The notes under the pieces are model-generated. The model was not told the DNA's origin. It did no database searches and saw nothing but the letters and a program-made list of their open reading frames with translations. A stretch of DNA of 64,000 nucleotides, from positions 470,001 to 534,000 of the forward strand of contig CP014609.1 of assembly GCA_001586195.1 (NCBI GenBank), in the 5' to 3' direction. The stretch's first letter is position 1; every line of letters starts with the position of its first letter. Below, one piece after another: positions 1 through 64,000 of the stretch. This DNA comes from Solibacillus silvestris (GTDB lineage: Bacteria > Bacillota > Bacilli > Bacillales_A > Planococcaceae). The translations under genes and the position numbers were made by a program.

Positions 1-561
1 CGCAATAAAATTTCATTGTCTAATCAAGAAAAAATGTTAACAATACCTTGTATTACTAAAGGTTTAAGGCATCAAAGAATTAATGAAGTTCATTTGGATT
101 TGAGCATGAATTGGAAGTTACAGCACAAAAAAACACTTGAGCAAGCTTATCGTAACTATCCATATTTTTCAGAATTACAAAGTATCCTTGAAATTTATAA
201 TGAGCCAACAAATAAGCTTTCAGAATTTACGATTGCAATCATAAAGGAAATTGCTAATAAGGCTAATATAACACCGAAATTTATTTTAAGTAGTGAATTA
301 GATGCTACTGGAGTTAAGTCGGAGTATTTGCTGAATATTTGTAATGAATTGGGTGTAACTGAGTATGTAAGTGCGGCAGGATCTAAAGAATATATTGAAG
401 AAGAAGGTCTTTTTGCACAGTCTGATATATTTGTTACTTATGAACAAAGTGAATCTTTTATCTATAAGCAATATAACGAAAAACCTACATTACCCTATTT
501 ATCTTCTATAGATTATATAGCGAATCATGGCTATCTTAGTATGAAGGAGGAAGTATTATAA
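1..561 (+). CDS. WbqC-like family protein, 5' end outside window
   Basis: The frame is open from base 1 (R-N-K-I-S before the first possible internal start, a TTG at 16), so the gene begins upstream of the window. The reading RNKI...NQEKMLTIPC resembles the conserved 'RNRNKI...LTVPV' stretch of WbqC-family proteins, which occur in O-antigen and flagellin sugar clusters; their exact reaction is not settled. About 186 residues are present. The stop overlaps the next start by one base (TAATG), so the two genes are translationally coupled. The region is AT-rich compared with genes after 2828. The family assignment rests on this motif and on the neighbouring sugar genes; the function is inferred only. 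Confidence 0.7.
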   Translation, partial: RNKISLSNQEKMLTIPCITKGLRHQRINEVHLDLSMNWKLQHKKTLEQAYRNYPYFSELQSILEIYNEPTNKLSEFTIAIIKEIANKANITPKFILSSELDATGVKSEYLLNICNELGVTEYVSAAGSKEYIEEEGLFAQSDIFVTYEQSESFIYKQYNEKPTLPYLSSIDYIANHGYLSMKEEVL

Positions 562-1916
562 TGAAGGTAAGGTACTTAACAGATGCTTGTATTGTAATTG
601 AATATGAAGGGAAAAAACTATTATGTGATCCTTGGTTGAGTGAAAGCATTTGTTATGGGGGATTATATCACTATCCTCCAATAGATATAGATATACACAA
701 ATATTTAGATATAGATTGTATTTATATTTCACATATTCATGAAGATCATTTGGATGCAAAAACATTACAGCATTTCTCTAAAGAAATTCCAATTGTTATA
801 CATAGCTATGAAGAAAAACATGTGTTTAATCGTTTGAAAGGTATGGGTTTTACTAATATATACGAACTTAAACATAAAACAAAATTTGAAATAGCACCTA
901 AATTTACAATTGAAATATTAGCAGCAGATAATTGCGATCCTGCTATTTGCTTTAAATTTTTTGGATGCCAAGTGTCTCAAATGTATGAGCATTCATTACA
1001 AATTGATTCAATGGCAGTTATTCAAGGGGGGGACTATATTGTAGTTAACACCAATGATTGTCCTTATGAGTTATCTCATACTATGAATCCCTATATATTA
1101 GAACAATATAAAAAAGTCGATTTCCTCATGACAAGTTATAATGCAGCTAGTCCATACCCTCAGTCATTTGAGAACTTTACAGATACTGAAAAAATTGTAG
1201 AGAAAGAAAAGATACGTCAGAAGTGCTTGGATCGTGCAGTTAGCTATTGTAAAGATTTACAGCCGGAGTATGTACTTCCGTTTGCTGCTCAAAGAGTAAT
1301 AGGAGGTAAAAATTATGAGTTGAATAATTTTACAGCGACTACTCCTTTAGAAGATTTGGAAAGTGAATTAAGCTTAAAATTAGAAAAAGCTAAGCAAAAT
1401 ACTAAAGTAATACTTTTAAATTCCAAAAGTTACTTTGATTTGAAAATAAAAACTAGTTCGTCTGAATTTATGCCACCAACAGAAGAAGAAAGAGAAAAGT
1501 ATTTAAAGTATATAATAGGGACTAAGCCGTATTTATTTGAGTTGCCAGAATATAAAATCAACAAAGGTAATCAAGTAAATTTGATAGAAAAATTTAAAGT
1601 AGCTCAAATAAGAATGATGAAAAAAATGGATGAAGTTTATTATGGATTGAAAATAGAAACCATACTTTATATTGATGCTTATCAAGAGTATATATATAAA
1701 ATCCCTTTAAATGGTGAACCAGTTAGTACGGTAAAGCGTTCTAATATGAAGGAACCTTATTTGAAATTAACTTTAGATTATAGTTTGTTAAATATGATAT
1801 TAGATAGAAAAGCTCATTGGAATAATGCTGAATTTGGTAGCTTTATATCTTATTTAAGGAAGCCCAATATATTTGATCGAGCAGTTCATCATGTTATATC
1901 TTATTTACATACTTAG
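561..1916 (+). CDS. Metallo-beta-lactamase-fold protein of the surface-sugar locus
   Basis: A 451-residue protein. The N-terminus reads like a UlaG/NAPE-PLD type metallo-beta-lactamase fold, with the metal motif H58-x-H60-x-D62-H63 in SHIHEDH. A later acidic segment, VVNTNDCPY, could supply further ligands. The C-terminal ~170 residues (from about 285) have no domain I recognise. SD AAGGAGG lies at about 544-550 inside the preceding gene. Proteins of this fold occur in sialic-acid-type clusters, and the animal CMP-sialic acid hydroxylase has a related fold, so sugar modification is possible. That is a guess; the sequence itself supports only a metal-dependent hydrolase fold. Confidence 0.7.
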   Translation: MKVRYLTDACIVIEYEGKKLLCDPWLSESICYGGLYHYPPIDIDIHKYLDIDCIYISHIHEDHLDAKTLQHFSKEIPIVIHSYEEKHVFNRLKGMGFTNIYELKHKTKFEIAPKFTIEILAADNCDPAICFKFFGCQVSQMYEHSLQIDSMAVIQGGDYIVVNTNDCPYELSHTMNPYILEQYKKVDFLMTSYNAASPYPQSFENFTDTEKIVEKEKIRQKCLDRAVSYCKDLQPEYVLPFAAQRVIGGKNYELNNFTATTPLEDLESELSLKLEKAKQNTKVILLNSKSYFDLKIKTSSSEFMPPTEEEREKYLKYIIGTKPYLFELPEYKINKGNQVNLIEKFKVAQIRMMKKMDEVYYGLKIETILYIDAYQEYIYKIPLNGEPVSTVKRSNMKEPYLKLTLDYSLLNMILDRKAHWNNAEFGSFISYLRKPNIFDRAVHHVISYLHT

Positions 1917-1928
1917 GAGGAGTTTTGG

Positions 1929-2831
1929 TTGAATTGTAATGGTGAAATTGTCGTTAAGCAAAATGGACACAATATTATCAATTGTAATATTTGTGAATTT
2001 AAACATGTCTATCCCTATCCAGATAGTCAATCTATAGCAAAATTATATACCGAAGAATATTATGAAAAAGCACAACCTGAATATATTAAAAAGGTAGAGG
2101 AAGATAAAGAATGGTGGCTAGAAGTCTATCAAGAACGAATTAAACAAATTTCAAAATATATTGAAGAAAAAAATGAAATAAGAGTTTTAGATATCGGATC
2201 AGGGCCAGGATTTTTTTTATTGGCTGCGAAGTTAGAAGGTTGGGATGAAACAGGTGTGGAACCTTCAATTCAAGCTTATAGCTATAGCAAACACCAGGAG
2301 CTTAATGTATATAATAAATTTTTCTCAGAAGAAATTATTCAAGAACTTCCTCTATATGATGTTATTCACATGAATCATGTTCTGGAGCATATTCCAAATC
2401 CAAATGAAATATTAAAACTTATTTGGAATCAATTAAAGCCTGGTGGTATTTTTTGTGTCGCCGTTCCTAATGACTTTAATCCATTTCAAAATATATTAGT
2501 GTCAGAACAAAATTATCCTTCTTGGTGGGTGAGCCCATTAGAACATGTGAATTATTTTAATTTTAAAACTTTAACTAGATTACTAAATTATAATGAATTT
2601 GAAGTTTTAGAACAATATACTAGTTTTCCGATGGAACTCTTTTTACTGATGGGGGATAAATTTGTCGGTAACCCAGAGTTAGGTAGGGCGTGTCATAAGA
2701 AAAGAAAAAGTTTAGAAATGAAATTGTTTATGAATGAAAATATTAATATTAAACAAAGTTTATATAAATCTTTTGCAGATGCAGGATTAGGTCGAGATGT
2801 TATTTTATTTGCTAGGAAACCTAGGTTATGA
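1929..2831 (+). CDS. Class I SAM-dependent methyltransferase with N-terminal Cys motif
   Basis: A 300-residue protein starting at TTG 1929, six to eight bases after GGAGGAG. The N-terminus carries cysteines (C3, then C-N-I-C near residue 20) like the putative zinc-binding segment found before some sugar methyltransferases. The SAM-binding motif LDIGSGPGFF is near residue 90, and the post-motif DVIHMNHVLEHIPNP is typical of the Methyltransf_23 group. It overlaps the next gene by four bases (ATGA). In this cluster it probably methylates a nucleotide sugar or glycan; the substrate is unknown. Codon use is very AT-rich, as in the two upstream genes. Confidence 0.8.
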   Translation: MNCNGEIVVKQNGHNIINCNICEFKHVYPYPDSQSIAKLYTEEYYEKAQPEYIKKVEEDKEWWLEVYQERIKQISKYIEEKNEIRVLDIGSGPGFFLLAAKLEGWDETGVEPSIQAYSYSKHQELNVYNKFFSEEIIQELPLYDVIHMNHVLEHIPNPNEILKLIWNQLKPGGIFCVAVPNDFNPFQNILVSEQNYPSWWVSPLEHVNYFNFKTLTRLLNYNEFEVLEQYTSFPMELFLLMGDKFVGNPELGRACHKKRKSLEMKLFMNENINIKQSLYKSFADAGLGRDVILFARKPRL

Positions 2832-3550
2832 AATTAATCTCTATAATTCAAGCACGTATGGGTTCAACACGCCTGCCCGGAAAAGTATTAAAGCCTTTGG
2901 GAGATACGGATGTATTATCTTATGTAGTTGCTCGTTGCCGTAAAATTGAAGGTGTAGCTGAGGTGATTGTGGCCACATCTTCACTACCACAAGACGATGC
3001 AATTGCAGAGTGGTGTAAGGACCATTTTATCTCGTATTATCGAGGTTCCGAGAAAGATGTACTAGATCGATATGTACAATGCGCAAAATATTATAAGCCA
3101 GACTATGTGATGCGAGTAACGTCAGATTGTCCATTTGTTGATTATGAGATGGCTAGTGAGATGGTCGCACTGGCGAAGAGCACACAGGTTGAGATTATTG
3201 ATATTAAGAAAGAATTGCCACGTGGCTTAGCAGTTGAAATAATTAGCTATGATGCGCTTTGTCGTATACATAACATTAGTACAGAGATACGTCATCGTGA
3301 ACACGTTACATATTATGCATATGAGTTTAAAGAAGAATTTAAACGTGCAAGCTATGAGCCACCAGCTAATCGCCAATATCCACAATTGCGTATAACATTG
3401 GATACAGTTGAGGATTACATATTATGCAATGCATTGGCTAATCATTTTAATAATAAATTTATATCAAGTGCAGCTATTGTCGCATTCTTAAATAGTACCC
3501 CTGAAGTAGCTAAAATTAATGCACATATTGAACAAAAAGAAGTTAAATAA
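2828..3550 (+). CDS. spsF: SpsF-like cytidylyltransferase
   Basis: A 240-residue protein beginning MKLISIIQARMGSTRLPGKV, the nucleotide-binding signature of the SpsF/CMP-KDO synthetase-like family (glycosyltransferase-A fold). VTSDCPFVDYE is the usual metal-binding region. In B. subtilis SpsF belongs to a spore-coat sugar cluster. Here, next to PseI and PseC, it may activate a nonulosonic acid with CTP (a PseF-like role) or act on a precursor. Base composition rises from this gene onwards, marking a boundary with the AT-rich genes before it. The family is clear; the exact substrate is not. Confidence 0.8.
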   Translation: MKLISIIQARMGSTRLPGKVLKPLGDTDVLSYVVARCRKIEGVAEVIVATSSLPQDDAIAEWCKDHFISYYRGSEKDVLDRYVQCAKYYKPDYVMRVTSDCPFVDYEMASEMVALAKSTQVEIIDIKKELPRGLAVEIISYDALCRIHNISTEIRHREHVTYYAYEFKEEFKRASYEPPANRQYPQLRITLDTVEDYILCNALANHFNNKFISSAAIVAFLNSTPEVAKINAHIEQKEVK

Positions 3551-3570
3551 CATTTTAACTTCTTCTTTTA
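3539..3570 (+). terminator. Hairpin between spsF-like gene and pseI
   Basis: GAAGTTAAA (3539-3547) pairs with TTTAACTTC (3554-3562) around a six-base loop and is followed by TTCTTTTA. The left arm overlaps the spsF stop codon. It may be a weak terminator or attenuator inside the operon. Confidence 0.45.
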
Positions 3571-3585
3571 AGATGGAGGAATAAC

Positions 3586-4632
3586 ATGATCAAAATTGGA
3601 AATTGTGAAATCGGTCAACATGCAAAACCGTTCATTATTGCAGAAATGTCAGGAAATCATAATCAATCATTAGAGCGCGCATTACATTTAGTAGAGTTAG
3701 CCGCTGAAGCAGGCGTTGATGCATTAAAGTTACAAACATATACACCTGATACGATTACATTAGATGTACATACAGGTGAATTTTTTATTTCAAATGAAGA
3801 GAACTTATGGAAAGGTAAGTCTTTATATAATTTATATAAAGAAGCTTATACACCATGGGAATGGCATAAAGCTATTTTTGATAGAGCTAAAGAATTAGGT
3901 TTAATTGCATTTAGTTCACCATTTGATGAAACTGCAGTAGATTTTTTAGAGACATTAAATGTACCTGCATATAAAATTGCATCCTTCGAGAATGTTAGTA
4001 TTCCTTTAATTCGAAGAGTAGCTAAAACTGGTAAGCCTATTATTATTTCTACAGGTATGGCGACTGTTGCTGAGTTAGACGAGGCAATACAGACAATTAG
4101 AAAAGAGGGTAATAACCAAATTGTTTTACTAAAATGTACAAGTACGTATCCAGCCACACCCGAAAATTCTAACTTAGCTACAATTCCACATATGCGTGAA
4201 TTATTCAATACAGAAATTGGATTATCAGATCATACAATGGGAGTTGGTGTATCTATTGCTGCGGTATCGTTAGGTGCAACAGTAATTGAAAAGCATTTTA
4301 CTACTTCAAGAGCTCATGGTGGGGTGGATAGTGCCTTTTCAATGGAACCCCATGAATTAAAAATGTTAGTAGAGGAAACAGAACGTGCTTGGCTAAGTAT
4401 TGGGAAAGTAAATTATGGTCCTACAGAGGCTGAAATTCCTTCGTTAGTGGGTAGACGTTCTTTATATATTTCAGTAGATATGGAAGCTGGGGAAATTTTA
4501 ACGGTAGAAAATGTACGTGATGTACGTCCAGGATTAGGATTGCCTACTAAGTACTATGAATTAGTGTTAGGCAGAGCGATAAAGCAAGATGTGAAAAAGG
4601 GAACACCATTAAGTTGGGAGCTTTTACTATGA
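3586..4632 (+). CDS. pseI: Pseudaminic acid synthase (NeuB family)
   Basis: A 348-residue NeuB-family enzyme. PseI condenses phosphoenolpyruvate with a 2,4-diacetamido-trideoxy-hexose to give pseudaminic acid in the cytoplasm. The sequence shows the TIM-barrel landmarks FIIAEMSGNHNQS, ALKLQTYTPD, AYKIASFE, LLKCTSTYPA and GLSDHTMG, close to Campylobacter PseI throughout, then a C-terminal SAF (antifreeze-like) domain from about residue 285. SD GGAGG precedes ATG 3586. The stop overlaps the next ATG (ATGA). PseI rather than sialic acid synthase is preferred because of the overall match and the PseC neighbour. Confidence 0.88.
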   Translation: MIKIGNCEIGQHAKPFIIAEMSGNHNQSLERALHLVELAAEAGVDALKLQTYTPDTITLDVHTGEFFISNEENLWKGKSLYNLYKEAYTPWEWHKAIFDRAKELGLIAFSSPFDETAVDFLETLNVPAYKIASFENVSIPLIRRVAKTGKPIIISTGMATVAELDEAIQTIRKEGNNQIVLLKCTSTYPATPENSNLATIPHMRELFNTEIGLSDHTMGVGVSIAAVSLGATVIEKHFTTSRAHGGVDSAFSMEPHELKMLVEETERAWLSIGKVNYGPTEAEIPSLVGRRSLYISVDMEAGEILTVENVRDVRPGLGLPTKYYELVLGRAIKQDVKKGTPLSWELLL

Positions 4633-5759
4633 GTAATTTTATCTCTTATGGTCGTCAATGCTTAGATGAAGATGACATTCAAGTAGTTATTGACACACTG
4701 CGTTCACCAAATTTAACACAAGGCCCAAAAATAGCCGAATTTGAGCATGAGATTGCCGACTATGTTGGTGTTAAATATGCTGTAGCTTTTTGTAATGGTA
4801 CGGCTGCCCTACACGGTGCATGCTATGCGGCAGGGATAGGTGATGGTGATGAAGTAATTACGAGTCCGATAACATTCGCAGCTAGCGCAAACTGTGTGCG
4901 TTATGTTGGTGGGACTGTTGTTTTTGCAGATATCGATGCAGTTACTTATAATATAGATCCATTACAAATTACTGCAAAAATTACTGATAAAACGAAAGCG
5001 ATTATTCCAGTAGATTTTACTGGTCAACCAACTGATATCGATGAAATAATGGCAATTGCCAACGAACATAATCTTGTTGTCATTGAAGACGGTGCTCATT
5101 CGTTAGGCGCGACGTACAAAGGACGTAAAGCCGGGACAACTGCGCATATGACAATGTTTAGCTTTCATCCAGTAAAACCGATTACAACTGCTGAAGGTGG
5201 AATTATTGTTACAGATAATGAGGAATACTATAAAAAGCTAATAAAATTCCGCAGTCATGGTATTGAGCAGGTACCTTATTCGGCTAAAAATGGGGGCTGG
5301 TATTACGAAATGACAGACCTCGGCTACAACTATCGCATGACCGATTTGCAAGCTGCACTTGGTGTCTCCCAACTAAAGAAACTTGATGCATTTATCGCCC
5401 GACGTCAGGAAATTGCAGCTAAGTATACAGAGGCTTTCAAAGATGTGGAAGGGATTACTGTACCTAAGCAGCTTGATGACACAGCATCGGGTTGGCATTT
5501 ATATATGGTGCAGCTTGAAACTGCAGATCGCAAGCAGGTGTTTGATACAATGCGTTTGGCAAATATCGGCGTTCATGTACATTATATCCCAGTTTATTGG
5601 CATCCTTATTATCGGAATCTTGGCTATGAAAAGGGCTTATGTCCTCTAGCTGAAGCTTGGTATGAGAAGGCTTTGACTTTGCCTGTACATCCAGGATTAA
5701 CCGATGAAGAGATAGAGAAAGTTATTAAAACTTTAAAAAAAATAATCAAAAATGTATAG
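4629..5759 (+). CDS. pseC: UDP-4-amino sugar aminotransferase (PseC-like)
   Basis: A 376-residue PLP enzyme of the DegT/DnrJ/EryC1 family. PseC transfers an amino group to C4 of a UDP-4-keto-6-deoxy sugar, an early step of pseudaminic acid synthesis. The PLP lysine is K183 in SFHPVKPITTAEGG, the same position as in Helicobacter PseC. FCNGTAALHGA and the EDGAHSLGA region bind the cofactor. I chose ATG 4629 because GGGAG (4616-4620) sits eight bases before it; an upstream in-frame TTG at 4614 lacks an SD. It is the last gene of the sugar operon and is followed by a strong terminator. Confidence 0.87.
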   Translation: MSNFISYGRQCLDEDDIQVVIDTLRSPNLTQGPKIAEFEHEIADYVGVKYAVAFCNGTAALHGACYAAGIGDGDEVITSPITFAASANCVRYVGGTVVFADIDAVTYNIDPLQITAKITDKTKAIIPVDFTGQPTDIDEIMAIANEHNLVVIEDGAHSLGATYKGRKAGTTAHMTMFSFHPVKPITTAEGGIIVTDNEEYYKKLIKFRSHGIEQVPYSAKNGGWYYEMTDLGYNYRMTDLQAALGVSQLKKLDAFIARRQEIAAKYTEAFKDVEGITVPKQLDDTASGWHLYMVQLETADRKQVFDTMRLANIGVHVHYIPVYWHPYYRNLGYEKGLCPLAEAWYEKALTLPVHPGLTDEEIEKVIKTLKKIIKNV

Positions 5760-5790
5760 TATCGAAAATTTATCATGTATATAAACGAAA

Positions 5791-5823
5791 AACGAGGCGC
5801 GTCTAGTATAGCGCCTCGTTTCT
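5791..5823 (+). terminator. Terminator of the sugar operon
   Basis: A perfect 10-bp stem, AACGAGGCGC (5791-5800) with GCGCCTCGTT (5811-5820), a ten-base loop, then TTCTC. It closes the operon ending with pseC. Confidence 0.8.
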
Positions 5824-5858
5824 CAATTATGCCATCTAGCAAAAACTTCAATTATAAC

Positions 5859-5885
5859 TGAAAAACTTTCCAACTTGGTCGATAT
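5859..5885 (+). promoter_or_regulatory. Sigma-D-type flagellar promoter
   Basis: TGAA (5859-5862), a 15-base spacer and GTCGATAT (5878-5885) match the sigma-D consensus TAAA-N15-GCCGATAT at 3 of 4 and 7 of 8 positions. It lies about 40 bases before flaG. B. subtilis transcribes fliD-fliS-fliT from sigma-D. A perfect 14-bp palindrome (5883-5896) overlaps its 3' end. Confidence 0.6.
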
Positions 5886-5927
5886 TAGTACTAATAACGC
5901 TTGTAAAGTTCAAGGAGGATGAAAAGC

Positions 5928-6311
5928 ATGCGTATTTCGGGTATTTCAAATTTAGAAGTTACGAATCAAATAACCTTAGCAAATAATACAACAAAAGAAT
6001 CAGTAGAAAAGTCAGGAAGCAACACTACTACTAGAAAAGAAATGGCTACGATTGAACCGATGTTTCAATTAAAAAAAGACGATGAAACAAAGGCAAAAGT
6101 CAAAGAGGCAGTAAATACAATGAACGAGATGCTTGATGTAAATAACAGTACTTCTAAATTTATGTTCCACGAAGGTCTGGAGCGCTACTATGTGACAGTA
6201 GTGAATCGTGATACGGAGGAAATTGTAAAAGAAATCCCTCCGAAAAAATTACTTGATGCTTTTTATGAAATGCAAAAAATGCTCGGTATGATTGTTGACG
6301 AAAAAATTTAA
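5928..6311 (+). CDS. flaG: Flagellar protein FlaG
   Basis: A 127-residue protein. The C-terminal half (FHEGLERYYVTVVNRDTEEIVKEIPPKK split over residues ~75-110) is the FlaG/YvyC domain, associated with control of filament length. I chose ATG 5928 because SD AAGGAGG (5912-5918) is nine bases upstream; an in-frame ATG at 5919 overlaps the SD itself. It is the first gene of a four-gene flagellar operon and is followed by fliD after 26 bases. Confidence 0.9.
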   Translation: MRISGISNLEVTNQITLANNTTKESVEKSGSNTTTRKEMATIEPMFQLKKDDETKAKVKEAVNTMNEMLDVNNSTSKFMFHEGLERYYVTVVNRDTEEIVKEIPPKKLLDAFYEMQKMLGMIVDEKI

Positions 6312-6337
6312 GTGGTTTAACTAAGGAGGAAGCGAAT

Positions 6338-8872
6338 ATGGTAATGCGAGTTGGTGGATTGGCATCAGGTATGGATATCGATGCTTTAGTAGAAAAGTTA
6401 ATGAATGCTGAACGAGCACCTTTAAATAAATTAACACAAAAGAAACAAACCTATGAATGGCAACGCGATGCTTATCGTGGCGTAAATACAAAATTAAAAA
6501 CGTTTGATACGTATATTGCTGATAATTTAGTATTAAAGTCCTTAAATTCTAAAACGGCTTCAACTTCAAATTCTAATCTTGTTAGTGCAACAGCAACAGG
6601 TTCAGCTACTGGTTCACTTTCGATTGAAGGGGTTTCACAATTAGCAACTTCAGCACGAGCTGTAGGGAACCAAGTAAGTGCAGTAGGGTCAACAAAAATG
6701 AGTGACTTAATTGGTACGGGAACTAAAACAATCGAATTGAAGGCAATTAAAGCTGATGGGACAATGCCTTCTGAAGCAACGAAAATTGAAATCACTGATG
6801 GTATGACGGTTAATCAATTTGTGAGTAAAGTAAATGCTAGTAATGCTGGAGTATCAGTCGTATTTGAAAATGGGCGTTTCTCATTTACAGCTAAAAATTC
6901 CGGAGATAACAAAGCCGGGGAAGAAATTGATGTTGTAAGTGGGAAAGATATTTTCACGAGTTTAGGTTTTTTTCAGCAAAAGGATGAATTAGGTAATGTA
7001 ATCGACAAATTTCAAACAACAGATGGAAAAAATGCAATTTTCCAAGTAAATGGCATTGCGACAGAGCGCCCTTCTAATACCTTTAATCTTTCAGGATATA
7101 ACGTTATATTAAAAGATACATTCAATTCCACTCAAACAATTGCAGACAAATATAAATCCGCACAAAAGGAAATGCAATTGGCGACAGAAAATGAAGCAAA
7201 CAAAGCTATAGCTCTCACAAATGCGCTTTCAGCCTATTATGGAAATGGTTCAAGTGATACACCAAACTATACGAACACACATAACAATAGTTATAATGCA
7301 GTATTTGGAAATACGTTATCATTAACAGAACAAGCAGAATACCGTAAACTAACTACTTCAGACTGGAAAAACTTGACGGCTGAAGAATTTGAAACAATCA
7401 AATTGGCAAGCTCCAATAGTAAAGAAGATGTAATAGCTGCAATAGACTCAAGCAACTTATCGGATGAATCAAAAACAAAGCTAAAAGCATTTTCTGCTGA
7501 AAAATTACAAACAGTCTACAATGCTTCTGAAAATGAATTTAGTCATTTTAAAGTACAGGCAAATTATGTTTCATTTGGCGGCTCGAAATTAAAGGATTTA
7601 TCGGGTGAAGCTATTACAGCTTTAAAAGGTCTAACAATAGATGAAACAACCGATTTAAGTGAAATTCGTACATCTATAAGTGAAAATGAATATTTCTCTG
7701 ATGATTTAAAGTCAGCTTTAAAGGCATTAGACAAAGAAACACTTTCAGCACTGCAAAATTCAGATGAGGCTATACTGAATGAATATGCTACAAAAGCGCA
7801 GTCTGATGAATTAAAATCTCAGTACAGTAAATTAGGGGATGCAAAAATTTTAGAAGTGATTGCAGATCCTTCAAAAGTTTCTTCATTAACAGAGGAACAA
7901 CAAACGATTTGGAATAGCTTATCTGCAACTGAGCAAGCAGCATTTAAAAATTTGGCAGAACAAAACCAACTGCGATCTGCTTATAATACTGCAAAAGCTG
8001 AAGATACTGCGGCAGATGCACGATTGGAAAATGCAGTAAGTTCTTTAAACACGGCTAAAGCAGATGCTCAAAACGCAGGATTACTCAATGGGGACGGCAC
8101 GATTAATGATGATTTAGTAAATGCAGCGCCATCAGCTCCGCCGGTATCCTTGTCATCCACTACAAACGTAGACGATATGATGAATAAAATTAAAGAATTT
8201 GTTACGACTTATAATGGTCTAATAAAAGATCTAAACGATCAAACAAAAGAGACAAAATATCGTGATTATGCTCCACTTACACCCGAGCAGAAAAAAGATA
8301 TGGATGAAGATGAAATTAAGCTCTGGGAAGAAAAGGCAAAAAGTGGCTTGCTTCGTAATGATTCGGTAGTGCGCAATGGCTTATCAAATATGCGTTCACT
8401 TATTTACCAGTCAAATCCTGGCTTAGAGGGTACAAAATATAATACATTATTTAATATCGGAATCACTTCTTCTAAGAGCTATAATGACGGCGGCACACTT
8501 GAAATTGATGAAGCAAAGTTAAGAAAAGCAATAGAGGAAGATCCAGATGCAGTAGAGCGATTATTTAAAAATGTTGAAGGTAAGAAAGAAGATGTAATTG
8601 ATGGGAAGACTGTAGATACTCGTGGCTATCTTGAAAAACTACGTGAATCAATGAAATCATTAGAAGTTAATATAGAGAAAAAAGCTGGTCGTTCTACAAT
8701 GACAGATGCACAATATGCAATTGGTAAAAGCTTAATTGATAATGAAAAGCGAATTGATACATGGCAAAATAAATTGAAAAATATCGAAGCTCGGTACTGG
8801 AAGCAATTTACAGCTATGGAGACAGCAATCAATAAAGCGAATCAACAGTCTTCTATGTTCATGCAAGGCTAA
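6338..8872 (+). CDS. fliD: Flagellar filament cap protein FliD, long form
   Basis: An 844-residue hook-associated protein 2. FliD caps the filament tip and helps flagellin assemble. The N-terminal FliD_N domain (residues 1 to ~110) begins MVMRVGGLASGMDIDALVEKL. The C-terminal domain (about 600-830) includes VDDMMNKIKEFVTTYNGLI and ends in a coiled-coil-like helix. B. subtilis FliD is about 500 residues, so the middle (about 270-590) is a large insertion rich in Ala, Ser, Glu and Lys, predicted mostly helical; it would be surface exposed. SD AAGGAGGA is seven bases before ATG 6338. Confidence 0.92.
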   Translation: MVMRVGGLASGMDIDALVEKLMNAERAPLNKLTQKKQTYEWQRDAYRGVNTKLKTFDTYIADNLVLKSLNSKTASTSNSNLVSATATGSATGSLSIEGVSQLATSARAVGNQVSAVGSTKMSDLIGTGTKTIELKAIKADGTMPSEATKIEITDGMTVNQFVSKVNASNAGVSVVFENGRFSFTAKNSGDNKAGEEIDVVSGKDIFTSLGFFQQKDELGNVIDKFQTTDGKNAIFQVNGIATERPSNTFNLSGYNVILKDTFNSTQTIADKYKSAQKEMQLATENEANKAIALTNALSAYYGNGSSDTPNYTNTHNNSYNAVFGNTLSLTEQAEYRKLTTSDWKNLTAEEFETIKLASSNSKEDVIAAIDSSNLSDESKTKLKAFSAEKLQTVYNASENEFSHFKVQANYVSFGGSKLKDLSGEAITALKGLTIDETTDLSEIRTSISENEYFSDDLKSALKALDKETLSALQNSDEAILNEYATKAQSDELKSQYSKLGDAKILEVIADPSKVSSLTEEQQTIWNSLSATEQAAFKNLAEQNQLRSAYNTAKAEDTAADARLENAVSSLNTAKADAQNAGLLNGDGTINDDLVNAAPSAPPVSLSSTTNVDDMMNKIKEFVTTYNGLIKDLNDQTKETKYRDYAPLTPEQKKDMDEDEIKLWEEKAKSGLLRNDSVVRNGLSNMRSLIYQSNPGLEGTKYNTLFNIGITSSKSYNDGGTLEIDEAKLRKAIEEDPDAVERLFKNVEGKKEDVIDGKTVDTRGYLEKLRESMKSLEVNIEKKAGRSTMTDAQYAIGKSLIDNEKRIDTWQNKLKNIEARYWKQFTAMETAINKANQQSSMFMQG

Positions 8873-8890
8873 GAGTTGGAGATGAGTTTT

Positions 8891-9250
8891 ATGGAAAATA
8901 TACAGCAGTTACTGCAAATCTCAGCAAAACTTTATCAGCATTTGGCAGTCTTTCCAGAGGGAGAACAGAGAGATGCTTATATCGAAAAAACGAATAACTT
9001 ATTAGATGAGCGTGGTATTATCATTGGAAAGATGCAATATGATGGTTTTCAGGTTGATATGCGACAGAAATCCCATGCCATGTTAGTTGAGTTAGATAAA
9101 GGAATTCGCGAGCGTTTAAATAGTACATTGAAAGTAATAAAAAACGATTTAAAAGATCTGCAATATTCCAAAAAGAATGAGCAGCAATACATGAACCCTT
9201 ATGCAAATGTTCAAGTAATGGATGGCCGTTATTATGATAAGAAAAAGTAA
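8891..9250 (+). CDS. fliT: Flagellar export chaperone FliT-like
   Basis: A small helical protein (119 residues) between fliD and fliS. Its position and heptad-like helices (ENIQQLLQISAKLYQHL...) fit FliT, the chaperone of FliD. Starts at TTG 8876 and ATG 8882 are possible, but GGAG at 8878-8881 is spaced correctly (nine bases) only for ATG 8891. The tail ends MDGRYYDKKK. The sequence is poorly conserved in this family, so the call depends partly on gene order. In B. subtilis fliT follows fliS; here the order is reversed. Confidence 0.72.
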   Translation: MENIQQLLQISAKLYQHLAVFPEGEQRDAYIEKTNNLLDERGIIIGKMQYDGFQVDMRQKSHAMLVELDKGIRERLNSTLKVIKNDLKDLQYSKKNEQQYMNPYANVQVMDGRYYDKKK

Positions 9251-9279
9251 TACTAGTAGTTTAAAAAGGAGTGTCTTCT

Positions 9280-9684
9280 TTGACAGCACAAACGAATGCA
9301 TTTAATGCATACAAACAAAACAGTGTGACAACTGCTTCGCCTGGCGAGTTAACATTAATGTTGTATAACGGATGTATAAAATTCCTTAATCGTGCAAAGG
9401 TAGCGATTGAGGTAAAAAATATAGAAGAGCGGAACCATTACATTCAAAGATCTCAAGCAATTATCGGTGAATTAATGTCTACACTTAATATGGATATCGA
9501 AATTTCAAAACAAATGTTACCGCTATATGAATATATGAGTCATCGATTAACGGAGGCAAACATCAAAAATGACCCTGCCATCATCGAAGAAGTCGAAGGC
9601 CTAGTAACTGAATTCCGCGACACATGGAAAGAAGTTATCAAAATTACACGTCAGCAGCAATATGGTACAGCTGGACAAGTTTAA
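9280..9684 (+). CDS. fliS: Flagellin export chaperone FliS
   Basis: A 134-residue protein, AFNAYKQNSVTTASPGELTLMLYNGCIKFL at residues ~6-35 (motif NAYKQNSV...SPGELTLMLY), the hallmark of FliS. FliS binds the flagellin C-terminus and prevents premature polymerisation in the cytoplasm. The start is TTG 9280, eight bases after AAGGAG (9266-9271); the in-frame GTG at 9271 overlaps the SD. It is the last gene of the flagellar operon, before a terminator. Confidence 0.93.
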   Translation: MTAQTNAFNAYKQNSVTTASPGELTLMLYNGCIKFLNRAKVAIEVKNIEERNHYIQRSQAIIGELMSTLNMDIEISKQMLPLYEYMSHRLTEANIKNDPAIIEEVEGLVTEFRDTWKEVIKITRQQQYGTAGQV

Positions 9685-9692
9685 AATATAGT

Positions 9693-9735
9693 AGCCGATG
9701 TGAGAAGAGGTTCAATCTTTTTACATCGGCTTTTT
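9693..9735 (+). terminator. Terminator of flaG-fliD-fliT-fliS
   Basis: AGCCGATGT (9693-9701) pairs with ACATCGGCT (9723-9731), followed by a T-run. Confidence 0.8.
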
Positions 9736-10258
9736 CATATGTAACTCTTTTCTCAAATTTCGACTTCTTTATTTATAAAATTTAAAATAGTCAAAATAGT
9801 ATTGATTATATTGTACTATTTTGTATAATGTAAATAATTAGCAAATTCAATTTGAAAACATCTAGTTTAGATTAACCATACATAACCCATAGACCTACAT
9901 TAATCCAAATACATCACTAAAAACATCTTACGACCGTCAACATCAACAAATTAATATTCGCCTTTTAGTAAATAGAAAACGGTAATATTAAACCCCAAGA
10001 TGCCACTACATCCCATGAATTCGAAAATCTCATCCGTTTTCCCAACATACATAATCAATCGGTTAGTCATCTATAGCAAACTTTTATGTTCCACTGCGAT
10101 ATTGTTTTTGGCTGGAAAAATTCCATTACTTTAATTCATCGAAGAAAGCGGTTACCATGTCAGGTTAACCGATAAAGGGGGTGAGTAAGTATGTGAAATG
10201 GCAACATAAAAACCCCAAGTGAGCATCCTCCAAAGATATCACCTGAGGTTTGGAAGCC
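9736..10258. other. Intergenic stretch with possible structured leader
   Basis: No gene is visible. The first 150 bases are AT-rich; 9880-10090 has unusually many C and few G on the + strand. From 10149 hairpins appear: CGGTTACC (10149-10156) with GGTTAACCG (10163-10171), then an imperfect pair spanning about 10211-10252. AAAGGGGG (10174-10181) looks like an SD but only an ATG-TGA (10191) follows it. These elements precede a terminator-like hairpin and the ComK-like gene. Confidence 0.4.
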
Positions 10259-10295
10259 GGAGTATACCGACATATAGTTAGTATACTCCTTTTTA
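10259..10295 (+). terminator. Terminator-like hairpin in front of the ComK-like gene
   Basis: A perfect 9-bp stem, GGAGTATAC (10259-10267) with GTATACTCC (10281-10289), followed by TTTTT. It lies only 39 bases before ATG 10334, so it could end a short upstream RNA or attenuate the gene. Confidence 0.65.
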
Positions 10296-10333
10296 CTAAA
10301 AATGATAACTATAAAATGGAAGGAGTATGGAAA

Positions 10334-10876
10334 ATGTATAGAATTTCCTTGTATGATGCCTGTGTATTAAAGCCTAAATTTGATCAGTTTAATAATCTTT
10401 ATACGCTTATGATCACGCCGAATGGTAACAAAAAAGTCCCTTTCACACCAATGCAATTACTGGATAGCGAGCTGAAAGAACATGGTTCCAGCCTAAAAGG
10501 TGCAAAGGAAGCGGCAAAAGCCGTTCTTAGCTCCAAATCTGTTAACCCGATCATGATTCCGAGATTACCTCTTCTTCATATTTGGTTCCCCACTGAGGCA
10601 ATGCGCAATGTTGAAAGTTGTATGTACTTTTCATTGCATCACGTCGAAAAAATCGTGCCGTATTTGGAAAATTGCACAATCGTCGTTTTAACAAATTATG
10701 AAAGAATTGAAGTGCCTGTATCACACAGTAAACTGTATAAACAATGGATTAAGGCTAAAGATTACTGCTCGACTGCCTTATTAAAACAATTTTACAGGGA
10801 CCCTTTATATTCAAAAGCCGAAACACAAATTATGTTAAAATGTGCAGAAATAAATGAACAATATGTAATCAATTAA
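10334..10876 (+). CDS. ComK-like competence regulator, divergent
   Basis: A 180-residue protein. The central region, HGSSLKGAKEAAKAVL then LPLLHIWFPTEA and MYFSLHHVEKI, follows the ComK pattern (YGSSxxGRKE..., ...IYMFPT..., WISYKHV). ComK is the DNA-binding master activator of competence in B. subtilis. I chose ATG 10334: GGAAGGAG (10318-10325) lies eight bases before it, whereas the longer frame from 10250 would run through the terminator-like hairpin. It differs strongly from the second ComK at 16909. Whether it binds DNA or only modulates its paralogue cannot be judged. Confidence 0.65.
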   Translation: MYRISLYDACVLKPKFDQFNNLYTLMITPNGNKKVPFTPMQLLDSELKEHGSSLKGAKEAAKAVLSSKSVNPIMIPRLPLLHIWFPTEAMRNVESCMYFSLHHVEKIVPYLENCTIVVLTNYERIEVPVSHSKLYKQWIKAKDYCSTALLKQFYRDPLYSKAETQIMLKCAEINEQYVIN

Positions 10877-10883
10877 TAAGCAT

Positions 10884-10929
10884 AGAGTTTTACGCAACGG
10901 AGCACCCCAATGTGTAAAACTCTTTTTGT
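10884..10929 (+). terminator. Terminator after ComK-like gene
   Basis: AGAGTTTTAC (10884-10893) pairs with GTAAAACTCT (10914-10923), then TTTTTG. Confidence 0.75.
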
Positions 10930-11114
10930 TTCGCATTTTTTTATCGATTCCACATTCTTTTATTGCAATGGGGAAAAATTCAGGTTCATTAGTCATGAGT
11001 TTGAAGTCACAAATTCTCCTTAAAATAGCAATTAAGCACATAGACATTTAATCGTGTATTGCATCATAATGTGGGTATATAAATTGTAGCACTGAATGGC
11101 TAGGGGGAACAGTT

Positions 11115-11492
11115 ATGGCGTTTAAACGCACAGAAGGATTTCGCTTTACTTTTGGGATCCCAATCAAAGCAAATTTCACTGAATTGATTAATGGAAAACA
11201 GGAACAATTAGAAGTAGTAAAATATCCGTGTGAAATCATCGATGTGAGCCCGCATGGCATGAAAATGTTTTCTTCTCGGGAAATTGGTGAAAATAATAAT
11301 AACCTGGTGCAGTTGGAACTGGAATTCATTTTAGACGAGGTATTGATTAAGGCTATTGGAGACATCGTATGGAAGAAGAAATACGGCGATAAGTTTCAAT
11401 ATGGTTTGATCTTCGAAAATCAGCCAGGTATTGAAGAACTAATCGTCAGTGAATTGAAAGTACGCCGCAGAAAAGAAGTCGGACGTAAGTAA
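11115..11492 (+). CDS. PilZ-domain protein (possible c-di-GMP receptor)
   Basis: A 125-residue single-domain protein. DVSPHGMKMF (about residues 44-53) matches the PilZ motif (D/N)xSxxG. The N-terminal R5...R10 pair in KRTEGFR resembles the RxxxR ligand motif, but the spacing is one residue longer, so c-di-GMP binding is likely rather than certain. FQYGLIFENQ is the usual C-terminal strand. SD GGGGGA precedes ATG 11115. It lies between a competence regulator and hpf, outside any operon. A role in motility control is possible because the flagellar genes are close, but this is inference. Confidence 0.78.
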   Translation: MAFKRTEGFRFTFGIPIKANFTELINGKQEQLEVVKYPCEIIDVSPHGMKMFSSREIGENNNNLVQLELEFILDEVLIKAIGDIVWKKKYGDKFQYGLIFENQPGIEELIVSELKVRRRKEVGRK

Positions 11493-11525
11493 ATTGGTTG
11501 GTTACCATTGAATTTTTCCGCATTA

Positions 11526-11571
11526 ACGGGTAGTTGATCTCCCGCTTCTTAGCGGGAGATCAACTACCCGT
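11526..11571. repeat. Long perfect inverted repeat (21-bp arms)
   Basis: Arms 11526-11546 and 11551-11571 are exactly complementary over 21 bases with a four-base loop. No T-run follows on + (TAAAAG) and the - side reads TTAATG, so it is not a standard terminator. It would form a very stable RNA or cruciform hairpin. Confidence 0.85.
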
Positions 11572-11594
11572 AAAAGCCCGATTGGTTCAACTAA

Positions 11595-11628
11595 CAATCA
11601 GTTGGGATGAAGAACCCCCCACTGATTG
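11595..11628. repeat. Second hairpin upstream of hpf
   Basis: CAATCAGT (11595-11602) pairs with ACTGATTG (11621-11628), extended by GGG opposite a C-run. It lies 24 bases after the first inverted repeat. Confidence 0.6.
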
Positions 11629-11714
11629 AAGTTTCACTTTATATAACGATGCGGTGTCTTTCTTATCAATATGTAGGACAACTTGTCGAAATTTGAAAAA
11701 AGTTTCAAGTCGTA

Positions 11715-11743
11715 ACAGGATTTTATTGATGTATGTAGAATTA
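11715..11743 (+). promoter_or_regulatory. Sigma-H promoter of hpf
   Basis: ACAGGATTT (11715-11723), 11 bases, then GTAGAATTA (11735-11743) fits the sigma-H consensus RnAGGAWWW-N11/12-RnnGAATWW at every position. B. subtilis hpf (yvyD) is a known sigma-H and sigma-B target. It ends 34 bases before ATG 11778. Confidence 0.78.
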
Positions 11744-11777
11744 GAATAAGTAGAGCAGTAATGAAGGAGGAGTTCAC

Positions 11778-12335
11778 ATGCTAAAGTTTAACATTCGTGG
11801 TGAAAATATTGAGGTAACTCCAGCGATTCGTGATTACGTGGAGAACAAAATTGAAAAGGTAGAACGCTATTTCAATGAAGATCTGAACGCGAACGCTAAC
11901 GTCAATTTGAAGGTTTATAATGATAAACAAACAAAAGTAGAAGTGACGATTCCGATGAAAAATTTAACATTGCGTGCAGAAGAGCGTCATAATGACATGT
12001 ATGCGGCAGTTGACTTAATTGTCGACAAGCTAGAGCGCCAAATTCGTAAACATAAAACAAAAGTTAATCGTAAATTCCGTGATCGCGAAGGTACAGGTGT
12101 TTACTTCGCCAATGTGACATCCCAAATGGAAGCGAACGCAGAATCTTCAGAAGATGAATATACAATCGTTCGTACGAAGCAATTTGATCTGAAACCGATG
12201 GATCAGGAAGAGGCCGTTTTACAAATGAACATGCTTGGCCATGATTTCTACATTTTCACAGATGCTGAAACAGATGGCACGAACATCGTTTACAAACGTA
12301 AAGACGGTAAATACGGTTTAATCGAAACAAACTAA
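11778..12335 (+). CDS. hpf: Ribosome hibernation promoting factor, long form
   Basis: A 185-residue long HPF (YvyD). It binds the 30S decoding region and joins two 70S ribosomes into inactive 100S dimers in stationary phase or stress. The N-terminal S30AE domain (1-100) begins MLKFNIRGENIEVTPAIRDYVE. The C-terminal dimerisation domain (about 125-183) includes KQFDLKPMDQEEAVLQM and DAETDGTNIVYKRKDGKYGL. SD AAGGAGGAG precedes ATG 11778, and a sigma-H promoter lies just upstream. Gene order fliS/fliT-hpf-secA-prfB is as in B. subtilis. Confidence 0.96.
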   Translation: MLKFNIRGENIEVTPAIRDYVENKIEKVERYFNEDLNANANVNLKVYNDKQTKVEVTIPMKNLTLRAEERHNDMYAAVDLIVDKLERQIRKHKTKVNRKFRDREGTGVYFANVTSQMEANAESSEDEYTIVRTKQFDLKPMDQEEAVLQMNMLGHDFYIFTDAETDGTNIVYKRKDGKYGLIETN

Positions 12336-12350
12336 ATGATTGGCTGCAAG

Positions 12351-12381
12351 CGGATTGCCTGATATGGGCAGTCCGTTTTTT
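12351..12381 (+). terminator. Terminator of hpf
   Basis: CGGATTGCC (12351-12359) pairs with GGCAGTCCG (12367-12375, one G-U pair), followed by TTTTTT. Confidence 0.8.
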
Positions 12382-12488
12382 CTTGAAGTGTTCCTAAATT
12401 TTCCACATTGCAACCGTCCATTTGCGCCACCGGTATATATAATGCTAAAATATACTTTGAGACTATTTATTGGGAAGTGACCAATTCG

Positions 12489-14999
12489 ATGGCAAACATA
12501 TTAAATAAATTATTTGATTTCAATAAAAAAGAAGTAAAGCGTTTAGAAAAGATTGCAGATAAAGTAGAAGCATTGGCTGGACAGTTTGAAAGCCTTTCTG
12601 ATGATGCATTAAAAGCGAAAACAGAAGAATTTAAAAACCGTTTCCAAAATGGTGAAACAGTGGACTCATTATTGCCTGAAGCATTTGCGACAATTCGTGA
12701 AGCTTCTCGCCGTGTTCTTGGCATGTTCCCGTTCCGCGTTCAGATTATGGGGGCGGCTGCATTAAATGAAGGAAATATCGCGGAGATGAAAACCGGTGAA
12801 GGTAAAACGTTAACGTCGACAATGTCCGTTTATTTAAATGCGCTTACTGGTAAAGGTGTTCATGTCGTGACGGTCAACGAATATTTAGCAAGCCGTGACG
12901 CGACTGAAATGGGAGAGTTATATAATTGGTTAGGCTTAACGGTCGGTCTGAACCTGAATAGCCTGTCTAAAGATGAGAAGCGCGAAGCTTATGCTGCGGA
13001 TATTACATATTCGACGAACAATGAGCTTGGTTTCGACTATTTACGTGACAACATGGTGCTTTACAAAGAAGACCGTGTACAGCGTCCGCTTTATTATGCG
13101 GTAATCGATGAGGTTGACTCGATTTTAATCGATGAGGCGCGTACACCGTTAATCATTTCCGGACAAGCAGGGAAATCAGCACAGCTTTATGTACAGTCAA
13201 ATGCATTTGCCCGTATGTTAAAGCAGGATGAAGACTACAACTATGAAGAATCAACAAAAGGCGTAACGCTGACAGAGCAAGGGATCGAGAAGGCAGAGCG
13301 TGCATTTGGGATCGACAACTTATTCGATTTAACACATGTCCGCTTAAACCATGCGATCAACCAAAGCTTAAAAGCACATGCATCCATGCATAAAGATGTC
13401 GACTATGTTGTGCAGGATGGGGAAGTTGTAATCGTTGACGGCTTTACTGGTCGTCTAATGAAAGGTCGTCGCTATTCGGATGGTCTACACCAGGCGATTG
13501 AAGCGAAAGAAGGTCTCGAGATTCAAAATGAATCGATGACAATGGCGACCGTTACATTCCAAAACTATTTCCGTATGTATGAGAAACTGTCTGGTATGAC
13601 AGGTACAGCGAAAACAGAGGAAGAGGAATTCCGCAACATATACAATATGCAGGTTGTAGCGATTCCTACGAACAAGCCGATTGCCCGTGATGACCGTCCT
13701 GACCTTATTTTCGCAACAATGGAAGGCAAGTTCAAAGCGGTTGCAGAAGACATTGCAGAGCGTCACCGATTAGGTCAACCGGTATTGGTTGGTACGGTTG
13801 CAATCGAAACTTCGGAAATCATTTCAAAATATTTAACGAAATTTAAAATTCCACATAACGTGTTAAACGCGAAAAACCATGAGCGTGAAGCGGAAATTAT
13901 TTTAAATGCCGGTCAAAAAGGTGCGGTTACAATCGCGACAAACATGGCTGGTCGTGGTACGGACATTAAACCGGGTGATGGTGTACTTGAAATCGGCGGT
14001 TTAGCGGTAATCGGTACGGAACGTCATGAATCACGCCGTATCGATAATCAGCTTCGTGGTCGTTCAGGTCGTCAAGGGAATCCGGGGGTAACGCAATTCT
14101 ATCTTTCTTTAGAGGATGAGTTAATGCGTCGCTTCGGTTCAGATAAAATGAAGTCGATGATGACAAGACTTGGTATGGACGATACACAGCCTATCCAGTC
14201 AGGCATGGTTTCAAAAGCGGTAGAATCAGCACAAAAACGTGTTGAAGGGAATAACTTCGATGCACGTAAACGTCTACTACAATACGATGATGTACTTCGT
14301 CAGCAGCGTGAAGTGATTTACAAAGAGCGTGAAGAAGTACTGGATTCGGAAAATATGCGTGCATTAGTAGAGTCAATGATTTCTCAGGCAATCGAAAATC
14401 AAGTGGCCCTTCATACACAAGGCGAGAAGGAAAACTGGACACTGGATGCACTGGAAGACTATATCGCGGCAAATCTTTTAGATGAAGGCGATATTACGAA
14501 AGAACAGCTGGTAAATAAATCACCTGAAGAAATGATCGCGTTCATCTCTGAAAAAGTGACAGCGCGATATAATGAAAAAGAAGAAGCAATGACACCGGAG
14601 CGTATGCGTGAATTCGAAAAGGTTATTTTACTTCGTTCAATCGACTCGAAATGGATTGACCATATTGATGCAATGGACCAGTTACGTCAAGGAATTCACT
14701 TACGAGCTTACGGTCAAAACGATCCATTACGCGAATACCAGCAAGAAGGTTTCGCAATGTTCGAAGACATGGTTGCAGCAGTACGTGAAGATGTGGCGAA
14801 ATACGCATTAAAAGCGGAAATCCGCAGCAACCTGCAACGTGAAGAAGTAGCAAAAGGCCAAGCTGTTAACCCGAAAGAAGAAGGCGCAGCAAAACCGAAG
14901 AAACTACCAACACGCAAAGCCGAAAACATCGGACGCAACGACCCATGCCCATGCGGAAGCGGCAAAAAATACAAATCATGCCACGGCGTAGGCCAATAA
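12489..14999 (+). CDS. secA: Protein translocase ATPase SecA
   Basis: An 836-residue motor ATPase that drives preproteins through SecYEG. Walker A is MKTGEGKT (about residue 101-108); the DEAD-type box is [21 protein letters not shown] (split IDEVDS / IDEARTPL) near 205; helicase-like motifs [11 protein letters not shown] and [10 protein letters not shown] follow. The C-terminus has the SEC-C zinc motif [17 protein letters not shown] start at ATG 12489 ([17 protein letters not shown]), the family's usual N-terminus; the longer frame from 12408 adds 27 unrelated residues and has no SD. GGGAAG lies 11 bases upstream. It is followed by a terminator, then prfB. Confidence 0.97.
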
Positions 15000-15006
15000 A
15001 AGCAAT

Positions 15007-15052
15007 AAAACCGAGGTCATTGAAACTATGCTCAATGACCCGGTTTGTTTTT
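15007..15052 (+). terminator. Terminator of secA
   Basis: An AAACCG...GGTCATTGA arm (15008-15022) pairs with TCAATGACC...GGTTT (15032-15046), one bulge each side, then TGTTTTT. Confidence 0.75.
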
Positions 15053-15106
15053 ATTATTTGATGATAGCTATTTAACAAAAAACTTATTTATTCTTAAATG
15101 ATATTA

Positions 15107-15230
15107 GTTGATTGGAGTGGAGGCGGCGACTTCTGCGGGATAAGCGGGACAGCCGATACACCGCAGGAGCAAAGCGACGAGGAGGATTGGCGCCCGCCCG
15201 CGAAACGCGTCCGCCGCAACGGAAATCAAC
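15107..15230. repeat. Dispersed GC-rich intergenic repeat, copy 1
   Basis: A 124-base GC-rich element bounded by GTTGATTGGAG and CGGAAATCAAC, whose ends are inverted copies (GTTGATT/AATCAAC). Internally it has GCGGGATAAGCGGGACAG and CCGCAGGAGCAAAGCGACGA (each quoted in part), which can fold against each other. A second, shorter copy is at 30202-30308. Similar elements are common between genes in Bacillaceae and Planococcaceae; no function is established that I know of. Confidence 0.75.
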
Positions 15231-15276
15231 GGTTTTAGAAGGCCAAACTTTGACACCCAACTACGGAGGAAAATAT

Positions 15277-16384
15277 ATGATGGAATTAGCAGATGTGCGC
15301 AATGCACTCGAAAATACAGCTACAAAACTAGCGGACTTCAGGGGGTCTCTTTGACTTAGAAAACAAAGAGGCACGAATCCAGGAACTAGATGAACTTATG
15401 CTTGAACCCGAGTTCTGGAATGACCAGAACGGGGCACAGGCAATTATTAACGAAAGCAACGGCATTAAAGCAGTTGTCAACGAATTTAATGAGTTAGTCG
15501 ATACACAGGAAAATCTCGAAATGACACTTGAGCTATTACGCGAAGAACCAGACGAAGAATTGCAGGAAGAACTAGGCAAAGAACTAGCCGAATTCCAGAC
15601 AAAAATGGAAGAATTCGAACTGCAAATGCTGTTGTCAGAACCATACGATAAAAACAATGCCATTCTAGAACTTCACCCAGGTGCAGGTGGTACAGAGTCA
15701 CAGGATTGGGGCTCGATGCTATTACGTATGTACACACGCTGGGCAGAGAAACGCGGATTTAAGGTAACGACAATCGACTATTTACCTGGTGATGAAGCCG
15801 GCATCAAATCGGTGACACTGCAAATTTCGGGCCATAATGCGTACGGCTATTTAAAAGCGGAAAAAGGGGTTCACCGTTTAGTGCGTATTTCACCGTTCGA
15901 TTCATCAGGCCGCCGTCATACATCGTTCGTATCATGTGATGTTATGCCAGAGTTCAATGATGAAATTGAAATCGATATACGAACAGAAGATTTAAAAGTT
16001 GATACGTATCGCGCAACTGGTGCCGGTGGTCAGCATATTAACACGACAGACTCAGCTGTACGTATTACCCATCTTCCAACAGGTGTCGTTGTACAATGTC
16101 AGTCTGAACGTTCGCAAATTAAAAACCGTGATGCAGCAATGAAAATGCTGAAATCGAAGCTGTATCAGCTGGAAATCGAAAAGCAGCAGGCACAGCTGGA
16201 TGAAATTCGCGGTGAGCAGAAAGAAATCGGCTGGGGCTCGCAAATTCGTTCATATGTATTCCATCCTTATTCAATGGTAAAAGATCACCGTACAAGCGCC
16301 GAAACAGGGAATGTAGGCGCTGTAATGGACGGCGATCTGGACATTTTCATTACGGCTTATTTACGATCAAAAATTTCATATTAA
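15277..16384 (+). CDS. prfB: Peptide chain release factor 2, programmed +1 frameshift
   Basis: RF2, 368 residues after frameshifting, releases peptides at UGA and UAA. The first 25 codons (ATG 15277 to CTT 15349-15351) end at an in-frame TGA (15352-15354). The site reads AGGGGG-TCT-CTT-TGA-C: an internal SD-like AGGGGG (15340-15345), the slippery CTT and the UGA stop, as in other prfB genes. The ribosome slips one base forward and continues at GAC 15353 to the TAA at 16384. The downstream part has [13 protein letters not shown] and the catalytic GGQ in [15 protein letters not shown]. This is autoregulation by RF2 level, not a broken gene. SD GGAGG precedes ATG 15277; a second ATG follows immediately at 15280. 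Confidence 0.96.
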
Positions 16385-16408
16385 TACCTTTCACATCGTA
16401 ATAAAATA

Positions 16409-16447
16409 AAACCGTGCCTTAGTAAAAAAGCTAAGGCACGGTTTTTT
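16409..16447 (+). terminator. Terminator of prfB
   Basis: A perfect 12-bp stem, ACCGTGCCTTAG (16411-16422) with CTAAGGCACGGT (16431-16442), then TTTTT. Confidence 0.9.
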
Positions 16448-16515
16448 AGTGAAATTTAAGCTAGGTATTTATTTTCCACTTGTCAAATATAAAAAAATAT
16501 GTGAAAATACATATA

Positions 16516-16529
16516 CGAACAAACGTTCT
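16516..16529. promoter_or_regulatory. LexA (SOS) box upstream of YhjD-like gene
   Basis: CGAACAAACGTTCT matches the Bacillus LexA consensus CGAACRNRYGTTYC at 13 of 14 positions. It is 21 bases before the start codon of the gene at 16550, where a promoter would be. Confidence 0.68.
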
Positions 16530-16549
16530 TATTAATTGGAGGTATTGGT

Positions 16550-16903
16550 ATGCTGCAAATTCCTTCTAAAACGATTCCGTATTATGAGGCAGGGATTTAT
16601 TTGCCGTTGCTGTTAATTATTCTTGGGAAGGATTATTCAATAGTGGAGCAAAGTCCGTTCAAATTTAAAAATCCCTATTTGCAATTAATCGATGCTGTAC
16701 GTATCAAAATAGAGCATGACTTAAAAGAAACGAAGGACTATTTTAAACTTCATCAGATGCGCTTAGTGAGAGGCAAAACGGATGATTTGTTTACCGAGTA
16801 TCATTTTTACTTTGGGGGAGTCATGGAGTGTAGAAGATATTCGAATATTCGCCTTCGTAATCAAAGTGAGTTACTTCTTGCTGAATATTTTAAAAAAAAC
16901 TGA
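16550..16903 (+). CDS. YhjD-like conserved protein, probably SOS-induced
   Basis: A 117-residue protein of unknown function. The pattern AGIYLPLLLIILGKDYSIVEQSPFKFKNPYLQLI (start IYLPLLL, then EQSPFKFKNPYL) and the C-terminal RLRNQSELLLAEYF resemble B. subtilis YhjD, which as I recall lies in the LexA regulon; the LexA box 21 bases upstream supports that link. SD GGAGG precedes ATG 16550. It converges with the comK gene on the other strand, with stop codons five bases apart and no terminator between. No domain with known activity is visible. Confidence 0.62.
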   Translation: MLQIPSKTIPYYEAGIYLPLLLIILGKDYSIVEQSPFKFKNPYLQLIDAVRIKIEHDLKETKDYFKLHQMRLVRGKTDDLFTEYHFYFGGVMECRRYSNIRLRNQSELLLAEYFKKN

Positions 16904-16908
16904 TGCTC

Positions 16909-17400
16909 TTATAAGATACTATTGCGCTGTAAAAGCAGATATTTATAGTACATCGCAGCGCGTACATATTGCTGGTTGAATGATTTCATATTGATGTCCA
17001 GACTAATTTCAGTATTATCCACAAAAGTTACGAGCGTTTTATCCCCGTCTTCACTAATATTAATAATAGGATTCAAGGATATCCAAATATTTTGAGGTGA
17101 ATACGGCGAAAACAGCGGGAATAAAATGCACGGGTCCCCGAAATCATAGGCCACCATGATCGGCAATTTATGTTTATTCTCTCCGAAAAATCCCCTCGCC
17201 TGATATTTGCTAGCATCATAGGAACTTCCATGCAGACGACATGTATCGCGAATAATTTTTAGAGGCTTATACGGAGAGGTAGATTTGCCGTACTTGTCCA
17301 ATATGGTAGTGTGAATTTTATCTCGATGCTGATAGGACTTCAAACAAAAGGTGGAATTAGAAATAATGTAATTGGAATTTCGTGTTAAATTACTGATCAT
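16909..17400 (-). CDS. comK: Competence transcription factor ComK
   Basis: A 163-residue ComK. DTCRLHGSSYDASKYQARGFFG (HGSSYDASK), KLPIMVAYDFGDPCILFPLFSP and NIWISLNPI match the conserved ComK segments (GSSYEGRK, KxPIAVEP..., IWISYKHV). ComK activates DNA-uptake genes and itself. It ends soon after the ...QYVRAAMYYKYLL helix, so the C-terminal tail seen in B. subtilis ComK (192 residues) is about 25 residues shorter. The start ATG at 17400 has AGGGGATG upstream on the minus strand. This is the second ComK-like gene here; the other (10334) is more divergent. MecA, which feeds B. subtilis ComK to ClpCP, is encoded at 54842. Confidence 0.82.
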   Translation of the reverse strand: MISNLTRNSNYIISNSTFCLKSYQHRDKIHTTILDKYGKSTSPYKPLKIIRDTCRLHGSSYDASKYQARGFFGENKHKLPIMVAYDFGDPCILFPLFSPYSPQNIWISLNPIINISEDGDKTLVTFVDNTEISLDINMKSFNQQYVRAAMYYKYLLLQRNSIL

Positions 17401-17531
17401 TTTGCATCCCCTATCTTTCCTACTTTTTTAATCGCTTAAATTTTCACTATACATCTAAACTACTGCATAAAGTGCTAAAAATCAACATTATATTTAGAAA
17501 ATTCTGTCATATGATAATTTTTCAGAATATA

Positions 17532-17561
17532 TTGCAAATTGTATGATTTTTAACTTATAAT
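17532..17561 (+). promoter_or_regulatory. Sigma-A promoter of the IDEAL-domain gene
   Basis: TTGCAA (17532-17537), 18 bases, TATAAT (17556-17561), ending 26 bases before ATG 17588. It lies in the divergent region shared with comK. Confidence 0.6.
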
Positions 17562-17587
17562 GGGTAAAAGAGGTCGAGGTGATATCG

Positions 17588-17827
17588 ATGGATAAATATT
17601 ATTCGTATACAGACTTTTTAAAAGCGGTTAGTCAGCAGTCCACTGAACATCATGCAGAGAAGCTATTGAATGAAATTTATTTAGATTTATTTATTAGTCG
17701 GTTGCAGCGGATGCAACGTATTGAACAATTAAAGTTACTTATCGATACATCGTTAGATCAAAAGAACGAACAAGCATTTTACAGCTATACTACAGAGTTA
17801 AAAGAGTTATTGGAAACTGTTTCGTAA
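17588..17827 (+). CDS. IDEAL-domain protein
   Basis: A 79-residue protein. The segment EQLKLLIDTSLDQKNEQAFYSYTTELKEL at the C-terminus matches the IDEAL motif pattern (a short helical hairpin, I-D-x-A/S-L-D-x-x-x-x-x-A/F-x-x-L). This short domain also occurs at the end of regulatory proteins such as YpiB. I start at ATG 17588 with GAGGTG at 17575-17580; an in-frame GTG at 17579 overlaps the SD. It is divergent from comK across 187 bases. The function is unknown; a role connected with competence is only suggested by position. Confidence 0.65.
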   Translation: MDKYYSYTDFLKAVSQQSTEHHAEKLLNEIYLDLFISRLQRMQRIEQLKLLIDTSLDQKNEQAFYSYTTELKELLETVS

Positions 17828-17829
17828 AA

Positions 17830-17858
17830 AGCCACCCTATTCCAGGTGGTTTTTTTTT
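17830..17858 (+). terminator. Terminator of IDEAL-domain gene
   Basis: CCACC (17832-17836) pairs with GGTGG (17845-17849), flanked by A and T runs, ending TTTTTTTTT. Confidence 0.75.
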
Positions 17859-17885
17859 ATGGGCAATATCGGGGCTCCGGTTGGT

Positions 17886-18060
17886 TTCTAATATATGATG
17901 GAAAGAATCTAATAAAATAAAAATAGTTCTAATAAATTGGTTATTTTCTAATAAAAAGGATAATTATTCTAATAAGTGCTCGGTATTTTCAAATAACCGG
18001 CTCGAATCTTCAAATAAGTCACCGTACTTTTCTAATAACCACCACAAAAGTTCTATTAAA
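17886..18060 (+). repeat. 21-base-period TTCTA array A
   Basis: TTCTA or close variants (ATCTA, TTCAA), mostly followed by ATAA, start at 17886, 17907, 17927, 17946, 17967, 17988, 18009, 18030 and 18051. The intervals are 21, 20, 19, then 21 five times. Sequence between cores is not conserved. It starts 28 bases after a terminator and ends about 40 bases before the uvrB LexA box. It contains no supportable gene. Confidence 0.8.
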
Positions 18061-18101
18061 ACCAACAACGCATATCTAAAACACCACCGCCACACTAAAT
18101 T

Positions 18102-18115
18102 CGAATGTACGTTCG
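18102..18115. promoter_or_regulatory. LexA (SOS) box of uvrB-uvrA
   Basis: CGAATGTACGTTCG matches the LexA consensus CGAACRNRYGTTYC at 12 of 14 positions, 75 bases before the uvrB start. B. subtilis uvrBA is SOS-regulated. Confidence 0.7.
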
Positions 18116-18189
18116 CAATTTTATCGTAAATTAAAAACAGGTATGTTAAAATAGAAGATACCATAAGTGACAGAAAGGACAATCTAAAT

Positions 18190-20172
18190 ATGACAGAAAC
18201 TTTTACAATAAAGTCCGCCTATCAGCCTGCCGGGGATCAGCCGGAAGCGATTAAACAGCTCGTACAAGGTGTTAAAGAAGGCAAGCGTCACCAGACATTG
18301 CTAGGGGCGACAGGTACGGGTAAAACATTTACGATTTCCAATGTAATTAAAGAAGTGAATAAGCCGACGCTTGTGATGGCACACAATAAAACACTGGCCG
18401 GCCAATTATATAGTGAGTTTAAAGAATTTTTCCCGGACAATGCGGTTGAATATTTCGTCAGCTACTATGACTATTTCCAGCCGGAAGCGTATGTACCGCA
18501 AACCGATACGTACATTGAAAAGGATTCAAGTATTAATGAAGAAATCGATAAATTGCGCCACTCGGCAACGACTGCGTTATTTGAACGGAAAGACGTCATT
18601 ATTATCGCATCTGTATCGTGTATTTACGGTCTCGGTAATCCGGAAGAATATCGTGAAATGGTCGTTTCCATTCGTACAGGGATGGAAATCGAGCGCAATC
18701 AGCTATTGCGGAAACTAGTCGACATTCAATATGAACGTAATGATATCAACTTTACACGCGGTACGTTCCGAGTGCGCGGGGATGTTGTCGAAATTTTCCC
18801 GGCATCACGCGATGAACACTGTATCCGAATCGAGTTTTTCGGAGATGAAGTTGACCGGATTCGTGAAGTGGATGCACTGACGGGCGAAATTTTAGGGGAC
18901 CGTCAGCATGTAGCTATTTTCCCTGCATCCCACTTCGTTACCCGTGAAGAGAAAATGAAAATTGCCATTGAAAATATCGAAAAAGAGTTGGAGGAGCGAC
19001 TTGCCGTCTTGCGTTCGGAAGACCGTTTACTGGAAGCGCAGCGCCTGGAGCAACGGACAAATTACGATCTGGAAATGATGAAGGAAATGGGCTTCTGCTC
19101 AGGTATCGAAAACTATTCGCGCCATTTAACATTGCGTGAAGCAGGTGCGACGCCGTATACATTACTCGATTATTTCCCGGAAGACTTTTTGCTTGTCGTT
19201 GATGAGAGCCATGTTACATTACCGCAAGTACGTGGTATGTATAATGGAGACCAGGCTCGTAAAGGGGTATTGGTCGAGCATGGCTTCCGTCTGCCGTCCG
19301 CGCTCGATAACCGTCCGCTCATGTTTGACGAATTTCAATCGAAAGTAAGCCAGGCAATTTATGTATCGGCAACACCAGGTCCATACGAACTAGAGCATAC
19401 ACCGGAAATGGTGGAACAGATTATTCGTCCGACAGGGCTGCTTGATCCGACGATTGATATCCGTCCGATTGAAGGGCAAATTGATGATCTGATCGATGAA
19501 ATTCATGAGCGAATCCGTCGTAATGAACGGACACTCGTCACGACATTGACGAAGAAAATGTCCGAAGATTTGTCGAGCTATTTAAAAGAAATGGGCTTGA
19601 AAGTCGAATACTTGCACTCGGAAATCAAAACGCTGGAACGGATCGAAATTATCCGGGAACTTCGTAAAGGGACGTATGATGTGCTGATTGGTATTAACTT
19701 ATTAAGGGAAGGTCTTGATATTCCTGAAGTATCTCTTGTCGCAATTTTGGATGCGGACAAGGAAGGGTTCCTCCGTTCGGAACGTTCGCTTATTCAAACT
19801 ATCGGACGTGCTGCGCGTAACTCGAACGGTCATGTCATTATGTATGCCAATAATATGACGGATTCAATGACAAAGGCGATCAGTGAAACAAAGCGCCGTC
19901 GTGAAACCCAAATGGCTTACAATGAAGAACATGGTATTACACCGAAAACAATCATTAAAAAGATTCCTGATATTATCCGTGCAACACAAGCTGCGGAACA
20001 GGAAGAAACATATATTACAAAAGTGACAGGCGGTAAAAAGCTGACGAAAAAAGAGCTGGAGAAGCTTGTTGCGACATTGCAAGTTGAAATGAAAGAAGCC
20101 GCAAAAGCGCTGGACTTTGAACGCGCGGCTGAACTACGTGACATGATATTTGAATTGAAAGCAGAAGGGTGA
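18190..20172 (+). CDS. uvrB: Excinuclease ABC subunit B
   Basis: A 660-residue nucleotide excision repair helicase-like protein that verifies damage with UvrA and then loads UvrC. Walker A GATGTGKT is near residue 40. The damage-probing beta-hairpin region [20 protein letters not shown] ([10 protein letters not shown]) is near 92-111. Helicase motifs DESHVTLPQ and [13 protein letters not shown] follow, and the C-terminal UVR motif ([17 protein letters not shown]) contacts UvrC. ATG 18190 is preceded by AGAAAGGA. It forms an operon with uvrA, whose start is five bases after the uvrB stop, under a LexA box. Confidence 0.98.
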
Positions 20173-20177
20173 ACAAT

Positions 20178-23045
20178 GTGAAAAATACAGAAATTGTCGT
20201 ACAAGGTGCACGAGCGCATAATTTAAAAAATATTGATGTCACAATTCCACGCGATAAAATTGTCGTTGTGACAGGGCTTTCAGGTTCCGGTAAATCTTCA
20301 CTGGCATTCGATACGATTTATGCGGAAGGGCAGCGTCGTTATGTTGAATCATTGTCTGCATATGCACGACAATTTTTAGGACAAATGGACAAGCCAGATG
20401 TCGATACAATTGAAGGACTGTCACCAGCGATTTCGATTGACCAGAAGACAACGAGCCGTAACCCGCGCTCAACAGTCGGGACAGTAACCGAAATTTACGA
20501 TTACTTGCGACTGCTTTTTGCGCGTATCGGAAAACCGTATTGTCCGACACATGGGATTGAAATTACATCGCAGACAGTTGAACAAATGGTTGACCGCCTG
20601 ATGGAATATCCGGAGCGCACGAAAATGCAGCTGCTTGCCCCTGTTATTGAAGGCAAAAAAGGAACGCACGTGAAGCTGCTTGAAGATTTGAAAAAACAAG
20701 GCTTTGTTCGTATCCGTATAAATGGGGAACTGCGTGATCTCGATGATAATATTGAGTTGGATAAAAACAAAAAACATACAATTGAAGTAGTCGTGGACCG
20801 TGTTGTCGTAAAAGAGGGTAATGAAACGCGTTTAAGCGATTCCCTAGAAGCAGCGCTCAGAATTGCGGATGGACGTGTTCTAGTCGATGTGATCGATCAT
20901 GAGGAGCTGTTATTCAGTGAGCATCATGCATGTCCAATATGCGGATTTTCGATTGGTGAACTTGAGCCGCGCATGTTTTCGTTCAACAGTCCATTCGGGG
21001 CTTGCCCTACATGTGATGGGCTTGGAAGTAAAGCAAAGGCTGATATCGACTTAGTCATTCACAATTGGGATTTAACATTGCTTGAAAATGCGATAGCACC
21101 ATGGGAATCCGTATCGTCCAACTATTACCCGCAGCTGTTGGCATCCGTATGCAAACATTACAACATTCCAATGGATGTACCGGTAAAAGATATTCCTAAG
21201 GAGAAAATGGATAAAATTTTATACGGTTCTGGAAAAGAGAAAATTCTATTTGAATATACAAATGATTATGGCAGTGTGCATAAGAAAAATATCGAATTTG
21301 AAGGCGTCATCGCAAATATCGAAAGACGCTTTAAAGATTCCTCTTCAGATTATGTACGTGAGTCGATGCAAAAGTACATGACCGAACAGCCTTGTGCGAC
21401 TTGTAAAGGGCAACGTCTGAAAAAGGAAACACTCGCAGTGAAAATTAAAGACCAGAACATTTCAGAAGCGACACGCCACTCCATTCAGGAAATGTATGAG
21501 TTCTTTAGTTCAGTAGAATTAACAGAAAAAGAACGCCAGATTGCGAATTTAATTATTCGTGAGGTGATTGAACGACTGAAGTTCTTATTGGATGTCGGAT
21601 TAAATTACTTAACACTTGCACGATCTGCTGGAACATTATCCGGCGGGGAAGCACAGCGTATTCGACTGGCCACTCAAATCGGCTCTCGTTTAACAGGTGT
21701 ACTTTACATTTTGGACGAGCCGTCAATCGGTCTGCACCAGCGTGATAATGACCGTTTAATTAATACACTTGTAAATATGCGCGACCTCGGCAATACGTTA
21801 ATTATCGTCGAGCATGATGAGGACACGATGATGGCAGCGGACCATTTAATCGATATCGGACCGGGTGCCGGTGTACATGGCGGTCAAGTCATTGCACAAG
21901 GGACACCAAAGCAAGTCATGAAAAACAAAGAGTCGATTACCGGCCAATATTTGAGCGGGAAGAAATTTATCCCACTGCCTCTTGAGCGCCGTAAATCAGA
22001 TGGCCGGAAAATAAAGATTAAAGGCGCTTCTGAAAATAACTTGAAAAATGTCAGTGTCGATATCCCGCTAGGTCAGTTCATCGCCGTTACAGGTGTGTCC
22101 GGTTCTGGTAAATCGACATTAGTGAATGAGATTTTATATAAATCGCTCGCATCAAAACTGAACCGGGCAAAAGTAAAACCGGGCAAGCATAAAACAATAG
22201 AAGGTTTAGAACAACTTGAAAAAGTAATTGATGTGGACCAATCGCCAATCGGACGTACACCACGTTCTAACCCTGCAACGTATATTGGCGTATTTGATGA
22301 TATTCGCGATGTATTTGCTATGACGAATGAGGCGAAAGTGCGCGGCTATAAAAAAGGGCGATTTTCGTTCAACGTAAAAGGCGGACGTTGTGAAGCTTGC
22401 CGCGGAGATGGCATTATTAAAATCGAAATGCACTTTTTACCGGATGTTTATGTGCCGTGTGAAGTTTGTCACGGGAAGCGTTATAACCGCGAAACACTTG
22501 AAGTAAAATATAAAGATAAAAATATTTCCGATATTTTGGAAATGACGGTAGAAGATGCATTGGAGTTTTTCGGGAACTTGCCGAAAATTCAGCGTAAACT
22601 GCAAACGATTGTCGATGTGGGTCTTGGATATGTGAAGCTTGGTCAGCCTGCAACTACATTATCTGGGGGTGAAGCACAGCGTGTGAAATTGGCGTCGGAA
22701 TTGCACCGTCGTTCAACTGGTAAGTCATTTTATATTTTGGATGAACCAACAACTGGTTTGCATGCCGATGATATTTCCCGTTTGCTGATTGTCCTGCAGC
22801 GCTTAGTCGAAAACGGTGAGACCGTGCTTGTGATTGAGCATAATCTCGATGTTATCAAAACAGCCGACCATATTATTGATCTAGGTCCTGAAGGTGGCGA
22901 AGGTGGCGGTACAATTTTAGCGACAGGTACACCGGAGAAAATAGCCGAAGTGAAGGAAAGTTATACAGGCCGCTACTTAAAACCGATTTTGGAGCGCGAC
23001 CGTGAACGTATGGAATCAAGAATTAAAGAAGCGCAAAATAAATAG
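20178..23045 (+). CDS. uvrA: Excinuclease ABC subunit A
   Basis: A 955-residue damage-recognition ATPase. It has two ABC modules: Walker [13 protein letters not shown] near residue 32 and [10 protein letters not shown] near 640, each with an LSGGEAQR signature. The first zinc module has CPICGF...CPTC (about 253-280), plus CATCKGQRL; the second has CEACRGDG...[11 protein letters not shown] chose GTG 20178: GAAGGG (20164-20169) is eight bases before it, and the protein then starts [20 protein letters not shown] as in relatives. An in-frame GTG at 20169 overlaps the uvrB stop. Confidence 0.97.
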
Positions 23046-23067
23046 ATTGAAAAACTAAGAGCGCAAA

Positions 23068-23098
23068 CGAAACTTTTCGTCCTCCCTCCTCGTATAAT
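23068..23098 (+). promoter_or_regulatory. ECF sigma-W-type promoter of yvlB
   Basis: CGAAAC (23068-23073), 17 bases, then CGTATAAT (23091-23098) resembles the sigma-W consensus TGAAAC-N16/17-CGTA. B. subtilis yvlABCD is a known sigma-W operon, which fits. Confidence 0.62.
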
Positions 23099-23123
23099 AA
23101 CTATATACGAAGCAGAGGGAGGA
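23080..23123 (+). repeat. Inverted repeat pairing with the yvlB ribosome binding site
   Basis: TCCTCCCT (23080-23087) is complementary to AGGGAGGA (23116-23123), the yvlB SD. Further pairs (CGTATA with TATACG) extend the stem with bulges. If the RNA begins before 23080 the SD would be hidden; if it begins after the -10 at 23098 only a DNA palindrome remains. Confidence 0.65.
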
Positions 23124-23131
23124 ATTTTTTT

Positions 23132-24346
23132 ATGCAAGAAGAACGTAAACGCATTTTAAAATTAGTTGAAAGCGGTACAATTACGGCAGAAGAGGCAATT
23201 GTATTACTGGAAAAATTGTCGTCGGAAAAGGAATCCACTCCATCACAAGCAGCACCAGTCGAGCAACCGCTTTTTGAAGAAAAGTTTGGGGAAGAGCCGC
23301 ATAAGGCAGAACCGGTTTTTGAAGAGCAAAAAGAAAAACGTAAAACAACAGGATTTGAAGATATTTTCGGCAAGTCATTTAACGATAAAGAATTCAATAA
23401 AAAGATGGACGAGTTCATGGGCGATATCAAACAGGATTTATCACAATTCAGCACACGCATGACAGGATTGGTCGGTGCAGCATTATCCAAGTTTAAAGAA
23501 CTTGATATTGATACACCGTTTGGAGAAAAAGTTGAGTTTACTAAAACGTATGCTTACCCTGTAGCTGATGTTAAAGGGGTAGAGCTGGAAATCGCCAATG
23601 GTAAAATCGATATCGTACGCGCTGCGGATGAATTAGTTACTGTAAATGTGACAGGGAAAACGCCGTTGAGAGGTACAGAAGAAGAAACGATTGCACAGGC
23701 AACGGAAAATATGTCGAAGCTGACAAATGACAAATTATTTATCCAATCTACAAATAAATTTGCACAAGTGAAAGTACAAGTAGCTATTCCAGAGAAACAT
23801 TATGACGTAATAATCGCAAAACTATTAACAGGTAGCGTTTCAATCGAACAGGTTGACGCAAAGTTGGTTAAAGCGCGTACACATAACGGGGTAATCCGTT
23901 TGGAAAATGCAACATTTGATCATGCGGAACTGCAAACGAGCAACGGTGCAGTAGAAGCCCGTCATATTAAAGGTGAAGATTTGGAAATCGGCACAGCGAA
24001 TGGACGTATTTACGTTGATGGCGAATTAAATGAAGTAGAAGCTGAATCGATGAATGGACATGTTGTCATCACAACAACGAGTGCGGAAGCGCATAAAATC
24101 AAGGCCCGTGCTCTAGCAGGTTCAGTAGAAATTTATGTGCCGAAAACAGTGGCGCTGGACGGTCAGGTTTACTCGAACTTCGGAAAAGCAGATATTGGTT
24201 TAAGTGATGTATTGCTTACAGAAGAAGAAGAGCAATTTCTGTCAAAATCGGTACGTTTCACTAAAGAACTGGAAGGCGCGAAACTCTTGAAATTAGTAGG
24301 AGAATCTCGCACAGGTACAGTGTTGGTACGCTATACGCTGCAATAG
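23132..24346 (+). CDS. yvlB: YvlB-like DUF4097 protein
   Basis: A 404-residue protein. The N-terminus, EERKRILKLVESGTITAEEAIVLLEKL (residues ~3-30), is the short helical YvlB_N domain. An acidic linker follows. The C-terminal half (about 135-400) is the DUF4097 right-handed beta-helix-like repeat, with recurring blocks LEIANGKIDI, RTHNGVIRLENATF, LQTSNGAVEARHI and ESMNGHVVITT. B. subtilis yvlB is next to uvrBA and induced by sigma-W under envelope stress; the promoter here agrees. The biochemical role is unknown. SD GGGAGG (23117-23122) is nine bases before ATG 23132. Confidence 0.85.
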   Translation: MQEERKRILKLVESGTITAEEAIVLLEKLSSEKESTPSQAAPVEQPLFEEKFGEEPHKAEPVFEEQKEKRKTTGFEDIFGKSFNDKEFNKKMDEFMGDIKQDLSQFSTRMTGLVGAALSKFKELDIDTPFGEKVEFTKTYAYPVADVKGVELEIANGKIDIVRAADELVTVNVTGKTPLRGTEEETIAQATENMSKLTNDKLFIQSTNKFAQVKVQVAIPEKHYDVIIAKLLTGSVSIEQVDAKLVKARTHNGVIRLENATFDHAELQTSNGAVEARHIKGEDLEIGTANGRIYVDGELNEVEAESMNGHVVITTTSAEAHKIKARALAGSVEIYVPKTVALDGQVYSNFGKADIGLSDVLLTEEEEQFLSKSVRFTKELEGAKLLKLVGESRTGTVLVRYTLQ

Positions 24347-24429
24347 GCGTAGGATTTCAGCTACAGCTTTCCGGATTCCATGAAGCTCGAGTGACTAATT
24401 CTTCAAAGAAATAAATTCCTTATAAAATC

Positions 24430-24467
24430 AAGCATCCATTTTCTCGCAAAGAATTTGGGTGCTTTTC
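24430..24467 (+). terminator. Probable terminator after yvlB
   Basis: AAGCATCC (24430-24437) pairs with GGGTGCTT (24456-24463, one G-U), followed by TTCC. The T-run is short. Confidence 0.5.
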
Positions 24468-24883
24468 CTATTCGAACTTTTTGTTTTCCGTCAAATCTCC
24501 AATAAAAAGTCACAAATTGCCGCATTCCTACATGGAAAAAGAATTTTTTTAAAAATCCCCCTAAAAATACCATAATAATCCAAATGCTGAGAAGGGTTTT
24601 CAGTAAAATCGTCGAATAATTAAAAATAGTGTAGAGTATTTTATTATATTAAGAACATTTCATACTTTAACATTTATATTACGAAAACCAAAAAATAAGT
24701 GTAATTCTATGAAATTTTATGAACAAATGAAATTTTGTAATGTTGTCATGGCGCTCCGGGAGCCTGAAAACGAGACGGGGCTTACATTGAAAAGAAAATG
24801 TAATAAAATTTGAGCTTGAAAATGCTATAATGAGTAAGACTAAAATTTAAAATTCTAGATATTGAGCTTAGGTGGTTTCGTGA
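24468..24883. other. AT-rich intergenic region before ftsE
   Basis: No gene is visible. A -10-like TATAAT lies at 24826-24831 with TG two bases before it (extended -10); no good -35 is found at the proper spacing. It is the likely ftsEX promoter. Confidence 0.45.
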
Positions 24884-25570
24884 ATGATTGAAATGAATAA
24901 TGTAGTGAAGAAGTATCCTAACGGGGTCGTCGCCGCAAACGGGATTACGGTTCATATAAAAAAAGGTGAATTTGTGTATATTGTTGGCCCGAGTGGAGCA
25001 GGTAAATCGACATTTATTAAGTTGATGTACCGTGAAGAAAAACCGACTTCCGGCGATGTCATCATTAATGGCATTAATTTGAGAACGCTAAAAAATAATC
25101 GCGTACCTCATTTACGCCGTCATCTTGGTGTCGTCTTCCAGGACTTTAAATTATTGCCGCGCTTAACAGTGTATGAAAATGTAGCGTTCGCGATGGAAGT
25201 AATTGAAGAACAGCCAAGCGTCATCCGTAAACGGGTAATGGAAGTACTTGAACTGGTGGGCTTAAAGCATAAAGTGCGAATGCTGCCGAATGAGCTGTCA
25301 GGTGGAGAACAGCAGCGTGTAGCAATTGCCCGCTCGATTGTAAACCGTCCGAAAGTGATGATTGCGGACGAGCCTACAGGAAATTTAGACCCGGAAACAT
25401 CGTGGGAAATTATGAATATTTTTGAGGAAATTAATCGCCAAGGTACGACGATTTTGATGGCAACACATAACCGTGAAATCGTAAATACTGTACGTAAAAG
25501 AGTTATTGCAATTGAAGGCGGAATGATCGTCCGTGATGAGTACGGAGGTGACTACGGCTATGAAAACTAG
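24884..25570 (+). CDS. ftsE: Cell division ABC transporter ATPase FtsE
   Basis: A 228-residue ABC ATPase that works with FtsX. Walker A GPSGAGKST (about 36-44), signature LSGGEQQRVAIARS (about 138) and Walker B VMIADEPTGNLD are present. FtsEX does not transport; it transmits ATP hydrolysis to a periplasmic or wall hydrolase (CwlO in B. subtilis). TAGGTGG lies before ATG 24884. It overlaps ftsX by 11 bases. A gene for an M23 hydrolase with coiled coil follows ftsX. Confidence 0.96.
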   Translation: MIEMNNVVKKYPNGVVAANGITVHIKKGEFVYIVGPSGAGKSTFIKLMYREEKPTSGDVIINGINLRTLKNNRVPHLRRHLGVVFQDFKLLPRLTVYENVAFAMEVIEEQPSVIRKRVMEVLELVGLKHKVRMLPNELSGGEQQRVAIARSIVNRPKVMIADEPTGNLDPETSWEIMNIFEEINRQGTTILMATHNREIVNTVRKRVIAIEGGMIVRDEYGGDYGYEN

Positions 25571-26456
25571 AACAATTGCCCGTCATTTCCGTGAAAGTTT
25601 TAAATCATTAGGCCGTAACAGCTGGATGACACTGGCTTCCATCAGTGCTGTAACAGTTACATTATTATTGGTCGGTGTATTTGCTGCGATTATGATGAAT
25701 TTAAACAAAGTCGCTTCCGATTTGGAAAACGATGTTGAAATTCGTGTCATGATTGATATTATTCCGGAAGCGGAAGAAGCAAAATTGGCAGAAGAGCAGC
25801 TTCTTGACGAGATTCATAATATGCCGGATGTCGAGGAAGTTACATATTCTTCTAAAGAACAAGAATTAAGTAAGTTAATCAAAGATTTTGGTGATGAATT
25901 AAGTTTATTCGAACAGAACAACCCGTTATATAATGTGCTGTACGTCAAGGCTGTCGATCCTTTGAAAACAGCTGATGTCGCCAAGCAGATTGATAGCTTA
26001 GACAATACTTTTGAAGTAAAATATGGCGAGGGTAAAGTAGAAAAACTATTTAACTTCTTAGAAATCGCTCGTAATGTTGGACTCGTATTAATTTTAGGAC
26101 TGCTGTTTACAGCGATGTTCTTAATCTCTAATACCATTCGCATTACGATTATTGCACGTAAAGATGAAATTGAAATTATGAAGCTTGTAGGGGCTACAAA
26201 TTCTTTCGTCCGCATTCCATTTGTATTGGAAGGAATGTGGCTTGGTTTAATTGGATCTATTATTCCAGTCGCAGCCGTTACAATTGCTTATTACAGTATT
26301 TATGATTTATTGGCACCTCGATTAAAAGGGGAATTGTTCCAAATGTTAGAAGTAACACCACTTATGTATCAGGTGAACGGATTAATCATCTTCATCGGGA
26401 TGTTCATCGGTATATGGGGAAGTTTCATGTCAGTTCGTAAGTTTTTAAAAGTATAA
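25560..26456 (+). CDS. ftsX: Cell division membrane protein FtsX
   Basis: A 298-residue membrane protein with the FtsX arrangement: one N-terminal membrane segment (about 22-46), an extracellular loop domain (about 50-160), then three segments near 168-190, 220-245 and 265-290. I chose ATG 25560 with GGAGGTG upstream, which puts the start inside the ftsE 3' end; the frame is open from a GTG at 25533. The extracellular domain normally contacts the cell-wall hydrolase or its activator. Confidence 0.95.
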   Translation: MKTRTIARHFRESFKSLGRNSWMTLASISAVTVTLLLVGVFAAIMMNLNKVASDLENDVEIRVMIDIIPEAEEAKLAEEQLLDEIHNMPDVEEVTYSSKEQELSKLIKDFGDELSLFEQNNPLYNVLYVKAVDPLKTADVAKQIDSLDNTFEVKYGEGKVEKLFNFLEIARNVGLVLILGLLFTAMFLISNTIRITIIARKDEIEIMKLVGATNSFVRIPFVLEGMWLGLIGSIIPVAAVTIAYYSIYDLLAPRLKGELFQMLEVTPLMYQVNGLIIFIGMFIGIWGSFMSVRKFLKV

Positions 26457-26589
26457 CTTCTTTCAGCGACTGTCACACATTGCCAAGGCAACATTGACAA
26501 TGACGAAAATAGTGGGAAGTGGCTCGTTTTTTACATCTTAGAGAGACAAAAAGAGCCACTATTACCCATGCATTTAGGGGGAAAAGTTT

Positions 26590-27894
26590 TTGAAGAAGCT
26601 AACGACGCGTTCATTTAAAACAATTGCAGCAATACTTGCGCTAGTACTATTTGTTCAAATACCGGCAGCATCCGCAGCATCATTAAGTGAACTGAAAAAA
26701 GAGCGCAGTCAACTCGAAGCAGAAAAGAAATCAATTAATAAATCACTCGAACAAAAAACAAACGAGATTCAAACAAATCAAAACAGACAGCAAAAAATTA
26801 TTTCGCAGCTGGAGCAACTGGGTGCAAAAATTAATGAAACGAATCATAGTATTGCCGTTGTCGAATTGGATATTGAAATTGCAAACGAAGAGATTTCTAT
26901 TTTAGAAGATGAAATCGCAGAATTAAAAGAGAAGATTGAGCAACGTAATGAACTATTGCGTGAGCGTGCACGGGCGATTCAGTCATCAGGTACAGTTAGT
27001 TACCTTGACGTCCTGCTTGGAGCAAATAGTTTCGTAGACTTTATCGATCGTTTTTCTGCTGTAAGCACACTTATGGACGCTGACCGTCAAATTATGCGTG
27101 AGCAAAAGGAAGACCAGGAAAAACTTGAAGTTCAAAAGCTGGAGCTTGTGAAGACGAAAGAAGAGCTTGAAGCGAATAAAGCGAAATTGAAAAGTTTGAT
27201 GGCTTCGTTAAATCAACAAAAGAAAGAAAAGAAACAGTTAGTAGCAGAGCTTGAAAAAGAAGAAGCGAAACTACGATCTGAGAAAACAGAACTAAAAGCA
27301 GAGTACGATGATAAGGTAGAATTAAGTAAAGAACTGGAAGAGAAGTTTCTTAAAGAACAGCGCCGATTAGCGGAAGTTGCCCGTCAAAAGGCATTGGAAG
27401 CTGCGGCTGCTAAAAAGAAACAACAAAACAGTAGCAGTAGCAATAGTACTGTAAGTTCCGGAAACTTGCCGGTTGTTTCTTCAGGACATTGGACAAGACC
27501 TGCAGCGGGCCGTTTTACATCAGGGTTCGGTGGGCGTGATATTGGACCAATCGGAAGTAAAAATCACTTAGGAATTGACATTGCCAACTCAATCGGAACA
27601 CCGGTTGTTGCAGCAGCGGATGGTGTTGTTTCCTATGTTGGTTCGATGAATGGTTACGGGAATGTTGTAATGGTTACTCACTCGATTGAAGGACAATTAT
27701 TCACGACAACGTATGCCCATTTAAGCGGATTTAATACGAGTGTTGGCGCATCTGTTTCAAAAGGTCAGCAAATTGCAAGACTTGGGAATTCAGGGAACTC
27801 AACAGGACCTCATGTACACTTTGAGATCCATGTCGGTGAATGGAACGGCAGTCGTTCAAACGCCGTCAACCCATTAAACTATATTTCACTGTAA
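26590..27894 (+). CDS. Coiled-coil M23 peptidoglycan hydrolase (EnvC/PcsB-like partner of FtsEX)
   Basis: A 434-residue secreted protein starting at TTG 26590, seven bases after AGGGGGA. The signal peptide covers about residues 1-29 (ending ASAAS). A long coiled coil runs from about 30 to 265. A Ser/Asn linker follows, then an M23 (LytM) domain at about 305-430 with H-L-G-I-D and HVHFEIH, the zinc ligands, so the hydrolase looks active. Its place directly after ftsEX and the coiled coil suggest it is the hydrolase switched by FtsEX, as EnvC or PcsB are elsewhere. That link is inference from context. Confidence 0.88.
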   Translation: MKKLTTRSFKTIAAILALVLFVQIPAASAASLSELKKERSQLEAEKKSINKSLEQKTNEIQTNQNRQQKIISQLEQLGAKINETNHSIAVVELDIEIANEEISILEDEIAELKEKIEQRNELLRERARAIQSSGTVSYLDVLLGANSFVDFIDRFSAVSTLMDADRQIMREQKEDQEKLEVQKLELVKTKEELEANKAKLKSLMASLNQQKKEKKQLVAELEKEEAKLRSEKTELKAEYDDKVELSKELEEKFLKEQRRLAEVARQKALEAAAAKKKQQNSSSSNSTVSSGNLPVVSSGHWTRPAAGRFTSGFGGRDIGPIGSKNHLGIDIANSIGTPVVAAADGVVSYVGSMNGYGNVVMVTHSIEGQLFTTTYAHLSGFNTSVGASVSKGQQIARLGNSGNSTGPHVHFEIHVGEWNGSRSNAVNPLNYISL

Positions 27895-27901
27895 GTTATA
27901 T

Positions 27902-27940
27902 AAAAGGCAAAACTTTAATTATTAAAGTTTTGCCTTTTTC
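27902..27940 (+). terminator. Terminator of the ftsEX-M23 unit
   Basis: A long perfect stem: AAAAGGCAAAACTTTA (27902-27917) pairs with its complement at about 27922-27937, loop ATTA, then T-run. Confidence 0.88.
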
Positions 27941-28003
27941 GTTTGAATAATTATCTAAAAGTTATGATAATGTACTAATAGGAAGAAATGTGGGGTGAAG
28001 TTG

Positions 28004-28576
28004 ATGAAGAAAAATGTTGGAGTCGGTATTATTTTAGTGCTTGTCATCACGATGCTTGGCACTTACATAAAAGCTGAAATCGATCAAAGTACTGCAATCA
28101 ACGAGCATGCATTAGGGAAAGAAGTTGAACTGGATGAAGAAGTCGGCCTCGAAAAAGGTCAGTTTGCACCGGATTTTACATTATATAATTTACAGGGCGA
28201 GCCGTTGACACTTTCGGAGCTGAGAGGGAAGCGTGTCGTACTGAATTTCTGGGCAACCTGGTGTCCGCCATGTGAAGCGGAAATGCCGCATATGCAAAAA
28301 TACTACGAAAAATACCGTGAAGAAGACAATGTGGAAATTGTCGGTGTCAATATGACGTACGCAAACGAAAAGCTGGAGCGTGTAGAGCAGTTTCTAAAAA
28401 GTTATGACATCACCTTCCCAATCGTACTGGAACAAACTGAAGCTGTTGCCTATCAATATGAAATTATGACGATGCCAACAACATACATGATTGATACTTC
28501 AGGGAAAATACAAAAGCAAATAATTGGTCCACTCGATTTGGATGCATTGCGGGAAAATGTCATTCAACTAGATTAA
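28004..28576 (+). CDS. TlpA/ResA-like membrane-anchored thiol-disulfide oxidoreductase
   Basis: A 190-residue protein with an N-terminal membrane anchor (about 5-25), then a thioredoxin fold with the active site WCPPC in NFWATWCPPCEAEMPHM and the cis-proline segment TMPTTYMID. Such proteins face outside and reduce or maintain thiols, for example in cytochrome c maturation (ResA) or spore formation (StoA); no cytochrome gene is next to it. GTG 27995 is in frame, but GGGGTGA (27992-27998) serves ATG 28004 better. The substrate is unknown. Confidence 0.85.
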   Translation: MKKNVGVGIILVLVITMLGTYIKAEIDQSTAINEHALGKEVELDEEVGLEKGQFAPDFTLYNLQGEPLTLSELRGKRVVLNFWATWCPPCEAEMPHMQKYYEKYREEDNVEIVGVNMTYANEKLERVEQFLKSYDITFPIVLEQTEAVAYQYEIMTMPTTYMIDTSGKIQKQIIGPLDLDALRENVIQLD

Positions 28577-28702
28577 GTGCAGGAATTGAGACGATTTGGT
28601 TCAGGAACCTTAAAATATCTTCACTTTAAGACGTTTAAATTCGACTTTATAAGTATGAAACTTTCATTCGCTTCATAAATTTTATGGAACGGAGGAGAAC
28701 TC

Positions 28703-30130
28703 GTGCGGAAAAGTCGGATTTTTTTATTAGTAGTTGCGATGGTGTGTATCGGAATAATTGTTTATGGTGTAATGAAAATCAAGGCGCAGCCACAGGAGGA
28801 ACAGGCGAGTTTTGCGGTAGTCAATGAACTGCATCAGTTAATCACGAGCGAATCAGTTTATGATGTCAACTCTGAAAAATTGGTGGAGGGTGCACTGCGA
28901 GGGATGGCAAATGCAATAAATGACCCTTATAGTACTTATTATTCGGAGCAAGAAGCAGCATTACATAAACAGACGCTCGCAAGTGAACGAATCGGTATCG
29001 GTGTTGAATTGGCAGATGCGAATGGCAAGATTATCGTAGTGGCCCCTATTAAAGCTTCACCTGCAGAAAAAGCGGGCATTCGACCATTGGATGAGCTTAT
29101 ACAAATTAATGAAGTAAGACTTGACGGAAAATCTATGGGGGAAGTTCGTAAGCTGATGTATGGTAAAGAAGGGGAAGCGGTGGAACTTGTCATTTATCGA
29201 CCGGAACTGGACCAGCATTTAAAGTTGGTCGTGAAAAGAGAACGTTTGAAAAATGATACGGTGGAAGCTGAAGTTCTCGAAGTAGAAGGAAGAAAACTCG
29301 GCTATATAACAATCAATCTATTTGGTGAAAAAACAGCAGAAGAATGGAAAGAGGCTCTTGATGGAGTGATGAAGGAGGAAGTAGAAGGGTTAATCATTGA
29401 TGTGCGGGACAATCCAGGTGGCTATTTACATAGTGTTGCCCAAATGATGAGCATGTTCGAGCAAAAAGAAAAAATCTTTGCGTATATGCAAAATCATGAC
29501 GGTGTAACAGAGCCACTGAAAACAAAGGAAGTGGAACAGTTCCAGCCTTATGTAAATTGGCTGCGTGACACACCTCTAACACTTATCCAAAATGAAGGAA
29601 GCGCATCAGCCAGTGAAGTGTTTGCCGGTGCCCTGCAAGACTGGAAACGTTCGGTCATTATTGGGGTGACGAGCTTCGGTAAAGGAACGGTCCAACAAAC
29701 ATGGGATCTTCAAAATGGCGGAGAAGTAAAATTGTCGACAAATAAATGGCTTACTCCTTCGAAAAAGTGGATCCATGATGTAGGGATTGAACCAGATGTC
29801 GAAGTGACACAGCATCCGCTTTATAGTGTAGAAACAAAAATACTGAAAGGCCGCTTTGAAGAGGGAGAATACAGTGAAGAAGTTGCCTACAGCCAGCGTA
29901 TTTTAAGTGAACTCGGCTACAGCATCAGCCGAACAGATGGATTCTTTGATAAGGATACAGCACAGGAAGTGGAAAGCTTCAGAAAAAAGCATGATATTGC
30001 AGAAGGAAGCTATATGGATGAAGTATTTTTCCATGAATTAACAGAAGAACTGCAAACATTCAAACAGTCAAAAGTAAATGACATGCAACTGCAGATGGCG
30101 ATCAGTTATATTATGCATCAGTTTGAGTGA
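28703..30130 (+). CDS. ctpB: S41 carboxy-terminal processing protease (CtpB)
   Basis: A 475-residue secreted serine protease. It has an N-terminal membrane segment (4-22), a PDZ domain (about 95-175, IGIGVELADANGKIIVVAPI onwards in part), the S41 catalytic core with Ser in GSASASEVFAG and Lys in SFGKGTVQ, and a C-terminal peptidoglycan-binding domain (about 385-455). In B. subtilis CtpB cleaves SpoIVFA in sporulation signalling and lies between ftsX and minJ, as here. The GTG start at 28703 follows GGAGGAG. Confidence 0.92.
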   Translation: MRKSRIFLLVVAMVCIGIIVYGVMKIKAQPQEEQASFAVVNELHQLITSESVYDVNSEKLVEGALRGMANAINDPYSTYYSEQEAALHKQTLASERIGIGVELADANGKIIVVAPIKASPAEKAGIRPLDELIQINEVRLDGKSMGEVRKLMYGKEGEAVELVIYRPELDQHLKLVVKRERLKNDTVEAEVLEVEGRKLGYITINLFGEKTAEEWKEALDGVMKEEVEGLIIDVRDNPGGYLHSVAQMMSMFEQKEKIFAYMQNHDGVTEPLKTKEVEQFQPYVNWLRDTPLTLIQNEGSASASEVFAGALQDWKRSVIIGVTSFGKGTVQQTWDLQNGGEVKLSTNKWLTPSKKWIHDVGIEPDVEVTQHPLYSVETKILKGRFEEGEYSEEVAYSQRILSELGYSISRTDGFFDKDTAQEVESFRKKHDIAEGSYMDEVFFHELTEELQTFKQSKVNDMQLQMAISYIMHQFE

Positions 30131-30201
30131 TGGACTTTTCTATTAGGAATTTAATTGCCCTATATAAAAGTATGAGTTGACTAAAATAATTTCTAAAGCT
30201 A

Positions 30202-30308
30202 GTTGATTGGAATGGAGGGGAGGCGACTCCACCGGGAATAGCACGAGCGAGAGACTACAGGCTCGAGCCGTGCCCGGGGAAAGCGTCCGACCCGGAATGG
30301 AAATCAAC
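30202..30308. repeat. Dispersed GC-rich intergenic repeat, copy 2
   Basis: A 107-base element with the same ends as copy 1 (GTTGATTGGAATGG ... GGAATGGAAATCAAC, each within 20 bases) and a GC-rich self-complementary middle (GGCTCGAGCCGTGCCCGGGG in part). The internal sequence has diverged, but the layout is shared with 15107-15230. Confidence 0.7.
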
Positions 30309-30356
30309 ACCCGATTAAAATGGTGAATCCATTATAAAGCAATATTAATAAAGAGA

Positions 30357-30400
30357 GCGTTGTCGAATTATACAAGTTCGACAACGCCTTTATTTTATTT
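30357..30400 (+). terminator. Terminator between ctpB and minJ
   Basis: A perfect 11-bp stem, GCGTTGTCGAA (30357-30367) with TTCGACAACGC (30377-30387), then CTTTATTTTATTT. Confidence 0.82.
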
Positions 30401-30467
30401 CCGGTACAAATGGGACTACGCATTACGGAAAGGATTTGGTACAATTATTCGTACGGTAGGTGAGAAT

Positions 30468-31637
30468 ATGGATGGAACAATTTTAATTGAAATTTTAAAA
30501 GGGATTGGCCGATTTTTTATAAATCCTTTGTTTTATGTCGCCATCATTTCCGCAGTTTATTTAGGATATCGCCGAGTGAAGCGCGAACGAAGGTATTTTA
30601 ACCGACGGATACTAGGTGGCTGGTCCGAGCTGAAAAATATGCTTGCGATGGGTTTTATGCTGTCCGTTATTATTTCCTTATTTAGTCTTGTAATAGGCTT
30701 AACAGTATCACTCGAATTATTGACAATTGTTTTTATTGTAAGTTTCGTAGGTTTACTCATTTATATGTATCAATTATTATCGCCAGCGATTGTGATGGCG
30801 GTTGCTTTTTGTGGAATCGTTTGGATGCAATGGCAAGATTGGTCATATACAATCGGAACACTCGAATTGGCAGGCAGAAATGTTACAAATGATCTTGTTA
30901 TGACAATTCCGATGATGACGGGGCTCTTACTCATGGCGGAAGGAATTTTAATTCGCCGGTATGGTGCCCGTTTTGCTTCACCGATTGTGGAGAAAACAAA
31001 GCGTGGATTAAATGGGATAGGCTATTTCAGTAAGCAACTTTGGATTTTACCTGTCTTTACGATTATTCCAGGTGAAGGCATTCAAAACTTTGCGCCTTAT
31101 TGGCCACAATTTACGATCGGAGCAGAACAGTTTTCGATCATTGTTTTCCCGTTTATTATCGGATTCCAGCAGATGGTCCGCCAAAAGCTGCCGATGAATG
31201 TGTATCCACAAATGGGACGTTCGATTATTATGATAGGACAATTTGTGTTGGTCGTCGGATTAGCCGCTTATTTCCTGCCGATACTAGGTGCAGCTGCATT
31301 AGCATTAGGTGCAATTTCCCGTACAATTATCGGTATTCATTATAGTCGCTCAGAGGACCGCAACAGTTATGCTGTTGTACGCAGTGATAAAGGTGTAATG
31401 ATTGCCGGCATTTTACCAGATTCTCCTGCTGAGAAAATGGGACTTGCTGCAGGTGAAATTATTAAACGTGTAAATGGACAAGATGTTTTTACAGAAGAAG
31501 ATTTGTACAAAGCATTGCAGATTAATGCTGCCCATTGTCGCTTGGAAGTGCTTGATCATTCAGGTGAATTGCGTCTAGCCCAGCATGTTGTCCATCGAGA
31601 TGATAACCATAAAATTGGATTATTAGTTGTTAGTTAA
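30468..31637 (+). CDS. minJ: MinJ-like PDZ membrane protein, division-site determinant
   Basis: A 389-residue polytopic membrane protein with several hydrophobic segments between about 15 and 300 and a C-terminal PDZ domain (GVMIAGILPDSPAEKMG onwards, about 305-389). MinJ links DivIVA to MinD at the pole and septum. Position after ctpB matches B. subtilis (the swrA gene between them is absent). I chose ATG 30468 after TAGGTG; the longer frame from 30360 would overlap the ctpB terminator. Confidence 0.86.
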   Translation: MDGTILIEILKGIGRFFINPLFYVAIISAVYLGYRRVKRERRYFNRRILGGWSELKNMLAMGFMLSVIISLFSLVIGLTVSLELLTIVFIVSFVGLLIYMYQLLSPAIVMAVAFCGIVWMQWQDWSYTIGTLELAGRNVTNDLVMTIPMMTGLLLMAEGILIRRYGARFASPIVEKTKRGLNGIGYFSKQLWILPVFTIIPGEGIQNFAPYWPQFTIGAEQFSIIVFPFIIGFQQMVRQKLPMNVYPQMGRSIIMIGQFVLVVGLAAYFLPILGAAALALGAISRTIIGIHYSRSEDRNSYAVVRSDKGVMIAGILPDSPAEKMGLAAGEIIKRVNGQDVFTEEDLYKALQINAAHCRLEVLDHSGELRLAQHVVHRDDNHKIGLLVVS

Positions 31638-31641
31638 TTTC

Positions 31642-31673
31642 AAAAGAATCTCGTTAAGACGAGGTTCTTTTTT
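31642..31673 (+). terminator. Terminator of minJ
   Basis: GAATCTCGT (31644-31652) pairs with ACGAGGTTC (31657-31665, one G-U), then TTTTTTTT. Confidence 0.78.
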
Positions 31674-31776
31674 TTGGTGAAAACGGGTATAAAGAAATTA
31701 TGTTAAGATTAAATTGTACTAGACAACATTGTGTAGCTTCAGGAATTTTTATCGTTTTTGGTAGGGGTGAGCTGTT

Positions 31777-32400
31777 ATGTTAGATTGGATGACAATCGAT
31801 AATATTGAAACAATTGTAGAAAAATATAAACTGTTAGGTCCGTTTTTCGGCATTTTTTTAACGTTCCTGGAATCATTTATCCCTGTATTGCCGCTGTTTG
31901 TAATCATCATCGCCAATGCTGCAGCTTACGGGTTATTTTGGGGGTTTTTACTGTCATGGCTTGGAACGGTCGCAGGCTCCTACATGTTCTTTCTCATGAT
32001 TCGCATGTTTGGGAAGTATCGTCTTTTCCGTCGGATTAAAGAGCAGAAACAAGTGAAAAAACTGATTAACTGGGTGGACATTAGAGGATTTACACCATTG
32101 TTTGTGCTACTGTGCCTGCCATTTACACCTGTTGTCGTTGTCAATACGGTCGCGGGATTATCCAATATAAAAAAGAAATATTATTTTTTGACACTCCTTA
32201 TTTCAAAACCGATCTTGATCTTCTTGATTAGCTATTTAGGCAGTGATCTACGTGATATTTTAACCTCTCCTGGAAAACTTATTATTTCAGCTGTGATTAT
32301 TTTAATTATTTGGGGAATCGGCAAATTGATCGAACACATTTTAAATAAGCGTGTGGAAAAAGATTTGCGTGAGATTGGAAAATTACGAAAACATAAATAA
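31777..32400 (+). CDS. VTT-domain membrane protein (DedA/TVP38 family, YhjE-like)
   Basis: A 207-residue membrane protein. The N-terminal part LGPFFGIFLTFLESFIPVLPLF has the E...P..P pattern of VTT/DedA proteins, and GFTPLFVLLCLPFTPVVVVN the second half of the domain. Five or so membrane segments are visible. Relatives move or flip lipids such as undecaprenyl phosphate. In B. subtilis yhjE lies upstream of addBA, as this gene does; the intervening sipV is absent. SD AGGGGTGA precedes ATG 31777. Confidence 0.83.
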   Translation: MLDWMTIDNIETIVEKYKLLGPFFGIFLTFLESFIPVLPLFVIIIANAAAYGLFWGFLLSWLGTVAGSYMFFLMIRMFGKYRLFRRIKEQKQVKKLINWVDIRGFTPLFVLLCLPFTPVVVVNTVAGLSNIKKKYYFLTLLISKPILIFLISYLGSDLRDILTSPGKLIISAVIILIIWGIGKLIEHILNKRVEKDLREIGKLRKHK

Positions 32401-32409
32401 AAATTTTCA

Positions 32410-32450
32410 GTCTTGTCTTTTAACAAATTGTGAAAAGACAGGGCTTTTTT
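32410..32450 (+). terminator. Terminator before addB
   Basis: TCTTGTCTTTT (32411-32421) pairs with AAAAGACAGGG (32433-32443, with a G-U), followed by CTTTTTT. Confidence 0.72.
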
Positions 32451-32526
32451 GTATGTTGGCAATTAATGCGCGAACATGCATTCTTATATTATAATAGAAG
32501 AAAGAAATAGAAGTGAGGTGGGAATT

Positions 32527-35500
32527 GTGACGTTACGAGTTATAACAGGACGGGCAGGCACGGGGAAAACGACTTTGATACACCGTGAAATAGTCAATGA
32601 GTTAAAAACAAATATATTTGGACATCCAATTTTTATATTAGTTCCTGACCAAATGTCGTTTACAACGGAATATGAGCTGACGACGAACTATGACATTGAA
32701 GGAATGATGCGTGCACAGGTTATGACATTCAAACGGCTGGCCTGGTTTGTGCTGCAAAATGAAGGAGGTATCGCCCACGAACGTATTGACGGCACAGGGT
32801 ACCGCATGCTGTTACGACGTATTTTGGAAGAACATCAGGAAGAGTTCCTATTATTTAAACGCGCGGCAGGTAAACCCGGTTTTACGAAAGAAGTCGAGCA
32901 GATTTTAAAGGAATTCAGCCAATATCATATCGATTTGGAAACAATCGAGCCATTGATCGAGTCATTAAGATTAAACGGGGCAAGTGAAGTACTGCTTCAT
33001 AAATTACATGACCTGAATATTATTTTAAAGCAGCTGCATGAACGGATCGGGACAGATTATATTGATGGCGATGGTTATTTTCCGCTGCTAATTGAACGTA
33101 TTCCGAAAATGGAAAGCTTGCACAATACCGATATTTATCTGGACGGGTTTGTTTCGTTTAATGGACAGGAATTTGCCATTTTAAAAGAGCTGCTTATTTA
33201 TGCGAAGAGTGTCACAATTGTGCTCCCGATGGAAGACCCGCAAATGGATCTACTGGAAGGCTCGGTATTTTACAGAGCTGCGATGACGTATGACAAAATA
33301 AAGAATGAGCTGCAAAAGTTACGATTCGAACGAGGAATTGATATTGAAGAGGAGCCGCGTGTTCATTTAGAAGTAAACTACCGTGCAACAAATCGGGACT
33401 TGCTCCATATTGAACATTGCTTCGACAAAATTACTGATAGACCAGTCGAATCAACGGGACACACGAAAATATTGGAAGGTGTAAATCCGCGCGCAGAAGT
33501 GCAAGGTATTGCCCAGGAAATTAAACAGCTCGTTCTGGAGAAGGGGCTGCGTTATAAAGATATCGGGATTATGTACCGTCAGGCAGATGTATATGATGCG
33601 ATTATCGGAACGACCTTTACACAGTATGAAATTCCGTTTTTCTCAAATGAGAAGCGGGCAATGCTTTATCATCCGCTTATCGAATTTAGTCGATCTGTAC
33701 TGGAAATTATCACAACTAACTGGAAATACGAACCGATTTTCAGAAGTATAAAAACAGATCTGTTCTTCCCATATGGAGCCAACTTAGTCGCGATGAGAGA
33801 CAGAGCGGATATTTTGGAAAACTTCGTCATTGCGAAAGGGATTGTTCATGACCGTTGGATGAAAGAGGAAGTATGGCATTACCGCCGCTTTAAATCACTG
33901 GAAAAAGTAAACGCGGTTCAGACAGAAGACGAGCTGGAGCATGAACAGCTTTTGAAATCGGTACGCGACTTAATCCGTGAACCGGTACTGGCATTGCAGA
34001 ACCGGTTGAAAGGGAAAAAGACAGGCCGTGAAATTGTCGTTGCACTGTATGAATTTATGGAGCAGCTTGATATTTATAAAAAGCTGCTAAAAATGCAGGA
34101 GCAGGAAGAGCAGTCCGCGTCAATGCATCAGTCATTGGAGCATGAGCAGGCCTGGAATGGCTGGATTCATATTCTGGAGCAGTTTGACCTTATGTTCGGC
34201 GATAAAGTTATGCCGTTGGAAGAAGTTGCGCAAATTTTGGATGAAGGTTTTGAAACACTTGAATTTGCAAGTGTACCGCCAACATTGGATGAAGTGACCG
34301 TTTCGACTGTCGAGTTTGCACGATTTGATAATAAAAAGGCGATTTTCGTAATTGGTGTCAATGATGGGGTGTACCCGATGCGTATGGAAGCGGGAGGTCT
34401 GCTGTCTGATGATGAGCGTGAAACATTTGAAAAAATCGATGTGGAACTTGCACCAGGTATAAAAAGCAGGCTCCTGCAGGAAAGCTTCCTCTTTTACCGG
34501 GCAATTTCTTCATCGACACAATATTTATATATTACGTATGCAAATGCAGATGAGGAAAGTAAAAGCAAACTGCCATCACTTTATATTAACCGCCTTCACA
34601 GCATGTTTGAAATGACGGAAAACAGCGGCACACCAGATGAAAAATCGGTTCGTACACTGCCGCATAGGAAAATTGCGATGGACCCGCTTGATGAGTTCCA
34701 AAAAGACAATGTGCTCAATTATATGCAGCACCCATCACCAGCAATTGGCTTCTTAATGACCCAGCTGAAGCAGGCGCAGCACGAACGACGTCCACTTACC
34801 GAAGAATGGGCAGCATTAAAAGCTTTTTACGAACGGGAACAGCGCTGGAAAGATGTGCTGAATGTCGTGGAAAAACCTTTATATACGACAAATGAAGCGG
34901 AGCCTCTAACGGAAGAAGTAGCGACAGCATTGTATGGCGAAGATTTCTTGGCGAGTGTGTCGCGTATCGAACGCTTTTACAGCTGTCCGTATTCGCATTT
35001 TGCGTCCTACGGGCTAAAACTGCAGGAGCGTACAGAATTCAAGCTAGAAACGTTCGCGATGGGCGATCTGTTCCATGAGGCGATCCGGACGATTTTATCC
35101 GAGAAAGAGCCATCGATTCCGCTCACAACATATGTAGCGTGCTATAAAAAAGCGGATGAGACGATTTCAAAACTGGCGGATTATTTCTCTTACAGTATTC
35201 TGAAGAGCAGCCACCGTTTCGAATATATTAAAACAAAGCTTGTGAAAATTGTTGCCCGTACGATTTATGCGCTCATTAATCAAAGTGAGCTGTCGAAGTT
35301 TAAAGCGATTGCTCATGAAAAGCCATTTGGGAAACGAGACGATAAAAATACGGAACAGGATGACCGCAATCCGCTGGAAGCACTGAAAATTGATTTGGAG
35401 CATAACCGGAAAATGTATGTACGCGGGCAAATTGACCGGATCGATGCATATAAAGATGCGGAAAACCTGTATTTGCGTGTCATTGATTATAAATCTAGCG

Positions 35501-36168
35501 GCCGTAAGCTCGATTTTACAGAAGTATATAACGGGATTTCACTGCAGCTGTTGACGTATTTGGATGTAGCGATGAAAAATATCCCGATAATCGCACGCGA
35601 AGGAAAGTTCATCCAGGACTTATCGGAGCTGGAAAATATCATTGTCCAGGCGGCAGGGATGTTCTATCTCCATGTGCATAATCCGCTTATTCCAACAGAG
35701 GACTATGAGCAGTATGAGCGTGTGGAAAGTTTACGTCAGGAGAAGTTCAAGTTAAGCGGCTATATGGTAAAAGATGTGGAAGTGGCACAGTTGATGGACA
35801 AGTCACTCGAGCCGAGTAAAACATCGATTATTGTGCCGGCAGCGTTTAAAAGCGGCGAGAATCCGGAATTTAACAACCGTTCATCAAAAGTAATCGAACA
35901 GGACCAGATGGAAAACCTGCAGGAATTTGTACACTATAAATTCCGTCAGGCGGGCAATGAGATTTACCGCGGAAATACGGAAATTAAACCGTACAGCCTA
36001 GGGAATCAAAAGGCTTGTACGTATTGCAGCTTTAAATCGGTTTGCCAGTTCGACCAGTCGGAAACCGGCAACAGCTATAATGAAATTAAAAAACAGCCGG
36101 AACAGGAAGTATTCGAAAATATTAAAAAGGTGGTATGTGCAGATGACAATTCCAGTGAAGCCGAATGA
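32527..36168 (+). CDS. addB: ATP-dependent helicase/deoxyribonuclease subunit B
   Basis: A 1213-residue AddB. With AddA it resects double-strand breaks and responds to Chi. N-terminal Walker A GRAGTGKTTLI (residues 8-18). The C-terminal nuclease domain holds VIDYKSSGR near 985. Four cysteines for the iron-sulfur staple are visible: one in YSCPYSHF (about 820) and three in ACTYCSFKSVCQF (about 1163-1172). I chose GTG 32527 (MTLRVITGRAGTGKT), with GAGGTGG upstream; the longer frame to 32476 is not conserved-looking. It overlaps addA by 26 bases. Confidence 0.96.
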   Translation: MTLRVITGRAGTGKTTLIHREIVNELKTNIFGHPIFILVPDQMSFTTEYELTTNYDIEGMMRAQVMTFKRLAWFVLQNEGGIAHERIDGTGYRMLLRRILEEHQEEFLLFKRAAGKPGFTKEVEQILKEFSQYHIDLETIEPLIESLRLNGASEVLLHKLHDLNIILKQLHERIGTDYIDGDGYFPLLIERIPKMESLHNTDIYLDGFVSFNGQEFAILKELLIYAKSVTIVLPMEDPQMDLLEGSVFYRAAMTYDKIKNELQKLRFERGIDIEEEPRVHLEVNYRATNRDLLHIEHCFDKITDRPVESTGHTKILEGVNPRAEVQGIAQEIKQLVLEKGLRYKDIGIMYRQADVYDAIIGTTFTQYEIPFFSNEKRAMLYHPLIEFSRSVLEIITTNWKYEPIFRSIKTDLFFPYGANLVAMRDRADILENFVIAKGIVHDRWMKEEVWHYRRFKSLEKVNAVQTEDELEHEQLLKSVRDLIREPVLALQNRLKGKKTGREIVVALYEFMEQLDIYKKLLKMQEQEEQSASMHQSLEHEQAWNGWIHILEQFDLMFGDKVMPLEEVAQILDEGFETLEFASVPPTLDEVTVSTVEFARFDNKKAIFVIGVNDGVYPMRMEAGGLLSDDERETFEKIDVELAPGIKSRLLQESFLFYRAISSSTQYLYITYANADEESKSKLPSLYINRLHSMFEMTENSGTPDEKSVRTLPHRKIAMDPLDEFQKDNVLNYMQHPSPAIGFLMTQLKQAQHERRPLTEEWAALKAFYEREQRWKDVLNVVEKPLYTTNEAEPLTEEVATALYGEDFLASVSRIERFYSCPYSHFASYGLKLQERTEFKLETFAMGDLFHEAIRTILSEKEPSIPLTTYVACYKKADETISKLADYFSYSILKSSHRFEYIKTKLVKIVARTIYALINQSELSKFKAIAHEKPFGKRDDKNTEQDDRNPLEALKIDLEHNRKMYVRGQIDRIDAYKDAENLYLRVIDYKSSGRKLDFTEVYNGISLQLLTYLDVAMKNIPIIAREGKFIQDLSELENIIVQAAGMFYLHVHNPLIPTEDYEQYERVESLRQEKFKLSGYMVKDVEVAQLMDKSLEPSKTSIIVPAAFKSGENPEFNNRSSKVIEQDQMENLQEFVHYKFRQAGNEIYRGNTEIKPYSLGNQKACTYCSFKSVCQFDQSETGNSYNEIKKQPEQEVFENIKKVVCADDNSSEAE

Positions 36169-39100
36169 TGTTCAATGGACAGATGTGCAGTGGAAAGCCA
36201 TCTATGCATCCGGTCATGACATATTAGTATCTGCAGCGGCCGGTTCGGGAAAAACGGCCGTATTGATCGAGCGACTGATTCAAAAGATGTTAGCGCCTGA
36301 AGACATGCGCATTGATGTAGATGAGCTGCTCGTCGTAACGTTTACAAATGCCTCGGCTGCGGAAATGCGTAACCGTATGGCAGAAGCGCTTGAAAAGGAG
36401 CTTGCCCAAAATCCGAACAACCAATTTCTTCGCCGTCAGTTAAGTTTACTGAACAAAGCACAAATCTCTACATTGCATTCATTCTGTTTATCGATTTGCC
36501 GAGAATATGCATACACGATTGATCTGGACCCGGGTTTCCGTCTGGCAAGTACGGAGGAAGCTTCATTATTACAGGATGATGTGTTGATGGATGTGCTTGA
36601 AAAGGCATACCGGGGTGATATGGAGGCATTGTTCACGAAAGAGGAGCTTTATACATTAATCGACAGCTTTGCGTCTGATCGCAGTGACCAGGCGATTGAG
36701 CTGTTGCTGCAGGAAATGTATAAAGTATCGCGCGTACAGCCAAACCCGTATGAGTGGCTGCGTGCATTGCCGGAAAAATATAATATTGATCCTGAAAGTC
36801 CAATTGATGAACTGGTCATTGCGCAGGAAGTCCGCCCGTTTATTATCGGGAGCCTGAGAGAAATTGCCACTCGTCTTGAAAAAGGATTGCAAATTGTGTC
36901 CGTTACACCAGCGTTAGAGAAAAATAAGCCATTGTTTGAAGCTGAATATACAGGGGTTATGCATGTACTCAAGGCAATGGAAGAAGGTTCATGGGAACAG
37001 GCATATGAGCTGATTCCAGCTGTTGAGTTCGGACGGATCAAGCCATTGACGAAAAAGGATACCGAGGAAGATAAACAATATTATGCGGTAGCGAAAAATC
37101 ATCGTGATACGGCAAAAGAAATGTTGTCTGATTTAAAGGAAACATTTTTTGCACGCCATCCAAAGTTGTATGTACAGGAAATGGCGGCGACAAAGCCTAT
37201 TTTGGAAACGCTCGTAAAACTGACGATTGAATACAGTGAAGCGTTTAAAAAGGCGAAGCAGGAGCGCGGCCTGCTTGATTTTTCGGATTTGGAGCATTAT
37301 GCACTGGAAATTTTGACGGATGAAGAAAGTACGTCAAATCCCCCTCTGCCATCTGATGTCGCATTGAATTTTCAGAAGCGTTTCAAAGAAGTGCTTGTCG
37401 ATGAGTATCAGGACGTCAATTTTTTGCAGGAAACAATTTTACAGCTTGTGAAAAATGGCGGGGAGCAGGACGGGAATATGTTTATGGTTGGCGATGTAAA
37501 GCAGTCTATCTATGCGTTTCGTCTTGCAGAGCCACGTCTTTTCCTAGATAAATATAAGCGATTTGAAGAAGACCCGTCCGGAACAGGAATGAAAATTGAC
37601 TTGAATGCCAATTTCCGTAGTCGTTCGGAAGTGCTTGAAGGTACGAACTATGTGTTTGAGCAAATTATGGATGAAGAAGTCGGTGAAATTGCATACGATG
37701 AACAGGCAAAACTGAAGTTCGGGGCGAGCTATGATGAACAGCAAGTACCGATTGAATTAGTTTTACTGGAAGGTGATTCAAAAGCGCAAATCATTCCGGG
37801 AAGTGAAGAGGGTTCAGAGGAAGAGAGCATCAGCTCAGCACAGCAGGAAGCGCGTTACATTATTCAGCGCATCCGAGATTTAGTCGATCGTGGTGGACAA
37901 GTATACAATCCGAAAACGAAATCGATGCGGCCTGTCAGCTACCGCGATATTGTCGTATTGATGCGTTCACGTACATGGTATACGACGTTTGCGGAGGAAT
38001 TCAAATTGGCCGGCCTGCCGCTATATGCCGAAACGGACGGCGGTTATTTTGAATCGCTAGAAGTCATGATTATGATTAACACGTTAAAAGTCATCGACAA
38101 CCCGTATCAGGATATTCCGCTGGCGTCTGTACTGCGTGCTCCGTTTATCGGGTTAACTGAAAATGAACTGGCAAAAATCCGTTTAATTAATGGAAAAGTA
38201 CCTTTTTATGAAGCGTTAAAACAATATAAAGAAGAGGCAATGGGTGACATGCCAATTGAAACTGAAGCTAAGCTTGATAAGTTCTTTACGATGCATCAGA
38301 AATGGCGCCAGTTTTCCCGTCATGGGGCATTGGCTGATTTAGTATGGCAAGTGTATTTAGATACGAATTATTATGAAATGGTCGGCGCGATGGCGAACGG
38401 CAAGCAGCGACAGGCGAACTTACGGGCACTGCATGACCGTGCATTAAGCTATGAAAAATCGTCATTCCGCGGATTATTCCGCTTCCTGCGTTTTATCGAC
38501 CGCATAAGTTCGCGCGGAGACGATTTAGGGATTGCGAAATCAACAAGTGAAGCCGATGATGTCGTGACATTGCTTACAATCCATAAATCAAAAGGGCTTG
38601 AATATCCGGTCGTGTTTGTAGCGGGGATGAGCCGGACTTTCAATACAAAAGACTTAGGCAGCCGCTATATTTTCGATCAGGATTTCGGTTTGGCGATTAA
38701 ATCGGTCAATCCGGATTTAAATATCATTTCGACCTCTTTGCCGCATTTATATGTGAAGGAGAAAAAGCTGGCGAAAATGAAGGCGGAGGAAATGCGTGTT
38801 TTATATGTTGCGATGACTCGTGCAAAGGAACGACTTATTTTAGTCGGCTCGATTAAAGATTGGGAGAAGCAGAAGGAAGAATGGGCATTTTATCAGGAGC
38901 TGGAGGAGACGGTGCTTCCTGCATACATTCGTTCAAAAGCGAACAGTTATTTAAGCTGGGTTGGTCCGGCTGTTGCCCGACATAATGATTTCCTGTTTGC
39001 CGATTACGGCTATTCAAATGAAGCGGCAACAACAGAAAAGTGGACAGTCCGCATTATTCCAAACCGCGACTATTTGCTTGCCAATGAAGCGGAAACGGTG

Positions 39101-39862
39101 GAGCAGGAAGTGGTTGAACAGGCTGTGAATGAAGAGCTGGTGGAGCTGCTGACAAAACGTTTTACAACACCGTACCCGTACGCAAATGCGGTGACGAAAA
39201 AATCGAAAACGTCGGTGTCTGAGCAAAAGCGTCTTGAAAGTTTGCAGCAAATGGAAGAAGAGCAGCTTTACAATATGGAAGCGAAGCGCTACGTAAAAAC
39301 CGATGTACCAAGCTTTATGCTGAAAGGGAAAAAAGAACGTAAACTTTCGGCAACCGAAGTCGGTACAGCTGTCCATGCCGTTATGCAGCATATCCCGCAG
39401 CAAGGATTTGCATCAATTGAAGAGATAAAACAGTATATCCAATCACTCGTAGAACGTCAGCTTCTGCAGCAAATCGAAGCAGATGCGGTTTCGGCGGAAA
39501 AGGTATTTGCCTTTTTCGAAACAGAAATAGGTGGGCGTTTTAAAAAAGCGAAACAAGTGCTGCGTGAAGAACCATTTACACTTAGTTTGAAAAATCAGGA
39601 AGGGGACGCCCAAATTATTCAAGGTGTCATCGACTGTATTTTTGAAGATGAACATGGGAACTGGGTGCTTCTTGATTATAAAACGGACTATATCGAACAA
39701 TATTTATTAGGCGATTTTGAGAAAATTAAACAAAAAATGACAAAGTCGTACCAAATTCAATTAAACTATTATCAGCATGCTGTCCAATCAATTAAGCGTA
39801 TTCAAATAAGTGAACGCATTTTATATTTATATAGTATTGGACAAGAAGTGAAAATAGATTAG
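36143..39862 (+). CDS. addA: ATP-dependent helicase/nuclease subunit A
   Basis: A 1239-residue UvrD-type helicase-nuclease. Walker A AAAGSGKTAVLIERL near residue 30; DEYQDVN (motif II), TIHKSKGLEYPVVFV (motif V region) and VAMTRAKERLILVG (motif VI) follow in order. The C-terminal nuclease motif LLDYKTDYI is near residue 1178. I chose ATG 36143, with AAGGTGG nine bases before, inside the 3' end of addB, which indicates coupled translation. In B. subtilis sbcD-sbcC follow; here a DUF418 gene follows directly. Confidence 0.97.
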   Translation: MTIPVKPNDVQWTDVQWKAIYASGHDILVSAAAGSGKTAVLIERLIQKMLAPEDMRIDVDELLVVTFTNASAAEMRNRMAEALEKELAQNPNNQFLRRQLSLLNKAQISTLHSFCLSICREYAYTIDLDPGFRLASTEEASLLQDDVLMDVLEKAYRGDMEALFTKEELYTLIDSFASDRSDQAIELLLQEMYKVSRVQPNPYEWLRALPEKYNIDPESPIDELVIAQEVRPFIIGSLREIATRLEKGLQIVSVTPALEKNKPLFEAEYTGVMHVLKAMEEGSWEQAYELIPAVEFGRIKPLTKKDTEEDKQYYAVAKNHRDTAKEMLSDLKETFFARHPKLYVQEMAATKPILETLVKLTIEYSEAFKKAKQERGLLDFSDLEHYALEILTDEESTSNPPLPSDVALNFQKRFKEVLVDEYQDVNFLQETILQLVKNGGEQDGNMFMVGDVKQSIYAFRLAEPRLFLDKYKRFEEDPSGTGMKIDLNANFRSRSEVLEGTNYVFEQIMDEEVGEIAYDEQAKLKFGASYDEQQVPIELVLLEGDSKAQIIPGSEEGSEEESISSAQQEARYIIQRIRDLVDRGGQVYNPKTKSMRPVSYRDIVVLMRSRTWYTTFAEEFKLAGLPLYAETDGGYFESLEVMIMINTLKVIDNPYQDIPLASVLRAPFIGLTENELAKIRLINGKVPFYEALKQYKEEAMGDMPIETEAKLDKFFTMHQKWRQFSRHGALADLVWQVYLDTNYYEMVGAMANGKQRQANLRALHDRALSYEKSSFRGLFRFLRFIDRISSRGDDLGIAKSTSEADDVVTLLTIHKSKGLEYPVVFVAGMSRTFNTKDLGSRYIFDQDFGLAIKSVNPDLNIISTSLPHLYVKEKKLAKMKAEEMRVLYVAMTRAKERLILVGSIKDWEKQKEEWAFYQELEETVLPAYIRSKANSYLSWVGPAVARHNDFLFADYGYSNEAATTEKWTVRIIPNRDYLLANEAETVEQEVVEQAVNEELVELLTKRFTTPYPYANAVTKKSKTSVSEQKRLESLQQMEEEQLYNMEAKRYVKTDVPSFMLKGKKERKLSATEVGTAVHAVMQHIPQQGFASIEEIKQYIQSLVERQLLQQIEADAVSAEKVFAFFETEIGGRFKKAKQVLREEPFTLSLKNQEGDAQIIQGVIDCIFEDEHGNWVLLDYKTDYIEQYLLGDFEKIKQKMTKSYQIQLNYYQHAVQSIKRIQISERILYLYSIGQEVKID

Positions 39863-39874
39863 GGGGATTTGACG

Positions 39875-41053
39875 GTGGATTTTCGCCCAGTAGGTACGAA
39901 AGAGCGTGTTGCGACACTCGATATATTGCGTGGGGTAAGTTTGCTCGGCATTCTATTAGTGAATATGTTTGGATTTTACTTACCAATGCCGCATATAGCG
40001 GATTTAGGAAGCTGGTTTAACGAAGTGCAGGATATCATACTCCAGCAGCTTTTGGATATTTATGTACAAAGTAGCTTTTATCCGTTATTTTCTATGCTGT
40101 TCGGGTATGGACTAGCTATGCAATATATTAAAGCAAAGGAGACTGGTGCCGATTTTTACCGGTTTGCACCGAAGCGTCTCATTTTGTTGTTTTGCATTGG
40201 GATGTTTCATGCAGTTGTTATTTGGTGGGGCGATATTTTAGCGACGTACGCGTTTTGCGGTGTATTTTTAATCGCGCTTATTCGGTTAAAGGCAAAATGG
40301 CTCCTGCTTGTAGCAATTGCGGTAAATGCTTTGTATCATGGTTTTAATTTAAGTTTATATGTTGCAGCAGGCTTTTTTACGGCATCAACGGATAGTTTTT
40401 CTGTCGATATTGAAGCAATTCAAAGTGCCTTAACAGCATACGGTATCGGGAACTGGACAGATGCATTTATGCAGCGTCTGGATGATTTATCGATTCAGAT
40501 GGGTGTCATGATGTGGATTTCGTCTTTATTTACGATATTACCTTATATGCTGTTTGGCGCAGCACTTGCGAAATGGCGTCTCATCGAGCAAGCGAAAGAA
40601 AAAATCGCTGTTTGGATCATTCTGGCTGTAGCTGGTATGGGCGGTGGACTTTATATGAAGAGCTTGCCAATTGCCGGTGACCAAACATTCGGCAATGAAT
40701 ACTTGCAAGTTTACATTGGCGGACCGATGCTGGCGATAGGCTATATGGCAGTCATCACATTGCTGACACAATTGCCGGTCATTGTGAAACTGCTGTCGCC
40801 AATTGCAAAGGCTGGCCGTATGTCTCTTACGCTCTATCTGATGCAGTCCGTCATTTGTACGGTACTGTTCTACAATTGGGGATTCGGTTTATATGGAAAA
40901 GTAGATGTGCAGATGGGGATTTATATGGCGGTCGGAATTTTCGTCATCCAAGTACTGTTTGCGGAAATCTATTTCTCAAAATATAAACAAGGACCGATTG
41001 AAGCGTTGCTGAAAAGATTTACTTACGGCAAACCCGCAGAACGTAAATCGTGA
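39875..41053 (+). CDS. DUF418/YeiB-family membrane protein
   Basis: A 392-residue protein with about ten hydrophobic segments. The N-terminus TLDILRGVSLLGILLVNMFGF is the DUF1624/YeiB start. The C-terminal DUF418 part contains GRMSLTLYLMQSVICT and PIEALLKRFTYG. The family may be acyltransferase-like or transport-related; no function is established. I chose GTG 39875, seven bases after GGGGGA; an in-frame TTG at 39869 is too close to that SD. It starts 12 bases after addA and could share its transcript. Confidence 0.82.
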   Translation: MDFRPVGTKERVATLDILRGVSLLGILLVNMFGFYLPMPHIADLGSWFNEVQDIILQQLLDIYVQSSFYPLFSMLFGYGLAMQYIKAKETGADFYRFAPKRLILLFCIGMFHAVVIWWGDILATYAFCGVFLIALIRLKAKWLLLVAIAVNALYHGFNLSLYVAAGFFTASTDSFSVDIEAIQSALTAYGIGNWTDAFMQRLDDLSIQMGVMMWISSLFTILPYMLFGAALAKWRLIEQAKEKIAVWIILAVAGMGGGLYMKSLPIAGDQTFGNEYLQVYIGGPMLAIGYMAVITLLTQLPVIVKLLSPIAKAGRMSLTLYLMQSVICTVLFYNWGFGLYGKVDVQMGIYMAVGIFVIQVLFAEIYFSKYKQGPIEALLKRFTYGKPAERKS

Positions 41054-41192
41054 ACAAAGAATACGGAATTGTAAAAAGTTTTATGCGCCGAACGCTTAGT
41101 TTTACGTATTAAGTCCCTTTTTGTCAGAAAAGTAAGGCAATTGTTTTTATTTTAATGTATGATGTAAAAAAACAGAAGGAGTGCTCCACGTT

Positions 41193-42095
41193 ATGAAATT
41201 GTTATCATTTAAAGTAAACGAACAAGTAAAGTTTGGCCCAAAAGTAAAAAAAGAAGAGGCAGTTTGGGATGTTATCGAAATCCAAAACCAACTTAATGTA
41301 CTAAAAGACTTTCCGAAAACAATTATTGACGGGATTGCACATGGCTATGAATTTGTTGAGCAAGTTCGTAAATTAGTAGAGGCAGCTCAGAATCATGAAG
41401 ATGGTGCTCAGTTCAAACTGGCTTATTCTGATATTGAGTGGCTGTCGCCAGTTCCTCGTACACCGAAAAATATTTTATGTGTTGGTAAAAATTACAGTGA
41501 TCATGCCCGTGAAATGGGTGCAGAAAAGGCACCGGAACATATCGTTGTCTTCACAAAGTCACCAACTGCAATTGCCCCGGATGAATCAACGTTACCTGTG
41601 CATGCAGATGTGACGGATTCTCTTGATTATGAAGGAGAGTTGGCTGTTGTAATCGGCAAGCGCGGAAAAAATGTTCCAAAAGCAATGGCATTTGATTATG
41701 TGTTCGGCTATACAATTGCCAATGATCTTACAGCCCGTGATGCACAGGAGAAGCATAAACAGTTCTTCTTAGGCAAGAGCTTGGAAGGCAGCTGTCCAAT
41801 GGGGCCGTATTTAGTAACAAAAGATGAGATTCCTGATCCGCATGCATTGTCCATTGTGACGAAAGTAAATGGTGAAGTACGCCAAAACGGTTCGACAAAA
41901 GATATGCTGTTTTCCGTTTCCGAAATTATTGAGACAGTTTCTAAATATGTCACATTAGAGCCAGGCGATGTTATTTTAACAGGTACGCCGGCCGGAGTAG
42001 GAAAAGGGATGAACCCGTCGCAATTTTTAAAAGCAGGCGATGAAGTGAAAATTGCAATTGAAGGAATCGGGACTTTAGCAAATCGATTTGCTTAA
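41193..42095 (+). CDS. yisK: Fumarylacetoacetate hydrolase-family protein, YisK-like
   Basis: A 300-residue FAH-fold enzyme. ILCVGKNYSDHAREMG begins the catalytic domain (about residue 92). Metal ligands are in DYEGELAVVIG and the loop GYTIANDLTARDAQ; TGTPAGVG is the C-terminal signature. B. subtilis YisK is an FAH protein with oxaloacetate decarboxylase activity and a link to Mbl and cell shape. The neighbour YisL at 42306 is also adjacent there. GAAGGAG (41175-41181) precedes ATG 41193. The exact substrate cannot be read from sequence. Confidence 0.86.
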   Translation: MKLLSFKVNEQVKFGPKVKKEEAVWDVIEIQNQLNVLKDFPKTIIDGIAHGYEFVEQVRKLVEAAQNHEDGAQFKLAYSDIEWLSPVPRTPKNILCVGKNYSDHAREMGAEKAPEHIVVFTKSPTAIAPDESTLPVHADVTDSLDYEGELAVVIGKRGKNVPKAMAFDYVFGYTIANDLTARDAQEKHKQFFLGKSLEGSCPMGPYLVTKDEIPDPHALSIVTKVNGEVRQNGSTKDMLFSVSEIIETVSKYVTLEPGDVILTGTPAGVGKGMNPSQFLKAGDEVKIAIEGIGTLANRFA

Positions 42096-42144
42096 TGAAA
42101 TTAGGATATTCATAGCTGCAGATTGCTAGATTCGCTATTAATAG

Positions 42145-42184
42145 GCAGTAGATTTTCTGGTATAGGGAAATCTACTGCTTTTTT
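42145..42184 (+). terminator. Terminator of yisK
   Basis: GCAGTAGATTT (near 42145-42155) pairs with AAATCTACTGC (42168-42178), then TTTTTT. Confidence 0.85.
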
Positions 42185-42305
42185 GCGGAAAAGTTTCGTT
42201 TTTTTATGACAACTCATAGAACACTTGGCAGATTCAATTGAATTTATAGGGCTTTACATGGTAGGATATTGGCTGTAGAGAATAAATAGAAGAGGTGGAA
42301 AATTC

Positions 42306-42674
42306 GTGGATTTCTTAACTAGTACGACGCATATGCACATCACGACTTGGGTAATAGCATTAATATTATTCTTTATCGCTGCATTATCCGGCAAAAAGAT
42401 GAAAGCAGTACACATGATCTTACGTGTAATGTATATTTTAGTAATCGTAACAGGGTTGTCTTTATTCCTGGAATGGCGCGATAAGATTACTGAAAGCGGC
42501 ATGAACTATGATATGAAAGTGTTATTTGGTATTTTAGTAATCGGCTTTATGGAAATGGTGCTAGTACGCAAAAACAAAGGCAAATCTGTCAACATGTTCT
42601 GGGTACTTTTCGGTATCGTTCTATTAATCACATTATACTTAGGCTTAAGCATGGGTATCGGTGTAAACTTCTAA
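42306..42674 (+). CDS. yisL: YisL-like DUF1516 membrane protein
   Basis: A 122-residue protein with four hydrophobic segments (about 10-28, 36-55, 66-84, 93-115). The start THMHITTWVIALILFFIAAL and the spacing of segments fit DUF1516 (YisL). GTG 42306 follows AGGTGG by eight bases. Its function is unknown. It follows yisK, as in B. subtilis, but after a terminator, so it has its own transcript. Confidence 0.8.
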   Translation: MDFLTSTTHMHITTWVIALILFFIAALSGKKMKAVHMILRVMYILVIVTGLSLFLEWRDKITESGMNYDMKVLFGILVIGFMEMVLVRKNKGKSVNMFWVLFGIVLLITLYLGLSMGIGVNF

Positions 42675-42683
42675 TAAAGATTG

Positions 42684-42724
42684 AAGCGTGTAAAAAGTGG
42701 AGGTGGCTTTTTACACGCTTTTTT
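42684..42724 (+). terminator. Terminator of yisL
   Basis: A 14-bp stem, AAGCGTGTAAAAAG (42684-42697) with CTTTTTACACGCTT (42707-42720), then TTTT. Confidence 0.9.
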
Positions 42725-42751
42725 GTATGGCGTAAGGGCAGAGTTGAGAGG

Positions 42752-42913
42752 TTCTATATTCTCTCCGGAAATTTCTACATTCGTCGCAAATCTTTCTCCT
42801 TTAAGGGAGAATTGTTCCACATTAGATTCAAGTTGTTCTACTTTTCCGGCCCATCGTTCTACATTTCACCCGCAAAGTTCTAATATCCCCGGAAGTTACT
42901 ACGAAAACTTCTA
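42752..42913 (+). repeat. 21-base-period TTCTA array B
   Basis: TTCTA or variants (TTCTC, TTCCA) start at 42752, 42773, 42794, 42815, 42836, 42857 and 42878: six consecutive 21-base intervals. A degenerate copy near 42897 and TTCTA at 42909 break the spacing. It starts 28 bases after the yisL terminator. A spurious open frame across it reads as heptapeptides (S-T-F...). 42914-43075 holds no gene, only the leader of the next one. Confidence 0.82.
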
Positions 42914-43075
42914 CTAAAAGACACCCCGCTACCAATTTCTAACCTTCTGTAATAATCCATACACATTTTTGTCACGTATTTGCCGAATTTCCTATAAATA
43001 ACTTTTTAAGCTAGCTACGTTTGTACCTTTTTTGGTAAAATGACGTTGGACTGTATATGAAAGAGAGGGAAATGA

Positions 43076-44530
43076 ATGGGATTTAATAAATGGTTTCGTA
43101 CATTGGCTGCGGGTGTGCTGCTTTCGACTTCATTGTCAGTTGCTGCTGTTGCAAATGCGGAAGAAGAGCGTACGATTGCAGATGAAAGTATATATGACGT
43201 TTTAGTGGACCGTTTCTTTAATGGTACCGGTAAAAATGATGATGATACAGTAAATACACAGGACCCGATGATGTTTGCAGGCGGGGATTTCAATGGTTTG
43301 TTGAAGAAAATCGATTATGTCGCAAATATGGGGTATACGATGCTTTCGATTGGCTCTGTATTTGAGACTGAAAAATATGATGGATCGATGCCAACGAGCT
43401 ACACAATGTTTGACCACCGATTTGGTACAGCCGAGGAATTTAAAAAAATGGTCGAGGCTTATCAAAAACGTGACATCAAAATAATGGTAGATTTCCCTAT
43501 TTCCAATGTAAGTCCAAACCATGAACTTTCAGAAAAACAAGGATTTGCAGCATCTGAAAACGATGGGAAAATACAGTGGGACTTAACGAATGAAGAAGTA
43601 CAGAATGAACTGATCAACAGTGCTGTACAATTTGTGAGTACATATAAATTAGATGGGGTTCGTTTGACGAATATTGAACAAGCCGATACTGCATTTTTAA
43701 ATCGCTTTATCGAGCAGTTAAAAGCAGCAGGTGCTTATACAATTGCGAATGCGGAAAGTGATGCAAATTTTGACGCGAAATTTTACAGTGATACTGCTTC
43801 AAACTTTACAAATGCATTTAAAAATGTCGATTTAAATACGACTGTACTAGAGCCTCATATCGAGGAAATGCTTTCAGGGACACCGGTTTTGTCGATGACG
43901 GATACGATTTGGTCGGATCGCTTCACATTGGCGGCAACAGAGGAAGGTATGTATCCGCCGACACGGAGTAAAATTTCCATCGCGAGCACACTCTTACTTC
44001 CAGGTGTACCAGTAGTGCAATATGGGTCTGAAATTGCGATGAATGGGGAAGCGGGTGTTGAAGCACACCAATACTACAATTTTAAAACGGATTCAGAATT
44101 AGCCGATTATGTAGGAAAGCTCCAGTCATTAAGAAATGATTCCGAGACATTGCGTAACGGGGAATTTAAATGGCTTGAAAATGAAGACGGCTATCTTGTA
44201 TTCGAACGCAAATCCGATGAGGAAACATGGATTGTTGTCATTAATAATAGTAGTAAGACAAAACGTGTGCATATTCCGGTAGCTGAGCTAGGTGAAGGAA
44301 AAGAAGTCCGCGGCATGTTCAACAGTGAAATTATTCGTGAAAATAAGGACGGCAATTATGCGATTATTTTAGACCGCGAAATGGTGGAAGTGTACCAGGT
44401 GATTGAAGCGCGGGGTATTAACACTTCTTACATTGTGGCACTTGGTTTGGTCGTTGTATTATACACAGCATTTATGATTGCTATTATGAAGCGCGGGAAA
44501 AAACGCCGTGCCGAGAATTCAGCACAATAA
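43076..44530 (+). CDS. Alpha-amylase-like membrane protein, catalytically degenerate
   Basis: A 484-residue GH13-fold protein with a signal peptide (about 1-28, ANA-EE) and a C-terminal membrane segment (about 450-470) followed by KRGKKRR. The fold is recognisable: IYDVLVDRFFNG at the start, FAGGDFNGLLKKIDY, and LLLPGVPVVQYGSE near 310. Key motifs are altered: motif II reads DGVRLTNIEQ, so the nucleophile Asp is T198; motif I DFPISN lacks its His; motif IV has T275-D276 in place of HD. The remaining acid may be E227. It is probably a binding or structural protein outside the membrane rather than an amylase. GAGAGGGAAATG precedes ATG 43076. Confidence 0.8.
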   Translation: MGFNKWFRTLAAGVLLSTSLSVAAVANAEEERTIADESIYDVLVDRFFNGTGKNDDDTVNTQDPMMFAGGDFNGLLKKIDYVANMGYTMLSIGSVFETEKYDGSMPTSYTMFDHRFGTAEEFKKMVEAYQKRDIKIMVDFPISNVSPNHELSEKQGFAASENDGKIQWDLTNEEVQNELINSAVQFVSTYKLDGVRLTNIEQADTAFLNRFIEQLKAAGAYTIANAESDANFDAKFYSDTASNFTNAFKNVDLNTTVLEPHIEEMLSGTPVLSMTDTIWSDRFTLAATEEGMYPPTRSKISIASTLLLPGVPVVQYGSEIAMNGEAGVEAHQYYNFKTDSELADYVGKLQSLRNDSETLRNGEFKWLENEDGYLVFERKSDEETWIVVINNSSKTKRVHIPVAELGEGKEVRGMFNSEIIRENKDGNYAIILDREMVEVYQVIEARGINTSYIVALGLVVVLYTAFMIAIMKRGKKRRAENSAQ

Positions 44531-44573
44531 AAACAGCCTGGAGAAGCAGACACATGCTTTTCCAGGCTTTTTA
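44530..44573. terminator. Bidirectional terminator between amylase-like gene and yitU
   Basis: AGCCTGGAGAAGCA (44535-44548) pairs with TGCTTTTCCAGGCT (44555-44568, one G-U), with A-run before and T-run after, serving both converging genes. Confidence 0.8.
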
Positions 44574-44583
44574 TATTTTAGTG

Positions 44584-45390
44584 TTACAGTTTCAAGCGGT
44601 CCTGCAAAAACTTCGCAATACCGTCTTCATTGTTCGATAGCGTAATTTCATTGGCGATTGTTTTCAAATCGTCAATTCCGTTACTCATCGCAACCCCAAC
44701 ACCAGCGTAATCAATCATCTCCAAGTCATTGTCCTCATCGCCAAATGCAATGATGCGTTCGCGCGGAATGCCCATTTCTTTTGCGATATAGTCGATCCCT
44801 ACCGCTTTACTTAACCCTTTATGGACAATTTCGATAATTGGGAAAGGCGCCCCCCAACGTCGATGCTCAATCAGCTCAGCGTGGACATCCTGCAAATGCT
44901 TGCGGATAATCGGTGTATTAACATCGTCGGCTTGAATGAGTAAACTTGTCGGGTCTTCCTTTAATGTATTTTTCAGATCGCCTGTTAAAATATTGGGGTT
45001 ACCCATATGCAGCAACTGAAGCACACCTTCATCTTCACGATGAAGGTATACATCATCCATTACTTCGGCGATTAAGTTGTCGTATTCATATTTATGAACA
45101 GATTCTACAACATCGTGAACTACGCTTAAATCGACTGTTGTATGAATCGCTTTCCACATCGGATTTTTAGGGTGGTGGATGAGGGCTCCGTTAAAATTGA
45201 CAATCGGGGTTGTTAAACTCAACTCCTGATAATAAAGCTGACTCGCACGATACGGACGTCCTGTCGCAATCATCACCTGATGACCGGCTTCCTTTGCTTT
45301 CAACAACGTTTCCTTTGTCAGCAAAGAAATCTTTTTCTCGTCCGTCAATAAAGTGCCGTCTAAATCTAATACAATTAAATGTTCGTTCAT
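44584..45390 (-). CDS. yitU: Cof-type HAD phosphatase (YitU-like)
   Basis: A 268-residue HAD-IIB hydrolase. Motif I LDLDGTLLTDEK holds the nucleophile Asp at residues ~9-11; motif II is MIATGRP; the C-terminal AFGDEDNDLEMIDYAGVGVAM holds motifs III-IV in part (GDEDND). These enzymes dephosphorylate small phosphates such as sugar phosphates or flavin precursors. ATG at 45390 has AAGGAGGC upstream. It is divergent from yitV; yitU, yitV and yitW are also neighbours in B. subtilis. Confidence 0.9.
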   Translation of the reverse strand: MNEHLIVLDLDGTLLTDEKKISLLTKETLLKAKEAGHQVMIATGRPYRASQLYYQELSLTTPIVNFNGALIHHPKNPMWKAIHTTVDLSVVHDVVESVHKYEYDNLIAEVMDDVYLHREDEGVLQLLHMGNPNILTGDLKNTLKEDPTSLLIQADDVNTPIIRKHLQDVHAELIEHRRWGAPFPIIEIVHKGLSKAVGIDYIAKEMGIPRERIIAFGDEDNDLEMIDYAGVGVAMSNGIDDLKTIANEITLSNNEDGIAKFLQDRLKL

Positions 45391-45501
45391 AAGAGTAAGC
45401 CTCCTTTAGCCTGGGTATAATTGTAACGTGCAAATTTAGCATTCGTCAAAGTTTTGAAACATTGACCAATTTTTGCTAATGTAAACAAAGAGGTGAGTAA
45501 T

Positions 45502-46257
45502 TTGATAGTTAATAAAGAACAATGGAAGTCCATTCCACTACTGCATGTATATGATGAAACGATGGATGAGCAAACACCGGTCGTTATTTTTCTTCATGGG
45601 TTTTTGAGCGCAAAGGAACATAATTTACATTACGCTTATCAGTTTGTGCAGCAAGGTGTACGCGTTATACTACCGGATGCATTATTGCATGGTGAGCGCT
45701 CGAATCAATTGACGGAAGACCAGATGAACTTTAACTTCTGGAAAATTGTATTAAAGTCGGTGGAAGAAGTACATACTATTTATGAAGAATTGAAGCTGAA
45801 AAAATTAGCTGGGAGCAAAATTGGGATTGCCGGAACTTCAATGGGCGGAATCGTCACATCAGGCTGTTTAGCAATCTATCCATGGATTGAAACGGCAGGT
45901 ATTTGCATGGGAACGACAAGCTATACGAAACTGGCTCTTCATCAAGTTGAGGAATTAAAGCAAAAAGGCGTAACCTTCCCATTGTCTGAAGAACAGCAAA
46001 CTGGTCTGATTCAAATGCTGCAAAAATTCGATATGGAACTGCATGAGAATCTATGGGCAAACAAACCAATTATTTTCTGGCATGGTGAGCGCGATACGGT
46101 CGTTCCTTATCATATGAGCCGAGATTATGTTGAACAACTAGAAAAAGAAAAAAAAGCAGAACATATTACTTATTTGGCAGAACAAAAAGCTGGCCATGCC
46201 GTATCGAGAAATGGGATTTTGCAAGTCACGCAATTTATGGCGCAATGTTTGGCATAA
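45502..46257 (+). CDS. yitV: Alpha/beta hydrolase, YitV-like esterase
   Basis: A 251-residue alpha/beta hydrolase. The oxyanion segment is VVIFLHGFLS, the nucleophile serine lies in GIAGTSMGGIV, the acid in WHGERDTVVPY and the histidine in GHAVSRNG, so the triad is complete. Substrate unknown. I chose TTG 45502, six bases after AGAGGTG (45489-45495); the in-frame GTG at 45493 overlaps that SD. Confidence 0.86.
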   Translation: MIVNKEQWKSIPLLHVYDETMDEQTPVVIFLHGFLSAKEHNLHYAYQFVQQGVRVILPDALLHGERSNQLTEDQMNFNFWKIVLKSVEEVHTIYEELKLKKLAGSKIGIAGTSMGGIVTSGCLAIYPWIETAGICMGTTSYTKLALHQVEELKQKGVTFPLSEEQQTGLIQMLQKFDMELHENLWANKPIIFWHGERDTVVPYHMSRDYVEQLEKEKKAEHITYLAEQKAGHAVSRNGILQVTQFMAQCLA

Positions 46258-46313
46258 ACCATACGTTCTGCTATGATTAACAATAACACCATGGCGAAAG
46301 GGGAAATTTAAAA

Positions 46314-46628
46314 ATGGCAATTGATCACGATATGAAAGAAAGTATGTTAGGTGCATTGGAAAACGTAATTGACCCTGAGTTAGGCATTGATATCGTCAAC
46401 TTAGGTTTAGTATATGAAGTGGATTTAACAGACGAGGGCTTAGCAATTGTTACAATGACATTAACATCAATGGGCTGTCCGCTTGCTCCGGTAATTGTTG
46501 ACCAAGTAACAACTGCACTTAGTGAATTACCGGAAGTAAAAGAAGTAAAAGTTGACATCGTTTGGCAACCGGCATGGTCTAAAGACAATATGTCCCGTTA
46601 TGCAAAAATGGCATTAGGTATTCGTTAA
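46314..46628 (+). CDS. yitW: MIP18/DUF59 protein, YitW-like (SufT family)
   Basis: A 104-residue protein. NVIDPELGIDIVNLGLVYEV and LTSMGCPLAP (the conserved Cys) are the DUF59 signature. Family members (SufT, PaaD, MIP18) help assemble iron-sulfur clusters. It follows yitV after 56 bases with GAAAGGGG before ATG 46314. Confidence 0.92.
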   Translation: MAIDHDMKESMLGALENVIDPELGIDIVNLGLVYEVDLTDEGLAIVTMTLTSMGCPLAPVIVDQVTTALSELPEVKEVKVDIVWQPAWSKDNMSRYAKMALGIR

Positions 46629-46654
46629 TAAAAGTAAATAAATCATTTGAAATT

Positions 46655-46694
46655 CGGTCATTTTGCATAAAGGCAAAGTGATCGATTTTTTTTT
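46655..46694 (+). terminator. Terminator of yitVW
   Basis: CGGTCATTTTGC (46655-46666) pairs with GCAAAGTGATCG (46673-46684, with G-U pairs), then ATTTTTTTTT. Confidence 0.82.
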
Positions 46695-46730
46695 ACGAAC
46701 ATATATGCGAAGGAATCTGGGTGTAATTAT

Positions 46731-46759
46731 TTGTTGTTTGACCAATTTTGACTTATAAT
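46731..46759 (+). promoter_or_regulatory. Promoter of clpB with a CtsR box as its spacer
   Basis: TTGTTG (46731-46736), exactly 17 bases, TATAAT (46754-46759). The spacer 46737-46753 is, on the minus strand, AGTCAAA-ATT-GGTCAAA, a tandem heptad that fits the CtsR operator (A/G)GTCAAA-N3-(A/G)GTCAAA. Repressor binding would block RNA polymerase. Confidence 0.88.
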
Positions 46760-46765
46760 TGAATT

Positions 46766-46782
46766 AATCAAACAAGGTCAAA
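46766..46782 (+). promoter_or_regulatory. Second CtsR box downstream of the clpB -10
   Basis: AATCAAA-CAA-GGTCAAA on the plus strand, one mismatch from the CtsR tandem heptad, seven bases after the -10. Two opposed boxes flank the start point. Confidence 0.72.
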
Positions 46783-46803
46783 CTAAATGAAAGGGTGCAC
46801 TGT

Positions 46804-48933
46804 ATGCAATTTAATCAAACTCAAGATAATCGTCCGCCATTAGAACAATTTGGACGTAATTTAATTGAACAAGTAAAAAAAGGTAAGATGGATCCGGTTA
46901 TCGGACGAGATGAAGAAATCCGAAACGTCATTCGTATTCTGTCACGTAAAACAAAAAACAATCCGGTCCTCATCGGTGAACCAGGTGTTGGTAAAACAGC
47001 AATCGTCGAAGGATTGGCACAGCGTATCGTGAGACGGGATGTACCTGAAGGATTGAAAGATGCGGAGCTTTATGAACTGGATATGAGTGCGCTCATTGCC
47101 GGGGCATCGTATCGCGGACAGTTTGAAGAGCGACTGAAATCTGTATTAAAACAAGTGAAAGAATCAGAAGGACGCATCATTTTATTCATCGATGAGATTC
47201 ATACAATTGTCGGTGCAGGGAAAACGGACGGAGCAATGGATGCAGGAAATATGCTGAAACCAATGCTTGCACGCGGTGAACTGCATTGTATTGGAGCAAC
47301 AACATTGGACGAGTACCGCATGTATATCGAAAAAGATCCTGCATTGGAACGCCGCTTCCAGCAAGTAATGGTGCGGGAACCTTCTATTGAAGATACGGTA
47401 TCCATTTTACGCGGTATAAAAGATCGATTTGAAGAACATCATCGTGGCGTACGCATTCATGACCGCGCAATTATTGCAGCGGCCCAGTTGGCAAACCGCT
47501 ATATTACAGACCGCTTTTTACCGGATAAGGCGATTGATCTTGTTGATGAGGCATGTGCAATGATCCGTATTGAAATCGATTCAATGCCACAGGAACTGGA
47601 TCAGTTAACGCGCCGTCTTACACAGCTTAAAATTGAGCAGCAGGCTTTGAAAAAAGAAAAAGATGACGCGAGCAAAAAGCGCCTTGAAATAATTACTGAT
47701 GAAATTGATACATTGGAAACTTCGATTAAATCGATGAAAGAACAGTGGGAGCTTGAAAAAAACGGCTTGCAAATCGTGCGCGATAAAAAAGATGAACTGA
47801 AAAAAATGGAGGCCGAACGCGATGACTTATTTATTTCAGGCAATAATTTAGCGCGGGCAAGTGAGCTCCAATACAGTAAAATTCCACAGCTTGAAAAGGA
47901 AATCTCCGAGCTGGAACAGCAGCTGAAACAGTCGGAAGGTAACCGCATGCTGCGTGAAGAAGTGACGGAAGAGGAAATTGCTAAAATCATTTCACGCTGG
48001 ACAGGTATTCCGGTAACGAAGCTTGTTGAAGGTGAACGCGAAAAGCTGCTCCGTTTAAAAGATACGCTGCATGAACGGGTAGTCGGTCAGGACGATGCGG
48101 TAACTTATGTAACAGAAGCAGTATGGCGTGCACGTTCAGGTATTAAAGACCCGAATAAACCAATCGGAAGCTTCCTGTTCCTAGGGCCAACTGGTGTCGG
48201 AAAAACCGAATTGGCAAAAGCATTGGCCGCACAATTATTCGATTCAGAAGATCATTTCATCCGAATTGATATGAGCGAGTATATGGAGAAACATTCTGTG
48301 TCACGACTCGTCGGAGCACCTCCAGGCTATATTGGCTATGAAGAAGGCGGTCAGCTGACAGAAGCGGTACGCCGCAACCCGTATTCCGTTGTACTCTTGG
48401 ATGAAATCGAGAAGGCGCATCCGGATGTCGCGAATATTTTACTGCAAGTGCTGGATGATGGCCGCATTACGGATAGCCAAGGACGGATCGTCAACTTTAC
48501 GAATACCGTCATTATTTTGACATCGAATATCGGCTCGCAGTTTTTACTGGAAGGATCAGAAGAATCAGAACAGCTTGTCCAAACGGCATTACGCCAACAC
48601 TTTAAGCCAGAGCTGCTAAACCGTATGGATGATATTATTATGTTCCATGCCTTATCGAACGAGCACTTCCATAAGATTGCCTGGAAATATGTAAAGCAGC
48701 TACAAGATAGAGTTGCCAAACAGGAAATTACGTTATCAGTGGACAGTCAAGTGGTCGACTGGATTGTGAAGCATGGGATTGATCCGCAATTCGGTGCACG
48801 TCCATTAAAACGCTTTGTCCAACGCCATTTAGAGACGATTGTTGCTCGTGAATTGTTAAAAGGGGAAGTCGCAGCAGGTGGAACATTGTCAATTGCATTG
48901 GAAAATGAAGAGTTGGTTATAAATTCAAATTAA
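46804..48933 (+). CDS. clpB: ClpB-type disaggregase lacking the N domain
   Basis: A 709-residue Hsp100 ATPase. The first AAA+ module has Walker [14 protein letters not shown] (near residue 60); a long coiled-coil M domain (about 275-405, [15 protein letters not shown] and neighbours) marks ClpB rather than ClpC or ClpE; the second module has [13 protein letters not shown] and the C-terminal D2 domain ends near residue 709. ClpB with DnaK resolubilises aggregates. Full-length relatives are about 860 residues; the N-terminal double Clp_N repeat is missing and the protein starts directly at ...[19 protein letters not shown] precedes ATG 46804; GTG 46795 is less likely. Two CtsR boxes control it. 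Confidence 0.87.
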
Positions 48934-48943
48934 GTGTGAAGAC

Positions 48944-48973
48944 AGCTTGTACGTGAATGCGTACAAGCTTTTT
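48944..48973 (+). terminator. Terminator of clpB
   Basis: AGCTTGTACG (48944-48953) pairs with CGTACAAGCT (48960-48969), then TTTT. Confidence 0.85.
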
Positions 48974-48987
48974 ATATGTAAGGGATA

Positions 48988-49117
48988 TGCTAATAAGGCT
49001 GACTGAAGTTCTAATAAAAATGAAGAAGTTCTAATAAGAGGTCCTACTGTTCAAATAAACAAACCAACTTTTCTAATATCAAGTATGTAACTTCTAATAT
49101 TGTATAGAAGCGTTCTA
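48988..49117 (+). repeat. 21-base-period TTCTA array C
   Basis: Cores start at 48988 (TGCTA), 49009, 49029, 49050 (TTCAA), 49071, 49092 and 49113. Intervals: 21, 20, 21, 21, 21, 21. Most cores continue as TTCTAATA, as in array A. It starts 15 bases after the clpB terminator. Confidence 0.82.
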
Positions 49118-49161
49118 ATAAAAAATGAGGCAGTAAAGCGCCGCAACAAATAGAGCGGTAA

Positions 49162-49207
49162 ATAACAAGGGGCTGTCCAGTAATTTTACCGGACAGCCCC
49201 TTGTTAT
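49162..49207. terminator. Strong hairpin at the end of yjzD
   Basis: A 15- to 17-bp perfect stem, AACAAGGGGCTGTCC (49164-49178) with GGACAGCCCCTTGTT (49191-49205). On the minus strand it directly follows the yjzD stop and acts as its terminator; it may also stop leftover rightward transcription. Confidence 0.78.
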
Positions 49208-49210
49208 CTA

Positions 49211-49408
49211 TTAATGATGCTCTGCTTCTGCTTCTGGAGTTGATTCGTTTGGAATGATTGCAGCGATAATAATAACTAATACGCTGAATACTAATGATAC
49301 GATTACGCCATTCATGAAGTTAAAATCTACACTTAATACAGAACTTACTACATAGTTTAGCATTGAAACTAATAAGAATGACCAAAAGAACGTAATGATA
49401 TATTGCAT
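49211..49408 (-). CDS. yjzD: YjzD-like DUF2929 membrane protein
   Basis: A 65-residue protein with two membrane segments (about 4-24 and 32-52) and an acidic-histidine tail (EAEAEHH). MQYIITFFWSFLLVSMLNYVVSS (start quoted in part: MQYIITFFWSFLL) matches the B. subtilis YjzD N-terminus. I chose ATG 49408, six bases after GAGGTG; the in-frame GTG at 49417 lies inside the SD. Function unknown. It is divergent from fabH. Confidence 0.75.
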   Translation of the reverse strand: MQYIITFFWSFLLVSMLNYVVSSVLSVDFNFMNGVIVSLVFSVLVIIIAAIIPNESTPEAEAEHH

Positions 49409-49762
49409 CAAATTCACCTCATTGAACTTATTTATAACGTTATTGTGAAATTACATCTTCAATATCATACCACAAGCCTTCATGAAATTAAAAGGGCGAA
49501 TCAAATTATTCTTCAAGTTGTCATAAATGCCTGTTTTTATCGCTTTTTCAAGTAGGAATTAATAGGAAAATAGAGAAGATTAGCTCGAATTTGTTTCGTT
49601 AACAATGTTCGTTTTTAACAATTGTTTCATTAAAAAATTTAAACGTAATAAACTTCCATCCGCATTTCAATTTCTCTACGATGTTTCTCAGTTATTATAG
49701 CCAATTTAAGGGCGAGAAAAACAAGAATAAATGTCCAATTCCTCGTTTTCCAGAAATTTTAA
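49409..49762. other. Intergenic region between yjzD and the fab promoter
   Basis: No gene, clear hairpin or repeat is visible apart from AT-rich sequence. It must contain the yjzD promoter on the minus strand; I could not define it. Confidence 0.4.
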
Positions 49763-49807
49763 TTGTGTTCAAAATAATTATGCTCTATAATTAGTACCAA
49801 CTACTAA
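49763..49807 (+). promoter_or_regulatory. fabH-fabF promoter with FapR operator
   Basis: TTGTGT (49763-49768), 17 bases, TATAAT (49786-49791). The 17-base palindrome TTAGTACCAACTACTAA (49791-49807) begins at the last base of the -10 and fits the FapR operator (TTAGTACC-N2-TACTAA type). FapR represses fatty acid synthesis genes until malonyl-CoA accumulates. Confidence 0.85.
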
Positions 49808-49854
49808 TAATTAGTTATATTTTTTGATTCACGAGAAAACAAGGGGGCTATTAT

Positions 49855-50790
49855 ATGAATGCCGGTATTATAGGGATGGGGAAATATGTTCCGGAAAAAG
49901 CTATACCAAATAAGGATTTTGAAAATGTTTTAGATACATCAGATGAGTGGATTCGTTCTCGTACAGGTATTGAAAACCGTTTTATCGCTGAGAATGAAGA
50001 AACATCGGATTTAGCATATAAAGCAGCAGTGCAAGCGATTGAAAACGCAGGTATTACGCCAGATCAAATCGGTTTAATCGTAGTGGCAACCGTTACACAG
50101 GATCAGAATTTCCCGAGTGTAGCTTGTCAGATTCAAGAGCGACTTGGAATATCGGGATGTGGCGCAATGGATGTGTCCGCTGCATGCTCAGGATTTATTT
50201 ATGGAACGGCTATTGCCAAACAATTTATTGAGAGTAATAGTTATGAATATGTGTTAGTAGTAGGTGTTGAAAAACTGTCGAAAATTGTGGATTGGGATGA
50301 TCGCAACACGGCTGTCCTTTTCGGAGATGGTGCAAGTGCGGCCGTTCTCGGAAAAGTTTCGGAAGGGCGCGGTATTCTGGCTTTCGAACTAGGAGCTGAC
50401 GGAACAGGCGGAAAGCATCTTTATTTAAATCCTAAAAATCACATTGCGATGAATGGTCGTGAAGTATTTAAATTTGCGGTTCGTCAAATGGGCGAATCGG
50501 CTGTAAATGTCATTGAAAAGGCAGGCATGACAAAGGAAGATGTCGATTATTTAGTGCCGCATCAGGCAAACATCCGCATTATGGAAGCCGCAAGAGAGCG
50601 TCTTGACTTGCCAGAGGAAAAAATGTCGAAAACAATCCAAAAATACGGCAATACATCTGCCGCTTCAATCGGAATTTCGATTGTAGAAGATTTGGAGTCT
50701 GGTAAAATCAAAGATGATGATATCGTTGTTTTAGTCGGTTTCGGCGGTGGGCTTACATGGGGAGCGCTCGCATTAAAGTGGGGTAAATAA
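49855..50790 (+). CDS. fabH: Beta-ketoacyl-ACP synthase III
   Basis: A 311-residue KAS III that starts fatty acid synthesis by condensing an acyl-CoA primer with malonyl-ACP. The catalytic triad is visible: C111 in SAACSGF, His in VPHQANIR and Asn in [15 protein letters not shown] precedes ATG 49855. It is followed by fabF after 116 bases under one FapR-controlled promoter, as the fabHA-fabF pair in B. subtilis. Confidence 0.96.
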
Positions 50791-50906
50791 AAACTTGGGC
50801 TCTTGGGAGAATGGTACAATATTTTCCCTATGGAAAGTGTTCGAATGAAATGGAAATTAACCTTTAAATAGAGGAAAGAACTTAACTTAGAAAAGGGTGT
50901 TAAATA

Positions 50907-52148
50907 ATGGAGAAAAGAAGAGTTGTTGTTACAGGAATCGGTGCAGTAACGCCAGTAGGAAACAGTGCAGAGCAAGCCTGGGAAAATGTAATTGCAGGCA
51001 AGTCTGGTATTGGACCATTAACACGAATTGATACGAGTAAGTTTACTGTGTCTGTAGCGGCAGAAGTAAAAGACTTTAATATAGAAGAGTATATTGAAAA
51101 GAAGGAAGCACGCAAAATGGACCGTTTTACACATTATGCGATCGCTGCTTCAATGATGGCTGCAAAAGATGCCAACTTGACTATTACAGAGGAAATGGCG
51201 CCACGCGTAGGTGTATGGATCGGGTCAGGGATCGGCGGAATGGAAACGCATGAACAGCAGTTTTTAACTTTCCAGGAACGCGGTGTTCGACGTGTGAGCC
51301 CGTTTTTCGTACCAATGATGATTCCGGATATGGCTTCAGGTCAAGTATCGATTTATCTTGGGGCAAAAGGGGTCAACTCTTGTTCCGTAACGGCTTGTGC
51401 ATCGGGAACTAACTCGATTGGTGACGCGTTTAAAGTAATTGAACGTGGAGACGCTGATGTGATGATTACGGGTGGAGCAGAGGCGCCGATCGTAACAATG
51501 GCGGTTGCAGGCTTCAGTGCAAACACAGCGTTATCGTTAAATCCGGATACGGCTACTGCATCACGTCCATTTGATAAAAACCGTGACGGCTTCGTTATTG
51601 GCGAAGGTGCAGGGATTTTAATTTTAGAAGAATATGAACATGCAAAAGCGCGCGGTGCGAAAATTTACGGAGAAGTCGTTGGTTATGGTTCAACAGGGGA
51701 TGCCCACCATATTACAGCACCGGCTCCAAACGGTGAAGGTGCAGCACGTGCGATGCAAATGGCGATCGATGATGCACAAGTATCTCCTGACCGCGTTGGT
51801 TATATTAATGCCCACGGTACGAGTACACCATATAATGACTTATTTGAAACACAGGCAGTCAAAACTGTTTTTGGTGACCATGCCTATAAATTGGCGATGA
51901 GTTCAACGAAAAGTATGACAGGCCATTTATTAGGTGCAGCAGGCGGGATTGAGGCAATCTTTACAGTACTTGCATTGAAGGAAGGCATTTTGCCGCCGAC
52001 AATGAATTTACAGGATCCGGATCCGGAATGTGACCTGGACTATGTACCAAATGCCGCACGAAAAGCGGAAGTTGAATATGCGTTAAGCAATTCACTGGGC
52101 TTTGGCGGACATAATGCTTGTTTATTATTCAAAAAATATACAGATTAA
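50907..52148 (+). CDS. fabF: Beta-ketoacyl-ACP synthase II
   Basis: A 413-residue KAS II, the elongating condensing enzyme. C164 lies in [10 protein letters not shown], the two histidines in [11 protein letters not shown] and [21 protein letters not shown] precedes ATG 50907. It is the second gene of the fabHF operon and is followed by a perfect terminator. Confidence 0.97.
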
Positions 52149-52156
52149 TAAATGAC

Positions 52157-52196
52157 AAAAAACGAACGTGCTTCTTCTATCGCACGTTCGTTTTTC
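52157..52196 (+). terminator. Terminator of fabHF
   Basis: AACGAACGTGC (52161-52171) pairs with its complement at about 52182-52192, with A-run before and TTTTT after. Confidence 0.9.
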
Positions 52197-52221
52197 GTAT
52201 AGTTGTACGAAGGATGGTGTT

Positions 52222-53671
<1,450 letters not shown>

Positions 53672-53930
53672 GAATGGATTATAACGTAAGTATTGAAAAG
53701 AAAGCAATTGTTTTATTTAAAGAAATAGGAATAAAACAAAGTGAAAATGGAAATAGTAGTAAATAGATAATTATATTTTAAGAAATGGCATGATATTATC
53801 TGACTTTTTTCTCAATTACAATTTGATAAATGAGAAAAAACTTTAAAAATCAGTACGTTTTATTTTACTATTTTATGGGTAAATTTTAATATGGCGCAAA
53901 ATTCTAGAAAGTGTGCTTATTAGAGAGAAA

Positions 53931-53953
53931 TACGTAATAAAATTTATTACGTA
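53931..53953. promoter_or_regulatory. Perfect inverted repeat upstream of spx
   Basis: TACGTAATAAA (53931-53941) and TTTATTACGTA (53943-53953) are exact inverted copies around one base. It ends 14 bases before TTGACA (53968-53973). This is the layout of an operator, but I do not recognise the regulator. Confidence 0.6.
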
Positions 53954-53967
53954 AGTTGAATTATTTG

Positions 53968-54007
53968 TTGACATTGTATATTCAAACATGGGTTATTCAT
54001 GTATAAT
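53968..54007 (+). promoter_or_regulatory. Promoter elements upstream of spx
   Basis: A perfect -35 TTGACA (53968-53973) and a perfect -10 TATAAT (54002-54007) are 28 bases apart, too far for one promoter. They may belong to two overlapping promoters with weak partners (GGTTAT at 53991-53996 would suit the TTGACA), or the wide spacing may need an activator. Confidence 0.45.
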
Positions 54008-54129
54008 GGGAACAGAATCTTAAATTAAATTAATTCTAAATTGAGTTTTATTTATACATTTGTGCTTCTTCATAAAAGGAAGCAACATCTAGCAATTGAA
54101 TTGAAATCAATTAGAGAGGGAGTGAGCCA

Positions 54130-54528
54130 ATGTTAGTAACATTATTTACTTCACCAAGTTGTACTTCATGTCGAAAAGCAAAAGCATGGTTAGAGGAACA
54201 TGATATCCCATATACAGAACGCAACATTTTTTCCGAGCCACTTACAATTAGTGAAATCAAAGAGATTTTACGAATGACAGAAGATGGTACCGATGAAATT
54301 ATCTCGACGCGTTCGAAAATTTTCCAAAAGTTGAATGTTGATGTTGAAACATTGCCATTACAGCGATTATATGAGCTTATTCAGGAATATCCAGGATTAT
54401 TACGCCGTCCGATTATTTTAGATGAAAAACGTCTGCAAGTCGGTTATAACGAAGATGAAATTCGTCGATTCCTGCCTCGTAAAGTACGAGCATACCAGTT
54501 GCAAGAAGCCCAACGCATGGTTAACTAA
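54130..54528 (+). CDS. spx: Redox-sensing transcriptional regulator Spx
   Basis: A 132-residue ArsC-fold protein that binds RNA polymerase alpha and reprograms transcription in thiol stress. The redox switch C11-T-S-C14 lies in [31 protein letters not shown] and the central segment [15 protein letters not shown] are nearly identical to B. subtilis Spx. The protein has one residue more before the CxxC. SD GAGGGAG precedes ATG 54130. Its degradation adaptor SpxH is encoded at 59877. Confidence 0.96.
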
Positions 54529-54541
54529 ATAGACCGCTCAT

Positions 54542-54585
54542 GATGTTACGGATGCATATTGTGCAATTGTAGCATCTTTTTTTTA
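54542..54585 (+). terminator. Terminator of spx
   Basis: GATGTTAC (54542-54549) pairs with GTAGCATC (54569-54576, one G-U), then TTTTTTTT. Confidence 0.8.
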
Positions 54586-54841
54586 TTTTAGAACATATTA
54601 GAAAGACACCTTAATTACTTGATTTAAATGGAGTGGTGCAATACAATTTCAATTATTCAAATAATTTATGCTGAATAATGTTTTTCCTTTTCATTTTAAT
54701 CGATTCCATCATACAATAGAGTTATAGATACTTCTAATATTTAAAAGTATCTCAGTTCCGATGCAATAGAACGCCATATTGTATGCCACTTGGAAATAAA
54801 GCGACGTTCTATACAATGACTGTGAAGGGGGTTGAGGTCTA
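54586..54841. other. Leader region of mecA with inverted repeats
   Basis: No gene. Two inverted repeats are visible: AGATACTT (54726-54733) with AAGTATCT (54745-54752), and ATAGAACG (54766-54773) with CGTTCTAT (54805-54812). They may structure the mecA leader RNA. No clear promoter was assigned. Confidence 0.45.
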
Positions 54842-55495
54842 ATGGACATCGAACGCATTAATGAAAATACGCTAAAATTATTTATTACGTATAGTGATAT
54901 CGAGGACCGCGGTTATACTCGTGAAGAAATATGGTACAATCGCGCAAAAGGTGAAGAGCTTTTCTGGGATATCATTGGTGAAATAAATACAGATGATTAT
55001 TTCGATTTAGATGGTCCAATTTGGATTCATATTAACGCTTCAGAAAGTGGATTGGAAGTCGTTGTTACACGCGCGTCTGTAGGTAATGACTCCGAAACTT
55101 CTTCAATGACAGGCAACTTTGAAGATGACCTTCATATATCAGATCAATTAAATGAAATGGAAGAATCGATCTTCAATGCGATTGGCAAAGCTGCAAAAGA
55201 AGAAGAACAATCGCTTGAAAATGCCCGATTCCGATTTAAAGATATTGACGAACTAGTACCTCTTGCAAAACGCGCAGCACCATTAGGAATAGAGTCTGTG
55301 TTGTATAAATGGGAAGATTATTACTATTTATATGTAGATTTAAAAGATTTGGAAAGCGAGGAAGCGAGAAATATCATCGCTTTATGTACTGAATATTTAG
55401 CTGCTTCCAAAATTACAGCGCACCGACTTGAAGAGTACGGGGAAACAATCATTGCTGAAGACTGCTTCGAAACAATCATTACGTATTTTGATTAG
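54842..55495 (+). CDS. mecA: Adaptor protein MecA
   Basis: A 217-residue adaptor that delivers ComK and other substrates to ClpCP. The N-terminal substrate-binding domain begins MDIERINENTLKLFITYSDIEDRGY; the C-terminal ClpC-binding domain (about 110-217) includes YLYVDLKDLESEEARNI and the acidic tail region. A linker (about 85-110) is acidic and variable. GAGGTC and GGGGG lie upstream of ATG 54842. It is between spx and coiA as in B. subtilis. Confidence 0.94.
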   Translation: MDIERINENTLKLFITYSDIEDRGYTREEIWYNRAKGEELFWDIIGEINTDDYFDLDGPIWIHINASESGLEVVVTRASVGNDSETSSMTGNFEDDLHISDQLNEMEESIFNAIGKAAKEEEQSLENARFRFKDIDELVPLAKRAAPLGIESVLYKWEDYYYLYVDLKDLESEEARNIIALCTEYLAASKITAHRLEEYGETIIAEDCFETIITYFD

Positions 55496-55509
55496 GACAG
55501 CAGTTTACG

Positions 55510-55537
55510 AAAGCCACCTGATTTCAGGTGGCTTTTT
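55510..55537 (+). terminator. Terminator of mecA
   Basis: A perfect stem AAAGCCACCTGA (55510-55521) with TCAGGTGGCTTT, three-base loop, then T-run. Confidence 0.9.
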
Positions 55538-55573
55538 TGTGTTTGTGCTGGGGGGATATCTGGTTGAGGGAAG

Positions 55574-55703
55574 TAGAATATAGAGGGGCAAAAGTAGAAT
55601 AATGGTTGAGGAAAGTGGAATATAATGCGTGTGAAGCAGAACGGAGCATCGAGAAAGTAGAACCTTGTGACGGAAAAGTGGAAAGTTCGTCTATAAAAGG
55701 GAA
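55574..55703 (-). repeat. 21-base-period TTCTA array D (reverse orientation)
   Basis: On the plus strand TAGAA, TGGAA or CAGAA start at 55574, 55595, 55616, 55637, 55658 and 55679: five exact 21-base intervals. A weaker GGGAA is at 55699. It is the only array here with the core on the minus strand. It starts 37 bases after the mecA terminator. Nothing else is seen up to coiA. Confidence 0.82.
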
Positions 55704-55816
55704 CGGCAATCAATAAAGGTATAAATCCTTTGAAAAAACCAGTTTCCAATAGTTACTATTTATAAGTTGAAATTGAATGTTCAGTTCATTAAGATGGATA
55801 AAAAAGGGGGTAGCGA

Positions 55817-56944
55817 ATGCTGGTCGCTTTGACGGAACAACAGCAATTATTCTATTTAACGTCGAAACTGCCGCTGGATGAGTTACAAAGATTAAAAAAG
55901 CAGCAATCCTTTTTTTGTCCTCAATGTAAAGAACAGCTTCTGTTAAAGGCTGGTCAAATAAAAATCCCGCACTTTGCCCATCAAAAAAATAGTGAATGCG
56001 ATTCTTTGTTTTCAGAAGGGGAATCTGCCGCACATCTCCTCGGGAAACAACACCTCTTTCAACTTTTTACAAACCTTCAGCTACGTCCCGTTCTTGAACC
56101 GTATTTACCACAGCTTCAACAAAGACCAGATCTTCTCATCGTATTTAATGATCGCCAATATGCTATTGAGTTTCAATGCAGCCCAATCGCGCATCCATCT
56201 TTTCAACTGCGTACAACCGGCTATCTAAATGCTGAAATCACACCGATCTGGATATTGCACACTCCCGAAAAATTCAAAAGTCCCGGCATCGTAAAAATTT
56301 CAATTAATCATACAAACGCGCAGTTTATGAAACAGTATAAAAAGCAGAAATACCTCATCACCTACGATGAGAAAAGTAAAACTTTCTACTATATAAGCAA
56401 TTTAATCCATCTTCATAAATTGCAGTATTTCACTGTCGTTAAGCCATTGCCCCTCAGCCAACAACGTTTTCCGCTTTTAGTTCCAGAGAAAATATCAAAA
56501 TCACAATTTCATCTGCTTCTAAAAAAATACAGGAGTTATCGGGAGTACTATATCCATCACCGTCTACTATTGAGTAAAAAAGGAGTTAACGATCGATTTT
56601 TTCGAGCCATTTATGAATTAAGGCTAATTATGACGAATTTACCGATTTTTTTAGGGATTCCTGTCTGCAATACGCATGCTTTTAACCGATTCTGTATAGA
56701 ATGGCAAGTAGGGCTTTTTCATTTTATGAACGCCCATGCGCTCACACCTAAAACGATGAATGTGAAAGCGATTCCTTACTTTTTCAAATGGAGTCAATTG
56801 GAGCTGACGAATGAGCGGAAAACAGCGGTGGAACATTTTTTAACAATTTTAAGACATCTTAAAATTGAGCAACTGGATGAAAATATAGCCGAAGAACAAC
56901 TTTTTAATGTTCTATACGACGAATTGGTTGCAATTGGATGTTGA
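55817..56944 (+). CDS. coiA: Competence protein CoiA
   Basis: A 375-residue CoiA, needed for recombination or processing of incoming DNA in competence. The N-terminus SFFCPQCKEQLLLKAGQIKIPHFAH has the C-x-x-C and H-F-A-H pattern typical of the family. YAIEFQCSPI, with the catalytic-type Glu of a nuclease fold, is near residue 120. AAAAAGGGGG lies before ATG 55817. Expression normally depends on ComK; I could not find a clear ComK box here. Confidence 0.9.
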   Translation: MLVALTEQQQLFYLTSKLPLDELQRLKKQQSFFCPQCKEQLLLKAGQIKIPHFAHQKNSECDSLFSEGESAAHLLGKQHLFQLFTNLQLRPVLEPYLPQLQQRPDLLIVFNDRQYAIEFQCSPIAHPSFQLRTTGYLNAEITPIWILHTPEKFKSPGIVKISINHTNAQFMKQYKKQKYLITYDEKSKTFYYISNLIHLHKLQYFTVVKPLPLSQQRFPLLVPEKISKSQFHLLLKKYRSYREYYIHHRLLLSKKGVNDRFFRAIYELRLIMTNLPIFLGIPVCNTHAFNRFCIEWQVGLFHFMNAHALTPKTMNVKAIPYFFKWSQLELTNERKTAVEHFLTILRHLKIEQLDENIAEEQLFNVLYDELVAIGC

Positions 56945-56998
56945 AATTGTTTAAATAGATTTATAATTTCGAATATCGGAATAGTAGGAGGCAAATAA

Positions 56999-58807
56999 AT
57001 GGCAAAGCAAATTTTAACGCGTGAAGAAGTACCGGAGCAATTAACATGGGATTTAACATCAATCTTTGAATCGGATGAAGCGTGGGAAGCTGAACTGAAG
57101 GAAGTTGAGCAATTATCAAAACAAGCTTCAAATTATAAAGGAAAAGTAGCGGATAGTGCGAATAGCTTATACAACACTTTGCAATTTAGCGATGCATTAT
57201 ACGAGCGTTTACACAAATTGTACGTATATTCACATTTAAAACATGACCAGGATACTACGAACAGTAAATATCAGGATCTGGATGGTCGTGTGCGTTCTGT
57301 TCTTACAAACGTAGGGGCAGCGTGGTCATTTATTACGCCTGAAATTTTAGCTTTGGATGAAGCAACATTAAACAGCTATGTGGAAAGTTATGAACCACTT
57401 TCATTATATGAACAAAGCTTAAAAGAACTTAACTTAGGCCGTCCTCATATCCTATCAGCTGAAAAAGAAGAATTACTTGCGCAATTTTCGGAAGTGACAT
57501 CGACAGCCGGCAAAACATTCAGCGCATTAAACAATGCTGATTTAGAATTCCCGAAAATTAAAGGGGAAGACGGCGAAGAAGTACAAATTACGCACGGTAA
57601 CTACATTACAATGCTTGAAAGCGACAATCGCGAAGTACGTGAGGCAGCATTTAAAGCCGTTTACAAAACTTATGGTCAATATAAAAATACATTTGCAACT
57701 ACATTAGCGGGTAATGTAAAGGCACATAATGTAAATGCAAAAGTTCGTAATTACAATTCTGCTCGTCATGCAGCACTTAGCAATAACTTCATTCCTGAAA
57801 AAGTGTATGACCAGCTTGTTTCAACAATCCATGATTACTTACCGGCATTACACCGTTATGTAGAGCTTCGCAAAAAAGTACTTGGTGTAGATGAGTTGCA
57901 TATGTACGATCTATTTACGCCGCTTGTTAAAGAAGTGAAAATGGAAGTAACATATGACGAAGCAAAGAAAACGATGGTAGAAAGCTTCGCGCCACTTGGT
58001 AAAGAATATCAGGAAATCGTTGAAAAAGGTTTGGAAAGCCGTTGGGTAGACGTGCTAGAAAACAAAGGGAAACGCAGCGGTGCCTATTCTTCGGGAACAT
58101 TCGGTACAAATCCGTATGTTTTAATGAACTGGCAAAATAATGTGAATAACCTTTATACATTGGCACATGAATTCGGCCACTCGATGCACAGTTATTATTC
58201 ACGTGCCAACCAGCCATATCAATATTCAGATTACTCGATTTTCGTTGCAGAAGTAGCTTCAACATGTAACGAAGAACTATTATTTGATCATCTAATGAAA
58301 ACATTAGATGATGATAAGCAGAAAATCTATTTATTAAATCAATGGCTGGATGGTTTCCGCGGTACGGTATTCCGTCAAACAATGTTCGCTGAGTTTGAGC
58401 ATATGATTCATGAATTAGATGCAAAAGGCGAATCGATTACATCGGAAAAATTAACATCGATTTATTACGATCTAAACAAAAAATACTTTGGTGATGCAAT
58501 GACAGTTGACGAGGAAATTGGTCTGGAATGGGCACGTATTCCACACTTCTACTACAACTATTACGTATATCAATACGCAACAGGTCAATCAGCGGCAACA
58601 GCATTATCTAAACAAATTTTAGAAGAAGGCGAACCGGCAGTTGAGCGTTATATTAATAACTTCCTAAAAGCAGGCTGCTCGGACTTCCCGATCGAAGTAT
58701 TAAAAGCTGCAGGTGTAGATATGGAATCTCCGGAACCGATTGCATTGGCATGTCAAGTATTCGAAGAGAAGTTAGAAGAGCTTGAAAAATTATTATTAAA
58801 TAATTAA
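56999..58807 (+). CDS. pepF: Oligoendopeptidase F
   Basis: A 602-residue M3B zinc peptidase in the cytoplasm that degrades oligopeptides. The zinc motif HEFGH is in LAHEFGHSMHSYYSR near residue 388, and the third ligand Glu in FVAEVASTCNE. The N-terminal helical domain begins LTREEVPEQLTWDLTSIFES. AGGAGGC precedes ATG 56999. It follows coiA as in B. subtilis (yjbF-yjbG). Confidence 0.96.
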   Translation: MAKQILTREEVPEQLTWDLTSIFESDEAWEAELKEVEQLSKQASNYKGKVADSANSLYNTLQFSDALYERLHKLYVYSHLKHDQDTTNSKYQDLDGRVRSVLTNVGAAWSFITPEILALDEATLNSYVESYEPLSLYEQSLKELNLGRPHILSAEKEELLAQFSEVTSTAGKTFSALNNADLEFPKIKGEDGEEVQITHGNYITMLESDNREVREAAFKAVYKTYGQYKNTFATTLAGNVKAHNVNAKVRNYNSARHAALSNNFIPEKVYDQLVSTIHDYLPALHRYVELRKKVLGVDELHMYDLFTPLVKEVKMEVTYDEAKKTMVESFAPLGKEYQEIVEKGLESRWVDVLENKGKRSGAYSSGTFGTNPYVLMNWQNNVNNLYTLAHEFGHSMHSYYSRANQPYQYSDYSIFVAEVASTCNEELLFDHLMKTLDDDKQKIYLLNQWLDGFRGTVFRQTMFAEFEHMIHELDAKGESITSEKLTSIYYDLNKKYFGDAMTVDEEIGLEWARIPHFYYNYYVYQYATGQSAATALSKQILEEGEPAVERYINNFLKAGCSDFPIEVLKAAGVDMESPEPIALACQVFEEKLEELEKLLLNN

Positions 58808-58816
58808 TAGTTTGTG

Positions 58817-58846
58817 AAAACGCATCTGTTTCAGGTGCGTTTTTTG
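58817..58846 (+). terminator. Terminator of pepF
   Basis: AAACGCATCTG pairs with CAGGTGCGTTT (loop of three to four bases), then TTT. Confidence 0.85.
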
Positions 58847-59161
58847 CTTGAAAAAATGGAAATTTACTTATTAGATGATGAATTTGATGAAAAAAGATTG
58901 CGGTTGATATTAAGGGGAAATGGTTTAGAAATGTTGATATATCGGCGTTTGAGACGGGAATTTGACTACAGATTTATGACATTTTGTTTTAAACCACTTT
59001 TCTTTGAATGGAAACGCTTACTATATGACGAATTTGTGAAATTGTGAAAGATACATTGCAAGAAATATTATTCCATGATAGAGTAATACTCGTGAAATAA
59101 ATCACATAACAAACATACACCCCTTTGTTTGAACGTGAACATTTCTCCCATCCCCTTTGTG

Positions 59162-59207
59162 AAAAAGAGGCGTCTTATTTCTCGAGAATAAGGCGCCTCT
59201 TTTGTTT
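59162..59207. terminator. Second hairpin downstream of pepF
   Basis: GAGGCGTCTTATT pairs with AATAAGGCGCCTC (one G-U) around a CTCGAG-centred loop, with A-run before and TTTTG after; it can act in both directions. 58847-59161 holds no supportable gene. Confidence 0.72.
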
Positions 59208-59212
59208 TGTTC

Positions 59213-59626
59213 TTCTAATTCGTGCTCTCGGGTTAAAGGGGAAAGGGAGTTCTACTTAATCAGGCAAGTAGAACTCATTCCGATAGAAAGTTTCTACATA
59301 TCAGGGGAAACGTTTTACCTTCACCTTAAAAGATTCTACTTTCTCGATTAAATTGTCTAATAAGGAAAGGGAGTTCTACTTAATCAGACCAGTGTTCCAC
59401 ATTTCAATGAAAAGTTTCTACATACGAGGGGAAATATTCAACTTTTACCTCAAAAGAATCTACTTTCCCAATTGAATTGACGAATAAAGAGAGAACGTTC
59501 TACTTAATCAGGCAAGTGTTCCTCATCCCACTCGAAACTTTCTACATTCCAAGACAAACGTTCTAATTTAATCCTAAAAAATGCCACTTTTCCAATCCGA
59601 ACGGCGAATAAAACAAGCGCTACTGC
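59213..59626 (+). repeat. 21-base-period TTCTA array E with 124-base superunits
   Basis: About 20 cores (TTCTA, TTCCA, TTTTA, GTCTA and weaker forms). From 59250: 59271, 59292, 59313, 59334, 59355, 59374, 59395, 59416, 59437, 59458, 59479, 59498, 59519, 59540, 59561, 59582 and 59603. Intervals are 21 except two of 19. GGGAGTTCTACTTAATCAG-like blocks recur at 59250, 59374 and 59498, exactly 124 bases apart (five 21s and one 19). It starts six bases after a hairpin. 59627-59804 has no gene. Confidence 0.88.
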
Positions 59627-59804
59627 ACTTCATCCAAAAACGCTTCTGAATCCCTCACAACAGCTTTTATAATCTCCCTAACTGATGCTAGTAAGTTCTC
59701 CATTCGCAGCCGTATAAACGAGCACAGGGGCAAATTTACCTATATCTATTCTTACCACCCTAAAAGAACTCACTTACCTTATTCCTTCTTCGCACAACTT
59801 CCGG

Positions 59805-59843
59805 AAAACAAAAAAACCAGCCCTGCATGAATGCATAGCTGGT
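59805..59843 (-). terminator. Terminator of the yjbI-spxH operon
   Basis: On the minus strand ACCAGC pairs with GCTGGT (59816-59843 on plus) with an inner ATGCAT/TGCAT pair, followed by TTTTTTTG. Confidence 0.8.
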
Positions 59844-59876
59844 CAAAATATTGTATAAGTGCGTTTTATAAATTAT

Positions 59877-60698
59877 TTAGTAGGTCGTGCGTTCTTTTGC
59901 ACGCCAAAGTGTAATTTCGTCAGTCATGATGCGTTCTACTTTTTGCTGAAGCATGCGTTTCTTTAATTCACGTTCTGCCAGTTGTTCATTGATTGAGTAG
60001 ATTTCGGCTACTTCAGCTGTTGTTAAGGTGCTGAATCGATCGAATAGCTCATCTAATGCAGGAACCGGTTGGCGAATTAATTCTTCCCCAAGCAATTCTG
60101 CTAAAATATGCTCGTAAACTTCATAATTATAAGAACCGCTTACTTTCAGGCCTTCATCTTCAATGCATTCATTGAAAAATACGATGCTTGGAATTTCTTC
60201 AACTTCCATTTCACGTGTTAAGTATAAATCACATTGGAAGGCGCGAGCTGCTTCTTTTGAACCAAAGTCGGACACGAACTCATCCATATCCAGGTTAACT
60301 TGCTGGGCGATTTCAATTAATGTCGCATGGGAATTGATATTGCGTGTATTAAGTGTCGCTACTTCTTGAACTTTGTTTAAATAGCGGAAACCTGCTCGCT
60401 TTCCTTGAAGTTCAGCCGCTTTAATTGCAATTGAAGGTAATGCTGGATGTGTAATATCCAATTCCGCTCCGGAAACACAGCCTTTCATCCGGCTCGTCAT
60501 GCTGTTGAGAGCAGAGAGTTCCGTACTAAGGACATATCGACATGTAAAGTAATGACCATATTCTACTTGCAGTTTACGCATTGTCGTTTGAAGAGATAAT
60601 GCTTTTTCGCAAAGGGGGTCAATAAAAATGTAAAGCTCAATCGGTTTATTACATGTGGATGGTGCAACAGGTTGCTGTAAAAGTTGGATATTATTCAC
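59877..60698 (-). CDS. spxH: SpxH (YjbH) adaptor for Spx degradation
   Basis: A 273-residue DsbA-like thioredoxin-fold protein. IELYIFIDPLCEKALSLQ (IFIDPLC) is the family's active-site region. SpxH binds Spx and presents it to ClpXP. Here C30 is present but the second Cys of the usual CxxC is A33, and the N-terminus (QQPVAPSTCNKP) lacks the His-rich zinc-binding stretch of the B. subtilis protein. GTG at 60698 follows GGAGGG and overlaps the yjbI stop (GTGA), so the genes are coupled. Confidence 0.9.
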   Translation of the reverse strand: MNNIQLLQQPVAPSTCNKPIELYIFIDPLCEKALSLQTTMRKLQVEYGHYFTCRYVLSTELSALNSMTSRMKGCVSGAELDITHPALPSIAIKAAELQGKRAGFRYLNKVQEVATLNTRNINSHATLIEIAQQVNLDMDEFVSDFGSKEAARAFQCDLYLTREMEVEEIPSIVFFNECIEDEGLKVSGSYNYEVYEHILAELLGEELIRQPVPALDELFDRFSTLTTAEVAEIYSINEQLAERELKKRMLQQKVERIMTDEITLWRAKERTTY

Positions 60699-61093
60699 TC
60701 AAATCCCTCCTCATCATTTGGGGCGTTGACCATATGGTGAGCAGTCATTACGAGACGCTTATAGTAAACTTCACGGAATTTCCCGTCCAAGCCCACTTCG
60801 TCCATCGCCTCTGCCATACATTCAAGCCATGCCTGGGCACGATCGGGTGTAATTTTAAAATGCATATGTCTAGCACGCATCATTGGATGACCATGTTCTT
60901 CACTGAAAAGGTTAGGCCCTCCAAGATACTGTGTTTGGAATTGTATTTGTTTACGAATTGTTTCCGTCAGATCTTCAGGAAAAATAGGAATTAATAAAGG
61001 ATGCTTCGCCACTCGAGAGTAGAACGCGTTAATTAATTCAGAAAGCTTTTCAGCACCGAGTTCCTCATAAGGAATCGTATATTTTCGATTCAT
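60695..61093 (-). CDS. yjbI: Truncated haemoglobin (group II)
   Basis: A 132-residue truncated globin. AFYSRVAKHPLLIPIFP covers the B-helix region, QYLGGPNLFSEEHGHPMMRARHMHFKI (in part LGGPNLFSEEHGHP and RARHMHF, which holds the haem-binding His) is the signature of the group, and WLECMAEAMDEVG is the G-helix region. Such proteins bind O2, NO or peroxide. ATG 61093 has AAGGAGT upstream. In B. subtilis yjbI also adjoins yjbH, linking a redox globin to Spx control. Confidence 0.93.
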   Translation of the reverse strand: MNRKYTIPYEELGAEKLSELINAFYSRVAKHPLLIPIFPEDLTETIRKQIQFQTQYLGGPNLFSEEHGHPMMRARHMHFKITPDRAQAWLECMAEAMDEVGLDGKFREVYYKRLVMTAHHMVNAPNDEEGFE

Positions 61094-61402
61094 TAGTTAT
61101 ACTCCTTTGTGTCTTTCTTTGCCAGTATATGAAATATGAATGTCATGTAAGTAATGTAAATTTCATTTAGGCGATACAATCATTCTAGCAACGTAGGGCC
61201 ATTTTAACAAATAAAGTGCCCTGCCAAAAAATTTGAAGGGCATTCCACTTCTATTAAAAGTATGTTGGAATTGTTGATTTAATAGGTGTCCGCATCAATT
61301 TTCCAGCAAATCCAAATTAGAGCATTTCAGGAGCATTTACAATTACATCTCAAAATTCCTTTTTGCTTTCGCCTTCCGATTTTCACTGGTTCCTGTAAAA
61401 AA
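61094..61402. other. Intergenic region between yjbI and yjbJ
   Basis: No gene. A minus-strand hairpin (TGCCCT 61217-61222 with AGGGCA 61237-61242 on plus), followed on the minus strand by CTTTATTTG, probably ends yjbJ transcription. The yjbI promoter must lie in 61094-61210 but was not defined. Confidence 0.5.
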
Positions 61403-62185
61403 TTAAACACTCATATAGTTCATTATTTTTTTAACATAATTTTGAGTTTCTTGGAAAGGCGGAATGCCACCATATTTTTTAACATTTCCAGGACCGGCAT
61501 TGTACGCAGCAAGGGCTGTTTCCACATTATTATCGAACTGGTCGAGCATTTGGCGTAAATATTTTGCACCACCCATAATATTTTGGGCAGGATCAAAGCG
61601 GTCAGAAACTCCTAAATACCGTGCTGTTGCAGGCATGAGCTGCATTAAACCGGATGCACCGGCAGCACTTGTTGCAGAAGCATTGAAATTCGACTCTTGT
61701 TTAATAACGGAAGTAATCAGTTTTTCGGGTAAATTGTATTTCTTTGCGGCAGTAGCAATTTCTGCTTCATAAGTCTCAGCACCGGCAAAGAAATTTGCTA
61801 CGTCGGTCTTTCTTGTGAAATCCGTCATATACTGTTCAATTGTGGGTGCTTGACTACTTGCCGAAAGGGTATTGAATGTCCCCGGTAAATTTGTTAAGTT
61901 TGTTGAATTGTTTAATAAAAAGGATGCGATATAGTTTTGAGCAGCCGATTTTTGCTGCTGTGAATTAGAAGTTTGGTCGGAATCCGTTAACTGTTGGAAA
62001 GTGCTCACATCACCTAGGCCATTTAGCGAACTAGATAGTGATTGTCCGTCTAAAATGTCGCTCATTAAATCGGAAAATAAAGTCGACGAAGATGATGACA
62101 ATACACTTGAGCTTGACTGATTGGATGTATTTAAATTTTGAATTGCCTGAAGTTCAAGCAATGTTCTCATCGATGAAATATCCAT
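61403..62185 (-). CDS. yjbJ: Lytic transglycosylase-like protein (YjbJ)
   Basis: A 260-residue protein. The N-terminal half (1-130) is Ser/Gln/Asn-rich and low in complexity. The C-terminal SLT domain (about 150-260) has the catalytic Glu in VIKQESNFN, then GASGLMQLMPATA and AYNAGPGNVKKYGG, so it should cut glycan strands. No signal peptide is evident. ATG 62185 has TAGGTG upstream; GTG 62188 is the alternative. Eight bases separate it from the yjbK stop. Confidence 0.9.
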   Translation of the reverse strand: MDISSMRTLLELQAIQNLNTSNQSSSSVLSSSSSTLFSDLMSDILDGQSLSSSLNGLGDVSTFQQLTDSDQTSNSQQQKSAAQNYIASFLLNNSTNLTNLPGTFNTLSASSQAPTIEQYMTDFTRKTDVANFFAGAETYEAEIATAAKKYNLPEKLITSVIKQESNFNASATSAAGASGLMQLMPATARYLGVSDRFDPAQNIMGGAKYLRQMLDQFDNNVETALAAYNAGPGNVKKYGGIPPFQETQNYVKKIMNYMSV

Positions 62186-62193
62186 CACAGCAC

Positions 62194-62781
62194 CTAGCCT
62201 TTCTGATTGTTTAAAGCCATCATAAAGCGCACAATTTTCTTTTGCGCAGGCTGTGGCTCAATTGCATGATGTGCTAAAAATTCAGAGAAAATTTCTTTTC
62301 CTACTGCTTCATCATGTGTCTCATATTCTACCTCATAATCGTCGCAGTGCAAATAGAAAGAATGGTCAAACACGAGCAAACCGCCTTTGTATGGGATTTC
62401 CACACGGTCGGTCGTCAATGATCCGTAACAGTGCAGCTCGCCTACCGGAATATTAAATAGCGCCAGTCTTTCGTTTACAGAATACGGGGGCACTCCTTCA
62501 CCGGCCAGCATACGATCTGCTTCCTCACTTGTTAAGTAATCTGTCGTTTCTAAATGCTGGTGCTTGGAAGCTTTTTCTTTTAACGTAAATTCAATCGAAT
62601 CTTCCACGACACGAATTCGAAGAGCACTGTGAATTTGTTTTAAATCGTTTTCTTTTGTATCAAAATAATGGTTAACCTGGCGAATAATTTGTTCGTTTTT
62701 TATGGAGAATGCTTCAAGAAGCTGTTCATACTGTCGTTTTGTTAGCATATTCTTAAATTCTATTTCAATTTGCTGTGTCAT
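62194..62781 (-). CDS. yjbK: CYTH-domain triphosphatase-like protein (YjbK)
   Basis: A 195-residue CYTH protein. The E-x-E-x-K signature is EIEFK at residues 6-10; further charged strands RIRVVEDSIEFTLKEK and DRVEIPYKGG line the triphosphate tunnel. The likely activity is hydrolysis of inorganic triphosphate or a similar substrate. I chose ATG 62781, eight bases after AAGGA; ATG 62787 is only two bases after it. It is transcribed with yjbJ and next to relQ, which makes (p)ppGpp. Confidence 0.9.
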   Translation of the reverse strand: MTQQIEIEFKNMLTKRQYEQLLEAFSIKNEQIIRQVNHYFDTKENDLKQIHSALRIRVVEDSIEFTLKEKASKHQHLETTDYLTSEEADRMLAGEGVPPYSVNERLALFNIPVGELHCYGSLTTDRVEIPYKGGLLVFDHSFYLHCDDYEVEYETHDEAVGKEIFSEFLAHHAIEPQPAQKKIVRFMMALNNQKG

Positions 62782-62949
62782 TGTCATCGTCCTTTTTGTT
62801 AATAGTTTTCAATTAAATTCAACGGCTTAAAGAAGTCAAACGTTTCTGCACCAATCGAGTGTCCTATGGTAAAATGTGAAGGGTAGATGAATCATCAATT
62901 TTATTATCGGACATTTTCCGGTTATGAAAAGAAAAAGGAGATTAATTCA

Positions 62950-63333
62950 TTGCGAAACGTATATATAATTGAACATGTTGAAGTAGTACATAATGAAATC
63001 TATTTTATTTTAAATGAAAAGAAACAACTTAGCCAATTGCAATCGACAGGGCAAGTTATCGTCGATTCGGATAATGAGGCGTTTCTATATATCATAGAAG
63101 AAAATGAGGCATACAGTTATTTAAGCTTTTCAAAAAGTGTATGGCCGCAACTATTACAGCTGTTATTGGCAGAGCAGAAAGCATACTTGAAAGTGGAAGA
63201 CGGTTTGCTGCCGCTACAACAATTTGCTGATGAATTACAAGGATTACTTTATAATATTGAAGGCAACAGCAACTATGGAGATCAATTTGTTGAAAATATC
63301 GAAAAGGCATTTGCCGAATTCTTAAATAAATAG
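62950..63333 (+). CDS. yjbL: UPF0738 protein YjbL-like
   Basis: A 127-residue acidic protein, RNVYIIEHVEVVHNEIYFIL then SDNEAFLYIIEENEAYSYL. It occupies the place of B. subtilis yjbL between yjbK and yjbM and has similar length, so UPF0738 is likely. I chose TTG 62950, nine bases after AAAAAGGAG (62932-62940); the longer frame from ATG 62887 has a poorly spaced SD. Function unknown. Confidence 0.72.
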   Translation: MRNVYIIEHVEVVHNEIYFILNEKKQLSQLQSTGQVIVDSDNEAFLYIIEENEAYSYLSFSKSVWPQLLQLLLAEQKAYLKVEDGLLPLQQFADELQGLLYNIEGNSNYGDQFVENIEKAFAEFLNK

Positions 63334-63364
63334 CATTTAACTTAATTATTACAAGAAAAAGAAT

Positions 63365-63400
63365 CATTTCACGCGATTTAGGTGTGAAATGTGTATTTCT
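63365..63400 (+). terminator. Weak hairpin after yjbL
   Basis: CATTTCAC (63365-63372) pairs with GTGAAATG (63384-63391), followed by TGTATTTC. The T-run is poor. Confidence 0.35.
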
Positions 63401-63488
63401 CGTTCACAAGAAGTATAATTGTTTGAAACAACGTGTTGATGAAATAGTGTGACAGAAATGAACTATTTCTAGTTGGGGGGTTTTTAAA

Positions 63489-64000
63489 TTGGGGCAGTGG
63501 GAAGTATTTTTGAGTCCATATCGACAAGCTGTGGATGAACTTAAAATTAAATTAAAAGGGATGCGTTCGCAATTTGGTATTATGAGTGCCAATTCGCCGA
63601 TTGAATTTGTTACAGGTCGTGTAAAACCACTTGCTAGTATATATGACAAATCGCTTGATAAAGAGATACCATTCGAACCGACTGCGCGTTTAGGAAATGA
63701 ATTGCAAGATATCGCCGGTGTACGGATTATGTGTCAGTTCGTTGATGATATTGCAACAGTAACCGAGCTAATCCGTCAGCGTAATGATATGAAAGTGATC
63801 GAGGAAAAAGATTACATTACACATAGTAAACCGAGCGGCTATCGCTCACACCATATGATTATTGAATATCCGGTAGAAACGATTCAAGGTCGCATCGTTG
63901 TCGTGGCAGAAATTCAAATTCGTACATTGGCGATGAACTTCTGGGCATCAATTGAGCATTCCATGAACTACAAGTATAAAGGGATTTTCCCGGAAGAAAT
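63489..64000 (+). CDS. relQ: Small alarmone synthetase RelQ (YjbM), 3' end outside window
   Basis: The frame runs open from TTG 63489 to the window end (170 codons of about 210). A G-run (63474-63480) supplies the SD. The translation begins MGQWEVFLSPYRQAVDELK. It then shows the RelA/SpoT synthetase motifs: GRVKPLASIYDK, LQDIAGVRIMCQF, SKPSGYRSHHMII and VVAEIQIRTLAMNFWASIEH. It makes (p)ppGpp from ATP and GDP or GTP. The order yjbK-yjbL-yjbM agrees with B. subtilis. No hydrolase domain precedes it. Confidence 0.93.
   Translation, partial: MGQWEVFLSPYRQAVDELKIKLKGMRSQFGIMSANSPIEFVTGRVKPLASIYDKSLDKEIPFEPTARLGNELQDIAGVRIMCQFVDDIATVTELIRQRNDMKVIEEKDYITHSKPSGYRSHHMIIEYPVETIQGRIVVVAEIQIRTLAMNFWASIEHSMNYKYKGIFPEE

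Follow-up and report, generated by a model that had tools for sequence, protein, structure and literature searches.

The closest known class of repeats is that of the STAR elements of Staphylococcus, which are intergenic, interspersed direct repeats with a conserved motif and locus-specific spacers; the loci expand and contract, and, while no function is known for them, their conservation is read there as a sign of selection (PMC3532100). The STAR consensus is the 14-bp GC-rich sequence T(G/A/T)TGTTG(G/T)GGCCC(C/A), with spacers of at least 40 bases (PMC3532100). Here we report on a family of arrays in Solibacillus silvestris and specifically on one member, array E, in the window (the whole stretch of 64,000 nucleotides that was analysed). 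Like STAR elements, the arrays are interspersed, intergenic and variable in copy number, but their motif has 8-9 AT-rich bases that recur every 21 bases and are helically phased, and the 14-bp STAR consensus is absent. The steps are mostly 21 bases (some 18-20 and a few 22-23) compared with the STAR spacers of at least 40, the unit is shorter, and there are two motif classes, one of them mostly on one chromosome arm. Moreover, STAR loci differ between species, whereas the sites in the stretch that we compared are common to the species examined.

As in tandem repeats of the VNTR type, copies stand head to tail and their number differs between genomes, in our case genomes of different species rather than isolates. 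The REP/BIME sequences of enterobacteria are palindromic repeats dispersed behind the 3' ends of genes; copies of the present family are likewise dispersed behind gene 3' ends, but apart from the RoxS terminator there is no hairpin at E. MITEs are marked by terminal inverted repeats and target duplications; E has no inverted repeat at its flanks, and at two other arrays there are imperfect pairs of 12 and 16 bases. CRISPR loci, which go with cas genes, have longer identical repeats and unique spacers, whereas here the unit has 21 bases, the motif 8-9 bases, and spacers are common to superunits. Plasmid iterons, i.e. direct repeats spaced about two helical turns apart, are plasmid-borne, whereas these arrays are chromosomal and the three that were tested have no plasmid match. 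In the matS/MatP system single palindromic sites are found in the Ter region; the regional concentration of one motif class is similar, but here the sites form arrays, mostly on one arm, for which no binding protein was identified. Finally, Rok, a xenogeneic silencer of Bacillus subtilis, favours 5-base sites, AACTA and TACTA among them, and ATCTA or TTCTA occurs in four of its 27 best 8-mers (PMC6212790). The sites described here differ in being strictly phased with class-specific extensions, and Rok was rejected as their binder since PF23159 is absent from all 16 genomes of the genus (the Bacillus subtilis control was positive). Searches of an open-access library, which omits most subscription papers, listed no paper on such arrays.

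Two motif classes in a chromosome-wide family

The arrays lie on a single-contig chromosome of 3.99 Mb, in which three TTCTA cores at a spacing of 20-22 bases are matched 140 times and the reversed pattern not once. Two classes can be distinguished, with the unit consensus TTCTACTTT (TTCTAC class) or TTCTAATA(A/T) (TTCTAA class). With strict class patterns the TTCTAA class gave 93 matches, which form 40 clusters, and the TTCTAC class 31, which form 10, i.e. 50 clusters in total, to which weaker arrays, e.g. A, B, D and E of the window (Table 1), are additional; the class and arm statistics were drawn from the whole strict-class match lists. For position and motif counts we used arrays with a score of at least 33 and four exact cores, 40 of which were detected in the stretches retrieved for this purpose and none in the reversed control. 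At low scores the chain detector is noisy, with 91 chains in reversed control DNA vs 114 in real DNA.

The information in the motif lies in positions 1-9 of each 21-base unit. At positions 8-9, which played no part in the finding or classing of units, one class has A (99%) and T (63%), the other T (97%) and T (89%). The mean step is 20.54 and 20.75 bases (26 and 14 arrays, respectively). Most TTCTAATA arrays are paralogues of approximately 70% identity that resemble one dispersed nine-core element with a common step pattern (21/20, 20, 19, then 21s). The TTCTACTTT arrays are runs of 21, the longer ones interrupted by one 18-19-base unit per superunit, mostly with CTAATAA, TTCTAAT or CGAATA.

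Arrays are located behind the 3' ends of genes in either orientation. On the basis of simple ORF calls, several of which overlap the arrays, the gene context of the 40 arrays is convergent in 16 cases and tandem in 22, and the two called divergent both have ORFs overlapping the array. With dnaA at 3,707,911, nine of the ten strict TTCTAC clusters lie on the right arm, all nine within a 1.1-Mb interval 0.35-1.45 Mb clockwise of dnaA. TTCTAA clusters occupy both arms; of the 40, the right arm has 21 and the interval 15 (TTCTAC vs TTCTAA in the interval, Fisher P 0.004, the interval having been picked after the data were seen). A hand list with weaker arrays, the window's own included, gave 14/16 for TTCTAC vs 17/41 for TTCTAA. 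The TTCTAC clusters of two other genomes lie at 0.35-1.23 Mb (7/7, G101) and 0.33-1.12 Mb (8/9, G062) from dnaA, and as these are partly the same orthologous sites they are not independent evidence. Polarity relative to replication, judged by eye, followed no consistent rule.

Array E, its superunits and its neighbours

The preliminary description of the window had array E composed of three 124-base blocks with six cores each, and this was borne out: the block starts are exactly 124 bases apart, TTCTACTTAATCAG is present at each, and every superunit has six units with the steps 21,21,21,21,21,19 (Table 1). Tandem Repeats Finder independently gave a period of 124 with 2.5-2.9 copies and a score of 350-372. 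At lag 124 the self-match of E is 0.72, while the best lag in 100 Markov-resampled copies had a mean of 0.36 and a maximum of 0.40. The chain score of the 21-spaced cores is 64.5, as compared with a mean of 11.1 and a maximum of 22.9 in 300 Markov resamples, and an exact TTCTA is present at the start of 8/18 units. Units like those of the decayed leading partial superunit also precede the first superunit in the related genomes G132 and G138.

Table 1. Arrays and neighbouring features, with positions in the window
Feature	Position	Strand	Remarks
Array A	17886..18070	+	TTCTAATA class, 9 cores, steps 21,20,19,21,21,21,21,21
Array B	42752..42898	+	TTCTAC class, 7 cores at 21
Array C	48988..49133	+	TTCTAATA class, 7 cores here; the four relatives have two units more
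T-box leader	53448..53664	-	Rfam RF00230, 132 bits
Array D	55537..55724	-	TTCTAC class, reversed; chain with only 3 exact TTCTA cores
RoxS/RsaE small RNA gene	59092..59200	+	Rfam RF01820, 87.1 bits; directly upstream of E
RoxS terminator-like hairpin	59163..59203		ends 6 bases before the partial unit of E
Leading partial superunit of E, decayed	59210..59249	+	one 21-base and one 19-base unit; by eye
Array E	59250..59621	+	3 x 124-base superunits, between two genes
Superunit 1 of E	59250..59373	+	5 x 21-base units, then a 19-base unit (GTCTAATAAGGAAAGGGAG)
Superunit 2 of E	59374..59497	+	final 19-base unit GACGAATAAAGAGAGAACG
Superunit 3 of E	59498..59621	+	final 19-base unit GGCGAATAAAACAAGCGCT
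Reading-frame remnant RIDIGKFAPV	59620..59773	-	between E and spxH; peptide at 59678..59773 IS110-like by eye only
Convergent neighbour gene, spxH/yjbH-like	59877..60698	-	by position and sequence

The resemblance of the superunits extends to the sequence between the cores, as the preliminary description had stated. Pairwise identities are 93/124, 85/124 and 85/124; core identity is 42-45 of 54, and 49, 43 and 40 of the 70 spacer positions match (shuffled letters 0.29), such that the preference for the core in E itself is weak. When any unit offset is allowed, spacer identity is 0.70, 0.63 and 0.60 inside E, while E compared with 13 other TTCTAC arrays of its own genome gives a mean of 0.31 and a maximum of 0.47 (n=408). 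The superunits thus resemble one another more than E resembles any of these arrays, and the outcome that would have refuted the preliminary description did not occur. Between two other arrays the highest spacer identity is 0.89, in a set that mixes the own genome with relatives and so includes orthologous arrays. Since the spacers are shared inside E and not with other arrays, and since orthologous copy numbers vary by species, the superunits can be attributed to tandem duplication of a multi-unit block.

Two parts of the preliminary description have to be modified. A superunit repeat sets E apart from the other arrays inside the window, but not genome-wide, where superunits are present in other arrays as well as in those of relatives. 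In L071, superunits in register have spacers that are 0.49 alike at lag 6 and approximately 0.25-0.38 alike at other lags. The expansion of E was also said to be recent; its superunits are 69-75% alike, which is not above the likeness between superunits of this genome (G000) and of G132 (64-81%) and far below that of the flanks (approximately 91%), and E has therefore not expanded recently. Rather, the array looks partly decayed. A recent expansion did take place at another locus, in G132, where the superunits are identical at 110-118 of 124 positions.

We treat the RoxS/RsaE gene as a neighbour of E; its terminator was the only structure returned by the hairpin search at E. Matches to roxS of 89.6-100% identity are present at 15 of the 16 loci of the genus, with none within the fetched flank of G083. 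On the other side of E lies a convergent gene which we take to be spxH, and in 8/16 genomes of the genus (L037-L040, L042-L045) the spxH-like match has one stop, which may be just the natural end of the gene, inside the aligned range. The RIDIGKFAPV remnant between E and this gene is also present in G132 and G138.

Related species and other genomes

At the E locus G000 and G132 both have three superunits (in G132 one of them is 102 bases long), G138 has one superunit plus one unit, and G101, G062 and G126 retain decayed remnants; no array was recognisable at this locus in G013, G048, G120, G114, G108, G092, G032 and G073, and G144 has a gene-sized insert without an array (G083, in which the roxS flank was not found, is left out of this comparison). 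At another TTCTAC locus we counted 7 cores in G000, approximately 34 in G132, 23 in G138, 16 in G101 and one in G126. Eight TTCTAC loci were looked for in the relatives; a402 turned up in none of them, and the rest mostly vary in length, with D being alike in G000, G132 and G138. Judged from these copy numbers across species, duplication of multi-unit blocks, put forward in the preliminary description as a mechanism for growth of the family, is a general mode of growth of the TTCTAC class.

Three orthologous TTCTAATA arrays are nearly constant in length across 4-5 comparable species, the exception being array C with its two units fewer here. In these three arrays the TTCTAATA core shows about a quarter of the divergence of the spacers. 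The pairwise values are 0.046 for core positions 1-8 as against 0.199 for spacers, and they become 0.045 and 0.197 without G000, the genome in which the arrays had been detected, and without G138, from which the register was taken. Beside array C in G101 (L352-L358) there is an insert with a gene resembling, by eye, a group II intron reverse transcriptase. Inserts in or beside the arrays of relatives (by eye, group II intron reverse transcriptase-like and ISL3-type transposase-like) were considered as a clue to a mobilising enzyme and discarded as ordinary passengers.

The genome G126, of the same genus, has no TTCTAC triplets and 141 TTCTAA triplets, and where its stretch contains the flanks of a TTCTAC locus (5/8 loci) there are remnants or near-empty sites. 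The TTCTAC class has thus been lost on its own in G126, as would be expected if its factor had been lost. Among genes near arrays that are missing from G126 (approximately 137 kb of this genome), the candidates for such a factor were only of surface type by eye, with no clear DNA-binding protein. Eight of the 16 genomes of the genus have only 0-11 triplets, so that any function would be dispensable there or met by other motifs.

Among 200 genomes of the bacterial family, 30 have at least 20 matches and at most four in the control (count from the table), and 154/200 have at least one match, much of it background. Control matches equal or exceed the real ones in G026, G097, G095 and G067 because the arrays there carry ATCTT. 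Other genera show the 21-base architecture with core extensions of their own. Those of the Lysinibacillus (g14) and Bhargavaea (g4) records are seen in family genomes, from which the family can be taken to be Planococcaceae, and some genomes combine the 21-base frame with quite different cores, e.g. TATCTTACG or CTAATCTTCAAACTC. G084, of another genus, has long runs in which every step is exactly 21. Outside the family, superunits are of the form 4x21+19 in a Neobacillus record and 4x21+18 in a Ureibacillus record. In G026 (L396, L397) several gaps between genes, in an 18-kb and a 15-kb stretch, contain superunits of approximately 230 bases that join four to five 21-base units to further conserved sequence, and G067 (L398-L403) has at least four different 21-base array families within one genome. 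A pattern scan of genome contigs returned at least 120 stretches, with 15 Bacillales by title among the 80 matches listed. We examined 23 of these 80; several others are unrelated coding or simple repeats, and the pattern alone is therefore not diagnostic. In viral contigs the scan returned at least 119 stretches.

A putative binding platform and its alternatives

Judged from sequence, we give a chance just short of even to the arrays being helically phased putative binding platforms that in the TTCTAC class grow by multi-unit duplication. The motif recurs about every two helical turns (mean 20.5-20.8 bases), and one sequence-specific DNA-binding protein per class may load cooperatively on one face of the helix. 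The indirect indications of this are the phasing and, in three TTCTAATA arrays, the constraint on the core. From the position of the arrays, the role would probably be in nucleoid architecture or in insulation between transcription units rather than in promoter control. The 18-19-base unit, occurring about once per superunit, pulls the average step from 21 towards 20.7 bases, near two turns; the arithmetic together with customary values for the helical repeat suggests that the 19-base unit may restore the phase, against which the long runs of 21 in G084 may be set. Between genera the recognition letters would have drifted while the 21-base spacing stayed. An extended version, which we regard as unlikely, is a Bacillales-wide chromosome-organising system where fast-evolving putative DNA-binding proteins sit on the arrays behind gene ends, the arrays grow by duplicating superunits, the classes mark chromosome regions, and motif and protein co-evolve by genus; TTCTACTTT would then mark mostly one arm and TTCTAATA both arms.

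Alternatively, and this is possible though somewhat doubtful, the family may be a selfish dispersed minisatellite, spreading and growing by recombination and duplication without host function, with gene 3' ends as harmless sites and the core kept for some spreading machinery. Growth and contraction in tandem, the location at gene 3' ends and the patchy species distribution, with one class absent from G126, are consistent with this, as is the fact that most TTCTAATA arrays are paralogues with one step pattern, like copies of a dispersed element; the core constraint, too, could come from the needs of a mobile element. Yet in the window-homologous parts of four relatives all arrays above threshold are at sites A-E, with no new site, and the TTCTAATA arrays keep a near-constant length in 4-5 species (apart from array C here) while spacers diverge by 20% and cores by 5%. 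E has no flanking inverted repeat, the pairs at two other arrays are imperfect, and neither a plasmid match (three arrays) nor a phage match (one array) was detected. Capture of iteron-like replication or partition sites from plasmids would account for direct repeats about two turns apart, a resemblance to plasmid iterons, but it is very unlikely given 50 strict chromosomal clusters and the absence of similar DNA in 72,556 plasmids for the three arrays tested.

The location of E behind the RoxS terminator, in the same orientation, would fit an array that acts as RNA, transcribed behind RoxS or an upstream gene, e.g. as a sponge or a 3' stabiliser. We consider this very unlikely: nine of the tandem-placed arrays are co-directional with the genes and 13 opposite, which argues for DNA over RNA, array D is reversed, on neither strand does E fold as RNA beyond what chance would give (z 0.02 and 0.63), and species that lack the array still have a conserved roxS. 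That E is part of a mobile element beside a broken IS110-type transposase start has next to no probability and is largely refuted. The peptide RIDIGKFAPV is by eye similar to the IS110 N-terminus, but it has no Pfam match, and a comparison with the IS110 copies of the genome, which are located away from arrays, gave nothing significant (best E-value 1.7).

If a protein binds the arrays, they would be the address list of a so far unnamed level at which chromosomes are organised across a large order of bacteria, and the TTCTAC class, missing in the close relative G126, would provide a genetic handle in the form of the genes lost together with the class. If the arrays instead are selfish, they represent an unusually well preserved bacterial satellite, the growth steps of which can be read from species to species.
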